DNA of 64,000 nt, taken from the NCBI RefSeq assembly GCF_014805625.2, contig NW_023998431.1, positions 4,120,168-4,184,167 on the forward strand, given 5' to 3'. Numbering within the stretch: the first letter of the stretch is position 1; the number at the start of each line of letters is the position of its first letter. Made by a program: the position numbers and the translations under genes. Shown here piece after piece: positions 1 through 64,000 of the stretch. The notes below the pieces were generated by a model. That model was not told the origin of the DNA. It worked only from the letters and a program-made list of their open reading frames with translations, and did not search any database. Source of the stretch: Glossina fuscipes (lineage: Eukaryota > Arthropoda > Insecta > Diptera > Glossinidae).

Positions 1-743
1 CCTGTCAAATAAGCTTCGTTGTCCTTGGAATTGATTTCATGTGCCATTTTACTGGGCGGTGACGGCAGTACAGTGCTAGCTAATTTTGGAGACTCCCGAA
101 TTTCTTCAGAGTTACCGTTATTTTCTTTTTCCTCTTCCTCTTCTGATTCAGAAGTTTCCATTTTTCCATCTTCATATTTCCTATCAACAATATCGGAGCC
201 AGCGACTGCATCGTTAAGGAAACTAACAAAGGCTGCGCTCATTTTATAAGACGTGGGACTTCCTTTCTTTTTTTCTAAACTTTGACTTTTTTCCTCATCA
301 CTGACGTTTTTTTGCAATAATTCGCTGCTATTGCATTGGTGCAATTCCATCTCTTTTTTTTCAAATTTCTCACCTTTTTCGAAAAAGGATAAACGTTCCT
401 TTATCGAATTTCTAGCTGGTTTTGTAACAGGCGGCAGCAATAAAGCGTCACTTTCAAATTTTGCACGTAAGTCAGCGTTTGTGTTGCCTGCGCAATTGTT
501 ACCCGTTGCCGAATCTGCTTTCATCGCTGTAAGTTCCTCATCAGGACACGTTTCACAGCAATATTGATCATCTATTTCGGTTTCATAAAAGCTACCCGGC
601 GTGAGTTGAGATCCACATCGGGCACATCGCAGACAAGTGCGATGATAAACCTTCTCGCCTACCATCAAACGTTCAGCCAGAAAAACGGGTAATTTACATT
701 TACGACAAGGATCGCGTCTAGGCACGCCAACCACATGGGCCAT
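1..743 (-). CDS. MICAL-like: MICAL-like exon encoding the LIM domain and acidic tail (3'-partial)
   Basis: Read on the minus strand from 743, this exon is open for 247 codons to the window edge. It begins directly after an acceptor (TTTCTAG) with MAHVVGVPRRD. Residues 13-66 form one LIM zinc-binding domain: C13, C16, H34, C37, then C40, C43, C63, C66, giving the C-x2-C-x17-H-x2-C-x2-C-x2-C spacing. After it come a low-complexity Ser/Glu/Lys linker, SFLNDAVAGSDIV, and an acidic run (ESEEEEEKEN). In the family, CH + LIM MICAL-like proteins are cytoplasmic scaffolds that link Rab GTPases and actin to endosome recycling; they lack the FAD monooxygenase domain of MICAL. The upstream exon ends in phase 0, which fits this start, so the initial ATG is an internal Met and not the translation start. 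The C-terminal Rab-binding bMERB region would lie left of base 1. Two plus-strand ORFs here are shadows. Confidence 0.9.
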   Translation of the reverse strand, partial: MAHVVGVPRRDPCRKCKLPVFLAERLMVGEKVYHRTCLRCARCGSQLTPGSFYETEIDDQYCCETCPDEELTAMKADSATGNNCAGNTNADLRAKFESDALLLPPVTKPARNSIKERLSFFEKGEKFEKKEMELHQCNSSELLQKNVSDEEKSQSLEKKKGSPTSYKMSAAFVSFLNDAVAGSDIVDRKYEDGKMETSESEEEEEKENNGNSEEIRESPKLASTVLPSPPSKMAHEINSKDNEAYLT

Positions 744-1979
744 CTAGAAATTAAATAATGAAAAATAAATGAAATAGATAAACAATTTCGAACGAAAAAT
801 AGAAAAAAAAAAGAACAAAAAAAGACAGTTAGCATTAGTAGCTATTTTATCAAGTTAAAAAAAAAAAAAAAACCTGAGTCTCTGCTCCTTCGAAGCGAAT
901 TAGATATTTTTCTTAAAGTGCGTACTTTAAAAAATTTATATAACAATAAAAAGAAAATTTTTGAAAGTCTACTTTTATTTGCTTTGGTTAATCTAATTTC
1001 AAAGCATGTTTTTAGGCATTTAATCGAACGTTTATTATAAATACCGAAGAAGCATTTTATTTCAAGCCAATTAAAAACTAATATATATCTAATTAAACAG
1101 AATGAAGAGAAAGAAGAATTAAAAGGCCGTAAAGCAATGCTAAGAAAGATAAAAAGCGAAGAACTATGAAAAACTTAAATCTACAGTTATGTAACTCACA
1201 TACTCACGTCCTTAATCAAAAAGCGTTTATAGTTAGTACATACATATATAGTTTCGATTAAAAATTAACAGTGTGCACTAACCTGCTGAATAGTCCAATA
1301 ATTATGACGAGTCACACAACACAATGATGATTTTTGACAATAGAATTAACGCAAATATATATATATATATATAAACGATACGAAATCAACGTAAGCCAAA
1401 CTCGCTCACAAAAATGAAATTCTGCTTCTTCTGCACTTAATTTAACTTAAATTTAATTGTAATTTATACTAAATTGATTATAATTATAAACAATATAAAA
1501 CATATATAGATAAGAAAAATAAAAAAAAAAATTAAAGAAAAAAAAAAAAAAAAAAACAAACAAAACTGCTTAATTTGTTTTTACAAGCTTACAAATATAT
1601 AAATGGTGTGATGTATGAGATACTTGTGTTTACGCTATTTGTATAATTTGTTGCAATGATATTTTTTTCTTTTAACTGTGTTATGTGATCTTTTTTATTT
1701 GTATTTTTATTTTTTTTATTCATTTATTTCGCTTGTTTCTTGTTCTTTTGTGGAGGGATCTGGGTTCGGTTGTTTTGTTCATAAAGTGGATACGCTTGTA
1801 TGTATGTAAATATTCTTCAGTTGATTTTTGTCCTTTTTTTATGGTTTTGACAAACATGCAGTTGTTAATTACTTCGCTTTGTATATTTTAATTATTGTTG
1901 TTGTTGTTTTTAGCAAAATATTTCAGGTTTGTACTGGCCCATTATATCCAGACCTTTGTCATCCTGCGAAATAAAAGTA

Positions 1980-1982
<3 letters not shown>

Positions 1983-2012
<30 letters not shown>
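1983..2012. repeat. (GA)n microsatellite
   Basis: About 15 GA dinucleotides, followed by more GAGA-rich sequence to about 2050. It creates a spurious Arg-Glu repeat ORF. Confidence 0.95.
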
Positions 2013-2014
<2 letters not shown>

Positions 2015-2539
2015 CAGAGAGAAACATGGAGAGAAAGAGAGAGAGAGAAACGAAAAAAAAAAAAGAGAAAAGAAACGAAATATAGAAACAAATTTTCATA
2101 TATAAAATATTTCACTTCATCAATAATATTGTACGTAGTTAGTTAGTATGCAAATACGAAAGAGGGGAAGGAAAAAATTATTGAAAATTGTTCTATAGAA
2201 AGTTAGCGGCGTAAAAACGGCAAACATGCTAAGAAAACATAAGTGGAATTAGTATAGTACGACTTATAATAGTTACACAAAAACTACATTTTCACATACA
2301 CGTTATATAATAGCAGCAATAATATTAGCGATTGAAAACTATGACTCAAGTTTAATAGGTATGCATGTATGTATAACTTTTTAGAAATGTAAAAATCATT
2401 ATATTGGGTTATCCATCCGTTTTATGGTTCCGAAAATAAACGTAAATAAGAATCCTCTTCTGATTGAGATTTTAATTGAATTCTTTTTTGCGATATATTA
2501 TTTGGACCTTGCCATATTGCGGTGGAACGCAATACATAC

Positions 2540-2625
2540 GTAGCTGCACAGCGTACAGAAATTGTTAAAAAACTTATTATGAAAACAGTGAACCCTCGGT
2601 TACGTTCTGTGCGTGAGCGATGAAA
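2540..2625 (+). pseudogene. Relic of a mariner-type helix-turn-helix transposase N-terminus (DUF4817-like)
   Basis: One frame reads AQRTEIVK. After a single-frame shift the next reads TYYENSEPSVTFCA, followed by a stop. QRTEIVK-x-YYENS is the opening helix of the DUF4817 helix-turn-helix found in mariner-like transposases of insects. Both frames together cover only about 30 residues, and the rest of the transposase, including the DDE/D core, could not be followed in 2650-3100. It is an old, dead fragment; family assignment rests on this motif alone. Confidence 0.45.
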
Positions 2626-3994
2626 CTAATATTTGCTTAAATGACTTCGTAAGGAAGGAATGTTGTTCCCTTAGTGAAACGAGAAAACAGCTGGTGTTCT
2701 TAAAGGAGTTTTACAGGTATAAAAATTACTTTTGGGTGTGTTTTCTGGACTGAAAGTATCATTTTTGACCATAAAAATTGGGATGACCATAAATTGCAAT
2801 GGAGAACGCCAGAAAAATATGCTGACGAATTGATATCGACTTGGATGATATGAGGTTTTAACCAAAAAATCTTTTATGTGGTATTCGTGGGGTCATGAAA
2901 TGATTGCGAGAACAAGTCAACGACCATGTAATCTCCGAAAATGCTTAGGTAGGCTTGTCAGAAATATCATGCCATTTAAAGCTTTAGGCTTGTTATGTTG
3001 GGGTTAGGCTTGAGCACAGCATTGGCTTATTCGAATAAACCACAAATTCTCAATGACCTTATTCACCAATACTAATCAAGCGTTCACCGAAATAAGAGCA
3101 GATTTATTTGTATTTCAAGATTGAATGTTTACTAAAAGTTCAGAGCCATTTTTAAATAAAATGGGCATTAACCAAAATCTAAAACAAAAGGAAATTCGTG
3201 TTAATATCTTCTAGCGTTTAGTTATTATATATTACAAAAAAATTTAAAATAATTGTTGTTTTTTCTCATTGTACGAGAATTAATCCAAATCAAGTTTATT
3301 TTATAGAAATTATTATCTAGCTTCGATACTTGGTTTTGAATAAGAGGCCATTAAGCAGATCATGCAAACCCAAGGTAATCTTAACGTGCTTAAATCATTC
3401 AATCTTCATCCTTAACATAGGCAATAAAATATATGATTGAATATTTGTTTATGCTTTGTTGTCTGCTTGTGTACGTGTGCGAACAATTGCAACCATGTAA
3501 TAATAGTGTATGTACCCGCTTTCTGCCCAAAGAACTTTCGATGCATATATTTTTTGATTTCGTCTGGATCATCTGCCTCAATTTACGTATCTCACTGTAA
3601 CTTTCATTTAAGAGTAAGGAGCCCTTCTTTGCTTTACTTATGTCACTTCACACTCACCTTCCCTAGTACGAAATTCTGAAAAGAACCAATTATGGCTCGT
3701 TCGAGTGTGCCGATTATGCTCGTATAGTGGCCGCTTAAACAGCTCAAACGTCCTATTGATTGATCAAAATATGATCTAAGATTTCACTGGACAAACGCTT
3801 GGGGCTTGGAGCGTATTCGTACGAAAAAACAGCTTTAAAAACTTTTCACGTTGAAATGACGAAAAATTAACGAAACGCAAGTTTGAGATCTTACATACAT
3901 TACTGAATATGTTATTGAAAATAGGGTTGGCTTTCCACCTCACCAAGTCGCCGAGTCGAGAAACTTTCAACTTTCTATCTTACATAATTTACAA

Positions 3995-4228
3995 GTCATG
4001 GGCCAAAACCCATCAATATTTACTTAGAGAGCTGTGGGCGTGCTCCTTTGAACAATATAATCATTTTTCAGTACCAACTTACGTATTAGTGCTTCCAGTA
4101 TCTCTGCCAAATTTGAAGTAAATATTGTCAATTATTTTTGCGACAGGGAGAGTGCCAGTAATACACATTCTCCGAAACGGACAGACATGGCTAGATCAAT
4201 TCAGAAATTGACGCTGATACATACAAAT
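3995..4228 (+). mobile_element. Family B interspersed repeat, copy 1
   Basis: It carries the family B landmarks in order: GGGCGTGCTCC, a GTACCAACTTACG segment, TCTCTGCCAAATTTGAAG, GCGACAGG, GGACAGACATGGCTAGATC and TTGACGCTGATA. A SINE follows within about 5 bp of its 3' end. The autonomous partner is unknown. Confidence 0.55.
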
Positions 4229-4230
4229 CT

Positions 4231-4390
4231 GCCTGAGTGGCTGAGGGTTAGGAATCTCAGCTAGCAACTCAATCGTCGTGGGTTCGAATCTCAAGTGCGG
4301 TAGAGTTTTTAATAAAAGCCATTGCTGGTGCTTTTAAAAGTAATTTTAGAATTTATTTCCCTGGCGGAATTTATTAATATTATAATAATT
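4231..4390 (+). mobile_element. SINE type a, full-length, tRNA(Ser/Leu)-derived
   Basis: The head GCCTGAGTGGCTGAGGG contains an A-box-like TGGCTGAGGGTTAGG. The B box GGGTTCGAATC follows about 50 bp later, with a long variable-arm-like segment between, as in class-II tRNAs. The body ends with AGAATTTATTTCCCTGGCGG and a short ATT/AAT tail. RNA polymerase III promoter elements are internal. Flanking GATACATAC/GATATATAT may be a worn target-site duplication. It cannot be a functional tRNA because no acceptor stem pairs. Confidence 0.75.
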
Positions 4391-4914
4391 GATATATATG
4401 GAGAGGATGAATAGACAGAACGCCAGAGCAGAAACTGATCAGCAGAAAATTTCGTTTCGGCGTTTTAGTATCACGTTCTGAAAGGCCAATAGGAGTTGAT
4501 AAAGGCAAAACGAAGCAAACGGTCGAATGACAATTCACTGAGAAAGATTACTGAGAGTTTCAATCTATTGCATTCTACTGTTCTTGATAACATTTTTATG
4601 CACTATAAAAAAGTCAACATTTGTTTTGACAATAAGAATTCCTTGCGAATCACACAATATATATGGATGCCTCACATGTCAAATCGATTAACTTCATAAA
4701 ATAAGAAGTTGAGAAAAATAATAAAATATTATAAATAATTCATTATTCAGCGGCAAAACGATTTTGTCATTTAGTGATGTTAATACATCTTATTAGAGAA
4801 ATTCGTTTTGAGTATGTACCGTTGGGAGCTAATCAAGTGCTTTCATTATTAAGTTTAATAAAATTCCAAAAATGGAGTTAATCGATTTGGCAAGTGAAGC
4901 ATTCATATATATGT

Positions 4915-4916
<2 letters not shown>

Positions 4917-4945
<29 letters not shown>

Positions 4946-4962
4946 CCACGTGTTTACAAATT

Positions 4963-4995
<33 letters not shown>
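4917..4995. repeat. T29 and A26 runs in inverted arrangement
   Basis: T(29) at 4917-4945 and T(9)A(26) at 4961-4995 could form a hairpin in single strand. They may be the tails of two oppositely inserted retroposed sequences, or instability at a homopolymer. The length is uncertain because such runs are error-prone in sequencing. Confidence 0.6.
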
Positions 4996-5569
4996 CGAAA
5001 CAGGGAAGATTCCCTTCAAGCGGCGCATGTAACTGCAGAAGTGCGTAGCGTTTATTATTATTCGCATCTCGCATTTCGGGCTTTGTTACATTTCTACATT
5101 TTTCTGTCGACGAACAGGCAAGGCACTTAATTTTTTAAAATGCATACGAAATTGTTTTTTTTTTTTTTGTTCTCCTAAAAAAAAAAAACAGCTCACACAA
5201 ATCATTACAAAAAAGTCCAAATGAAGCTCATTCCATCTTATATGTTAATTAATCCTAAAAATAGTACTTCAGCACTTTGGGTCATTTTTTTTTTTCATTT
5301 TTACAAATATACATATAAATGTTGGTTGGCATTTTGTCACGCGATCTTTAATGTTGGAAAATACGTGACACATTATCAAGTGCTAAAATATATTTAGCGA
5401 GTATCTACTTAAAAATTTCTAAATGCTTTTAAATATCTACAAAAACAAATATATATATATATATATACGAAAAAAAAGAACATAAATAACAAGATATCGA
5501 CAAAAAACATTGAAAAGAATTATACAGACGGGATGGAGAAAAAGTTTTTTTTTTTTTTTTTTTTTTTTT

Positions 5570-5669
5570 NNNNNNNNNNNNNNNNNNNNNNNNNNNNNNN
5601 NNNNNNNNNNNNNNNNNNNNNNNNNNNNNNNNNNNNNNNNNNNNNNNNNNNNNNNNNNNNNNNNNNNNN
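5570..5669. other. Assembly gap of exactly 100 N
   Basis: The gap lies between a T run (5545-5569) and an (AAT)n tract (5670-5690). The round length of 100 suggests a placeholder, so the true distance is unknown. The AAT side resembles the tail of a type-a SINE, so a SINE may be hidden in the gap. Confidence 0.97.
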
Positions 5670-6189
5670 AATAATAATAATAATAATAACAAATAAGGAA
5701 ACTATATTTGACTCTGGCCAAGTCTTCGACGCCGATTCACTTTATTTAAAAAACAACTATCAAAGTTGCATTCGGCGCGGTCCGAATCTCGCATACCCAC
5801 CACTATGTTTTTCTCTAAGTTTCTTTCGAATCTCTTTTATTTGATACCCATATCGCTTGTATTATTAAGAAAAAATTAATCGCGGCGTCTCTCACATTCA
5901 TCTTAGAATGAATCCACTTTTATGCAGACAATAGATTTTGATTTGAGGAATGTACAAAATTATTCTAAATATTCTAACTTGTTCGTGTTATGGTAAATAA
6001 ACATTAAATCTAAAAAAAAAGATAGAAGAAAGATAATTTAACCGCTTGTGTGGGCGCGGCCGGTTCTCTCCATTTTTACACGTAAAGCGTGGAGTGTTTC
6101 GCAAAGTAGATGTGGAAAATTTCAGATTTCTAGCTTTTATAATTTCTGAATAAAGAAATAGCAAAAACCCACAAATTTTTGTTAAGAAA

Positions 6190-6425
6190 AGCGGCGCTTT
6201 TGCTCTGACTTATTTGGACCATCTTCAATGCCAACCTGCCTGCGGGAACTTCCAATGTTTCTTCCAAACTTAAAGTCGGTATCTTCATTTATGCGACGAC
6301 CAGAAGAGTGCCGACAACGCTCACCACACAGACACACAGACTGAGAGACATCGCTAACTCAACTCAGAATTTCATGTTGATCAAGAATATATATACTTTA
6401 TTGGGTGGTCTCTGAAGCTTATTCT
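6190..6425 (+). mobile_element. Family B interspersed repeat, copy 2
   Basis: It shows ACCTGCCTGCGGGAACTTCC, TTTCTTCCAAACTTAAAGTC, GGTATCTTCATTT, GCGACGACC, then CACACAGACACACAG and the diagnostic TGTTGATCAAGAATATATAT. It is one of the better-preserved copies at its 3' end. Confidence 0.6.
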
Positions 6426-6472
6426 TGAGTGTTACACACATTATGATTATTTCTCCATTTTCCAGTAGTGGA

Positions 6473-6475
<3 letters not shown>

Positions 6476-6508
<33 letters not shown>
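6476..6508. repeat. Poly(A) run, 33 nt
   Basis: An uninterrupted A tract, preceded by GGATAT. It separates two B-family segments. Confidence 0.95.
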
Positions 6509-6510
<2 letters not shown>

Positions 6511-6589
6511 GGGAAAAAAGATTTTTTCCCCCATTTTTTACACTCACTGTAGCATCATCTTCACATGTCCGTTGGAACTGTTATCGTTG

Positions 6590-6725
6590 CTTACGAGAAG
6601 TCATAAAAAAGTGCAACTTAATAGCTTTGATCCATTTTACGTACCAACCTGCGTCTGCGGCGTATCAAGAACTTTCAATATTTCTCCTAAATTTGATATC
6701 GATATCGTAATTTTTGCAGCCCAAT
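6590..6725 (+). mobile_element. Family B interspersed repeat, copy 3 (partial)
   Basis: It carries GTACCAACCTGCGTCTGCGG, CAAGAACTTTCAATATTTCTC, TAAATTTGATATCGATATCG and TTTTTGCAGCC, which match the middle of copies 1 and 2. The conserved 3' end is missing. Confidence 0.5.
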
Positions 6726-6839
6726 ATATTGTTCATTAAAGATGATACTAATAAAAAATATTTTTTTGTTGCTTTGACTGATCACTCCGTGGATATTCCC
6801 CTTTTTTGCAACACGAAGACGATCCGAAACAAATGAGGA

Positions 6840-7000
6840 AAGAAGAAGAAACAAAGATATATGAAGAGGGGAGAGGATGTGGTGAACACAGTCTGGTGAG
6901 GGTTGTGCCCAATCGATAAATGTTATATCTTTAACGATTGAGCAGTCACTAATTACAGCTAGGTCTACCGCACTACGATTCTTACTTCGACCACCGACCT
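6840..7000 (-). mobile_element. SINE type b, degenerate body
   Basis: It aligns by eye with the better copy at 35075-35248: GAAGAAGAAA, then GTGCCCAATCG, TGTTATATCTTTAACG, CAGTCACTAATTACAGCTA and GGTCTACCGCACTACGATTC. The last string is the reverse complement of the end of the tRNA-like head. The head itself is eroded. Confidence 0.45.
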
Positions 7001-7494
7001 GAACGGAATAATAACGTTACGACGAGCAAGAATGTTTCCTAATAAAAACTTTCGGCCATTACTAGCAAAATGGTGAAAAATACCGCAATAACCCGATGTA
7101 AGGAGTAATGAGAAATCTTTCAAAGGGTTTTTGCATAAACAGCTCTTAAGCTACAAGCTTTGGAATTAAGTGGGAGGATAATTCCATCATGCTAGAAATA
7201 AGGTAAGTTTGCATATCATTAATGAAAACATAAGTTGAAATTTCATTATTTCTTCCATTATCAAATGTTGTTAAAGGCTTGTTGTTCTCAAGTACGGAAA
7301 TTTATTGTTTAGTTTTCTATTTGTTTTTCTTTAAGGAATAACAATAACAATAGGTATAGCGTAAGGTTGATAGAGATGATGGAGCATGCATGCTGCACGA
7401 AAATCTAGGAACATATAAGGATGAGGAATACATTCATTTTGTCAAAACGCTTGCAACACTTAGAAGGAAGCATGAGAGACCTCACAAAATATAT

Positions 7495-7725
7495 ATATGC
7501 TTGATCTTGAGCATCAATTTCTAAATCGACTTAAGCATGTCCGTCTTTCCATCTGTGCAATGTTTGCTCTAAACATTCTCCTGGCCGTAAAAATGAAGCT
7601 ATCGACTTCAAATTTGGCAGAAACGTTACAAGTTTTTGCATGCAGGTTGGTATTGAAAATGGGCCAAACCGCTCGAAGGACACATCCACAACGTCACGTT
7701 AACTGAGAACATCTCTGTTTTTCAA
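7495..7725 (-). mobile_element. Family B interspersed repeat, copy in minus orientation
   Basis: Reading the other strand gives the same order: GATCAAG near 7500, TTAAGCATGTCCGTC-type primer segment, TTCAAATTTGGCAGAAACG, GCATGCAGGTTGGTA and GGGCCAAACCGCTC. The apparent ORF of 69 codons here is repeat sequence, not a gene. Confidence 0.5.
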
Positions 7726-7779
7726 ATGCAATAAAAAATTTGTCTTTCTTACTAATAAGCTATAAAAAATGAAGTGAAA

Positions 7780-8110
7780 ACAAGTGACCACGCCTTTCCA
7801 GTATTATAGTATCAAAATTGAACACTTTTTCAATACCTTTATGACGCGCAGAAACATATAAAGTCGCGGCGAGTTTCAAATTTGGAATGCATCGAAATAT
7901 GTCCGCCTGTTCGTCGGTGCAACTGTGTAGTAGTATCTGTGGCAACTGTGCAACTGTGTAGTAGCATCTGTGGTAAACTTCTCGCTTTAGCGGTAATGGA
8001 GATATCTTCGTCACCAAATTTGCAAAAGAATTTTGAAGTGACCCGAACTTTTCAAAGAACACGCCTACAACACCCACGCGCCTGTGCTACAAAAACGTTT
8101 ATTTTGAAAA
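7780..8110 (-). mobile_element. B-like repeat with an internal 30-bp duplication
   Basis: The segment TGCAACTGTG(C)AACTGTGTAGTAG...ATCTGTGG is present twice in a row (about 7918-7972). Around it are TTTGGAATGCATCGAAATATG, a GTCCGCCTGTTCGTC-type stretch, CACCAAATTTGCAAAAG and the GAACACGCCTACAAC end. It resembles family B in layout but is diverged. Both overlapping ORFs here lie inside the repeat. Confidence 0.4.
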
Positions 8111-8380
8111 TAAAAAAAAATCAGCCGCGCCCACTCCATACTATAGAGCATAAAAATTTAGTTCTTTCATTTTTTTTGTCTTTTTAAGGACAACGGTGAC
8201 GAGCATAAAAGATTCGGTCACAACCGGATATAATTTTCTCACTCGTTTTCCTTCAATTTTAGTTATAACAAAGAGAATCTATCGTATAACCATTTGTACA
8301 ACTTTACATCACCTTTGAAAAATTGAAATATTTTGCTGATAATAATTTTAAGAATTTAAATATGCACCGCTTCTAGCACA

Positions 8381-8740
8381 AGGGTATATTAAGTTGGTGT
8401 GAATGTATGCAACACCCAGAAAGACTTGAAATAGACGCACTGATGGATTCAGAAAGTAGCTCTTGCCTGTCTGCCCGTCCGTCCATCTGTCTTCTTTTCA
8501 TATTCCCAAGCTAACGATCGCAAATTTTAGAGACATTTTAATGGAATTCGTTACAACGAGGACATGTTTTGGGGCAAGAACGAATGCTATTGAAAATGGT
8601 TCAAATTTGACCATTTTTCGATCAGGTCTCATAGAATGTTTTTTTTTTTTAAAAAAGTCGCTAAATGTATAAATGTATTAAGCGATATAGTGTAGGGTAT
8701 TTAGTGATGGGACCTGGTCCATTATAGTGTTTTTACGCTC
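8381..8740 (+). mobile_element. Family A interspersed repeat, copy A1
   Basis: A reference copy for the family. It opens with AGGGTATATTAAG and GTATGCAACACCCAGAAAG. It continues with a CCGTCCATCTGTC tract, GATCGCAAATTTTAGAGACA, TTTTGGGGCAAGAACGAATG, CTATTGAAAATGG and GTAGGGTATTTAGTGATGGG. It closes with ATTATAGTGTTTTTACG. It is non-coding. The class (MITE, Helitron-like or SINE) is not decided by the sequence; I saw no convincing terminal inverted repeat. Confidence 0.65.
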
Positions 8741-9249
8741 TCTTGCTCGTAATTACGTTCTCCTTAAAAGTTGATGACATTCCTCGCACTTACAAAGCAT
8801 TGCTTTGTTTCTGATTTCACAAGGGCAGTGCATGCGTGCTCTGCTGTCGCCAATTTAAAAGATTGATCAGTTGAAATATTAAAAAAAAAAAAAAAAGGAA
8901 GGAGAAAGGAGATTGTCTTGTATTATAATCTTGAAAAAATAAGAAGTTTTTTTCTCAAAACTTGATAACGGATTTATTGATTTTTATTTATTTTTATGGA
9001 CAACACGACCACAGGAACAATTGAATTGAAAAAGTCAAAGTTTAAGACACGAATAAAAAGCGGCAAGAATAAAGTAAATGACATAAAACTTGAATAGAGG
9101 TCAAGTTATTATAAGTTTATAATTTTACTATGTAAAGATTCATTTCATGCCATCAACAGATAACGTTACGAAGATAAGAGTGAAGGGAAATTGGACAACG
9201 GTGTACACCTTGAAATAAATTTTAGAGATTTATGGGCTCGTACAAAGTA

Positions 9250-9585
9250 GGTATTAAGTTTGTACGGATGTATGCAACACGTACAACGACTTGAAATAAA
9301 TACAACTTTTATTCGAAGCTTGTCCAGTCCATCTGCTCATCTTGTTACCTAGTATTAAAACTGCAGGTCGCAATTTTTGACATGTTTTAATGAGACTTGA
9401 CACACTAACCTGTTTTGGCCCAAGAACGAAGGCTATTTTGAAAATGCGGCGAATCGCACACATTTTCGTCCTTTCCCAATATAACGCCTTATTTTGAGAA
9501 GTCGTTGTATGAAAAACTGTGCGGTGGTGCAGCATATTAAATAGTAAGTCATGGTCCACTATATATAGTATTTTTACTTGTTTTG
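9250..9585 (+). mobile_element. Family A interspersed repeat, copy A2
   Basis: Landmarks present: TTTGTACGGATGTATGCAAC, CTGCAGGTCGCAATTTTTGAC, TGTTTTGGCCCAAGAACG, ATATAACGCCTTATTTTGAG, GAAAAACTGTGCGGTGGTG and the AGTATTTTTACTTG end. Only about 510 bp separate it from copy A1 in the same orientation. Confidence 0.65.
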
Positions 9586-11103
9586 CTGTTTTAATAATTA
9601 AAAAAAAAAAAAAAACAAAAAAAAAATTTAAATGAATTTATCGACAATTCCCCAATTTGTTTCACTGGAGAATTTTGCAAAAGTATTGCAAAGGAAGATA
9701 ATCATAGGGCTCTAATCGTGGACCGTTTTGAAAAGCGGTCTTTCAAAGGCAGCTTGTTTACAATTTTTTTTTGCTATAAAAATACCGTTCTATATTCAAA
9801 TATGAATAAGGGGGCCAACCTTGCTGCATCTGCCAAGAAGAGCATGCCTCGAAAATTTGTCATTTTTTAGCAGAATTTATAAAAAACGTCAAAAAGTTGA
9901 TCTCAAACTTTTCATTTCTTAGCAAAAGCACCGACACTTACCTACTAAGCGTTCATCTTACACGTTCATCTTAACAAATTTTGCTTTTGATAATGTTAGT
10001 GTATTAGAAGTGAACTAGAACTAGAACAGCGAATACGTGAGCCTGCAAATTCCCCGCCGGCACCTATTTCACTCACAGATAGTTCTCGGTGAATCAAAGA
10101 AAAAATTTTCCTTAAATAATGAATTTTCTTTAGCTATTGGAATTGGTTCAAAAGATCTACTAAGACGATAAAAAAAAACACATTTTTAAAAAATATGTAC
10201 AGTGGTGTCACCCCTTAAGACGGTAAGTTCGTAAGTGATTACATCTGAAGTCGCATCCATTTAATATCATTTTTAAAGTCTTTCAGAAGACCATCGAATA
10301 TAATGATGATGATGATAAAAGTGAAATAACTACGCCTGTCCGAGAATCGGATATATTTAGGAATTTTGAAAAGTGCAGAAAACACTGAAAACTGAATGTT
10401 CCTTCATTATGATCTTTGTAGATTTGATTCGAGAATGAGAAAAAATACAAAAAATAATGAAAAAACAAAAACTTGGAAAACAAGACCGAAACGGATGAAG
10501 AGTAACACACACATACAACACATCAACTCAATAAGTCTTCAAAAATGATTTTATACACCTTTTTTATGTTGGTGTGAAACCGCTGTCGGCCAGAGCATTC
10601 AGTACTATCGATGTTCGTCCGACGCCTTTTCAAATTAGCAAACTACCGATAATTTGTTGTTTTCGGCATCGAAAACTTCCCGTAACTTGTTTGAAGCCTA
10701 TGCTGAATTTAAAAGGTAGTTTCCCTCATCAATCCTCGCCAATCTTTTCACTCAGTTCACGAAATCCCAGTTTTCGCATTGTATTTGAAAATTAGCAAAG
10801 TGATGCCACTAGGCCAGCTATAACTTATAAACTAACGGGCGCAATATCATGAAATTTTGAAGGTTGCTACTGTTTAGAAATCATATCGATCGCCGTGTAA
10901 GTATCAAACCGGAGGCTTATTGAATCGTCTCGTATAATCTTTCACTTCTTGTGCGTGAACTAGAAGTAACTTCAGTTCATAGGCATATCCTCCATAAACA
11001 TATCCAAACGAATTTCACAGGAAAAATTTTAATATACTTAAAGCAATCAAGGTCAAAAGACAATTCAATCATTAAATTTATCAGTTAAGTTAAACGAGTC
11101 AAT

Positions 11104-11139
11104 GAGCAGACGAGCGGACGAGCGGACGAGCGAACGAGC
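11104..11139. repeat. 8-bp tandem repeat, GAGCGGAC unit
   Basis: About 4.5 units of GAGC(A/G)(G/A)AC in an otherwise AT-rich stretch. It is G-rich and not a common fly microsatellite unit. Confidence 0.9.
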
Positions 11140-13784
11140 TCACCATGGAACTAACTGAATGATGAGATGAACGTAAGGTAGAAATTTTATTTAGAAAAAA
11201 AAAAAAAAATTAGAAAAATTTAAACGAAGAACTGCATCGAAAGCATTAAAACAAAGCATTAATAAGTAACGCATACCGTGAGGAACAAGAGAAAGAATGT
11301 AGGAAAAGACAACGGTTTTCTCTTTGAACCGGTTTTTTACGACTTTTTTTTCTTTTTTGCAATCATTCGCTAACAAGATGAACCGATGAATAAACAAAAA
11401 TCATATGATACAAGCTTTCGGCATTTATGTAGATAAGTAGTAAGCAATTTCAAGAAAGTTGCAAAAGCAACTTCACTTTAAACAAACGCGCTTCAATGTT
11501 ACAAACGTATACACACAACTGGCTCCGAATTGATGGCAGAAAAGTTCAAAATGATGATTATTGTTAATTTTAAAGTGTGTACTGCACAACATTATCGTTT
11601 CAATAAAGAAAGAAAGAATGTGGCTGGCTTTAAAGACATTAAGAACACGAAAACACGAAAACAGAAATAACCGACTATCGTTTAAGATCCTTCTTTTTTT
11701 TTTTTTTTTTGTTCTTTTCGTTTAAGTTAACAACTATTTTTCGCGCTTTACTTTCCCCAATTCGCTGAAAGTTGAGGTATAAGGAAGCCAAAGAAAAATC
11801 ATTGATTTATATTTAAGTCCATCATTAGCATGCATTGAATCACACGTTCGATCTTCGATTGCAAGCAAGATCAACCGGAACTTGTGGAACAAAAAAACAC
11901 TCTATGTGACTTATGTTCACGTTCAGGTAGTTTTGGTCATAAGTATGACTAGCGCACACCAAATATTTTGCAAATATTTAGCCGTGGAAAAAAGCTGTAA
12001 CGGCATTGGTTACCGTATAGTTTAGCTGTTACTTTTCCCAAAAATTGCTTTAGAAGATAACCTTAAAAACTTCAAGCCAATATTGAAAGATATTTTACTT
12101 CTACTTCTGCCAGGACTTTAAACGTAAACAGCAGTCGATCGAGGTCGAGTGTATGTGTGTGTGTGCTTTTATTTTTTTAAGTAGATACGACGTAACGGTA
12201 GCTGGCAAGAACCACTCAAAATTCGTAATGGAAGACATCTTTTTCTTGTTTCTTTGCGATTAAAATTTAGGAAGCACTGCCAGAAGTTCTTAAAAGAAAA
12301 AAAGCGATGAACATCGTTCTTAGGAAAACACCAACTGCCCGCATCGATATTTGGAGCACTTAAATGATGGACCTTCCGCCACATAGCCATTCGCTGCATA
12401 CGGAACTTGTCAAAAGCTACCCTTCCGGACTTCCCATCTGGACTCTGAATTTTACATCTGCCAAGATTCGTAGCAGACAAGAGTCTCTGCAATAATTGAT
12501 AGATTGTTCAATAAGCCATTCCATTCGGCGCCATACGCGATGTAAATTAATCGAGTACCGTCAACTTGAGCGTGTACTTTGTCCACTTTTCAGTACGACA
12601 TATGAATTTACTTAACTATTCGGAAAAATCATTATTTATTCCAAAATTGTTCTTGTTTTGAACGCTGCACGCACGTTTCCAATTCATAGTACATTTCATT
12701 TACGGATTAAAGGCGAGAATAATTATAATAAAACAGTATCCACCTTACAAACGCGTTTCTTTTTATCTCTCTTCAGGCCCTCTTTTTACCATTATTTATA
12801 TTATTGAACAATTCCCGTAGCATTTTCTGTGGGATAAAACTCATCCGAAAAATAAGCAACGCCGCCTTAGTTCATATGTTGATGATTTGGATGTAATATA
12901 AAATATCAAACACACACCATTTCCCGACTTTTGAGGATATATCTTAACCCGACATGCAACAATATTTTTGATGATCGGGACCGGGAAATGAAATGAATGC
13001 AGCGATACGTCGAATTATATTAGGGAGAGCAATTAAGACATAACTAAACTGATCCTGCTGATCCCCACTAATAAACGAGTAGAAAAATGATATTCGGCTG
13101 CGACCGTAATATCCTGCCCGTTTATACCCATTAACTTTTTTTTAAAATTAGCAAAAAAAAATTTTCAATATTCATACTCTATGATGTCAAATGGGCGTGA
13201 CTTATCCTTCTTTATTTTTTTCTACAGACACTCGAAGATCATCCACGGAATAGATGCGATAATTTTTATCACTACATCTATTTTAGAATCTGTCAATAAT
13301 GAGCAAGAAAAACCAATACAGGGGACCTTATATTGTATTGTAGGCGTGTCATTTGATTGATCTTGCCAAATTCGCAATACAAACTTGCTTGCGATAATTT
13401 CGAACGTGTTCGCCAAATTTGGAATTTATATTTTAAAATTTGCGCAGAAGAGAACGCTTACTGACGCTAGGATGGTTGCCTGGTTGCCTAGGTGGGCTCA
13501 GTATTTGCTATTTATCAAGGCAATATATAGGCTTTGCAGGGTGTGTGAAAATGGTTTCTCTGTATTACAAAAAAATCAAATATTTGACAAAAGAATTAAA
13601 TTTGAATATTCTATAATATTTGGTTGGGCGTGGCCAATTTTTTCCAATTCAAATTCTACAGTTGCTGTACCCTCATCCATGAAATATCCGAACAAATTTT
13701 GATTCGTATTTGTTGTGATTTATAAGGAACGAGTGAAAAGGCAGTGTTTCTGTGTTTTTAAAAACAAAAGGCATATTAGGTTGC

Positions 13785-13990
13785 ATTGAGGGCGTGCTTT
13801 TGACCAATTTGGCCCATTCTCATTACCTACTGAACTACTTACAGCAATTTGGTATAATTTCAGACAACTTTGAAGGGAGCAGCTTCATTTTTGGGACCAT
13901 GAAAATGTTTACCACAAACATTGCACAGACGGACACATAGACGGACAGGCTTAAATCGATTAAGAACGTGACGCTTATCAAAAACACAAA
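13785..13990 (+). mobile_element. Family B interspersed repeat, copy 4
   Basis: It carries GAGGGCGTGCTTTTGACC, CAATTTGGTATAATTTCAG, GGGACCATGAAAATG, CACAGACGGACACATAGACG, GACAGGCTTAAATCGATTAAG and GAACGTGACGCTTATCA. It is followed within 30 bp by a minus-strand SINE. Confidence 0.55.
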
Positions 13991-13999
13991 ATGCCTTCT

Positions 14000-14015
14000 G
14001 ATATCTCGAAGTTTA
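14000..14015. repeat. Target-site duplication of the SINE, left copy
   Basis: GATATCTCGAAGTTTA; matched at 15 of 16 positions by 14183-14198 on the other side of the SINE. The last bases merge with the SINE's TTA tail. Confidence 0.75.
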
Positions 14016-14181
14016 TTATTATTATTATTATTACTTAAACTTAGGTAGAGAATAAATTCTAAGACTAAAGTCTTAAAGCGCTAGCATCTAAGGCTTTCGG
14101 ATTTATTAAAAACTCTCCCACTCTTGAGATTTGAACCCACGACCATTGAGTTGAGACTCTTGCCTACTCGGCCACTCAGGC
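14012..14181 (-). mobile_element. SINE type a, full-length, with target-site duplications
   Basis: On the minus strand it runs from the GCCTGAGTGGCCGAGTAGGC-like head through the B box GGGTTCAAATC, a body with CTTAGATGCTAGCGC and GACTTTAGTCTTAGAATTTA, to an (AAT)n tail. It is flanked by GATATCTC(G/T)AAGTTTA. The tail, the A/B boxes and the duplication together show LINE-mediated insertion of a pol III transcript. Confidence 0.85.
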
Positions 14182-14182
14182 G

Positions 14183-14198
14183 GATATCTCTAAGTTTA
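14183..14198. repeat. Target-site duplication of the SINE, right copy
   Basis: GATATCTCTAAGTTTA, one mismatch from the left copy. Confidence 0.75.
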
Positions 14199-14957
14199 TT
14201 TACATACATTTCACCTAACTAAGCAGGAAATATTTACGTAGTTTTTTTTTCGATCAACTAAGCAAAAATCATTGTTGGATGATGTTGAAATAATTAAAAA
14301 AAAAAAAAAAAAATAAATAAATAATGAAGACAGAAGAAACATTGGATTCACTTTCACGATATATTTCTTGTTTGATTTGCGGTAAAGAACTGGTATATAA
14401 CGAAGTACTTTATTAGAAACAATCGATAATGTGTAGCAATCAATTCCTATGAAATGAATAGGCTTATAAAACTTTATTATTAATTATATAATTTTTAAAA
14501 ATTAATCGAACCAGTGCACGGAACATTGTTCATATGTTTGAAAGAACGCGTTAACGCGAAGGGAAAGCATCATTTTATAAAATTCATAAAATGATTGCGA
14601 TTTTGCTATGTATACGGTCATAAAAATTAAGCTTCTCGTTTTATAGCTAAATACATAGTTAACCTTCACTTTAATCGTTACGATATATATGATACTATAG
14701 AATAACGATAACAAGTTAGCTTAGAAGGCTAACAACGACTTGAAGCGAATCTTGAATATTCAATGACAAAGGTAAGTGAAGCGTTTCATTACGTCTTGAC
14801 ATTGCAGTGACGTGGATTTTCTGCTATACGTCAATAGGATCTAAAGTATTATTAAAATTTTCGCGTTTTTCAAATTCCATGTTCAAGGGTAGACATACCC
14901 GCATACCTGAAAGGCAGTTGAATAGATAAGCAACCAGATAAACGAAGCAATCGACGT

Positions 14958-14986
14958 ATGGATGGATGGATGGATGGATAGATGGA
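14958..14986. repeat. (GATG)n microsatellite
   Basis: About seven tetranucleotide units, GGAT/GATG phase, with one GATA variant. Confidence 0.9.
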
Positions 14987-17899
14987 TTAGTGAACGACGC
15001 GAGAGACATAGGGAACGAATGGGCGTGGTGACGAAAGGATAAACACGTTATCGGGTTTATTAACGGTATTATTAATATGGAGCTGTAATAGGCCCTTCAG
15101 TGGATGTCGCAAACCGACCAACAAATCTAACAACATCTTTTCAATCCACAGTGATGGATATAAAATTATGTTCAATCATTTGTCACTTACCTCACTATGT
15201 ATGTCACCCAGATTGAAAACCTATACATTCACAGCCACCCCAGTTTTTTTGGTATATGAGAAAAAAGCAACTGAAGCTTAACGAAAATTCGAAATGAATA
15301 AAAAACAATATATATAAAAAAGAAAAAAAGTGCTCGTTGAAAAATTAAACGCTCTGATTTGTTCTAAAACAAATTATTGTGTGTTGCTTGAATTGCAATT
15401 AAACCGCCGTAATCAGTCTATTGGAAACGCATATACTGCGAGCGAATGAGAACAAATAAAAGAAAGCAAATATATCTGCAGCAATAGCTGTTAACCATAT
15501 ATGGAAAATATGTTAAATTTGTCATAACCTTTGAAGGAAACTAAAAATTTAAATGTTAAATAAAAATCAATCAATCAATCAGTCAATACTGTGGTAATAG
15601 TTTATATCGGAATTTTTTTTTTTTTTTTATTTCAGCTACATTTTCCTGACAAAAGATTTTCGGGAAAATCAACCCGCTCGGAAATTAAATTGATCCATTA
15701 GACGGGGCGAGAAGAGTGAATTTTCTTTATTAATATAGAACAATAACCTGTCTGTCTATTCTATAAAAGGCTAAAATCCAGCAAAACATAAATCTTTCGT
15801 AAATCTGATCGAATCCGTGCCGATCTATTCTGCCGATTCTGGCGGGCGAGCGGGTCATATCAATTAATTGAAGCTCTTTTCATATATGAACTTTAGTTTG
15901 GAATAACTCCGCCTAATGACAAAGACAGCTTAACATCACGGTCAACATGGGCAGGAAATGATTGAATTAATCGCTCTTCTCAAAGCTTAGTATTTTTTAG
16001 TCAATCGGATATTTATCGTATCGTATTTGATTATGTGCGAGAGGTTTACTCGAGATCGTATACAGCTTCTCTCCTTAGTTGTTTTTCGTGTAAAACTATC
16101 TAATTTTTCAATATTTATGTTTAAGAGGATTTGAAGGAGTGGCAACGCCATAACAAACGTGAATGCATTCATTACGTGTTTATGCAAGTGCGTGCATATA
16201 TATGCGCGCCAGCGAATAATTTATTATTATAATAATATATATATATATATATATACAAACAAAACAATGTTTTTTATTATTCATTAAAACAGTTTTTACC
16301 ATTTTATTATAAAGCATGAAATGCAGACATGCCATCCGAACTCAGTCGCAGACTAGTATGCCTTTCGCTACAAAATCTACTATACAGTAAAGAGTCCATA
16401 TGTGTAAGCGATTATGGTTTACAGACTTCTACTTAAAGTACTCTCCTTGTTAGTAGCCGCTTTATCATGCTTTCTCTGAGTGTTTTCGAGAAACAGAATT
16501 TATTTGCGAGAATCTGATCAGAAGCAGAAGTAATGAGGAAAATTTCTTTAGCAAACATCTAAGCGGTACAGACGGACAATTGTAAAATTCGTCGGCCACG
16601 TGCACTTACATGATTGAGTTTTATTCTTCTTACATTTGAGTCATGAGAGAATTACTTCAGTTTTCGTCGAGATCGAATGGATGTGGAAAGTAATCTTCCA
16701 AAGAGAATGTGAGTTCGTCATCTGTCGCGACAGTTGGCTTCTATCGGTGAAAAAGGATCCATTCCCGATCTCTTCTTTCTCTTTTTTTCCTTTCTGTCAT
16801 TTCAATAATGGGATATGAAAAAAATCCTTTTCATGCCGTATTTTATTCACCTTCAGTCGGTAACTGTAAAGTTCAACTGAAATGGAAAGAAATTTGAACT
16901 TTCCGATTTCTCTTTTTCAAAATGGTACATGCTGTTGCTGCTCCTCATAGTTACTTCATTTTCAGAATGATATTCGCGTACAGTCGATCCTTCAGTTAAA
17001 AGCAATTTGCTAACAAATAGCTTTGAGGAGATAAAACATAAAAATTGTTTTGCTAAGTTGAAGAAAAAGTATGCACTGATTTACTTCACCTTCAACTTTA
17101 AAATTAATCTAACAGGAGTGACAAGAGAACGGGCTTGGATCGAATAGACCCGTTCCCTTTACCTCAATCACAATTGAAATTTCAAAGCGTCAGAGACGAA
17201 AGAAAAATAAATTCGACCAAATAGTTTCCACTACGCTTGGTGGTGATGGATCCATCGATGAATCCATGATGGAGTCATGTTTGATTGATTGTTCCATTAA
17301 TATAATAATATGTATTTTATACATACGTATTAAGAGATTACTCTACCCTCTACAATGTTTATATATGAAAATTATTATTTTCACCTTTGTAACATTAAAA
17401 GTCAATGTATATTATATTTGGAAATGTTAAGAGTATAAAAGCGAATGCTTGTAAATATGACGTGGATTTTAAGCGAAAAAGAAAGAATGGCGTCATACTA
17501 TAACAAAATAATAAAAATAAAAAGAAGCACAATCACAGTTTACCCTTTTAACATGACCTTGGAATGCCATTGTCTTCTCAATTGAATAAATAAAGAACAA
17601 GCGACTAACCATTTCACTCGACAATTACATACCCTACGCCATCATTTCGTCCAAATCAAAAATTATACATTGTTTACGCACAAGTACATCGCTTACATAC
17701 GTTTCATGAAAGCCTGATTATTTCAAATACCTTTTAAAACGTGAGCAGACATGGTTCAAATATACGAAATCTAACTTCTTGTTAAAGATTTCTTATCAAT
17801 CTTCAATTGTTTATACTCTACACCACTTGTGGTATAAAAATAAATATGATTTTGCGCGGACTCGAGGCCGGTCCGGTTTTTTATACCGATATATACTAA

Positions 17900-18035
17900 A
17901 GTTCGTTCGTCCGTTTGCCTGTATTCTTCTCTTGTGTTTAACCTTGAGTTTGCAATTTTTGCAAACTAGAAGGTGGTGTAGGGTATCCAGTGGCCAATCG
18001 CGGTCAACTATACTGTTTTTACTTGTTCTGTTACA
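17900..18035 (+). mobile_element. Family A repeat, internally deleted copy
   Basis: A GTTCGTTCGTCCGTTTGCC tract is joined almost directly to the 3' end of the family: GAAGGTGGTGTAGGGTATCC, AGTGGCCAATCGCGGTC, CTATACTGTTTTTACTTG. The central GGCCCAAGGACGAA segment is absent. Confidence 0.5.
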
Positions 18036-18229
18036 ACAACAACAACAACAATTACACCTTGTTTTCATATAAAGGCTTACCTTCCAAAATAATCTTGAAA
18101 AAGAATAGAAGGCGCGGCGAAACGATAGAACCACTTGGCCCAAATTTGATATACTTCGGTTTTATAACAAATTGCCATCATGTGAACCGCGATTTTCCTT
18201 ATAAAATCTTAAATATTAGATCTTTTTGC

Positions 18230-18430
18230 ACGCGATGCCCGAGGTGAGATCGAAAAAATTAGCTTACGTAGTCAAAATTTGTTACGGTTAATTCTTAGAT
18301 GAAGTTACTACAATGGAAAAATTTTTACCGTGAAATATTTAGAAAAATTAGACTTTGTTTACCATATAAAGATTTATGATTTCGTAGGAACGGTTACTGG
18401 GTTCGTTTAGTTCAAATTTTTCGCATTAAT
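18230..18430 (+). mobile_element. Family C AT-rich repeat
   Basis: CCATATAAAGATTTATGATTTC, GTAGGAACGGTTACTGG and AGTTCAAATTTTTCGCATTA resemble the segments at 34430, 58980 and 63830. It runs directly into a family-A copy. Confidence 0.35.
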
Positions 18431-18439
18431 TTAGTGTAC

Positions 18440-18740
18440 CCAAAATGCTTTTGAAAATGGCAATTATTTCCCTACAACCAGGGTTCCAAAACAAGGCGTC
18501 ATATGAACAGTGACCGCAAAAGTGATGTTATCCAATCCACTTCTAATTGGATTCATCGTTAAGTGCAAGCCACATCAGCATCAACAGACAGGCGGACAAG
18601 TCTATATCGATTCAAAAAATGATGATGATGAGTCATTTAGTATAATGAAAGCATCTATCTTATGTCCTTCCACATACCACACACATCTGCAAAAATTTAA
18701 TACACTCCGTATTACAAGTGGTGTAGAGTGTAAACACTTG
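18440..18740 (-). mobile_element. Family A repeat, diverged minus-strand copy
   Basis: CAAGGCGTCATATGAACAGTG, GACAGGCGGACAAGTCTATA, TCGATTC and a terminal ACAAGTGGTGTAGAGTG match the minus-strand layout of A. The middle is rearranged, since GAAAATGG appears in plus sense, so this may be two overlapping fragments. Confidence 0.35.
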
Positions 18741-20673
18741 AATGTCGATAGGTGAGACGAGGATATTTTCTGTCCGCATTTCATAACAATTTGGTAATTA
18801 ATTATGGAAACGTTTACATTCGTACTTCTTAGAGTTTCCAAATTTCGTTTGTGAGTGTCGTTTTCCTACCAGGCAATATACTCTTAAGTATTTTTTGAAG
18901 GATATAACTTGTTCGCGCAATTCATGTGAGATCCGATCGGGTGGGGGTTTTATTCACTAACTTTCCATATCACAATTATATACGGCTTACCTATTAACCT
19001 ATTTAAAATTTTATGTCGATCAGGATCGAAAACACCATTTGGTATCTCGGACATGTGCTGCATATTACAAATGGCATCATAAATCCATACATATTACTTA
19101 TGCTTTGGTAATGGATATAAAATTTATGAAATATTATTATTATTATCGTAAAACCTATCGTTGTGTATCGACAAAAATTAAAAAATAAACAAATAACAGA
19201 AATATTTTTAAGATTAACGACCTATTTCGTTTATTGAATTTAGAATATTCAAACCACAAGCTTTTTTCGATTTCCAACAAAAGGTAACTGACGACTATGA
19301 TAATAGTTCGTACGTTAAACCAAACGGTACTTACTACTAATAATAGCATAGAAGAAGCAGTACTGTATGTAGTGTTGTAACCACACCAGAATCTCAAATG
19401 TTGACAAATTATTTAAATACAATTTTTGATAAGTTAACTGATAATCAACCATAATATGGTTGAGTTAAATAAATAAAAAGATAATAATAATAACGCATTT
19501 TTACGATACACTCTGCAACTTTAATTAGAGAGATTATGATGAAAATATGCTTGCACCACACGAAATATATATATGTGTTTATGTTGCGGTTTTTTAATGC
19601 ATTTCATATTTAAGCTGATAAGAGTAACGAAATACATTTAACTAAATGTTCTTCAATAACATAATGTATATAAAGAACTGGAAAGCAATAACAATTTCTC
19701 TAAGTGCTAAAAAACTTTGTTGATAAAATGACTCATATTTCACATGAACGAAAAGTCCATGCATGCACACGCGTACAAATGCATGGACGTGTAGTGTTTA
19801 TTTCAAAAAAAAAAAACTATGAATGCAAGAAACACATAAAATTAAGAAAAAATTGCTTACAATATCATCGCTATTTCACGAGTAAGGCAAGTAAAAAGGT
19901 AAGCAATTTATATATGAAAAGAATGATGTGCTCACCTTTGTTGCGTTTACTATCGATAACTAGGAATTAACGGCATGAATTACGAGACAGGACAATTTCC
20001 AATGGTTTCACTTTTTCCTTTTTTTGCATACGCTACAAAATAATAACACCAACGACAGAGCCTTGTTTTTTTTTTTTTTTTTGCAATAAACAAATATTGT
20101 TTCTTCAAAAATAAAAGCGTGTTTTTAAAAATTAGTTTGCAAAGTTTGTTGTTGTTGCTTTTGTTAAAAAGAATAGAAAATAAAGTTTACGAATATATAA
20201 ATTTCATTTTTTACACATGTCCGCGGCAAAAAATTCACACGTCTTATATCCAAAAGAGAAAAAATTGAAATAAATTTCGATTTCTCAGAGTAAAATTGAT
20301 TTTACTGGATGCCCCGTAAAAATGCAGAGAATAAAATTCACTTCTCAGAGTAAAATTTACTTTGCTGTCTTTGCTGCACATTCTTATCGAAAATCGAAAA
20401 CGAACTGATTAACGCGAGAGAATAAAAGAGATGGCAAAAGTCATCAACATATTTAATGCTCAGGTGTTTAGAGAATCAACACGTCCTCTTGCATATATTA
20501 CCCAACTTAAATAAAGAGAAAATGCAAGAATTTTTAATTTATTTTTAATCTGATTTATTTAGTTATTGTCAACTGATTGGACATGTGTTAAAGACTATTG
20601 TTTATTTGTACGAAAATATATAAAGACAATGATTACGTGATAAAATATATAAACATAACATAACTCTCAATGC

Positions 20674-20750
20674 GTTTATATACCGTATTGTGGAATCTGG
20701 GCGGTTTATATACCGTAATGTGGAATCTGGACGGTTAACTTGTGGAATCT
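20674..20750. repeat. 30-bp tandem repeat, about 2.5 units
   Basis: Units 20674-20703 and 20704-20733 (GTTTATATACCGTA...GTGGAATCTGG) differ at two positions. A third, shortened unit (GTTAACTTGTGGAATCTTG) follows. Confidence 0.9.
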
Positions 20751-21121
20751 TGCCATCACATGTTAATCTCAAATGAATTGTTTTCTATCAAGTGGTCTTC
20801 TATTCATATCAAAAAAGTTTTTTCTACAAGCACATTTTTTATTTAATAAAGGAGAGACAAAATCAAAAAGATTTTATTGGAATTTTTATCAAATATTTAT
20901 ATGAAATCCATGTGTTTCTGTGGTAAATACAATTTTTGCGCAGAGTTGTAATTTTCGATTTTGTTTTATTTCATTACTGCGCTTCCTAAAAAAGTCTTCA
21001 AGACACAAACCAAATGCCTTTTGCAATTGGTAAGATTGCTCTGGAATACATACGTGCATACATAAAACACACAACCTTATATGCATATACTTACAGAATG
21101 GTTTAACTCTGCAATATAACC

Positions 21122-21215
21122 AAACAAATTAAAGTTTTCAAAGCACTGCTTTTATGTTTTGCCCCTGGAATATGATTAAACAAATTCAAGTTTTCAAAGC
21201 ACTGCTTGCTTCTAA
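21122..21215. repeat. 56-bp tandem duplication
   Basis: AAACAAATT(A/C)AAGTTTTCAAAGCACTGCTT starts at 21122 and again at 21178. The intervening TATGTTTTGCCCCTGGAATAT belongs to the first unit. Confidence 0.85.
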
Positions 21216-21717
21216 TTGTAGATTAGCAAAGTTTCTTTCCTTTTCATTAGGCAGCATTGCAACATTAAAAGATTGAAAGAATAAAATTCATAATAATTCA
21301 ACCATACCATCTAAATAATTGTGCATAACTCACACTGTCGTATCAAAATAACTCAGCCGAGTTCATCCTGTAGAATATATTAGCTAAAAACAAAGCAGTT
21401 ACCGATAAATTAGAAAAAAACGAATTGTTATAAATTTCAATTGGATTTGGGAGAATCAGAGGGCTCGTAACAATGGCTAATATATATAAGTGTGTATAAT
21501 CATAAAATGTTTGGTGGATTTCAGACTCACTCATTTAATTATTCTCAGATTTTCGCAAAGCGACGCTTGTTTTGATGCGGCATGACAATTTCAAATTTAA
21601 GAATTGCCGCCCATTCATGCCCATTCATACCCATTTCAATGCCCACTCCTCTCACAATTGTGCAAACAGTGCGCAAATTTAAAAACCGATTTAATTGATT
21701 TTGAAATATAACAATAT

Positions 21718-21897
21718 ATGCGATTCTTACATACGCAGGGTAGCACATTAACAAATATTGTCACCAAAAAAGATTGCCGCTCGCAGTCTGCGACAAAAAT
21801 AATAGAGCTTGCGACTAAAGATGATGAGACTGATAACGATTTGGAGGCAGAGTTGGCTGCTATAGCTAGGGATGATGGAAAATGGGGTTTCACTTAA
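21718..21897 (+). pseudogene. Short coding-like segment, unidentified
   Basis: The 59-codon frame contains KIIELATKDDETDNDLEAEL followed by AAIARDDGKWGFT and a stop. Codon choice and the acidic-amphipathic composition look protein-coding, unlike the Phe/Lys/Ile noise around it. An acceptor-like TTCTTACATACGCAG precedes 21739. Upstream the same frame, broken by stops, reads SQLCKQCANLKTDLIDFE. I do not recognise the protein; the LEAELAAI string recalls CC2D1/Lgd-type proteins, but that is a guess. It could be a retrocopy fragment or a nested exon. Confidence 0.3.
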
Positions 21898-23188
21898 ATA
21901 TAACAAATGCATCTATCAACGTAAATGTTAACAGTAGAGACCCGCTTTACCATCCAACAGTAGTTGGTATTGTTCCTCGCTTAAGGGTCTGTAGACACCA
22001 TCTTTGTTCAGATAATATAAAGGATCAGAGATTTTATGTATGGACAGAAATGTAAAATAATATTATTTCATTCTTACATGAATGGATGATGATCAAATAC
22101 ATATTACAAATCAATTACAAATATATACAAACTCCTTATTTAAGGAGATAGCATCCAAAACGGTATGTATACTTTGTATTGGGCCTCCCAACTGGATCAA
22201 CTCCTTTTGAATATATTATGGGAGATAATGAGATCCTTTTAATATTGTATTATTAATAGTAACGAAACACTTTTAATAAAGTTAAAAAGTTATTTATATA
22301 TGTATGCTTTATTTTACTTGTTGCTTTCTCATTTTAACAGAGTTTCTGACGATAGAATTTCTTGCACGGCTTTGCCGCCTTTTTTATTTACCATTTTTCT
22401 TATTTATTAACATCAACATTATCATCAGTTTTTTATATTTGATCTGTCTAAGAAAATATTTTCATTTCTCAAAAAAAAAAATAATAAAAAAAATATTTGT
22501 AAAAATGGAAAAATGAAGAGGAGAGGAACGAAAAGAAAAAGTTGAATTTGTTAGAAAAATATTAGTTTCATATGTGACGTTAAAAATATTTTTCTTAATG
22601 TCTTTACAAACGCTAGTTTCATATTTATTAAATTATATCTTAGTGAATAATTATTTGTAGTTGTTTTGTCATATTCTACACAAAGAAATCATATAGAATT
22701 AGCATTTTTAACTTGGCTTCACTCTCGCAAACCATATGATTTCCTTAATTTCAAACTACTGCAAGTGAAGGTAATCTCATATAATGATTTGTTTTTTTCA
22801 TTAAAATTTTTTTTTTCTTTAATGCAAGTTTTACTCTACCTTCTCTTCTTGGATTTCTTTTATATTTTCAATAAATTTTCATTTTTCACAGTTCTTGTGT
22901 TGTGACTTTGTTTTTGGCTTATGGAAATCAGAGCAGTTTTTGTCAAAAGATAGAAAACACGGAATCTGTAGAAAATTAATATTGCCTCTACAGATTAAAA
23001 AATTTATGAATTTAAAATAACGATATTTTCCTTTCAATAGTACAAATTTATTTTATTAAGGGATCATACATAGATCTCTTCAAGAAAAGTTTTACTGACT
23101 TGAAAGAAGAAAACACCTTAAATGGTAAAGTCTATCCTGTCATAGAATCATAGGCTTCGTTGAAAATTTCCGATTTTTTTTTAGTTAA

Positions 23189-23450
23189 GCACGGACAGCT
23201 GCAACATCCAGAAGGCCTTGAGATAGTCTCACGCTTTTTTATATTGATCGATTCATAAATTGCTTCTAAGCTTGTCGATCAACCTACAGGTCGCATTTCT
23301 CGAACTATATCGTTTCAAATTGACTACACTGACGTATTTTTTGGGTCCAAATACGAACGCCATTGAAAATGATTGGAATCAAAACAGTTTTTGGTTCATT
23401 CCTTATATAACGTCCTATTTTTATAAACCATTATATGAAAAATTATTGTA
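23189..23450 (+). mobile_element. Family A repeat, copy A8
   Basis: It has CTGCAACATCCAGAAGGCC, CCTACAGGTCGCATTTCTCG, TTTTGGGTCCAAATACGAAC, GCCATTGAAAATG and ATATAACGTCCTATTTTTAT. It lacks the terminal GTGTTTTTAC. Confidence 0.55.
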
Positions 23451-23859
23451 CTTTTCAGAATTTCGAGACCGAAATTGCTTAATAATGGGAAGGTTTGAAA
23501 CGAATGAGGCAAGTTCATGAAGTCTTTGCCATATAACCGTTTTCGGAGAAATTGAATCTTGTCGAATTCGGACTTCGTAGGCCCATTTTTTTGATTTCAA
23601 CTCATATAAGGATTGTAACGAAAAATAAAGCTTTATATGTTTAATATTTTATGATGAAAATTTGTGCTCAGTAAATCAATCATAGGGAATTTGGATCACA
23701 TAGACTTATTTTTTAGATCGCACACACTATATAGAGATTCTGATGAAAGCAAACCTTTCTATGGTGACAAAGACTAATTTGTGATCTGTTATGACGGAAG
23801 CAATTGGACAAATAAATTAAATTTTCTAAATTTCGACCAAGTTGGTCTGAGAGGTTTTC

Positions 23860-24130
23860 TCAGTTTATGTAGTAGTGCGGGCGTGTCCTTACACTGATTT
23901 GGTTCATATTCAACATCGATCTACGTGCGAGAACTTCACATATTTCTGCTAAATTTGCAGTCGAGAGACTTACTTTTGCGAGCAGGAGAATGTTTAGACA
24001 CGACATGGCACAGATGTACAAACGAACATGCTTAAATTGATTCCGAATTTTATCGTCATCAAGAGCTTCATCACTTTATGCGGTCTCCAAAGCTTCCTTG
24101 ATAACCTTGCAAATTGATAAAGGAACTGAT
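23860..24130 (+). mobile_element. Family B repeat, copy 5
   Basis: It has GTGCGGGCGTGTCCTTACAC, TTTCTGCTAAATTTGCAGTC, GCGAGCAGGAGAATG, AACATGCTTAAATTGATTCC and TCATCAAGAGCTTCATCACTTT, with the 3' GGTCTCCAAAGCTTCCTTG also seen in copy 2. Confidence 0.55.
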
Positions 24131-25029
24131 AAAATGAATATATTTTTCAGCCTTCGGTGAAGGGTACGATGATGAACATACAATGAAATGAAAATGGTTC
24201 TCTTTTCTAAACACAAAATTAGTATATACGAGTATACGGTTATAGATGGCTGAACAAAATTTTCCCTTAATTCATTTTTTTGTCAACAAGCGATCACTTT
24301 CGCTATTCTTACGGAGTAAACTGTTCCGTGAATAGAATTGCACTAAATTCGTAAGGAAAACACTCCAAATAAAATCAACTTAGCAAGGCGGATTATAAGA
24401 TTGCTAGGCCTTTTTTATATCAAAAATTGCTGTGTTGTTCTTTTCTTCACTAAATATTTATAAATTTTTCAAATAAATAAATAAATATTGTATAGTAAAT
24501 AAAATGCAAAAAAGAACAAAATTTATTATACGTTTTCTGGTACGGCAAGACTTCAATTATAAGGACCAATTTAAACTCGCACAACAAGAAAGGGCACTGT
24601 AAGGACGTATTTTAATACTATTATCCCATAGCTGTTTATGATATGAGGTGAATAAGGTGTAAGCGAATAATATTTTGGGAGAATTAATGCGGCCTAAAAT
24701 AAGTTGTGGTTAGAGGTTTTGAAAAGGAACCCACCGCGACAATAAAGTTTTTCAATTAATTAATAATTCATTTCTAAATTAGATGTTTGTGACTGTAATT
24801 TTGAATGCGTACTATATTATTGGAAAGAATAAAAAATGTTTGATATCCGTCCGTCAAAAAAGTTTATCACTTCATCTAAAACGTGAATTTCTCCGCCATC
24901 ATAATGTTGCCATTTCTATCCTTTATATAGCCACCGCTCCAGTAATATATGACAACGGTGCACCATTAAATAGCCTTAATACAGTTTTTAATATAACATA
25001 GTTTCCAATATAAGGTCTTGTATGGAATG

Positions 25030-25265
25030 TGGTCGCAATAGTGATTCAATACGAATTATTTTTAATAGCGTTCGTCCTTGGGCCAAAGTACGTGAGTTTG
25101 CCAAAATTGATGACAATATCTCAAAAATTGCAACCAGTAGTTTTAGTATAAGAAAGCAAGATGAATAGATGGACATACGGACACACCAGCTTATAATAAA
25201 TCGGTGCGTCTTCCTTAAGTTCTTCTGGATGTTGCCCTTTGTACCACAAGTGGCGTAAGATAGAA
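25030..25265 (-). mobile_element. Family A repeat, minus copy
   Basis: GCGTTCGTCCTTGGGCCAAAG, CAATATCTCAAAAATTGCAAC, AGATGGACATACGGACACAC and GTACCACAAGTGGCG mark an A copy read from the other strand. The overlapping minus ORFs of about 100 codons are fortuitous. Confidence 0.55.
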
Positions 25266-27320
25266 ATAAACGAAACAAAATTTTCAAATAATCTATCTAG
25301 AGACTTCTCTGCTTCAACCTGCCTAATTTTCAATTTTATATGCGTTGCGAATATGGGAGTATAATCAATTCGGAAAGCGGTTGAAAAATCTACAAGACAA
25401 GTAGATGTATCTAGAAGAAGGGGCACAAATATATTCAAAGATGGATTTATTGCACGCTCCTAGAATAAGTGAGCGTAAAAGCTCTTATAACAATCTCGTA
25501 TTATTTTCAAGCATATTTGCTTTCACTTCGAACTTTTTTAATCCGTGCTAAGCCTAGAAAGGAGCAAGCCGTCAGACTATCTGTTTCTATACGATAAGGA
25601 AAGCGCCACAGTGTTGCTGAATGCAATTAGTTTTGGAAGAAACCAAACACATTAGTGTTTTCGATCTCCAGAGATGAAAATTTTCAAATTCATTAGAAAA
25701 TTGCAATTATCTCCGTGATTGCAATTAGCCTTCAAAGGATATCGTTTCATTCATTTAATTTCGTTGACGGCGACCTTTTAAGGATATGCAGGTGAAATAA
25801 GCGAACGGTTCGCTACGAGGGCACATAGATCATTATTATGTGTATGTATATGTGTAGGCATTTTGTCTTTTTCACACCTATTCCTTTTTAACGAAAAATT
25901 CTTTTTATTCATAATAAATTGCCTTGCTCAGCAGGCAAGGCCGTTGTAAGTAACTGTAACTTAACTGGTCGTCTGCGTAAGTTTTCAACGCCACAGCGCA
26001 AAGACAAATGCTTTCGTTAGGCAAGAACACAAACACGCACGCAGAGATCCTACCAATACCACACGAAGCACATAGGCTAGTCAACACTCACTTAAACACA
26101 TATTAAATTTTACTTTAAAATTAAAAAATAATAAAGAAAAAATTTCGATTCTTATTAAGGAGAATCCCCAATGTCCACTATGTGGATACATGGCATAGTA
26201 TATGCTGCAAGACTAGAGATGGAACCGTCGAAGCTGAACAAAGACATGGATTATGTGAAGGTGTTTTTGAAAGAAACACAAAGAAGCCTGAAGTTCAACA
26301 TAAACTTATTGTTCATGATTACGCGTTCATGGTGCGAAAGAACGCATAGAAGAGTTTGTAAAAAATTGCTACATATATGATATAGCAATTCATCTCTGTA
26401 CTTCCCCGTTTATTTATGCGCTCAAAGATATTATGACAATCGCCTGCAAATCATTTCAATGATCCTTAATCGCTTTCAATTAATGCTATTTGCGAGCAGT
26501 GAGTTTCACACAATTAATTTTGAGCGTAATTTGTCTAAGACTAGAACTAAAACAGTTATCGCCATCCACTTAATTTGCTTATCAAGCCGTTTACTTGAAC
26601 TGCTGCAGTTCAATGAATCGTTTCGGCTACATGAGAGCTACATAGACGGATTTTTATTTATTTTTTTATTTTTACGTAAAATTTCAGGTGATATAAGCAT
26701 CTATCTCCCTCGATTAATTTCTAACCACAGCTTTAATTAGACATGAGCCACGATAGATGTAAGTCTTCGAAGATACTTGAAAGCTTTTTATCAATACGAT
26801 GAAAATATTACTTCAAGACACGTTACCAAAATATTGGCATGACACGTGCCGCCATCTTTGTTCCTCATCCTCAACTTCACATCGTGTTAATCATGGCATG
26901 CCTTACTTCTCCTCACATCGTGTATAGTCTTAAAAGTTCCATGGATTCGTTTCAAATCAATTTATATAGAACGTGTTGATTAACATCTTAGAGCAATGAT
27001 TGCGCGGACTTCTTTAAAATCAAAAGTGGATTTATGCCATATTTTGTATTCGCTCTATGGAACGATATCCCTCCGGGTGATAGTCAGTAAGAAGGTAATG
27101 GAATACGTATGGAATGCTTTACTAATGAATTGTAATTTAAAATTGATTTGAAGAGTATTCAATTCACTTGACAATGTATTTCGATTTAATTCAGTTTTAA
27201 TTAGAAATTGATTTAAATCATTTTTAAGCGAAACGACTTTTCTCGTCGATAAATACTTTTGTGTGCAATAGGACTCTAACGTTATATCTAAATAAATATG
27301 CTTTCTCTGATGGCGGGCAT

Positions 27321-27345
27321 CGCCACAACAACAACAACAATAGCG
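27321..27345. repeat. (CAA)n microsatellite
   Basis: About six CAA triplets, with GACAACAA after it. Confidence 0.8.
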
Positions 27346-29936
27346 ACAACAATTTCATATACAAACAGTAAACGTGCACAACGAGAACTTAAAGCGTGAA
27401 CGAACGACCGGCCAACTAACTTAAAAGAGCAGTAACGATGACGATAATTTTCATTACTGCTACATATGGTTGAATGGAGTGTTTAACGTATATATATATA
27501 TATATATGTTATGTACATGTTTGCATGTACGTATGTAGACGGAAAACTAGTTGTGTTAGAATTAAAAAAGTCAAGAGTATAACTAGCCGTACACTTTAAG
27601 AATGTTGCCCAGTTTAGAATACAGCAATAATGCAAGAAACTAGTTGATGAAATTATATTTATTCGTAATTGTATGTATGCGTATATGTGCGCGTCCGTGC
27701 ATGTGTGCATGTGTATGTGTAAATAAGCATTTTAGAAGGAATCAATTGCTGAAAAGAAAAACTGTAAAAAGTAGTGTGTGAAACAATATACCAGAATTGA
27801 CGGTAAAAACATATTAGAAAATTTTCTAACATATCCATTAAAAAAAGCATACAAAAGATCTAATGGAAAGAGAAGAGTCAGAGTCAATCAGTAAGCTTGA
27901 AGAACATTTATAGAAGAACGTTTACAGGAAAGCATAATTGAATGATAAAACTTAAAGGGCGAGGAGATGTTTTTCATTCAAGATTCTATAAAAGATTTTA
28001 ATAATTCGTCTAAAAAGTATTGCGCCTATAAAATTAACTATTAAAAATATCATTTTATTATCATTCGGAAATGTCTTTATCAAAAACGTATAAGGACTCT
28101 ACGATAGAAAATCTTCTGGTCTGTCTTCAAAGTCGCTTTAAAGTCATTAATATTGATCTACAACTACAAGACTGCGCGATTGTTAGATTCAATAATCAAT
28201 TTCTTGGGCTTCGAGAATTAAATTAACGCTTAGATCAAGTTCAGGTGTGCAGATGCACTTAAATCAACTCCAAGTCCTTGACCTATAGAAAACAAAATGA
28301 ATCAGATAGGCCTTGTCTTCGCCAGATCAAAAGATATGCCTGCATAGGATGCCATTACTTAGAGCACTAAGCATATGGGTTAGCCACAGTTGTTGTATGC
28401 TGAGTGCCGTCGTCTCACTTAGTCCGTCATCGAACAGCACGCAGTCAAAGTAGTACTACTTCACAGCAAGTACGCGAAATATTTGAGCTCAAATCATATG
28501 AAAATGAAATGTTGGAATTCTTCTTTAATTAACTTGCGTCTAATCGTTTCACATTGCCAACTAAGGTAGGGTATTTTTACCACTTATAACGATATTAAGG
28601 CTGCGTAATGAATGACCGAACACAGCAAGGGTCCTCTTCGATGTTGACAGTTCCTCAAAAAAAAAAAAATAAATAAAATCGATTGGATCTACTTTCGCTT
28701 TTGCTAATGGTTTTTGCTTAAAAATAATGCAAGGGTTTTCAAACACTTTGGCTGCATTTATACGTTAGTTAGTCCGTCTTCCCAGACTTGATGTTAACGC
28801 CACATTACCTTAATCCATCAATAATAAGTAGAAAAACCATAAGAAATCAAAATTGCAGTATACGGGATCGGGTTCGTTTCATACATACGTTGACATTTCG
28901 ATGTTATCGCGTAACTGGAAAGCTCAATACTCTTTATTAACATAGCTAAATTTTACTTTGATCGAAACTGTGGTCAAGCTAAAATGGTGCATAAATTTTA
29001 AGGGAACTCTTATTTGCGACTATAGTTGGCCTCTATTGTAATTTGTACATTTGTAGAAAGCAAATATAGAGTAGACAGCGCACTGGCTATGACCATATAA
29101 GTGCATTTGTATGTACGTATGTACATGTGAAACTGATGGACAGAGCAAAAAAAGAATAGCGGTCGTTCTTTCCGTTCTTGAGAGTAGTTCTTAAATAAAT
29201 TATACGTTACATTAGCTTTTGTTCCTTTTGCATCATCGACAACATACACAAGAGCACACTTAAAAGCGTACGTAAGGCGTATCTTTATATATATACAACT
29301 TGAATAAGAATGTTTTTATTTTATTGTGTGCGGCTTGTTTGTTTGTTTATAACGAGGGAATTGTGCCAATGTGTTAGCAGTACGCCGCTTACAGACGATC
29401 ATGATCGTCATCATTAACACCACTGTTATGGTATTGAAGGAGAATTGGATTCAGAGAATGTAATGCAATGTTTATACACTTATTAGAACATCGTAAAAAC
29501 TGTTTTTGTGATTATGTGTTAGTTTGTATTACAGTTAATAATAGCTATGCGCGCATATGACTATAAACGAAATTTTCTCTATAAAGACTGAAAGAAACAA
29601 CACATATCTGCCTTATATTTTTCCTTTCGTGTGCTCTGCGGTGGTGCACACCTCTCTAACGTAACTTTTCCAACACCTATCTACCACAGCTATTAACTCA
29701 ATAGATTTTTACAAACGCGTGGTCTGCCAATAACAAAATGAACTAATATTAAAGCAAAAAAAAAAAAACAATTTGCATTGGTGGTTGATGGTAGGTGATG
29801 AAAGTAAATTAAATTTAAATCATTGATAAGAATTTGGAAACACTCAATAGCACAAATTACGGCCGCATAATACCGCAAATTGTGTATAAATTTCATTATC
29901 AGTTTTATTTATTATATTTATACACAAGGCGATGAA

Positions 29937-29964
29937 TTTTTTTTTTTTTTTTTTTTTTTTTTTT
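29937..29964. repeat. Poly(T) run, 28 nt
   Basis: Uninterrupted T tract; possibly the poly(A) tail of a retroposed sequence on the minus strand, but the adjacent sequence is not recognisable. Confidence 0.9.
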
Positions 29965-30599
29965 GTAACGAAAAAGCATTCGTTCGGACGTTCAATTGCA
30001 ATTCACCGAACGTTGTTGTTTTCTTATAGTATATCCAGGAGAGGCGATATAATGAATTTGTCAAATATTTCTAACGCATAAAAGTAGGCATCGAAGAGCC
30101 CATTAAATGATGAAAATGTGTACTTTTGATCGTGCAACGAACAAGACAATCGATTTAACCCTGTCTGTCCGAAATATTATCCGTTGAAATCATGTTTGCA
30201 ACTTCACACAACTCTCCGTCAAGAGAAGCAAAACCGACTTTAAATTCTTTCGTTATTTTACATACAAATAATCACCAAAAACGTTTCGTACATACGTAGA
30301 TTAGCTTAAAATCAACACAAACTCAAAACTCGAGATTTACTCTCGAATACTGTTAACACTAGACTAGAATTACAACCGAGTAAGTCATGTTGGTCGTCTT
30401 TAATTTTCTTAATCTTCGAGGTGATGGCATCTACAATTTTTTGCTGACTTTGACTTATATGAAAAGATCTTCAAATACCTACAACTACTAGTTTCTTTTT
30501 TTTTTTTTGTACTTAATCTCGTACCAGCAGCATACATTTGTTGATACTAAAAGCGAATTTGCAATAATCGCAAAAAAGCTGAAATGGACGGTTACAAAA

Positions 30600-31800
30600 T
30601 GGCTATGATGTGTCCGCATACACCTCTATCACAGATTAGAAACCGAGACAACCTTAACAAAATGTGGAAAATTCTTTCATGCTTTCTAGTCGATACATTC
30701 TCGATCGTTCTCTTGAGATGGATATGTTTCCGCCGCTTTGGAAAACTAGTTTTGTTCTCCCACCATCTCATAAAAGTGGTCATGGGCATCATGTTGAAAA
30801 CTCTTACATTTCTTGTCTGTTAATTCGGAAATTCAATCATGTCCCCGCCAAGCTAACTTCCTTCCTTAGCATGAAGTTAAATCAAAAGGGATGTTAGAAG
30901 CAGTCATTTTCGGGGCGGAATTTGTTCGCAACGGAACAGTTTCCACGCTCACTTAAGTCGGGGAGCATTGTTTCATTTCAGGACTTAGGTATCCTATTTG
31001 ATCATAAGCTTCGATTCAATTTGTTTGTTGAATATTGTGTGAATAAAGCTCGATTAATGCTAGGTTTTATCAAAGTCTGGTCGAAGGAATTTCACTATCC
31101 ATAGCTGATCGGAAGTATATAAGTCAGTTTGGTACGATCTGGATTGAAATATGCTTCGGTCTTATGGTCACCTTCGTATCGTTGACACGTAAATACCGCA
31201 AAATCTTGGCAGCGACAGCTTCTGCTTTTTGCTCTAAGATATTTAGATAGCAGTGTTCACGTGTTCCCTAAAGTCCTTATGAAAATAGGTTGCTATTTAT
31301 AACCTTGCCGTCACTAGAGAAAACTGAGATGACATTAGGCGTTGCTTTCATGGTAAAGTTGATTAATACCGCCATCGACTCGCCCATTTTGTTAATTGCG
31401 ATCAATTTTAATGTTCCTATCCGTTCGACCAGGAATTTTCTTTTCATCAAACTTGGTCAATGAAGGCTAAATTATAAGCTTTTCAACCCAATTAGGGTTC
31501 TCTGTCACAATCTAAATAAGATTTATAACCTAATTTCCTCATCGAGTCCTGTTGGTTCAGTTAAAACTGAATTTTTTAATGCCCGTGTACTGCCGACGTC
31601 TTACCTAAACTTACCTATTAATGAGCTGTGCTTATATCTAAGAAATGATGCAGTAGGGTGTGGGTGAATTGATGCGTAATGATGTTCATGCTATTTTAAT
31701 ATTTTTCTCGCTTGAGTTGCAATTAGGTTAAGCTTTCAAATGTATGAATTGCGGAGTACAGTTGAATCTCACTGTAGCATTTATGAACAAATGAGTAAAT
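30600..31800 (+). pseudogene. Non-LTR retrotransposon reverse-transcriptase pseudogene, core deleted
   Basis: Frame 30664-30897 reads SLEMDMFPPLWKTSFVLP, then HKSGHGHHVEN and ISCLLIRKFNHV. This corresponds to the conserved start of a LINE reverse transcriptase (FP-x2-WK-x-S-x-V-x-P...KSG...N-x-RPIS). After a stop, the same frame (30922-31104) has FQDLGILFDHKLRFN and VNKARLMLGFIKVWSKEF, the thumb/C-terminal part. Then come SLVRSGLKYASVLWSPSYR and, at 31304-31463, LPSLEKTEMTLGVAF, DSPILLIAINFNVP and IRSTRNFLF. Between the two parts the palm with its YADD catalytic motif is missing, so it is internally deleted and dead. The style is Jockey/CR1-like. The 3' end is near the AAATAAATA at about 31797. 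Confidence 0.85.
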
Positions 31801-32374
31801 AAATATAACGACTGAAATGGTTTCCTAGACAACGGCAATCAAGATGATCCCGGTTATCAAGGTAAGAACGGTATAAGCGTCGGCAGCTCTGGTGTCAATA
31901 AAATAATCTTTTTTTCTTTGTTATTAGGCATACGAGCATATTAACACGCTATGCGTATTACGCTAATTAGAATAAGTTATATAGTATTGTGCATGCGTTA
32001 CCGTGTGATATTTTGGGTATGACAAAGGGTTAATTAAGTGACTGGAATATATGCAATTTCATTAACTTGGCTGTATGCCTGTCTGTGCAAAATCAAGACT
32101 ACTCTATCTAGAGTACAAAGCTTCAGTTATGTTTTCTCTTTCATTTTTGGTGAAATGACTTTCGACAATCGGTGAAATCGATCCTGGGTCTCATCTATGG
32201 AAAGCGTAAAATCGTCATCCTTACCGCTATTCATATAATAACACTTAGAAAATTGAGGATCTGGCGGGTATATATAATATCGCATGAAACTTAGATGACA
32301 TGGACGTAAGCATTTTACAACCTTGGGCCAAATGTTTGCAAGACGATGCGAAAAATGCGAAAATATTTAATGAG

Positions 32375-32530
32375 ATGGCCACTTGAGCAACCGAATGGGC
32401 CAAGAATCACGACTAAAAACTCAATGTTCGCGGTTTCAAATCTCAAATCCGGCAGAGTTTTCAATATAGGCGAGCATATGATCTAAGTTATCCGGAAGCC
32501 TTTAAGTCTATCAAATATATTGATAATAAA
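32375..32530 (+). mobile_element. SINE type a, degraded
   Basis: GGCCACTTGAGCAACC (worn head), CAATGTTCGCGGTTTCAAATC (B-box region) and CCGGCAGAGTTTTCAATATAGG match the full-length copies. The 3' part (GGAAGCCTTTAAGTC...) is weak, and the AAT tail is reduced to ATAATAAAT. Confidence 0.55.
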
Positions 32531-33131
32531 TACTTGAATATTTAATAAGATATATACACTTTGGATCGATCATCCATGAATTAGGCAATCGATTGAACTA
32601 CATCCGGGTGACAGACGCTTCGTTGAGATTTCGAATTTTTGTCTAAAATATTCATAATCATAAGCTTAGCCTTCAATTTTGTATCTTTGGGCAATTAATG
32701 CGGTTGCGGACCAGCTGTAAAAATAAATTCTGACCAGTTTTTCATCGGTCCGGTTTGCTGTTAATCGGACGTGAACCTATAAAGCGTGTTTGCCATTGCA
32801 TTGGTTGTTATTTACGATCTGCTTTAGCGACAGTTTCTTTGGATTGCAGTATCTTTCCCGCTACCAGGTAATCGTTAAGTATAAGCAATTTCGATTTTCC
32901 TGTCAGTCTGTCTTTTCAGTGTTGATCAAGTCGAGTTTAAAATGAACGCGTGTTTAAAGCAAGCAAACACACAAATATTGTACTATATACAGTGCATTAA
33001 TGTGTAATTAATAAGTCCATATGCCGGTAGTGTGCTCAATGAAATGTATTGTGGAATAAAATAAATAACGGTTCAAAAATGCATGCATTTTGTAGATTGA
33101 ATTGAAAAATGCAGTAAATAGAACCACATAC

Positions 33132-33214
33132 CTTGCTTGGTGGTCCAGATGGTTTTGTAAGTGGTGTCTTATCTGTGGCAGATGTGGGTGGACGTTTCAG
33201 TCTATTATGTGAAT
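33132..33214 (-). CDS. MICAL-like: MICAL-like internal exon, CH-LIM linker
   Basis: This 83-bp minus-strand exon lies between an acceptor (TTTAATTACAG) and a donor (AAG|GTATGTGG). It completes a GAT codon begun by the upstream exon, then encodes SHNRLKRPPTSATDK followed by TPLTKPSGPPSK. It enters in phase 1 and leaves in phase 0, matching both neighbours. The peptide is basic and proline/serine/threonine-rich, as expected for the flexible segment between the CH and LIM domains; I see no domain in it. It is isolated by about 24 kb and 32 kb of intron, so the support is splice sites, phase and coding sense on both sides rather than a recognised motif. Confidence 0.83.
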
Positions 33215-34097
33215 CTGTAATTAAATAATAATAAGGAAAAAGAAATTAATGAGAGTAAACAATACTTTTACGAATGGATGTTAATCTAAAATTTAACATC
33301 AAAACAATTTTTTGCTTTTAAATACAAATGGAGTCGAGATGCCAAATCAATAAATAGTAAGTAAGCTATTTTCTCTCTTGAATCATATTAATGCCAAACA
33401 AAATCCACTTTTAAGCTGAAACATTCATACAAGGATTATTTGATTTTTACATCTTCTCTAAATACCTTGGCATGCAGGTACACGTAGTTTTTTAAATATA
33501 TTATCTTTGGTAGCAGGGCGAAGTTGAACGATTTTTGATGCTTCTGTGTTTCAACCTCTCAAGGAGAAGTCTAGGATGCATACACACAATTCGCATAGTT
33601 GCATATAACGGTATGCGCTTGATGTGCTCAGTCGAGTTGCAATTCCTAGTGTTCAAACATATTCGTTATAATTAATCCTCTTTTAAATGCAAGTTACAAC
33701 GTTGAGAAAAGGAAACTATATATTAGCCAATAACATGGTTGCTAGGCGAAGTTTCAGTGTGTGCTATAAAAATGGGAAATACAAAATTAGGAAAGTTCCA
33801 GATCTTTGAAAACTTTTTCGCATTAGTATTTATTGGCACTGGTCATAAGGTATTTCTTAAGTTTCTCTTCCCGCTTAACTTTGGTTGATATTTCGATTTT
33901 TTCTAAGCAAAATATATAAAAATATATATATATAATATATTTATATATATATATTTTAAATAAAATTAGTATAATGGAATGTGGCCTTAGACGCTTTGTT
34001 CTATTAAAAGTCGTTTCGTACTTAACGTAACCAAAACGAAAATTGCGGCATAAGCCACGCTTAAATGCCCTACATCACGTTACAATTATACTTTTTA

Positions 34098-34375
34098 AAA
34101 TAGAGCATTATATGCGAGAAGGCAGAAAAAGTGCTCCCATCGGAGTCATTCTCACTAACGTTCGCCAAAATAGGCCAAAATACGTTACCGTTCCAACTAT
34201 CATCAAAGTATCTCAAAAACTGTACTCGTAGGTTGCACGAAAGCAAACAAGATGGAGAGACAAGCCTAGATCCATTCAAAAAGTGAATCTGGATAGGCCG
34301 GCATCATAATATCTATCTCCAGTTCTTTTGCGTGCTGCACCTTAGATGCATACGTCCATACAAGCGTAACAAGTC
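34098..34375 (-). mobile_element. Family A repeat, minus copy
   Basis: CGTTCGCCAAAATAGGCCAAAATACG, a duplicated hinge, is followed by ATCAAAGTATCTCAAAAACTG, GTAGGTTGCACGAAAGC, AAGATGGAGAGACAAGCC and TGCATACGTCCATACAAG. Confidence 0.5.
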
Positions 34376-34429
34376 GATCACGGTCATTCGTTTGCCTAAT
34401 TAAATTTCTTTTTTAATGCAAATTATACT

Positions 34430-34830
34430 TTTTTTCTATATAAAGATATACTTTTCAAGGGGGTTCTTACATGGATGTATATCATTAAGATGATGCCCAA
34501 TTAATTTTTATGCCAAATTGATGTTACGATATAATTTTGATTATAAAATACTATAAATTAGACTTTTTCGCCCCATAAAAATTTAATTTTTCTAGGGGCT
34601 GTTATATTGGAGGAAGATCAAAAAAAATTGGATCATTCGATATGAATTTTCCTTATTCATTTTATATTTCGGAAAACTATTCTATTAAGCGAATTTTGTC
34701 GAGAAATTGTGAAAATTGTAAATTTTTTCATACAAAGATTTTCTCATAGACAAATCGCCTGCTTCGTGTTACACATACATCCATACAACCTTAATATACC
34801 TTGTGCCAGAAGTAATGGGGAGCATAAAAT
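34430..34830 (+). mobile_element. Family C repeat
   Basis: CTATATAAAGATATACTTTTC, GGGGCTGTTATATTGG, TTCTATTAAGCGAATTTTGTCG and AATTTTTTCATACAAAG match 58980-59350 and 63830-64000. Its right end, CATACATCCATACAACC then TTAATATACCTTGTG, is like the minus-strand end of family A. Confidence 0.45.
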
Positions 34831-35074
34831 CTAGTGATTTTAAATACTTCTCGAAATAAGGGGTTGGAAAATAATAATTTTGTATACTAAATATATATAG
34901 AAAGTTCGGCTCACTTCCCTCCCATAGGATCGTTTATACAAAAAATAAGCTTTCATAAGGCAACAATGCTCTTTTTTCTTTTTTTTAATCTCAATCACTC
35001 AGAGGATGTCACCGATTCGTGTAAAACGGTGGCAGCCAGAAAGAAGAAAAAGTGAATAAAGGGGAAGATATAGG

Positions 35075-35248
35075 GAAGGTGGCCGCAGACTAGTGAATCT
35101 GTGCGCCCAATCGGCGAGTGTTACGCCTTTACCGCCTAGTGAATACTCACTATAGCTACGACCGACGAACACTCTACCGCACCGAGATTTGAACCCGCGA
35201 ATATTGATTTGTTAGTCGTGGTTCTTAACTACTCAGCTACTCTTGCCA
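35075..35248 (-). mobile_element. SINE type b, best copy
   Basis: On the minus strand it starts GGCAAGAGTAGCTGAGTAG, continues to TTCGCGGGTTCAAATCTCGG (B box) and GTGCGGTAGAGTGTTCG, then a body unlike type a: GTCGTAGCTATAGTGAG, GGCGGTAAAGGCGTAACAC, GCCGATTGGGCGCACAG. The tRNA-like head is shared with type a up to GTGCGGTAGAG. No AAT tail is seen; the 3' boundary near 35075 is approximate. Confidence 0.65.
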
Positions 35249-36040
35249 TAAAAATTGTCCAAGGATCGAGATTTGACATGTAGAATTTCTGCAGCATTTG
35301 CACTGCATAAATTTATTTTGCGAAAATCTTCCCGTATCACGAGTTCTCAAGAACAGTAAGTTCGTGTTTGGTAATAAGGTGCAATTTTTTTTTATTTTAA
35401 GATGACTATATAACTATATTAAAGTAATAAATTATTTGAGCAAAAAATAACTGTACGAAGTTTGGATCGAATCGGTTCCCGTTTTGTGCCCGCTGTCATA
35501 TAATGATACTCATGAGAAGTAAGCCTTTACAGAGTAATAAGATACTGTTTTTGGCACTGTCCGACAAAATGGATGAAAAATCTGATTAAGCGAGATGGTG
35601 TAGGAAATTCATCGGAGGGTCCCTTCTAGCTGAAATGATTTAACTTGTTGGACGCTATAGTGACTTGCGATTTATAGAAGGGTTATTACTCTAAGGGTAA
35701 GGTAAATTTTCTTACTTGAGGTCTTAAGGACTACGATTGCAATTAACAAGAGAAGCTAGTTGTAGTCATCAGCGTATCTTCCCTAAATTCAATATCTTAG
35801 CGAGTGAAAAGTCCCCAAGAATAAAAAAGAAACGTTCGAACGTTACTATATGAGACGAAAGAATGAAGTTAATATCCCAGTTTTGATGTTCTAAAGGATT
35901 TTCAAACATTTAATGATTTATTATGCATCCTGGTGTAAGCGTTACTGTATGATGAAGGTCTACTATTAGTATCACTCCATCATTTGAGTGCCGGCAATGA
36001 GAATTAGAACCCGTAAAAAGTGTCAGGAATACAATCTTTA

Positions 36041-36375
36041 TACCCTGCATCACTTGTAGTACCAGCTTGTGGCGATGTATGCAATACGCAGAAGAATTTG
36101 AGGTAGACCCACTTTGTCCGTCCATCCGTCCATCTTGTTTCTTTTGCTTAATCTACAGGTCACAATTTTGGAATAATTTGATCAAATTTAAAACACTAAC
36201 ATATTTTGGCCCAAGGACGAACGCTGTTGAAAATGGTACGGATCGGGCTGCTTTTTCAATTATTTCCAAAGTAATGTCTTATTTTGAAAAGTAGTTTCAT
36301 GAATAACTGTATTAAGCGAAGTGGTGTAGGGCATTTAATGGAGATTAGTGTCTCACTATAGTGTTTTTATTTATT
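36041..36375 (+). mobile_element. Family A repeat, copy A3
   Basis: It starts TACCCTGCATCACTTGTAG, continues GATGTATGCAATACGCAG, a CCGTCCATCCGTCCATC tract, CTACAGGTCACAATTTTGG, TTGGCCCAAGGACGAACG and AAGCGAAGTGGTGTAGGG, and ends CACTATAGTGTTTTTATT. It abuts an oppositely oriented A copy at 36415. Confidence 0.7.
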
Positions 36376-36414
36376 TAATTTGATTTATATATATAATTTT
36401 TTATTTATATATAA

Positions 36415-36835
36415 CGAAATAAGGCGTTAGATGAGAAACGGTGGAGAAAGCGTTTTGCTCTTGGACCGAAAGAAGTCAGTGTACGATATTTCATCGAAAT
36501 AGATCGAAAATGATGACCTACAGGTTGAATAAAAGAATACACACACCCACATAAGATGGACAGACGGACGGGCAAGTTTAGATCAATTCAGAATGTAATT
36601 CTGATCGGTATAATAAAAGGGTGGGCCTGTTTCAAATTCTTCGCGTTGTTGTACGCGTCCGCACACAGCTTAATATACCCCTTGACATCTGTAGTAACTG
36701 GCGGCATACGATATAAAAATGAATAAAACGCAAAACAATAATTGATGGGATTGTCATAATTTACGCTCACACTTACGTTCAGCTCACTACGTGCTCGACT
36801 ACTTTGTTGGGGGAAAGTTTTCACAAAAAAAAAAA
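36415..36835 (-). mobile_element. Family A minus copy inside a duplicated 421-bp block, first copy
   Basis: Positions 36415-36705 are a minus-strand A copy (AAATAAGGCGTTAGATGAG, TTGCTCTTGGACCG, CCTACAGGTTGAATAAAAG, AGATGGACAGACGGACGG, CTTAATATACCCCTTGAC). The rest up to the A11 run at 36825-36835 is unique sequence. The whole block recurs at 37111-37531. Confidence 0.8.
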
Positions 36836-36845
36836 NNNNNNNNNN
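36836..36845. other. Assembly gap, 10 N
   Basis: It lies exactly at the end of an A11 run. The sequence on the right is not what follows the same A11 run in the second block copy (GTTTATAGCCTGGG). Confidence 0.97.
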
Positions 36846-37110
36846 GACATTAAAATTTTTGATAGGGGTTGGCAGAAAGTAAATCTACGTGGTCCGAATT
36901 CGGTACGCTTAATTTCTGTATCAGGTCACAGTTATGCACTAATTTCCCAAGAACATTTGAAATATTTGACTTTTTCAGCAACAATTACATGATACGGGAT
37001 CCACACGATCAAAATTTTCCACATCAATTTAAAATGTCAAAAATACTATTACTCTGTATTTTTCGTCGCGGAATTCTAAAAATTGCTATTTTTTTCCTAT
37101 AACGACCTTT
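36846..37110 (+). mobile_element. Family C repeat directly joined to family A
   Basis: ACATCAATTTAAAATGTCAAA, TTTTTCGTCGCGGAATTC and TAAAAATTGCTATTTTTTTCC match 63920-63995 and 59190-59240. It continues without break into the A minus copy at 37111, suggesting A and C are parts of one longer element. Confidence 0.5.
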
Positions 37111-37531
37111 CGAAATAAGGCGTTAGATGAGAAACGGTGGAGAAAGCGTTTTGTTCTTGGACCGAAAGAACTCAGTGTACGATATTTCATCGAAATAGAT
37201 CGAAAATGATGACCTACAGGTTGAATAAAAGAATACACACACCCACATAAGATGGACAGACGGACGGGCAAGTTTAGATCGATTCAGAATGTAATTCTGA
37301 TCGGTGTAATAAAAGGGTGGGCCTGTTTCAAATTCTTCGCGTTGTTGTACGCGTCCGCACACAGCTTAATATACCCCTTGACATCTGTAGTAACTGGCGG
37401 CATACGATATAAAAATGAATAAAACGCAAAACATTAATTGATGGGATTGTCATAATTTACGCTCTCACTTACGTTCAGCTCACTACGTGCTCGACCACTT
37501 TGTTAGGGGAAAATTTTCACAAAAAAAAAAA
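37111..37531 (-). mobile_element. Second copy of the 421-bp block with family A repeat
   Basis: The same length (421 bp) as 36415-36835, with roughly ten substitutions and no indel by eye (for example GCTC/GTTC, GAAGTC/GAACTC, TCAATTC/TCGATTC). It ends in the same A11 run. Confidence 0.85.
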
Positions 37532-38609
37532 GTTTATAGCCTGGGCGAGCAGATGAATCCGCGTCAAAGTGTATCGCCATACGTTAGGAGAGGGCACAAT
37601 TGTCCGGACTAATGAAGTCGAATAAGCGAAATATAGGCACCTAAGGTCTATACCTAGTAATCTATTTTGTCTATCGTCATATATACGGGAATTTTTTCGG
37701 AAAATACACACATTTAAATAATAACTATTAGCCTATATTTCTGTCTTTATGTATTGATTTTATGATAATTATATGGAAAAAAAAAACCGAAAAAATAAAA
37801 TGAAATTAACTTCAAGTCCTATAGAGGTAAATACAAATAATAAGAAATAACCGCACAAAATTCATTAACATATCGGTAACAAAAGACTGTGTGTAGCGAA
37901 GAAAATTGAAAAGAAAACAGAAAGAAGAAAATACGAAGAAATGTCACACTTTCTAAGTTACAACAATGTCAGAAGCAACAATAGAGCTTAATATTTATGT
38001 ACGAAACAATTATTATTACTGCTTCTTTTTTTTTCTTGCCACAAGAGCTCAATTACTGTGACACCGCCTCAAATGTTACCAAAGTTATTACTTTGCGTTG
38101 GATTGAACTTGAAATAAAATAAAAATGTATCAAAGAGTCAAATAACAATTGTCAGCAGCAGAGCAGCCGAGGCAGTAACAAGAAATTTTTAAATACTCGT
38201 AAAATGCGTTAGAGTTCACGAGAAACAATGATGAGAAAGGCAAAATAAGCTGCAAGCAAACGCAAAATAAAATATTGTGATAATAATTTTCAATAAAATA
38301 TTTTCTTAACGCGAAATGGAAAATGCTTCCAGACGAAGAAACACAAGTAAAAGAATTATAATCGGCTCTGACTGAATCTTGTGTGCCCTTTGCCTTTAAC
38401 TTAAAAAAAATCAAAGGAAACAGTCCAAATGAAGTTTCACTACTATATAATTTTGGGTAGGCCGGTCGGTTTTCTCGATTCCTCTATGAATACTACAGGA
38501 TCACGCATAAATTATATGTGAAAGTGTCTCTCTAGCTCTAACTGATTCGTAATGAGTTAAAAGGCAAATTCTTTTTCTTTTAGATTTTTCCTGATCTAAT
38601 AATTAGTGC

Positions 38610-38830
38610 ATTTGGTGCATTTCTGATAGCAATCTGTATGCAAGGTATCCCAATGTTTTTGCTGAATTTCAAATCGATATCTTCACCTTTACGATCCGTA
38701 GATAGATTACCACAAGAGGACATACAAAAGAACTGGCGTACATGCTTAAATCAATTCAGAATTTAACCACAACCAAGAATATATTTAATGTACCGAGCCT
38801 ATCAAGTTTCTTTCCTGGATGTTGTAATCA
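38610..38830 (+). mobile_element. Family B repeat, copy 6
   Basis: TGTATGCAAGGTATCCCAATG, TTTTTGCTGAATTTCAAATCG, ATATCTTCACC, CATGCTTAAATCAATTCAG and ACCAAGAATATATTTAATG are in family order. Confidence 0.55.
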
Positions 38831-39120
38831 TGATATTCGATAAAACTTAGGAGGGGGCCTGCCCGATTTCTTCCATTCTTTTAAAGCTACTGGCCGAGGA
38901 TCGATCACCTAGAGAAATTGCGCGGCTATAGAAGTGTATATTTTTATTATTGCACTTGTTGCAGGCTATGTATGTTACCACAGACAAAGCTTTATGTTTG
39001 TCTCTGAATATACCGTCTACATCTCGGTGATGGGTATAAAATGTCAGATCTACATGAAGTCCAAAAAAATTTACGCAAAAAAAATTTGATAAAAAAGTGA
39101 TGGAAAGATGGATATGAAGC

Positions 39121-39135
39121 AACAGAGAAAGAGAA

Positions 39136-39166
<31 letters not shown>
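39121..39166. repeat. (GA)n microsatellite, interrupted
   Basis: GA/GAAA units, purest at 39146-39166. It causes a Leu-Ser repeat in a spurious minus ORF. Confidence 0.9.
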
Positions 39167-39170
<4 letters not shown>

Positions 39171-40531
39171 CTGCTTTTTTAATATTATGTATATAATTAT
39201 ATATTGACTGTTTAGGAAAACCACAATACGTAAAGATTTGACAAAGACTTAGGGCTGTTTTCGTAAGAAATTTTTCGTATTTTTTTTATAAATTTTTATA
39301 CAACGTAAATGCATATATACTTGAATGCATATGGTTTTAAATTGTATCTCAATAATAATTGCTCATAAAATATCACTTGCTTTCTATAATAACCGCCATT
39401 TTTGCAGTTACAGAATAATTTCCTTCGTGAACTTTTCAGGCTCCTCCAACAAACGATTGCTATCAATTTGATGGATCTATCCATATCACTATCGATTTAA
39501 TTGCACTTTGAACAGACGCATATAGCTTGATTGGCTCAGTTTTTTTTTTTTTTTTTTTTTTTGAACATGGACCTATATGCCAAGAATTAGAGGTTTATAA
39601 TAGCGAAATATGTATTAATGTCAATCATGACAAGTCTATTATATTCTCTACTGACAGGAGTAGGAAAAACTAAACTGTTTATAAAGGAAAAAACAATAAT
39701 AATTTAACTGATTCGCTCTGTTCAATGACGAAGTTGCGATATTAGGGCAAGCAAAAGAATAGAAATACAGTTGCAAATATTCCAATAAAGAAGGCTACTG
39801 TCGCCCTTTAAGCAAGCTGAACTAATAAGAAAATCAAGCAAATAGGAAAACTGATCAAGTGAGAGATGTTAACAAGAGGTTAAGCTTTCGGTCCCTAAAT
39901 AAGAAATTTAAAAAGGTAAAGAAGTAGAAAAGCTAAGCAACAAGTAGGAATACCAAGTGAAAAGAAAATTAGGCACGCATAGAAGCTCATTGAGCAAGAG
40001 AGCCAAGCCAAATAAGCAAGAAAGCTGCTTAAAAATAAAATCGTAAGTTACCTAAATGTAATTAATTTTTATATACGCGATCAATGTGTTGCATGTGAGC
40101 ATTTTATAAGCTCTAATCGTAATAATGTTATTATACATATATATATGTGATGTATTATATATTAAGTAAGTGCTTGACTGCATTAGCTTCGAGTTGTCTT
40201 TTTTGTCAATTTTTTAAACACCAAGAACAAATTGACAATATATGTCAATTAAGGTGTATACAGATAACATATTTTAGCGGAACTTTAACATACATTTGTT
40301 GACGTGTTGCAAATGGCCGGACAAATTTAGGATGCATTCACCTGGTTGTGATTTCTATAAAAATGACCTATAATTTATAATTTATACGGTGACGCTAGTC
40401 TATACTGGAGTATATGCGGGGCGATGACAGGGATTAACTGCCGTCAATTAATTATTGTTATTATTATGATATGCATATCATTTACAGCAATCAACACCAA
40501 AACGTTTAAAAAGCGAGGAAAGAGAAAAGAT

Positions 40532-40532
40532 A

Positions 40533-40568
<36 letters not shown>

Positions 40569-40573
40569 TATAC
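40532..40573. repeat. (CATA)n then (TA)n microsatellite
   Basis: About seven CATA units pass into TATATATATA. Confidence 0.9.
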
Positions 40574-41702
40574 ATTTAGAGGAGATGAAAAACATTATAA
40601 CGGTGTTTTTAGAGTTCAAGCCACAAAAACCGCAGCTAACAATTAACATTTTCCTTTATATTTTTTCATTTTTTCATTTTTTCATTTTTTTTTTAATATT
40701 CATCGCTAGAGGATGCGGGTATATTAACGTTATTATTCGGCCTGTAACGTGGAAACCATATCAATTACGAGTTCATGGTTAGCATCTTAATTGTGTTCTT
40801 CAATTTGCTACATCTGCAGATCTACTCGATTTGGAGGAATCGCAAAACAGATGCATATTCTTTAAGGTTCTTGAGATAACGACCCGATTTTGGATTTCAA
40901 GTATTTCATGCTGTTTGCCGGTATGTTAAAACACTCATAGCCACCAAAAATTATGTGATATTTTAGATCAATTTGGTTGTAGGTGAGAGAGAAGTGGTTC
41001 ATTAATACCTTAATCAATGTTTTTAGCATTGTGAGCATTCCCTGTCCGACCAATCGTTCGTTCATACACACATTAAACAGGTCCTTCACTCGTATCTTAA
41101 TCTGTTTTTGAATCGTCTCATTGTCCACTTATTTGCGTGTTTATTATGCTTCCATCATTGTCTCGAAAATGGTGATAGAAAGTTGATATTCACTTTATTC
41201 GCATACGAAAGTTATTATTTATAAAGAAAATTGCAAATAGACTTAACTTGTCATTAGAAGGGCATCCTTAAGAGACAAAAGTCTCAAATGAATTTCACAA
41301 GAATTTCATCAGAATCTCATGAACTTTTATCGATGTCGGCAGTGAGTAGAAAAATCTTTTTATAAATAGGATTACGATCCATGATCGCCACGCGTTTACT
41401 CTTTACCGATGGGTAACTAAGATTCGCCCCGAAGTCCATATAGATTCTCCCTTTGTCTTTATAATATACATATTTTGTACAACGCAACACCTTAAGGTCA
41501 TAGGAAAACTTAACTACCGCACACAGACGCACTCCTAACCCAAGCGTACAGGAAATTCATCATTTCATGTTATTGCATATAAATGAAAAAAAAAAAAAAA
41601 AAAAACAAAAACAAATCTTCTCATCACAAGTTGAGGAACAATTGTCTACATATAAGTACATAAATATCGTGTATATATAATGGATTGTAGAAAATATTGA
41701 GA

Positions 41703-41703
<1 letters not shown>

Positions 41704-41730
<27 letters not shown>
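41704..41730. repeat. (AT)n microsatellite
   Basis: About 13 AT dinucleotides, followed by GTATATGTATATATACATAT. Confidence 0.9.
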
Positions 41731-41736
<6 letters not shown>

Positions 41737-42897
41737 GTATATATACATATAATAGATAATAGTAGTAGAAAAAAAAGAAACAGATTCCCATAAAAATTTT
41801 TATTTATTTTTACACTTTTTTTTTTTTTTGTTTTTTTTAATCCTAACACGCAAAGCCGCTACGCTGTGTAATGGAAATTCTATTCTTTGCGTTTTGTGTT
41901 TACTTGAGAAGTGCAGAAATTAAAAAAAAAAAATTAAAAATCATTAAATTTCATGTAATCAAGTTTTCGAAAATGACATAAAGACTGAAATCTTAAAAAC
42001 ACGACGTAAGCTACGTTTCTGACACATTTTTATTTTCTTTTCGTTTTTTTTTTGTTTTTGTTTTTTTTTTTGATATTAAATTGAGTATAACAACAAACGT
42101 TTTTAAGGGTGTGGAGATAGTGGCTGTCTTTGAAGATTTATTGTAAACTGATAACAAATAAATTCAAATGGAAACATATTTAAAAATAAATGTTAAAATT
42201 TATTCTGGTTACTACAAACGGTCATTCACTCTGCAAACGTAGAAGGGAAGGTAACCCCTACAGGATATATGTTATAGATATTAGAGTAGTTCGTTAAAAG
42301 TTGATCTACTATAATCGTTAATTTACTGAGCTAATGGAACGAAAAATCTGAAACTCTGCTTACAACCCGATACTTTCTCTGCCTGCAGAATTACCAAATT
42401 GTGATTCATGTGTGCGCATGAGCCGCGGAAGTATTTTCGATGTGGTATCAAGAAAGCATCAGTCTACCCTCGAACAGGGTATGTATACATTTCTGGTTAG
42501 TATCGGTTTCACGTTAATTTAACGGCATCCGCCTCGTCATTTACGTATATTTGGAATTATCAAAATAAAATAAAAATAGCGGTCGGAAACTCGTTGATTG
42601 CGTTATTCACGTGGGATCACAGATCGGCTTCAATCAATTTTATCAATTTGTACTGGGAGTACTCCGTGCCTGAAAAACTACCAGCAAGTTTTGTGTTGCC
42701 ATGTGTTTCATATACGTCATCGGTCAACAATGATGTTTCGATTATTTCTTTACGAGTTACATTGGCGTTAGTGGCGCTATTTGTTGATCCGTTGTTCGTG
42801 TGTTCCTAAAAAGTTTATTGCAAGCTCAGCGTTGGTTTGAAAATTATTATTGCAAGTCTTCACTACATTTGTTCAATAGTTTGCTGATCTCCAATAA

Positions 42898-43060
42898 GAT
42901 GATGATACTGAACGCAGTGGACGACCATAGTATATGATCACACCAGAGATCAACAATCCTGAAAAATCCTGAAAATTATTGTCGATAATCGAAGATAAAA
43001 GTTGCGAAAGATAGCTGACATCGTAAAGGCATTGGGAGGCAGCGTACGGGTAACTAACTC
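42898..43060 (+). pseudogene. Mariner-type transposase fragment
   Basis: DDTERSGRP (42901-42927), then, with frame shifts, LKIIVDNRR and KLRKIADIVKALGGSV. ERSGRP followed by VDDRK-x-K-x-REIADIV is the linker and second helix-turn-helix of mariner transposases. The catalytic D,D(34)D part is absent. Expected similarity beyond 43060 fades into unrelated sequence. Confidence 0.6.
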
Positions 43061-43734
43061 ACTTATAACACGAGAGTCCCGGGGCGCGTTGTGCGAATCC
43101 GTGGTATAAGGAAAAAAGAACTTCCAAAAATTAAAAAAAACATGCTACTGTATCTTCATAATGAGGACAAGTATGTTTATTGAAACTCAGAATGAAGTTA
43201 TGGACACTAATATAAATTATGCATATTAATATATATATTTATATATATAGCTGCGAAAAAGAAAGAAATCTATATATATATAATATATATATGTGTATAT
43301 ATAACATATTAATGTGAATATGTGAGTTAAACAATGTTTTCGGCGTCATTGCTGAGCGCTATTAATCGCGGCCGCTTTCTTTTTAGTAGCGTTTTATTCT
43401 CTGACCATTTTTCCGCATTATTTTCAGATCCATGCTCTGTCTTTCGCAAAAATTCTGTTATTTTAGATTGTTCGGTTTTCGTTAAAAGATATTTATAAAT
43501 TTGCTTACACTTTGCTAGGCACTTATGAAGTTGCCTTTTAAACTTTGTGCTCCTTTCATTTGAAGGAAAGAAATATGACCCTGACTGTTCGGCTTAGCTT
43601 AGGCCTTGCCTTATGCTTTGTAGGGTAAACTATCTAGTAAGACGGGCGGATTTCTCTAATTTCAGATTAAAATGTTTGTGTTAAAGTTTGCTTTTAATAA
43701 TTTTTCAAACTTTTCAGGTTTTACGAGACTATTT

Positions 43735-43855
43735 CCCAAATTCGCAAACAAACCGCGCTGGAGTGAGTTCATGCTGTATAAATACCGGACCGTGTTATAC
43801 AGGAACGTTCCCAATTCTCAAACCGTGCTAAAGTGAACTCGTGCTATAAAAATGC
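43735..43855 (+). repeat. Imperfect 75-bp tandem duplication with TATA-like ends
   Basis: CCCAAATTCGCAAAC...GCTGGAGTGAGTTCATGCTGTATAAATA and CCCAATTCTCAAACCG...AAGTGAACTCGTGCTATAAAAATG begin 75 bp apart. Each ends in a TATAAA-like box. Whether it drives transcription is not shown by the sequence. Confidence 0.5.
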
Positions 43856-45254
43856 AGATGTTATCTTTTGACTTGACTTAAACAAATGCTCCAGAAGTCT
43901 TGGTTCGATTGCGTCGCCCTTGAAGTAGACTAGGTTGATAAGCAAAAGTCGAATTTTGTAAAGAGAAAAACTTTTACTTAGTTTTGGAAAATTCTTGAGC
44001 GCTGCATTGTGTATTGTTATTAGCCAACTTCCCTGAATTATACAACTTGTACAATCCTTGTTATCCATTTCTTCCATCCTTTTTTTGGCAACAAGCGCAA
44101 AACTTCAAAAAATATTAAAACTTATTCTTAAAACATTTATTGATGCTGCTCAGAAAATTGAAAAAGAAAGAAACCAAAAGATGATAATAAGAAAACAAAA
44201 AAAAAAAAAAAACAAAAAAAGAAGAAAAATAATAATAATAAATAAAAAAGATCCCCGAAAAACAACCACAACAATAACAGCAGCAAGAAAACGTGAACTT
44301 CATTTAGAAGTCAAGCAAACTAACAAAAAATCTCTGCTGGCCTGCCCAAAAATAACCAAAAGTAACCAAACCGGGAGATATATTTATATATATGTATGTA
44401 TGTATGTATGTACATGTAAGTTTCGCAACGATCTTCTTTTAAAGTCTAAATTACGCAATTAATACGTAAGACAACGTGAAAAGGGGTAAAAGAACTGTAA
44501 AAATAAAAAACAAAAAGGGAAAAAGAAAACACAACAACAAGAAGGGCAACATACACTTACAAATGCACAATAAACTCCTTTGTCCGAAAAGGTTTTCTTC
44601 AAGATTTATGACCATCGCAGGCGAGCAACAGCAATAAACGCCTTGATAATGTACGTTTTTAGCAACAAAGCAACAAGAGCAACAACAATAACCAGAACAC
44701 AAACAACAAACACGATTTTAAATTTATGCTTTAATTCCCAGACCTTCAATTTTTCTTAAAAAAAAAAAAATAAATAAATAAATAAATAAAAAAAATAAAA
44801 AAAAAAGGTAAAGAAAGAAAAAAAATTTTATACGATTTTTAGCCAAACTGGTTCGTTTCGCTTTGATCGGTTCGGTGACCACCAATGTTGGTTAAATGCA
44901 ATATTAACGGTCGAGAGGATGTTATATAAAATCTTTAGCCTTCAACCTTAAAATAATTACTATAACACGAATGCCAGCAAAACAGACAAAAGATAAAATT
45001 TAATAAAATAAATAAAAGGATTGAGAACTGCATAGCCAATAACGCTAAATTACTTGGTACCCTTAAAACTGATCTGACGATATGAAGGCACTAGATTGCC
45101 TCCTCTAAGCCATAGTAATCTTCTTTGTCTGAGAAGTTTATTAGTAAGCGGGTCGGGCTCAGATTTTGTACGGCAGGAGTTCATGCCTAACCTTTAATAA
45201 ATTAGGTTAAAAAAATGTTTAAAAAATTTTAGAATAATATATTACATATGTATA

Positions 45255-45280
45255 AATATATATATATATATATATATATA
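45255..45280. repeat. (TA)n microsatellite
   Basis: About 13 TA dinucleotides. Confidence 0.9.
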
Positions 45281-46744
45281 AGTAGAATCTCTATTGCAAT
45301 ATGGAAAGACATCGTGGATATCTATTCGCGATGGACTTCTTGCTTGATTTATTAGGGTAAACTTTAAATGGAGTCTGAAAAGATGAATATTCTTAACGTA
45401 CAAAGGCAGGCTTTCATTTGTTTGTGATACAATCGCTGAAATGGGTGGATGCCTCTAAATGGATTCATAAAGGCGTCACACGTGTCATATCAATAGAAGC
45501 TTAATTATGTTTACCAGAACTGTAGATACTAAGTCGATAGCTTTGTCTTATTATATTTATGGTATAAGTGATTATCTGGTATCGAATTAATATAATAAAT
45601 AAAATTTTACCCATATATCGATTTTTAGTCACTTCAATAACTACCTTGTCCGAAAATATCGTTTATATTTCAACAAAAATGGTTTTTACTTTCAAAAAAC
45701 GATTCTTTGCAAATTGTTTTGATTAACTAAAAAATAGCCTAAAAAAATCTTAAGATTACAGACGAGCTAATGTGACGTCTATTATTCCTGCCAAGAGACG
45801 AACTATAATCAAAATTAATTTGAACCTCTAAAAAAAATTTAGTGCTTCAACGAAGTTTTGCGATCAGCCATTCCCTTCTTAAGGTGAAGCATCTTTTTCT
45901 ACATTAGATATTTGTATATAAATTTTATAGATAAGATAATTCCAACTTATTAAAACTGCATATATCCGCACAAGAAAAAGCAGCCTTCTAGAGATAAGGT
46001 AAATTTTTAAATGATTGTTAAAAAAATAATATCCTAGTTTTAAGATCTCGCCTCCCCCACCCGCCCGATGTATCGCCCGATGAAATATCAAAAGTCGAAA
46101 ATTCGGTAAATCGTTGAGTGACATATTTTCGAAAAAAATTAAATGATCATGTAAGAACAAGGGAGCTCGGCTACAGATGATGAAGTGTGACATTTTAGGA
46201 GATTGTATACTTTCAACCCTCGCCGCAACTTGGAAATATTTCTCTTTCAAATCAACCGAAGATTTTGAATAATCATAACCAACTCTCTCTGACTAATTGT
46301 AATACATTTATGGATACTGAAAAGACTCGCAAGAATGCTAAAACTGGCCATATGTACGCTTTATTTATTTGCTTTAACCTTGACAACGAGTGGGCGGATA
46401 GGCGAACATAATTAAAATTAAGTTAAAATATTGCTTTGATCGTGAACTTAAGAACATTGCAAGACGTCCGATGCGTATTTCTGTGCGCCAAGAACGAAAT
46501 GGGAAATCGAATATCTTTTGCGTACCTCTACGGTCGACCTCACGATAGTTTTGATACTAGTTTCAATAATTAATTCTAGAAATTCATTTACTCTCATTGC
46601 CCATCAATATACATACACGTGTCTGTGCAGTAAGGTCAGAATTTAATGTGTTTTTCAAATTACTTGACAACACACTCGGCAGACAGTTTTTGATACTTTA
46701 GTGTATCGTCAAAATATAAGTATAAACGACATCACTGCGACACG

Positions 46745-47055
46745 AGGGTGTATTAAGTTTGTGTGGATGTACGCAGCATTTACCAGACCTTGATATAGAT
46801 TCACTTTTTACTATAACGATCGATTCGGAAAATGACTCAGCTAGTCTGCACGCCTTGCTTTTCTCTGTTGAACCTGTAGATCAGATTCGATTTTTGCGAT
46901 ATTTTCATAAACAGAGAAAGTGCGCTAACGTGCTTTGGCCCAAGGACGAATGCTATTGAAAATGTTTCGGATCGGATCAGTTTTTACGGCACCTTTCCAT
47001 ATAAATTTCTGTAGGGAGTCGTAGGGTATTTAATGGTGGGTCATGGAAAATTTTT
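46745..47055 (+). mobile_element. Family A repeat, copy A6
   Basis: GGGTGTATTAAGTTTGTGTGG, GTACGCAGCATTTACC, AACCTGTAGATCAGATTCG, CTTTGGCCCAAGGACG, AATGCTATTGAAAATG and GTAGGGTATTTAATGGTGGG are all present. Confidence 0.65.
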
Positions 47056-47545
47056 TTTCTTGCTTTTTACTTATTGCTGTTTCCTTTTTGAATTCTGGGT
47101 CTCCTCTTATATAGATTTTCAAAAAGTATTTCTAAGAGTATTTATTTAGCATGACATCTCTGTCATCTGCTTATTCATTATTAACAAAATTCTGAGTGCT
47201 TTCATTATGAATCCGCATTCCTATGTCTTGCCCGTTTCGTCTTTTCTACTGCACTCCCTCTTGTCCTCGCGCCGATTTCTATTAATATAAAACAAGTTAT
47301 GTATATCTCGACCCGAAACTATTGCATTAGTTTTAAATAAACTTAACTATTGACAAACGCATTTTTTCATATCTAATCTGCATGCATCTTATCCTCGGAA
47401 AAACTTTCGCTAAAGCTCTTCAGTCTTGCTTTGATTCCTTATAGAAGTCAGAAAACGTTTAATTGTGTACTACTTCTCTGAAAAAAAAAATTGAGCTGAT
47501 ATTAAGTAAAAAAAATAAATAAATAAATAAAAAAGAAGAAATTAA

Positions 47546-47607
47546 GCCGATAGCCTTAGATGCTAGTCCTTTTAAGAGTTTAGTCTTAGAATTTATTTCT
47601 CTGGCGA

Positions 47608-47636
<29 letters not shown>
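47546..47636 (+). mobile_element. SINE type a, 5'-truncated (3' body and tail)
   Basis: CCGATAGCCTTAGATGCTAG, AAGAGTTTAGTCTTAGAATT, TATTTCTCTGGCGAAATT and seven AAT units. The tRNA head is missing, as expected for incomplete reverse transcription. Confidence 0.8.
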
Positions 47637-47638
<2 letters not shown>

Positions 47639-48439
47639 TTAGAAACATTGTTGCAAGGTTTAGTTGTCTGCCAGGCTTCTCCCTTTCGGCCACTGTTCCT
47701 TAAGAGTTTCATCACTTGTGATCACTTTGGCTTCCTTAAATTATTGACTGCAACAACAACGCTAGCTTCAATAAGGAGAACATTTGATTGCGGCTTTCGT
47801 CTTCTATCGCCAATAATATTGGGAATCCCCTTTCGCTAAACACTTTTCAGAACATTGATCAGCTTTTCACATTGGCGATCTGCGCACTTTTCGCACTTTA
47901 CTTCCTTGCCATACACTCTTTTACTACTAAACTTTTCCACCTCGAACTTTACCTTCTTTTTTCACAAAGTCAAAGAGTATCTTTGTCTAGTTACTTAGTT
48001 GCAAACGTTCCCATAAAATCAAAAGACACTACCCATTATACATTACCATTAATGCTGTTAGCATATAAATATATGATGAAAATTGTTCAAGTACCATCGT
48101 AAACATTGAACTTGACAAACGAGACCCTTTCACCTCGTAATTCGAACACTTTCTTAGTTTTCGATCGCGGACACCTTAAACGAACGTTTGACTTGAATTT
48201 TCTAATGAAAGTTTATGCTTTCTCGCATTAAAATTGATTTTATTTTATTTTATTTTTTTTTGTTTTTTTTGTATGTTTTCCTCTTTTTTTACGCATATTT
48301 CGCAAAATTTATTATATTAGCTTTCAGTCAGTCAGTCGCAGTGTTTGCATAACATTTTCTGATTATTTTGTGTGAAATTTTTATATTCATATGTATAATT
48401 TAAAAGCAAAAACAAAACGCAAAGAAGAAAGCAAACACA

Positions 48440-48442
<3 letters not shown>

Positions 48443-48474
<32 letters not shown>
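48443..48474. repeat. (AT)n microsatellite
   Basis: About 16 AT dinucleotides. Confidence 0.9.
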
Positions 48475-48483
<9 letters not shown>

Positions 48484-49051
48484 CATATATAAAAGTAAGA
48501 CACGAATAACGTTAAGAGTGAAAGTCCTTTTCCAACATCTTTCCACAAATCTTTCACTCACATACCATGAATAATAAATTGTATTTCAATCATTATTATC
48601 ATTTCACATAAAGCAAACACGCGCACAGCTCAGTTATAAATATAAATATATATGCACGTACAATAGTCTATGACCGTTGAAAGTGATGTTTCAAGCAATT
48701 TGACAAGCAAATAATTAACGGTGAAAAATTGAGAAAAATTTTTGCGGTAATTAAACAAAATTCGTATAATTTTAGCAAAAAGTATTAAGCGTTACATTTG
48801 CCATAATGTTGTTTAAAACAATAACAACAAAAACAATAACAATAAAACTGTGCTATTGTACTTAAGGTATAAAGCTTATATACATACATTTAAATGTATA
48901 GTGCATAAAGTGTAAGTTTCATATTCAGTTAAAATGATGATGATGTGAACAATGCGGCGCAAGAAACATTAGATAATATACATGATTATGCGATTGTTGC
49001 CAAGAAAACCAGTAACAGAAGAAAAATCAACTGCAATATAAAACAAAATAT

Positions 49052-49128
49052 AAAAAAAAAAAAAGCAAAAAAAAAAAAGATGATAATGACGACGATGGTG
49101 ATGTAGAAATACAATCTTTTCGGGTTTT

Positions 49129-49162
<34 letters not shown>
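49052..49162. repeat. A-rich run and T32 run in inverted arrangement
   Basis: A12-GC-A12 at about 49052-49078 and T32 at 49131-49162, about 50 bp apart, can pair. Confidence 0.6.
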
Positions 49163-49164
<2 letters not shown>

Positions 49165-51246
49165 AAATTTTAAATGGAAATTTTGTTAGCATTATTGTTA
49201 TATAATTTTTTATATTTTTTTTTTTTTTGTTTATTTGTTTTCTTGCTGCAAGCGCTCGTACTGTTAATGTTAAATAATAAGATGACAGCACATCTAGACA
49301 CACATAAATACGAGCTCACACGATTTCGTCTAAGTTACTTAACCGAAACTGAAGATGACATACTTATATATTTTGTTAAGATTTTTTATTTATTTACTTA
49401 TTTTATTTATTTTTTTTTTTATTTAAAGTTTTCATTTCTGCTTTTTCTTATCTTATTGTTTTGCTGGCTTTTTTCAGGCAAACCCACCATAAATTTAATG
49501 TCTAATGATTTCAATGTTGCGTCGATTGAAACGAAACGTATATAAAACATCACCTTTGAGCTTTGCTTTGTTGCTCCTAGTCGTTTGAGTTAAAGTATAT
49601 TCTGTCTGTTATGGTTGGAGTTGCGGTTGATTTTTGCCAATATGCGATTGCAAGCACATGTAAACATGAATAAAACTTTTGGTAAATCACGAATTTTGTT
49701 GAAACACTTGTATAAGATAATAGTTAACATTTATAATATATATATATATATATATATAGATATAAATACATATTTACACGCACACATGTGCATAAACGCA
49801 GCGATGTGTCGCTGTGGGGAGAATGACGGCTTGGATGCATAAACTACTATTTTATTCAGTTTTTGATCGACTACAGTGGCTTCCGAGAGAATTTATATAG
49901 ATTCGAGCACGATAGTTCTGTAGAATGCCCGATTGAAAGACGACGCCGAGCATGCGATGTTCAACTGGGGCAAATCTTTGAGGCTCTATGGGGCAGAACA
50001 CAGAACCCTAAAGTATAGAATAGACAACAAACAACTTTGTGGTGAAGATATTCCATGAAATGTAACGGCTAATGAGGTAGCGGTGTATTGGAAATCAATA
50101 AGAGGTAACTTTTAGGGCGTCATATAAGATTGTGATTGAATACAAACTATCAAAATAAGTTGAAGGACGTGCCAAATGTGATTGACCTGTTGGACTAGAT
50201 CGTGTATATTTTCATTTGTCATGATTGGAAGTACGGTTACTTCGAACGATGTTAACAATAGTAGTTTTTAGTCTTGCAATTGGGAGTCAAGCTAATCATA
50301 TCAATTGGTCTTGACCATTTTCTTTTTGAAATATCACGGTTGTTAAACTTCAAATAGAAAATTGCAACGTTGTATATATTTTTTGTTATTTTACGTCCAA
50401 AGGTTGGGTGAGAAATTGTATAAACAATTGGCCAACCTGTAGCTGAAGGCATTCTAAAATTTCGCCTGCACGCCTTATTCGAAGTCGTTAAATGTGAAAA
50501 GTCGCAAAAACCCTATAGGGGCGAGGATTAACAAAATGCTTTACAGCACTGATCTACTGGCGTGAGATAGTGGGAATGCAACAACAACATCTTACAGTTG
50601 ATTGTAATATTCGCAATTTTAATTTACTTTTCCTTTTTTTCCCCATAAAACTGCAGAAATGGAAAATAAGTAATTAATTTCATATCACATAATGTATGAA
50701 GAATTTATAAAAATGATTTATCTGCGTGCGATGAATAAAATTTCGCATTAACAGCACAAAAAAAAGTCTGAAACCAGATGAAAAAATTTGCATTAGCCGT
50801 AGAGCAACACTTAGCAACACACAGCAATATATCGAAGGAGGTACGAACGATATCTCAAATATATATCAATTTTGTAGCTCTGCAACCGAAAATACGCCTC
50901 AAAGTCTTTGAAAAGTTGGTCAAAAGGAGAGCATCTGTCACATAAATGTGACGTTAGGCTGGGCTAAAAAACGTTTACGTACGGGTTAATTAATGTTGAA
51001 AATATAACGAAGCAATTTGTATCGATCAACCCACTACCACTTGTTACTTTTCTTGCAACATCCTTTACAGTTATCCAATATACCTGAAACAATCGACTGT
51101 CCAGACAACTGGTTGTCATATTATATAGACACACAGAGACTTTGGCTGATAGAGCTATCGGTTACTAAAGTGAGTCATTACTTTTCCGTTAACATAATAT
51201 TTAAAAGACTTTTACTTTTCTTTCGACAACTTGTGTTACAGCACAT

Positions 51247-51251
<5 letters not shown>

Positions 51252-51287
<36 letters not shown>
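51252..51287. repeat. (TA)n microsatellite
   Basis: About 18 TA dinucleotides, the longest in the window. Confidence 0.92.
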
Positions 51288-51291
<4 letters not shown>

Positions 51292-51714
51292 ACTGTGTTT
51301 TGCATAATAACCAAGTTTTGTTGTTAACACAATGCGGGGAAGCATTGAACAAAAGCAAATTCGTATGATTTTATAACATATTTTATTACCAAACTATGGA
51401 AATCGTATTAATTTCATTATAAAGTTTGCACAAGACATTAAGAATACACATGCAAAAATCGCATAAAACCGATATACTCTCCTACATCTATCTCTCTATC
51501 TCTCCATTGCTGGAAGTCACAATTCCTGCAATTAATATGAACATAAAAAAAAAATAAAAATAAATTCAAGTCCAAGGATATCTTTCAAAAAGCTGAAAGT
51601 GCCTTTTTTAATACCAAGTATTGTTTGCAGTGCAAGGTTTTATCCGTCAATATCTAGAACGATTAGGAATAGATCCATGTTTGTCTTTGTCAATCGATTA
51701 CGAATAACCTTCTC

Positions 51715-51930
51715 TTCAGGTATCTTTGTGTTCAATCTATTTGTCGCAAATTTCCAGATGTTTTAATGGAACTTGGTATACTCGCATTTGTTCGTCCAAG
51801 AACAAATCCTTTTTGGAAATGGATGGGATCGGGACAAACTTTTTGCGACTATTCCTCATAAAATGTCCTATGTTGAAAAATCTTTTGCGAACTGCTGCAA
51901 GATATTTACCCCTTATCTGGCCCAACTACA
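51715..51930 (+). mobile_element. Family A repeat, central part only
   Basis: CGCAAATTTCCAGATGTTTTAATGG-type hinge, CATTTGTTCGTCCAAGAACA, TTTTTGGAAATGGATGGG and CTCATAAAATGTCCTATG. Both ends are lost. Confidence 0.5.
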
Positions 51931-52483
51931 AGATTTCATTTTTTTTTATTTGCTCTTTTTTCTTTTTGTATATCAAGCAAAGAAATCTAAAATTCAGCAA
52001 ACTTTAGTTACTGTTTGTATGCAAATATATTAGTTTTTGTGCATTTGTTGTTTTTTTTCAAGCAGTCAGTGACAAATATTATTGAAACCAGCTATCGTAG
52101 ACTTTGGTCGAAAACACTTTGCTCGTCCATAAAACCAATCCAATTGCGTTCCCAAAATTTTTCCTTTTTAATTTTAATTGAATTTAACGATGATCCCACA
52201 AAAAAAAAAAAAAAGTGTTTATAAATTTCGATTTAGTTATGATGCGAAAAGTAAGCCTTCCCGTTTTTATCACAGGCTTATAGTCATAAAGGAGTCCCGT
52301 ATCTTGGGCAGGAGAGGTCCAGTCTATCCGAAACTTAGGATAGAAATGCGTTGGGAACCCGTGCATATCAGTTTAGAGCAGCAATCGAACTATCATATTT
52401 GATCATTTTTTTTACGAACTATGAACCGAATCAGATTGTCTGGTCATCTTTATATAATTTGAAACATAAACAAAGAAAAACAC

Positions 52484-52760
52484 TATAGTTGGCCATGGCG
52501 TACAATTAGGCACCCTACAGTCATTCATACGTTCAGTAGAAAGTTTTTGTGAGAAGCGATTTTACTCATATTAGATGGAGTTCGTATTTGGGCCAAATAT
52601 CTCAAAAAAGTGGGACCTGTCGGTTGAACGCAAGCAAACAAGATGGATAGAGGGACAGACTAGTTTAAATCGTTTCGGAATGCAACTCTGTGCGTGTATC
52701 TCAAATTCAGTTAGATGCTGCATACGTCCACACAAATTTAATATATCCTCATACCACAAA
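52484..52760 (-). mobile_element. Family A repeat, minus copy
   Basis: CACTATAGTTGGCCATGGCG, GGCACCCTACAG, GTATTTGGGCCAAATATC, AAGATGGATAGAGGGACAG, GCTGCATACGTCCACACAAA and TACCACAAACGG cover the whole family length. Confidence 0.65.
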
Positions 52761-53119
52761 CGGTCTAGAGTGCAAAAAATGCATGGCCTGTGTATAACAT
52801 TTTGTAGCGATTATGTACGAAAAGCCATAACATTTTCATAATCACATGATTTTCGTAAGCGGGTATGTGTACGAATTGGAACTAAAAATCTTTTACGCTT
52901 CAATTTTCGTATGCAATTTTTTTTTTACAAGACCAGAAGCGGCTAATAGAATCGAATTATAGAAAATGACAATTGGTTGAATGTGTAGATAATGAAAAAC
53001 ATTGTAGGAGTCGTTCTGTGGTAAGTAGTGTAACAAGATGTCAATATTATCCTCTCATACGTAATCCAGTTCGTCTCCTAAAGGTCTATTTTTTTATAAT
53101 TTAGGACACTTGGCGTTCA

Positions 53120-53455
53120 AGGGTATATTCAGTTCGTGCGGATGAATGCAACACATAGAAATGTTGGAGGCGGACATGCCTTTTATTATATCGATCTGAG
53201 CTTCTCTGTCCGTCCGTTCTTTTTCTTACTTTTGTGATGCGAGCTGAAATTGATGAAATATTTTAATGGACTTTGGTACACTGGCATATTTTCGCTCAAA
53301 GGCGAACGCTATTGAATATTGTTGCGATCGAACGATTTGCTCGACCACTTCCCACATAACGGCATTTTTTGAAAAGTCATTATATGAATTATTCGAGGTA
53401 TGTCTCCAGTACTTAGTAGAGCCGCGTGTCCCCTTATAGTGTTTTTATTTGCTTG
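53120..53455 (+). mobile_element. Family A repeat, copy A7
   Basis: GGGTATATTCAGTTCGTGCGG, TGAATGCAACACATAGAAATG, CTGTCCGTCCGTTC, TTTTCGCTCAAAGGCGAACG, CATAACGGCATTTTTTG and CTTATAGTGTTTTTATTTGC. Confidence 0.65.
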
Positions 53456-53667
53456 AGTTTCATGTTTAATATTTAATTAAATCTGAACGATACGATAAAT
53501 ATGAAAATGCGATACAAGCAAGAGTTTATTATAATACATTGTAACGTCGGAATTATACTATGTTACGTGGTATATCGGTATGTTCAATAAATTTCTCGTC
53601 GTTCAGAAATCTATTATTTATTAATTTGGGTATTTAAAAATATAAAAAACAATTTTAATGACACAAT

Positions 53668-53851
53668 GGCCTGAGTGGCCGAGCAAGCGAAGGATCTCGA
53701 GTAACCACTTAATGGTCGTGGGCTCAAATCTTAATTGCGGTAAAGCTTTCATTAAAGCTGGTTGTGTTATAAGCTAGTACTGTAAGACTTTAGTCTTAGC
53801 ATTTAGTTGCCTGTTAAATTATTAATAATAATAATAATAATAACAATAACT
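53668..53851 (+). mobile_element. SINE type a, full-length
   Basis: Head GGCCTGAGTGGCCGAGCAAG, B box GGGCTCAAATC (T-to-C change in the box), TTGCGGTAAAGC, GACTTTAGTCTTAGCATTTA, a degraded TTGCCTGTTAAATT end and (AAT)n. The structure is the same as at 4231 and 14012. Confidence 0.8.
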
Positions 53852-55853
53852 TCAATAAACACTTATGGTAAATGCAGACACGTACTTCAACCGTTTTCGA
53901 TACTATTTTTCTCGGATTACTATCAAATAATATGCCGTCATCTTAAATGATCCTCTTAAATAATTGTAAACGAGTGCAGGCTTCGTGCAAGCAGACAGAT
54001 AGTTAAGCTGCAAGTTATAAGGAAATCAACTCTCTGAACCTTGCCTTGGTCGAAGTTATGTGTATATTTTTACAGCCTCTTTAAATCACAAATCACAAAA
54101 TCACTATACGTTTAAATAATAATTATAAAGAAAAAAGGAAAGAAAATATAGCAGGAGAAAAGCAAGGGGGCAGGAGGAGGAATAGCAGAGTAAGATATAT
54201 ACCAAAACTAGTCTTAATTCTAATATTTAAATAATTTTTTCTTGACATAAAACATATGCTTAAAAACGCGAAAAATCATTTCAAACTTAAGATTGTATAT
54301 AATTATAAAAATGGAAAAATATGAGAGGAGGAAAAACTCTTTCGAAAGAATTTTAACAGGCACAACTTTAGTTTACTATCCTGAAGCTTTTTTTGTTATG
54401 TTTTTGTTTTTGCGTTTGTGTTTCTATAGCAACAAGGCAATCATATTTTCTACGGTTTATGAATAGTGAAGAAAAAGGCGCAAACAGCAACAAATTCAAT
54501 TTGTTTTATGTCACTCGGCTTATTACCGCACTGTACTATATCGCAACAAACAATCACACTTTGTCTATAAACCGTATGCCATAAATCATCGCAGCATTTG
54601 TAATAAATTTTATTTCCCCTCCGAAAAATTACAAAAAAAAAAAAATATATATATATATATGTATATATATTAAAAATAAAAGAATTGAAATAACATTTTC
54701 TTCTTTTTTTTTTTTTTTTTTTGTTAACGAAATATATGTCTGCAAAGGATTTATTGTTGAGACCTAGAATAATTGGTTTTGAATTTACAACGAGAGTGGT
54801 CAGTTGGTTACCTTACTAGTGATGTGGTAATGATGGTGAATGCCAAATATACGGTACGCTTAAGATAGTAATTTGTTCGTATGTTTAGTATGGGGTGTTA
54901 AAAGCTATAAGTGCAGCTTCATTCCTTATATAAACAATGGTTTTTCTGTCTTTCTTTGTTTTTCGTTTTTGTTTTTGTTTTCGTTTTCGTTTTTTTTTTT
55001 TGCCTTTTCAAATAAACTACCATATGATTTACAACTTATTTACTTATCGTATGTTGTTAGTGTACTTTTCAGGGGTTTACACGAAATGCTGCAACAACTG
55101 AAGGATGAGCGTAAGCATTTATTTGAAGTGAAGTAAGTGAAGAGAAACCTTTTTCTTAAATCATTTATTAACCTTTAGGATAAATAGGCTCCTCAACAAT
55201 TATGTCATAAATTTTGAAGAGCCAGAGAAATATAAAATGAAAACCAGTTCTTTAATTAGGCTCATTAATAATGCCATACATAAAAACATAAAAGTCGGAG
55301 CAGCACTAATACTGAACGTTCATCACTTGTAAATAAATAATATATCAGTATATTAGCGAATATCAGGTTAAATGGTGTTAAATGCTTATAAACTTTTGTA
55401 CGACTCTACTTAGCCGCAAGATGAGGGGAAAAATTCAAAGCTGATAGTTGTTCCGCGTTTTCTTTGTTTACAAAAACAGCGCTTATCATAATAATGTTAT
55501 TTATAGACTGACGTCTGCGAAGTTGACGAATTCAATATATTTTTAAATGGCTTAAGAAATAATTTTACTCCTTAAGAGATTCTTCTTCTTCTTCTTTTTA
55601 TTCAAATTTCAAATAATCATCTTCCCTTTCATACCAAAAAATTGCTAAAAAATGGTTCTTTTTAAACTGCACGTAGTGGCTTTCCCCCATAATTTTAGAG
55701 AGCTTAATATGAAGTACATGCGCTCGCAAATAGATGTCAACAGGTCATGTTGTACTATCCCGTAGCAAAATTTTTAAACTCATCACAAACAACAGAGGAA
55801 AAATTCGACTTAAACTTGACAAAAACAAGTGAAAACGCTGTAAATACTCTCCG

Positions 55854-56150
55854 CCACCCTACAGTTATTGGTATAACGACTTTTGAAAGTAAGCCATTCT
55901 ATGGGAAGTTTTCAATACCGTTCGTCCTTTGTCCAAAGAACCTCATTTTAATAAATTCCATCAAAATATCCAAAAAATTTGCGAGCTGTAGGTTGAACAT
56001 AGGAAAACAAGACGGACAGATAAGGTTGGAATATGTTTCAGAAACGATCGGTTTAACGGAAGGTTTGCTCATTTCAAGACTGTCTATGCGTTGCTTACAT
56101 TCGCTCAATCTTAATATATCTTTGTACGACAAGTGGTGTGGGTAATAATT
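55854..56150 (-). mobile_element. Family A repeat, minus copy with a fortuitous ORF
   Basis: CACCCTACAGTTATTGG, CGTTCGTCCTTTGTCC, ATCAAAATATCCAAAAAATTTG, GAGCTGTAGGTTGAAC, AAGACGGACAGATAAGG and TACGACAAGTGGTGTGG. A 132-codon plus-strand ORF (55747-56145) covers it by chance, as its translation follows repeat landmarks. Confidence 0.6.
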
Positions 56151-57057
56151 ATACAGTAATGAATATATCAGATTGAAGACATCCGGCTTAATAAGTATGA
56201 AGAAGGATGGGGAAGAAGAAATTAAAAATTTAACGTAACTTTTAATAATAATATTCCCGTCGTTCGAAAATGTGATTTACAGTCTACGCTTATCTTGTCT
56301 GAAAAAAACAGATACGAATATACAATTATAACTCGAAAAATCTTATTTGCCAAGTCGTTACAAACTTTTTATGAAAGAAAGTATAAAAAAAATAATTTTA
56401 TATTGATATTTTATATAAAAGTTAGTTGACTTGAAAGCTTCTGTGAAACACCCCCCGATTATGAAACGGTCTGTAATGGAATGGGTTTTTTTAATGCTAT
56501 TCCTCAAATGACTTTGGTTTTTAAAAATGAAAATGCAAATATCAAATATTTAGCATATTTTCGGACAAGAGAAAAAACAGTATATAAAACATATGTATAT
56601 CGAACAAGAGAAAACCTGTTAATAATTTTGAAATCTTGTTCACATTTGTTAAATGGCTTTTTCTTTATCAAATTAAATCAAATTGTATGTAAAAATTTTG
56701 GCAGATGAACTAAAGAAAAAGTACTCAGCTAGGTAGTAGCCGGTATATAAGCTGACTTTATCTAACCACTGTTATAGAATGCATCACTGCGTGCCCGAAC
56801 AATGGAACAGTTAAATTATTAACAGCAAAAAAGAAAAAAAAATAAATAAACAAGCAATAACAGCAGAAAGAGCATATACAAATGAAAATCCAACAACAAA
56901 ACAAGTGAAAATAAATTAAAAGCAAATCGAGTGCATACACTTGGCAAAAGCATAATGAAGTCATAGTTTTATACGAAAAGAGAGAAGAAATAAAAAAGCT
57001 TTTATTTCTCACCCTCGCTCCCACCTCAGCTACCAACTAAACATATGGTGTTCATAC

Positions 57058-57081
57058 ATATATATATATATATATATATAT
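57058..57081. repeat. (TA)n microsatellite
   Basis: About 12 TA dinucleotides, upstream of ATGATGATGACC. Confidence 0.9.
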
Positions 57082-57377
57082 GATGATGACCATAAAAGAA
57101 TAACAAACAGTAATACAGACAGCACAGATAAATGGACAAATAGTTCCGCTTTTATGAGCAAAACTGTACGATTACATTATGGATTTTATTAAACGAAAAA
57201 GTACATATGTATATATATATATATTATTAACCATATAAAGCGCAAAGAAAATATAGTTAAAAATGTAAAAAACTTCATGTTCATATAAGGTTTAAAGAGG
57301 GAAATCATGTTAATAATGAACACACATGCACAACAAAATCGAAAATTTATATAGAAATATAGAGGAAAAAAAATGCG

Positions 57378-57401
57378 TATATATATATATATATATATAT
57401 A
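57378..57401. repeat. (TA)n microsatellite next to the CH exon donor
   Basis: About 11 TA dinucleotides, 45 bp into the intron from the CH-exon donor. It makes a spurious Tyr-Ile extension of the exon frame. Confidence 0.9.
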
Positions 57402-57444
57402 CATATACATTCAATACGGAACTTATTCATTTTATTTAATTTAC

Positions 57445-57629
57445 CTTGGGCAGCAAAGACTTGATAGAATTGTGACAGATAGGTGAGTATTGATAGCCGA
57501 TCGGGTACTTCATAGGCGGCCATATCATCGGCATCCAATAGCGCAGGTATACCCAAATACTTTTCAGCTGTCGTAAATGCTAACGAATTGTTGTAATAAA
57601 CATCGGCTTTATTCAATTTATCAAAATCA
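57445..57629 (-). CDS. MICAL-like: MICAL-like exon, C-terminal half of the CH domain
   Basis: This 185-bp minus-strand exon lies between an acceptor with a good pyrimidine tract (TTTTCCATTTCAG) and a donor (CAAG|GTAAAT). It contributes 1 nt, 61 codons and 1 nt. The peptide runs from DFDKLNKADVYYNNSLAF through AEKYLGIPALLDADDM to VPDRLSILTYLSQFYQVF. LGIPALLD-x2-DM and PDRLSILTY-x-SQ-x-Y are hallmarks of the CH domain of MICAL-like/EHBP1-type proteins. Type-2 CH domains of this kind bind actin only weakly and serve as protein-interaction modules. With the LIM exon downstream on the same strand, the order CH-LIM supports MICAL-like rather than EHBP1. The exon carrying the first half of the CH domain (start Met to the HHFRPDLI region) was not found between 57630 and 64000 and is probably outside the window. 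Confidence 0.92.
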
Positions 57630-58979
57630 CTGAAATGGAAAACAGAATCGAAATAAAAAATTATAGAAATCAATATTTAACAAGTTTATTATATTCTAAT
57701 TAAGTGAGGTATTTGAGCATAACGAATTATTAGAGAATAGCGAATAAAGAAAAACAAATAGACGCAAATATATATATATATATACATAAATATATATATA
57801 TATTAAAAATAAGTAAGATTGTATAGGTGGTGGGAGGAAAATAAAAACAGGGTCAAAACTGATTTTTTATATGATTAATGTTAACTAATCACGTACAGTC
57901 CAGTTTCTGCTTCTATTATAAGCTACGATGATTAATCTTTTAATTAAAAGATTACCTTATTTTGATATCTTTTGTTTGTAATGCCGGTATTTAGCAGATT
58001 TTCTTTCCTTTCTTTCAAAACACATTTAACCATAAGTAAGGAGGTAAGTAAACAAATGTTACATTTATCGATTTAATGCGAAACTTTTTTTAAATTATTT
58101 TATTTATATATATGTGAAACTAGTTTCACTTTTCGTGAACGAACGAATGGACTGCCATGCTTAGAATGCTCCAGAATGTTAATGTGAATAAGAATTACAT
58201 TTATTTTATATTTCTTACGATTATGGAAGGTCTGTCACAAACGGTGTCGTAAAAGTTGGTATGAAATGTAGGACTATAGAGCGCCACATAAGATAACGTA
58301 GAAGGAGAATCTTAACTGAATGTCAATCAAAATGAAAAAAAAAAAAAAGAAACGTATAATATCAAAATTAAAACTTTTCGAACCAAATGCGAGCGAAATT
58401 TTTCTGCTTACATATGTCAAGAAAAATGTTAAATGAACGATGCCTTCTTCAATAACTTATGATTATTTTATCATATATATATTTTATTGTTTAGAGTATC
58501 ATACGAGAGTAGTATATATTGATGATTAAAATATTAATCGAAAGTCCCATTATTTCCCGTATTTGTAATCATATATTTATCCCAGCAACTCATAAATAAT
58601 TGCGTCAACTAAAAATCGTTCTTGTACACGTTAGCTTACGTTTATGTGATCTCTGGACAAATTCTTGGCCACATTTGATTGTTTTTCAAAGTTGGTTTTA
58701 GATTCTTATGTAACAAATGCATATATACATAACAAACACATATGCAAACATATGCCTTTGTGAATACCGAAAACTTGCCAATATTCGAAAATTCGTTCTC
58801 GAAGTGGCTAACCCTATGGGAATCCTGAAAACATCTCGTAAATGTACAATAAAATATTTAACTTTATTAAGGCGACCAGACTCACCATCTAGTCTACCTT
58901 AAAAAGAAAACAAGTAACAATAATTCATTCGTTTTGGTAGTAATACACCAAAAATTACGGATTATATTCATCCAATGGC

Positions 58980-59350
58980 GTATTTTTCATGAAAGCCGAT
59001 GGAATCCAAAAAATAGAACAGAAGTAGTCCAAATACGGTAAAGTGGACTAATTTTCAGCATGAAATATTGAAAATGATACCCTTTCACTATATAAAGATT
59101 CAATTTTCGTAGGCACAGTTATATGAGGTTATATGAGGGTTCATAATATTGCTCCAACCGAGCCAAATTTTTCATACTACTCTAGAATGTCGAAATATTA
59201 TTATTTAGCGACTTTTGTCGAAAAATATTAAAAAATTTCAAATTTTTTCAATAATACAACTTTTTAAAATAATTCTGAATCGATCGGTATGATAAAAACT
59301 GGATATATCTTAAACTTTTCCGTGTGTTACGTACTTCCGCGCTTTACTCT
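58980..59350 (+). mobile_element. Family C repeat
   Basis: CACTATATAAAGATTCAATTTTC, GTAGGCACAGTTATATG, TTATTTAGCGACTTTTGTCG, AAATTTCAAATTTTTTCAA, and a right end with CTGAATCGATCGGTATGATAA. Confidence 0.45.
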
Positions 59351-59948
59351 ATAATACATTCTATAAGGCTGCTGGAGTAGCTATAAAGCATGCGGCAAAT
59401 ATTATCTAGGTTAAGCTAAGAGGCTAATGTAAAAATGATCACGATCTAATGCATCTCTAATTTATTGATTTGAGGATACGGGTATCGAAGTCTCCTCTAA
59501 GAGCTAATAACTGGATCTGTAAGGCTTCCCAAAGCAAAAGCCCCCAAAGCAAAAATTTTCAAAATTAAGGGGCGGTATTTTGCAACTATTAGTCGATTCA
59601 TTTCTATCTATTACGATGTTATTCGCAGGCTATGTTTGGTGTTTAACACACATTTGTTAGAGAAGTAGATGTCAATAGCGTAGCGTATATCAGCCGATGT
59701 GCGTTTAATTATTGCACCTTGATGAACCTTTGTGCTATACTTAAGTTATCTTTAGATTTAGATGACGTACTTTTAATTAAAACCTATTTTCCGCAATTAT
59801 TTCTTTCGCTTCGCTATATTTCCTAATAGTGAGAATTGCAGTGTTCTACATGAAGCAGATGGCTGGCATTCCACTTAATCGAATCGATGTTGATTTTGTT
59901 TTTTTAGTTCATAGCGTGTTGAAAGCATATCTTGTCATGTTGCTTATT

Positions 59949-60061
59949 ATACATTTAAACATTTTTTTATATTCCGTTCATGTTCTTTAAAAACTATATG
60001 CTTTTCTTCTTCTAATTTTTAAGTGTGGTACAGTAAGTGAAGCAACCACAAGGTAACAAAA
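59949..60061. repeat. 113-bp direct repeat, left copy
   Basis: It starts ATACATTTAAACATTTTTTT and ends AGCAACCACAAGGTAACAAAA. It matches 61145-61256 apart from about six substitutions and one 1-bp indel. It most simply reads as a long target-site duplication around the element between the copies. Confidence 0.9.
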
Positions 60062-60118
60062 CCCTCACCTCCAAGTGGTGATCCCCGGGCAACGGCTTCG
60101 GCCGGCGAAGAAGGGTTT
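60059..60118 (+). ncRNA. HDV-like self-cleaving ribozyme core lacking the 5' strand of P1
   Basis: The elements appear in order: P2 5' strand AAACCCT (60059-60065); P3 CAC (60066-60068) and GTG (60075-60077) closing loop CTCCAA with the CC of P1.1; P1 3' strand GTGATCCCC (60078-60086); GGGCAAC (60087-60093); P4 GGC-TTCG-GCC (60094-60103); GGCGAA with the catalytic C at 60106; P2 3' strand AGGGTTT (60112-60118), pairing over 7 bp. The GGGCAAC...UUCG...GGCGAA order is the signature of HDV-type ribozymes. The 5' strand complementary to GTGATCCCC (expected GGGGATCAC) is not present upstream, where flanking repeat begins, so this copy should not cleave itself. In R2 and related non-LTR elements such ribozymes form the 5' end. 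Confidence 0.8.
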
Positions 60119-61144
60119 AAGGTTTTGGACTAACATAACTCGGCGATGAGTTTTCTGAGAAATGGTGTAGGGGTTCGCTGGAAGATGAACTCTTCGCTCA
60201 TGAAGCTAACTACTACCTAGGAAGTTAATAGGTTATAGTACGTAGAGGTAGTAACTTAGCGAGTGCATGGTAGATCGCCCCTGTCGTGTCAGTGCAATGC
60301 CCCAGACTTATATATCTCGATGAAGAGTAGTTCTGGTGTTGGCTAGCCGGGATGGTATGGCTAATCCAAAGGCAAGTAGTCTGAGTTTCAGCTGCGCAAA
60401 GTACGCTTAAGGCTTTGCATTATAAACTGGGAGCCACGGGGGTCAGGAGGCTCGCTCACTAAGCCATGTATGCCTGCAGGTAAATGATGGGATTTGTGTT
60501 TAAAAGTCGTAACATAAATTAAAGATAATGATAAAAGATCATAATGATAAAAAGGATTTTGACGCAAGGCTTCTCCTTTGGCCTATTTAAATAATAAAAG
60601 GGAAATAGACGGAAGGCTTCCCCTTTAAATTCCTACTCTATAATAAAAATTGAGAATTTTCTCTATAAATAATAATATAGAAAGGGATTTGACAGAAGGC
60701 TTTTTACCCTTTTTGCCTATCACACTTTTGAACATATATCCACGGATGCCTAGCGGCAATGGATCAACCGCGCTTGTGGAAACCTTATGGTGGAAGCAAG
60801 CGCATTTTTCTTTCCCGTTTTTGAATTCTTTTGAGTTGGTCAATTTGTGAGCCCTGACTGCTTGGGTGCGGCCCTTTGGGAAGTACTCGTGGTGGTTGTG
60901 GTTGGCAGTTACAAGCCAACGTTGAACAATCGAGTGCAGCTAGGCCTCACCACTGACCAGAGTGGGGTTTATTGATCCATACGCAATAAATCATTCTGGA
61001 CTCAGGTGCTGCTTAGGCCCCTACTCTGTAGGGATTGTCTAACTCGCCAGGGGGCGTATACTAAGCTTAAAATGACTTGGGGTTAGGCCATCATGGGTTA
61101 AGCCATCATGGCAGGAAGCCACGTTAAGCCCAGGTTACAAATCT
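60062..61144 (+). mobile_element. Ribozyme-led, G+C-richer retroelement, probably non-autonomous
   Basis: About 1.08 kb inserted between 112-113 bp direct repeats. It opens with a truncated HDV-like ribozyme. Then comes a structured-looking segment without an ORF (GTAGATCGCCCCTGTCGTG, GTTCTGGTGTTGGCTAGCCG, GGGAGCCACGGGGGTCAGG), an AT-rich part with three hairpin modules (60549-60719), and a second G+C-rich part (CCACTGACCAGAGTGGGG, CGCCAGGGGGCGTATAC, GGCCATCATGGGTTAAGCC). It has no reverse-transcriptase coding sequence and no terminal poly(A). Plausible readings: 5'UTR plus 3'UTR of a non-LTR element joined by internal deletion, or an independent non-autonomous family. Clade (R2, RTE, LOA) cannot be told from the sequence. 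Confidence 0.6.
60549..60719 (+). repeat. Three copies of a hairpin-forming module
   Basis: Units at 60549-60585, 60596-60635 and 60681-60719 share AAAGG-x-A/T-TTGAC-x-NAAGGCTT-pyrimidines-CCTTT and end in CCTA. In each, the opening AAAGG(G) can pair with the closing (C)CCTTT. The stem bases vary together in part (GG/CC in unit 1, GGG/CCC in units 2 and 3). Confidence 0.65.
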
Positions 61145-61256
61145 ATACATATAAACATTTTTTTATATTCCGTTAATGTTCGTTAAAAACTATATGCTTT
61201 TCTTCTCATAATTTTTAAGTGTGTACAGTAAGTGAAGCAACCACAAGGTAACAAAA
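61145..61256. repeat. 112-bp direct repeat, right copy
   Basis: ATACATATAAACATTTTTTT to AGCAACCACAAGGTAACAAAA. After it the flanking sequence goes on as TACTTGGGC, whereas the left copy runs into CCCTCACC. Confidence 0.9.
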
Positions 61257-62051
61257 TACTTGGGCTTACTTTTATGTATTTATGTATTTATGTATTTTTT
61301 TGTTTATTACGTCTATTAATTAACAACTCTTATAAAGATTGACGAGAAATGAAGGGGAAAAAAAATCTTTTTATTTATTGAGTATTAGTTTTTATGAACT
61401 ATGAATGAATATTTGCTATCATTTCAAATCACATACCGTTAACATATTTTTAACTTGTTTATGTTGTTTTTTGTTTTCCATTTCACATTATTTATAGTGT
61501 TAAAACTCTACTCTCTATCTGTTATATACTTTTTCTTTTATCTAAATTTGGTATCATTAGCAAATTATTGTTTGATGGTTAGTACAAGGATGCTGTTCTT
61601 CTTTCTTAAATTAACCTTAAATAATGAAAGGCTTAAGAAATTTGAATTAAATTTGCATTTCTTACCTATGCCTTAGTTTAATACATATTCATGAGTGACT
61701 TAAGAGGAGATTGTAAGCAATAGGAAATAACGGAAAAATACTTCATTAACCTCAATTCTGTTTATTTTAACTATTCGAACTACCGCAGCATACACATAAT
61801 CCAATTATCTCGGTCCCCTTTTAACTTCCGAGTTATATAAAAGTGTAATGAAGCACAGGCATATGCACATGTGTGTTTGCAGGGAGTTTAGATCAATGGA
61901 AAATTTTAGGTCTGTCCATCGGTCTGTCTTTTGTGAAAACTTAAAAATAAGCAAAAATCAACATATCAAGCTACTAATAGCTAAAGTACCAAAACGGTCC
62001 CGAAAAAATTTAAAAAATTTTCATCCATATTATCGCTTTTCATTATATATC

Positions 62052-62150
62052 GTATTATTATTATTATTATTATTATTATAAATTTCGCCAGAGAAATAAA
62101 TTCTAAGACTAAACTCTTAAAAGCATTAGCATCTAAGGCTATCGGCTTTA
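62052..62150 (-). mobile_element. SINE type a, 5'-truncated, minus copy
   Basis: Plus-strand order is (TTA)n, AATTTCGCCAGAGAAATAAA, TTCTAAGACTAAACTC, AGCATCTAAGGCTATCGG. It is nearly the reverse complement of 47546-47636, so the two share a recent source. Confidence 0.8.
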
Positions 62151-63184
62151 TATATATATCGTAGTCGATACTAATTTGAAGGTTTTGTTAGGGTCTTATC
62201 GCAGATGAGATAATAGTAATTCACAACTTATTGATCATGATAGAGAAAGGTGGACCTAAGATGTTTTAAGCAAAATCTTGAGCGGATCGAAAGGACGCAG
62301 AACCGTTCGCTAAAAGTCTTCGAAACGAATAAGTAAGTAAAGGAACGAGAAAACTTCGATTTGTATTTTCGTCACGATAGGATAGCCCCAAAATGTTTTA
62401 TTTTACAATATACGCCAATAAAGACACTGATGGAAGCAATCGATCCTTTCCATTACCGAATATGAGCTCACGTTAGCCAAATTAAGAGCATTTCGTTATA
62501 CATTATTGCTTTTATTATTATTTACTTAAAAATTTTCGCCAATTCAAAAATCGCATTTATTTCCGAAGATGGATCCGACTTCGCTTAGCAACGATCACGC
62601 GATTGCTTGCGAATAAATTTAAAGTACCCCATTTAAAATCGGGTGTTGATTTGAAAATATATGTGTATTCATTTTTATATCCATTAAACAGGTAAATTAG
62701 ATTGATTACATAACTTTAACGTAAAGAAATCAACAAACTTTTTCCATCCGCTTCATCAAATTACAAGCGACAATTTCCATCTTAAAAGCTTAAAGTGACC
62801 ACGAACAACTCCTTCTTGTTATTGTGTGCACAAACAAGTTCTGAGGTTTTTTTCTTTGCAATTTTGAAACTTTATTGAGAGAAATTGATACAATATATTT
62901 TATTCAAAATATTGTGCATTGCTAGGTACGACTTTTCCCTATTTTTCAGGCATCATACTTACTAGCGCTAACTTTTGTCATTGGGTTCGCTGGCTATTAG
63001 CTTAAAAAGTAGAATCATTGTGTGGTATTCAAATATTTTTAAATTTTATTAATATCGGCGCAGATTCTATGTTACGGGCATTCAAGAGCTCGAAAGAAAG
63101 TTCGTTAACCGATTCTTTGAAATTATTCTTCGCAACGCTTCTCAAAAACCGTTGGCCAACTTTTTATATGCCATGCCATTTGTT

Positions 63185-63465
63185 TTACAACGATATATTA
63201 AGTCTGTGCGAATGTACGCAACGCCCGAAAGGGACTTAAGATGGACCAAATTTTTATTATTTATATATCGGTATAAACCGATCGCTTGTCTACCGGTCCG
63301 CCTTGTTTTCTTGTGTTCAGCCTGCAGATCACAATTTTCGAGATACTCAGATCGGATAACTTTTTTGACTACTCCCAATGTAAGGCCTCGTTTTGAATAG
63401 TTTTTATATCAATAACTGTATTGAGCGAAGTGGTGTAGGAGATTTATTAGTGGGTTAATTTGAAA
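63185..63465 (+). mobile_element. Family A repeat, copy with a central deletion
   Basis: ATTAAGTCTGTGCGAATGTAC, GCAACGCCCGAAAGGG, GCCTGCAGATCACAATTTTCG, AGATCGGATAACTTTTTTGAC and GAGCGAAGTGGTGTAGGAG are in order. The GGCCCAAGGACGAA segment is missing between CGAGATACTC and AGATCGG. Confidence 0.6.
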
Positions 63466-63829
63466 CCGAGTGTAACTATTCAAGGTCGCATATGAAAGAG
63501 CGACGGGCACGCTAATTCTCGATGTCGAGAAATATAAAAACACTGCGTGTTTAAAACATTAGGAGAAATGTTTATACTTTCAATATGAACATTTTTTGTT
63601 TAGGTCGTTAAAATTGTAATTAACATCTGAAAGACGCACCACGTCATTCGGTTCGTTAGCTATTAATTTGGAACGTCCTTTGTAATTGTAATAAAAGATT
63701 TTCATTTGATTTTTATTCAATAACAAACCAGAGTGTGTTTTCCCATAATCCAAGCGGTCAAAATCGAATACAATTAAGTTTTGTGTCTCATTACTCTTAC
63801 GGATCGATTGCTACTTCAAAACGTTGAAA

Positions 63830-64000
63830 GTTAGGCCCTTCCATCATATGAAAATTTAGTTTTTATAGCAATAGAGTTGCACGTATCAGAAGTATTACTC
63901 CGTCCGATTTAAATTGTTCACATAAATTTAAAATGACCTAATATTGTTACTTGGTGATTTTCGTCGAGAGACTTTAAAAATTCCAGTTTTTTTTTCCCGG
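63830..64000 (+). mobile_element. Family C repeat (partial at window edge)
   Basis: CATCATATGAAAATTTAG, CCGTCCGATTTAAATTGTTC, ACATAAATTTAAAATGACC, GATTTTCGTCGAGAGAC and AAAAATTCCAG; same order as in 36960-37095. Confidence 0.5.

What the first reader, a model, noticed from the sequence alone, without database searches (positions are those of the whole stretch)
60059..60118. HDV-like ribozyme core at the 5' end of an intronic insert
Seen: 7-bp P2, 3-bp P3 with CC in its loop for P1.1, P1' GTGATCCCC, GGGCAAC, a UUCG-capped P4 and GGCGAA, in the correct order and spacing. Known: such ribozymes process the 5' ends of R2-type and other non-LTR retrotransposons. Inferred: the P1 5' strand is missing because the copy was cut short by incomplete reverse transcription through the folded RNA. 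Full copies elsewhere in this genome should begin with GGGGATCAC or a covarying version.
Basis: partly seen in the sequence, partly recalled or inferred. Interest (0 to 1): 0.9.

Follow-up and report, generated by a model that had tools for sequence, protein, structure and literature searches.

The report
Ribozyme-headed retrotransposon parasite in tsetse
Inside a gene of what is very likely a tsetse fly genome lies a shortened copy of a repeated mobile element; its complete copies begin with the sequence of a predicted self-cutting RNA (an HDV-like ribozyme), which would trim the element's RNA before a larger retrotransposon, whose tail the element shares, likely copies it back into the genome.

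Summary
The core at 60059-60118 is real: a strict descriptor, written after seeing it, finds it once in the window and never in 6000 shuffles. It heads a 1082-bp insert without long ORFs (60062-61143) between 114/113-nt direct repeats, antisense in a MICAL-like intron of a probable Glossina genome. The genome search scored 40 copies (39 without one duplicate contig). 26 of 39 start GGGG[A/T]GATAAA, 41-42 nt upstream of AAACCCT, so the missing P1 strand exists at the very 5' end. It is not GGGGATCAC: P1 has about five pairs, then possible G-A pairs, and J1/2 holds a hairpin. P2 shows some compensatory changes; P1 shows none. The last ~110 nt match the 3' end of an APE/RT/RNase H LINE, suggesting a SIDE-like parasite moved in trans. 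Eight of 39 insertions share one place in a MITE, apparently hit more than once. The window copy lost its first 41 nt at a 3-nt AAA microhomology, which fits microhomology priming better than blocked reverse transcription. Self-cleavage is untested, and whether the LINE carries the ribozyme is open, because the genome search stopped answering.

The parts
59948..60061 (+). left copy of the target-site duplication (114 nt), ending GGTAACAAAA
   Evidence: direct repeat, 94.7% identical to 61144-61256
60062..61143 (+). 5'-truncated copy of the non-autonomous element (1082 bp, longest stop-free frame 104 aa); its first 41 nt are missing relative to complete copies
   Evidence: GC 0.433 in 60001-61000 against 0.25-0.38 in the other 1-kb bins
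60059..60065 (+). P2 5' strand AAACCCT; its AAA also reads as the end of the target duplication
   Evidence: sequence; P2 compensatory changes among copies
60067..60079 (+). P3 (ACC/GGT) and L3 TCCAAGT; CC at 60071-60072 for P1.1
60080..60086 (+). P1' strand GATCCCC; TCCCC (60082-60086) is complementary to GGGGA at the 5' end of A-type complete copies
60087..60093 (+). GGGCAAC (P1.1 GG and J1.1/4)
60093..60104 (+). P4 stem-loop CGGC-TTCG-GCCG
   Evidence: 95.0% of cells paired among copies
60105..60111 (+). J4/2 GCGAAGA; C60106 at the position of the HDV catalytic cytosine (C75 by recall)
   Evidence: C kept in 36 of 38 aligned copies; T in L006 and L015
60112..60118 (+). P2 3' strand AGGGTTT
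61028..61143 (+). 3' tail shared with an APE/RT/RNase H LINE; probable recognition site for that LINE's machinery
   Evidence: element 970-1069 (window 61028-61127) matches the 3' end of the LINE in L041 at 77%; 83-92% between that LINE and eight other loci
61144..61256 (+). right copy of the target-site duplication (113 nt), beginning TATACAT
57461..57640 (-). calponin-homology exon of the host MICAL-like gene; the element lies antisense in the intron before it

Best explanation
The insert is a 5'-truncated copy of a repeated element, very likely a non-autonomous retrotransposon of a tsetse genome, whose complete copies begin with a predicted HDV-like ribozyme that would cut the element's RNA out of a longer transcript exactly at its 5' end. 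Shown: the family, its common 5' end at GGGG, a core kept in sequence and structure, target duplications found by script in 19 of 32 copies with a readable 5' end, and a 3' tail shared with a LINE that has APE, RT and RNase H domains. Inferred: (1) a transcript that runs into the element folds with P1 GGGGA/UCCCC, a hairpin in J1/2 and the catalytic C of J4/2, and cuts before G1; (2) the freed RNA is recognised through its ~110-nt 3' tail by the LINE protein and inserted by target-primed reverse transcription, often at TGT- or TAT-type sites; (3) in the window copy the top strand, ending in AAAA after an unusually distant second nick, primed on the complementary TTT of the cDNA just upstream of the core, so the outer 41 nt including the P1 5' strand were lost. 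The window copy itself is then a fossil that is predicted not to cleave at its own 5' end.
For: Strict descriptor (written after seeing the sequence): one hit in the window, 0 of 6000 shuffles. 40 scored genome matches at E <= 5e-109 out of 516 candidates, most of them starting at 60059. 26 of 39 copies (L018 dropped as a duplicate of L017) begin GGGG[A/T]GATAAA. 19 of 32 copies with a readable 5' end have a direct repeat found by a script that looked only within 3 nt of G1; the 12 exact ones are 10-14 nt long; earlier listings show one in five more (L002, L025, L031, L039, L040). Pairing over 35 distinct ribozymes: 94.6% of cells against at most 54.0% when slid; P1 89.1%, P2 97.1%, J1/2 hairpin 95.9%; P2 pair 47/98 changes C-G to U-A in 5 and pair 46/99 in 1; cells changed on both sides 6 against 1.8 +/- 1.2 in shuffles, reached in 1 of 500; covariation score reached in 2 of 500. 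The plain RNAfold minimum of the complete ribozyme of L013 contains GGGGA/UCCCC and the J1/2 hairpin, though not P2, which would be a pseudoknot. The first ~140 nt are conserved (0.92-0.96 mean pairwise identity in 20-nt bins) against 0.57-0.92 further in (28 copies). LINE with the same tail: Pfam PF03372, PF14529, PF00078, PF00075. Microhomology-primed variable 5' junctions are proposed for R2s that cleave at their own 5' end (PMC3774820, abstract). A base-paired J1/2 (P1.2) strongly speeds the Agam-2 ribozyme (PMC4908430, passages).
Against: No cleavage was tested. P1 has only 5 Watson-Crick pairs in the common A type. In the T type position 5 is a U-U mismatch in that register (7 of 35 rows), and ViennaRNA pairs it one base out of register, GGGGU/AUCCC. 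The window copy has the J4/2 of the T type (GCGAAG), so its lost strand was probably GGGGUGA. Both are shorter than the 6-7 bp called typical in PMC4908430, and P1 mismatches, a U-U among them, are blamed for weak or inactive ribozymes in PMC3774820 section 12. P1 shows no two-sided change. The number of pairs with two-sided change (2) and of further pair types (14) is not above shuffles (reached in 227 and 205 of 500), and the five U-A cases may be one inherited event. Rfam scores stay below the gathering score (29.8 and at best 34.2 of 44). Positions 101-140 are as conserved as the ribozyme, so selection on the ribozyme alone is not isolated. No chance control was run for the target duplications, some of which allow 1-2 mismatches. 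A 3-nt microhomology can arise by chance. The only LINE examined (L041, broken) showed no ribozyme of its own. In PMC4908430 a structured J1/2 alone did not suffice without an extended P2, which this family lacks.
Confidence: 0.72

Rival explanations
1. The conserved 5' segment is mainly an internal promoter: transcription starts at GGGG and the HDV-like fold is secondary or inactive.
For: A 5' segment can be promoter and ribozyme at once, as Pr77 of L1Tc (PMC4035085, section 3). Conservation runs on past the ribozyme to about position 140. P1 is short.
Against: A start site does not need P1-P1', P1.1, P3, P4 and the J4/2 cytosine in HDV order; these helices are paired in 89-97% of cells and the strict descriptor is absent from 6000 shuffles.
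Confidence: 0.16
2. An ordinary SINE with a tRNA-type Pol III head that happens to resemble an HDV ribozyme.
For: Short, dispersed, shares a LINE tail.
Against: ARAGORN finds no tRNA in 7 loci with copies. Rfam lists no tRNA, 5S or 7SL match in the window stretch or 6 copy loci; besides RF02682 it lists only weak, unrelated matches below gathering (ncr952, STnc170, DUF805b, PK-repBA).
Confidence: 0.04
3. The window copy lacks P1 because reverse transcription stalled on the folded ribozyme.
For: 5'-truncated copies are common: 7 of 39 lack some or all of the first 41 nt, and loci with only the 3' region exist (L054, L056, L067, L068, L075, L076).
Against: The break is on the far side of the fold, after P2', P4 and P1' were copied, and lies at an AAA shared with the end of the target duplication. 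The other six truncations scatter through J1/2; which copies were seen is biased by a query that began near 60059.
Confidence: 0.15
4. The copies inside the MITE spread as passengers of that DNA transposon, not by repeated retrotransposition into one site.
For: Eight of 39 copies sit at the same MITE place. L031 and L037, both in the MITE, are each other's nearest relatives.
Against: Insert and flank divergence do not correlate (r = 0.03 over 7 copies); L014 and L026 differ by 20% in the insert but only 4-9% in the flanks, and L014's six closest inserts lie outside the MITE.
Confidence: 0.25

Closest known systems
R2/R1 hybrid SIDEs and R2 SIDEs of Drosophila (PMC3414825; abstract and discussion section read)
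   Same: No ORF; HDV-like ribozyme at the 5' end; 3' end that a LINE machinery recognises; TSDs or variable 5' junctions.
   Different: Those sit in 28S genes and rely on rRNA co-transcription. This family is dispersed, over 1 kb long, and its tail matches an APE/RT/RNase H LINE. The source of its ribozyme is unknown.
RIME/NARTc of trypanosomatids with the Pr77 ribozyme (PMC4035085; abstract and section 3 read)
   Same: Non-autonomous elements with a 5' HDV-like ribozyme, related to an APE/RT/RNase H LINE.
   Different: There the LINE (L1Tc/ingi) carries the same 5' segment; here this could not be shown. The ribozyme here has a long J1/2 with a hairpin.
Agam-2 HDV-like ribozymes of Anopheles (PMC4908430; passages read)
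   Same: J1/2 holds a base-paired domain (P1.2).
   Different: Agam-2 has a 12-bp P2; here P2 is 7 bp and P1 has about five pairs.
R2 ribozymes (PMC3774820; abstract and sections 3, 12, 18, 19 read)
   Same: Same core order; element 5' end equals the predicted cut site, as in Drosophila R2; variable 5' junctions.
   Different: No 28S target and no R2 ORF seen in the copies read.
Rfam RF02682 HDV-F-prausnitzii
   Same: Best Rfam match of the window and of the copies scanned.
   Different: Below gathering score; the Rfam P1 falls on letters that mostly do not pair in these copies.

Membership tests
HDV-like ribozyme | Order P1, P2, P3, P1', P1.1, P4, J4/2, P2' with CC in L3 against GG | tested here: met
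   Complete copies carry all parts in order; 94.6% of cells paired over 35 distinct rows
HDV-like ribozyme | Catalytic cytosine in J4/2 | tested here: met
   36 of 38 aligned copies, including the window copy
HDV-like ribozyme | P1 of 6-7 bp (as in PMC4908430) | tested here: inconclusive
   5 Watson-Crick pairs in the A type, 4 (or 5 in a shifted register) in the T type, plus a possible G-A/A-G step; no covariation
HDV-like ribozyme | Rfam gathering score of a family | tested here: not met
   29.8 in the window, 34.2 at best among 6 copy loci, of 44
HDV-like ribozyme | Self-cleavage 5' of G1 | not testable with these tools
   Needs RNA; element 5' ends coincide with the predicted site
Non-autonomous TPRT retroelement (SIDE/SINE type) | No long ORF, TSDs, 5' truncations, dispersed copies | tested here: met
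Non-autonomous TPRT retroelement (SIDE/SINE type) | 3' tail shared with an autonomous LINE | tested here: met
   Tail match in L041, at the end of a broken LINE with APE/RT/RNase H
SIDE in the strict sense (5' and 3' ends of one LINE) | 5' end also shared with that LINE | tested here: inconclusive
   One broken LINE copy examined, no ribozyme of its own found; search for other LINE 5' ends not answered
R2 element | Insertion in 28S rRNA genes | tested here: not met
   The copies read lie at dispersed sites with varied TSDs
tRNA-derived SINE | tRNA-like head | tested here: not met
   No tRNA in 7 loci with copies

The most novel reading that the evidence does not exclude
A chimeric parasite: an HDV-like ribozyme head, taken from elsewhere, joined to the tail of an RNase H LINE. 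It frees its own RNA from any transcript it lands in, is copied by the LINE in trans, and repeatedly homes to one place in a DNA transposon (MITE), so that a multicopy MITE serves as its safe harbour as 28S genes do for R2. Its ribozyme gets by with a P1 of five Watson-Crick pairs finished by tandem G-A pairs, steadied by a J1/2 hairpin.
Probability: 0.4. Interest if true: 0.65.

Novelty: new variant of a known kind. Interest (0 to 1): 0.52.

Why it matters
Ribozyme-headed non-autonomous elements in the papers read here sit in rDNA (R2 SIDEs) or in trypanosomatids (RIME/NARTc). Four searches of the held library (listings only, titles and starts of abstracts, and only 12 of 50 papers) showed no report of one in tsetse. 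A dispersed family in an insect would show that an HDV-like ribozyme can serve a LINE-tailed parasite in place of a promoter. With dozens of natural variants, a short P1 and recurrent use of one MITE site, it gives a natural set for testing how little P1 an HDV-like ribozyme needs and how 5' junctions are made.

Tried and rejected
Rejected: R2 identity (dispersed sites, no R2 ORF seen). tRNA-type SINE. Significance from a loose descriptor (193 of 400 shuffles also hit) and from folding energy (z = -0.19). A phage or plasmid source (no match) and an exact 27-nt core in viral contigs (no match).

Led nowhere: ribozyme search of the LINE in L041; L059, thought to show the LINE's 5' end, shows two truncated copies upstream of LINE gag; the passages read in the 2013 and 2016 papers do not settle whether a five-pair P1 works. 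The literature search returned nothing useful.

Full report
Observation. The 60-nt core is present as described. In the canonical HDV register it reads P2 AAACCCT/AGGGTTT, P3 ACC/GGT, L3 TCCAAGT, P1' GATCCCC, GGGCAAC, P4 CGGC-TTCG-GCCG, J4/2 GCGAAGA. Rfam RF02682 aligns with 29.8 bits, below its gathering score of 44, and no Rfam family passes its cut-off anywhere in the window. A loose descriptor is met by chance in 193 of 400 shuffled windows. A strict one, written after seeing the sequence, is met in 0 of 6000 shuffles, once in the window, and in 22 of the 40 copy loci. Folding energy alone is unremarkable (z = -0.19).

Surroundings. The core starts a 1082-bp insert (60062-61143) between direct repeats of 114 and 113 nt, 94.7% identical. 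GC is 0.433 in 60001-61000 against 0.25-0.38 in the other 1-kb bins. There is no long ORF; the longest stop-free frame in the insert is 104 aa. A calponin-homology exon at about 57461-57640, minus strand, is 100% identical over 79% of the query to a Glossina palpalis gambiensis protein, so the organism is very likely a tsetse fly. A stretch that reads like the preceding MICAL-like exon lies at C346:4191363, minus strand (the match to MICAL is from memory), so the insert is in an intron of about 13.4 kb and antisense to the gene.

The family. A search of the window's own genome (366 Mb, 709 contigs) with 436 nt gave 40 scored matches out of 516 candidates, all at E <= 5e-109, the window itself among them (counts are lower bounds). 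One, L018, is a duplicate of L017 and was dropped, leaving 39. Of these, 26 begin exactly GGGG[A/T]GATAAA, 41 nt (42 in some subfamilies) upstream of AAACCCT; 3 more begin with a G-rich variant (L011, L027, L037); 3 are altered at the first bases (L009, L019, L039); 7 are truncated within the first 41 nt (L001 = the window, L017, L022, L023, L024, L029, L036). A script that looked only within 3 nt of G1 found a target duplication in 19 of the 32 copies with a readable 5' end: 12 exact ones of 10-14 nt, the rest with 1-2 mismatches, one of them in a local repeat (L034). Earlier listings show one in five more, L002, L025, L031, L039 and L040; the remaining eight were not resolved. The duplications often begin with, or one base before, TGT or TAT. 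No chance control was run for them.

The complete ribozyme. P1 is GGGGA paired with UCCCC in the A type (five Watson-Crick pairs), followed by G-A/A-G, which could form tandem sheared pairs (inference). In the T type (GGGGUGA) the fifth position is a U-U mismatch in this register, and ViennaRNA prefers GGGGU/AUCCC, one base out of register. J1/2 holds the hairpin CUAUGCU/AGCAUAG. On 35 distinct ribozymes (36 rows; L027 was left out of this set because part of its core is deleted, and five later copies were added) 94.6% of cells pair, against at most 54.0% when slid. P2 pair 47/98 is U-A instead of C-G in 5 rows and pair 46/99 in 1. Against shuffles: cells changed on both sides 6 against 1.8, reached in 1 of 500; covariation score reached in 2 of 500; percentage paired in 11 of 500; but pairs with two-sided change (2) reached in 227 of 500 and further pair types (14) in 205 of 500. 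P1 shows no two-sided change. So P2 is supported modestly and P1 rests on complementarity and position. The earlier 32-row alignment that includes L027 gives the same picture with weaker numbers.

Subfamilies. T at position 5 goes with J4/2 GCGAAG (GTGAAG in L006), A with GCUAAG (GUUGAG in L015). The window copy has GCGAAG, so its lost strand was probably GGGGUGA, the weaker P1.

Conservation. Of 38 copies aligned, 28 with an unaltered 5' end were used. Mean pairwise identity is 0.95 in J1/2, 0.93 in the core and 0.90 in the P1 strand; it stays at 0.92-0.96 in 20-nt bins to position 140 and is 0.57-0.92 beyond. Positions 101-140 are as conserved as the core, so the signal is not the ribozyme's alone.

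The partner. Next to copy L002 lies a broken LINE (L041) with a zinc-knuckle ORF (motif recognised from memory; no Pfam hit), APE (PF03372, PF14529), RT (PF00078) and RNase H (PF00075). Its last ~110 nt match the element's 3' end: 77% against the window copy, 83-92% against eight other loci. Of seven relatives of its RNase H ORF, five carry a Glossina name and two no name. Neither the model R1 nor Rfam found a ribozyme in this locus apart from the nested copy. A second search, with the 3' 304 nt, gave 42 matches (817 candidates, 40 scored); its 30 loci look like full or 5'-truncated copies, none with an RT stretch beside it by tblastn, and one (L059) near LINE gag. Whether intact LINEs of this family carry a ribozyme is open: the query was sent twelve times and not answered.

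A repeated target. Eight of 39 copies (L014, L020, L023, L026, L031, L037, L038, L040; and L065 among later loci) sit at one place in a repeat of roughly half a kilobase with inverted ends ATTGTTATGAAATTCGC / TTTTCGTAACAAT, a MITE by appearance. L023 is 5'-truncated and carries extra bases at its 5' junction. Insert and flank divergence do not correlate (r = 0.03 over 7 copies), and L014 and L026 have inserts 80% identical in flanks 91 and 96% identical. Against this, L031 and L037 are each other's nearest relatives, so some may be passengers. I read the whole as more than one insertion into a preferred site, TTAC|TATACCTAAATTT; the window's site begins TATACATTTAAA.

How the window copy lost P1. 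The cDNA had already covered P2', P4 and P1', so the fold was open when copying ended. The left duplication ends in AAAA and the complete element reads AAA at the same place. Priming of the second strand at this 3-nt microhomology explains the loss of 41 nt; the same is proposed for variable 5' junctions of R2s that cleave at their own 5' end (PMC3774820, abstract). The 114-nt duplication, against 10-14 nt in the exact cases elsewhere, also marks this as an unusual event. This step is inference.

Comparison. The closest kinds are R2 and R2/R1 SIDEs (PMC3414825) and RIME/NARTc (PMC4035085). The J1/2 hairpin recalls P1.2 of Agam-2 (PMC4908430), though there the benefit needed an extended P2 as well, which this family lacks; that counts against fast cleavage. 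P1 mismatches have been blamed for inactive ribozymes (PMC3774820 section 12). Verdict: a new variant of a known kind; activity untested. On checking, confidence was lowered from 0.74 to 0.72 because the T-type P1, probably that of the window copy's source, forms five pairs only out of register.

Noticed in passing
L014, L020, L023, L026, L031, L037, L038, L040, L065: Insertions at one place in a roughly half-kilobase TIR element (MITE by appearance); inserts and flanks diverge independently over 7 copies, which suggests a hot spot.
   Followed up: partly
L020:1459-3326: A second, 5'-truncated copy follows the first directly at the end of the first copy's target duplication, as if inserted into it or made by a template jump.
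   Followed up: no
L021, L025, L040; upstream flank of L017: A second type of 3' end, ...GCAGA(C/T)GTTAAACCC..AGAGCGATC, differs from ...CCACAAATTC; perhaps a different LINE partner.
   Followed up: no
window 60520-60720: AT-rich middle with three related stretches around GAC..AAGGCTT..; seen by eye, not analysed.
   Followed up: no
alignment A3, columns 5 and 91: Two subfamilies: T5 goes with J4/2 GCGAAG, A5 with GCUAAG; the latter holds a UAA, as reported for J4/2 of 18 of 19 Drosophila R2 but no SIDE (PMC3414825 discussion).
   Followed up: partly
complete copies, positions 24-28: A second GGGGA lies in the loop of the J1/2 hairpin and could compete for P1'.
   Followed up: no
L041 (G000:C229:917400-927300): Broken RNase H LINE with repeated stretches in its 5' region (seen by eye); of seven relatives of its RNase H ORF five are named Glossina, two unnamed.
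   Followed up: partly
L059: Two truncated copies with 3' ends about 580 nt apart lie upstream of a LINE gag stretch.
   Followed up: partly
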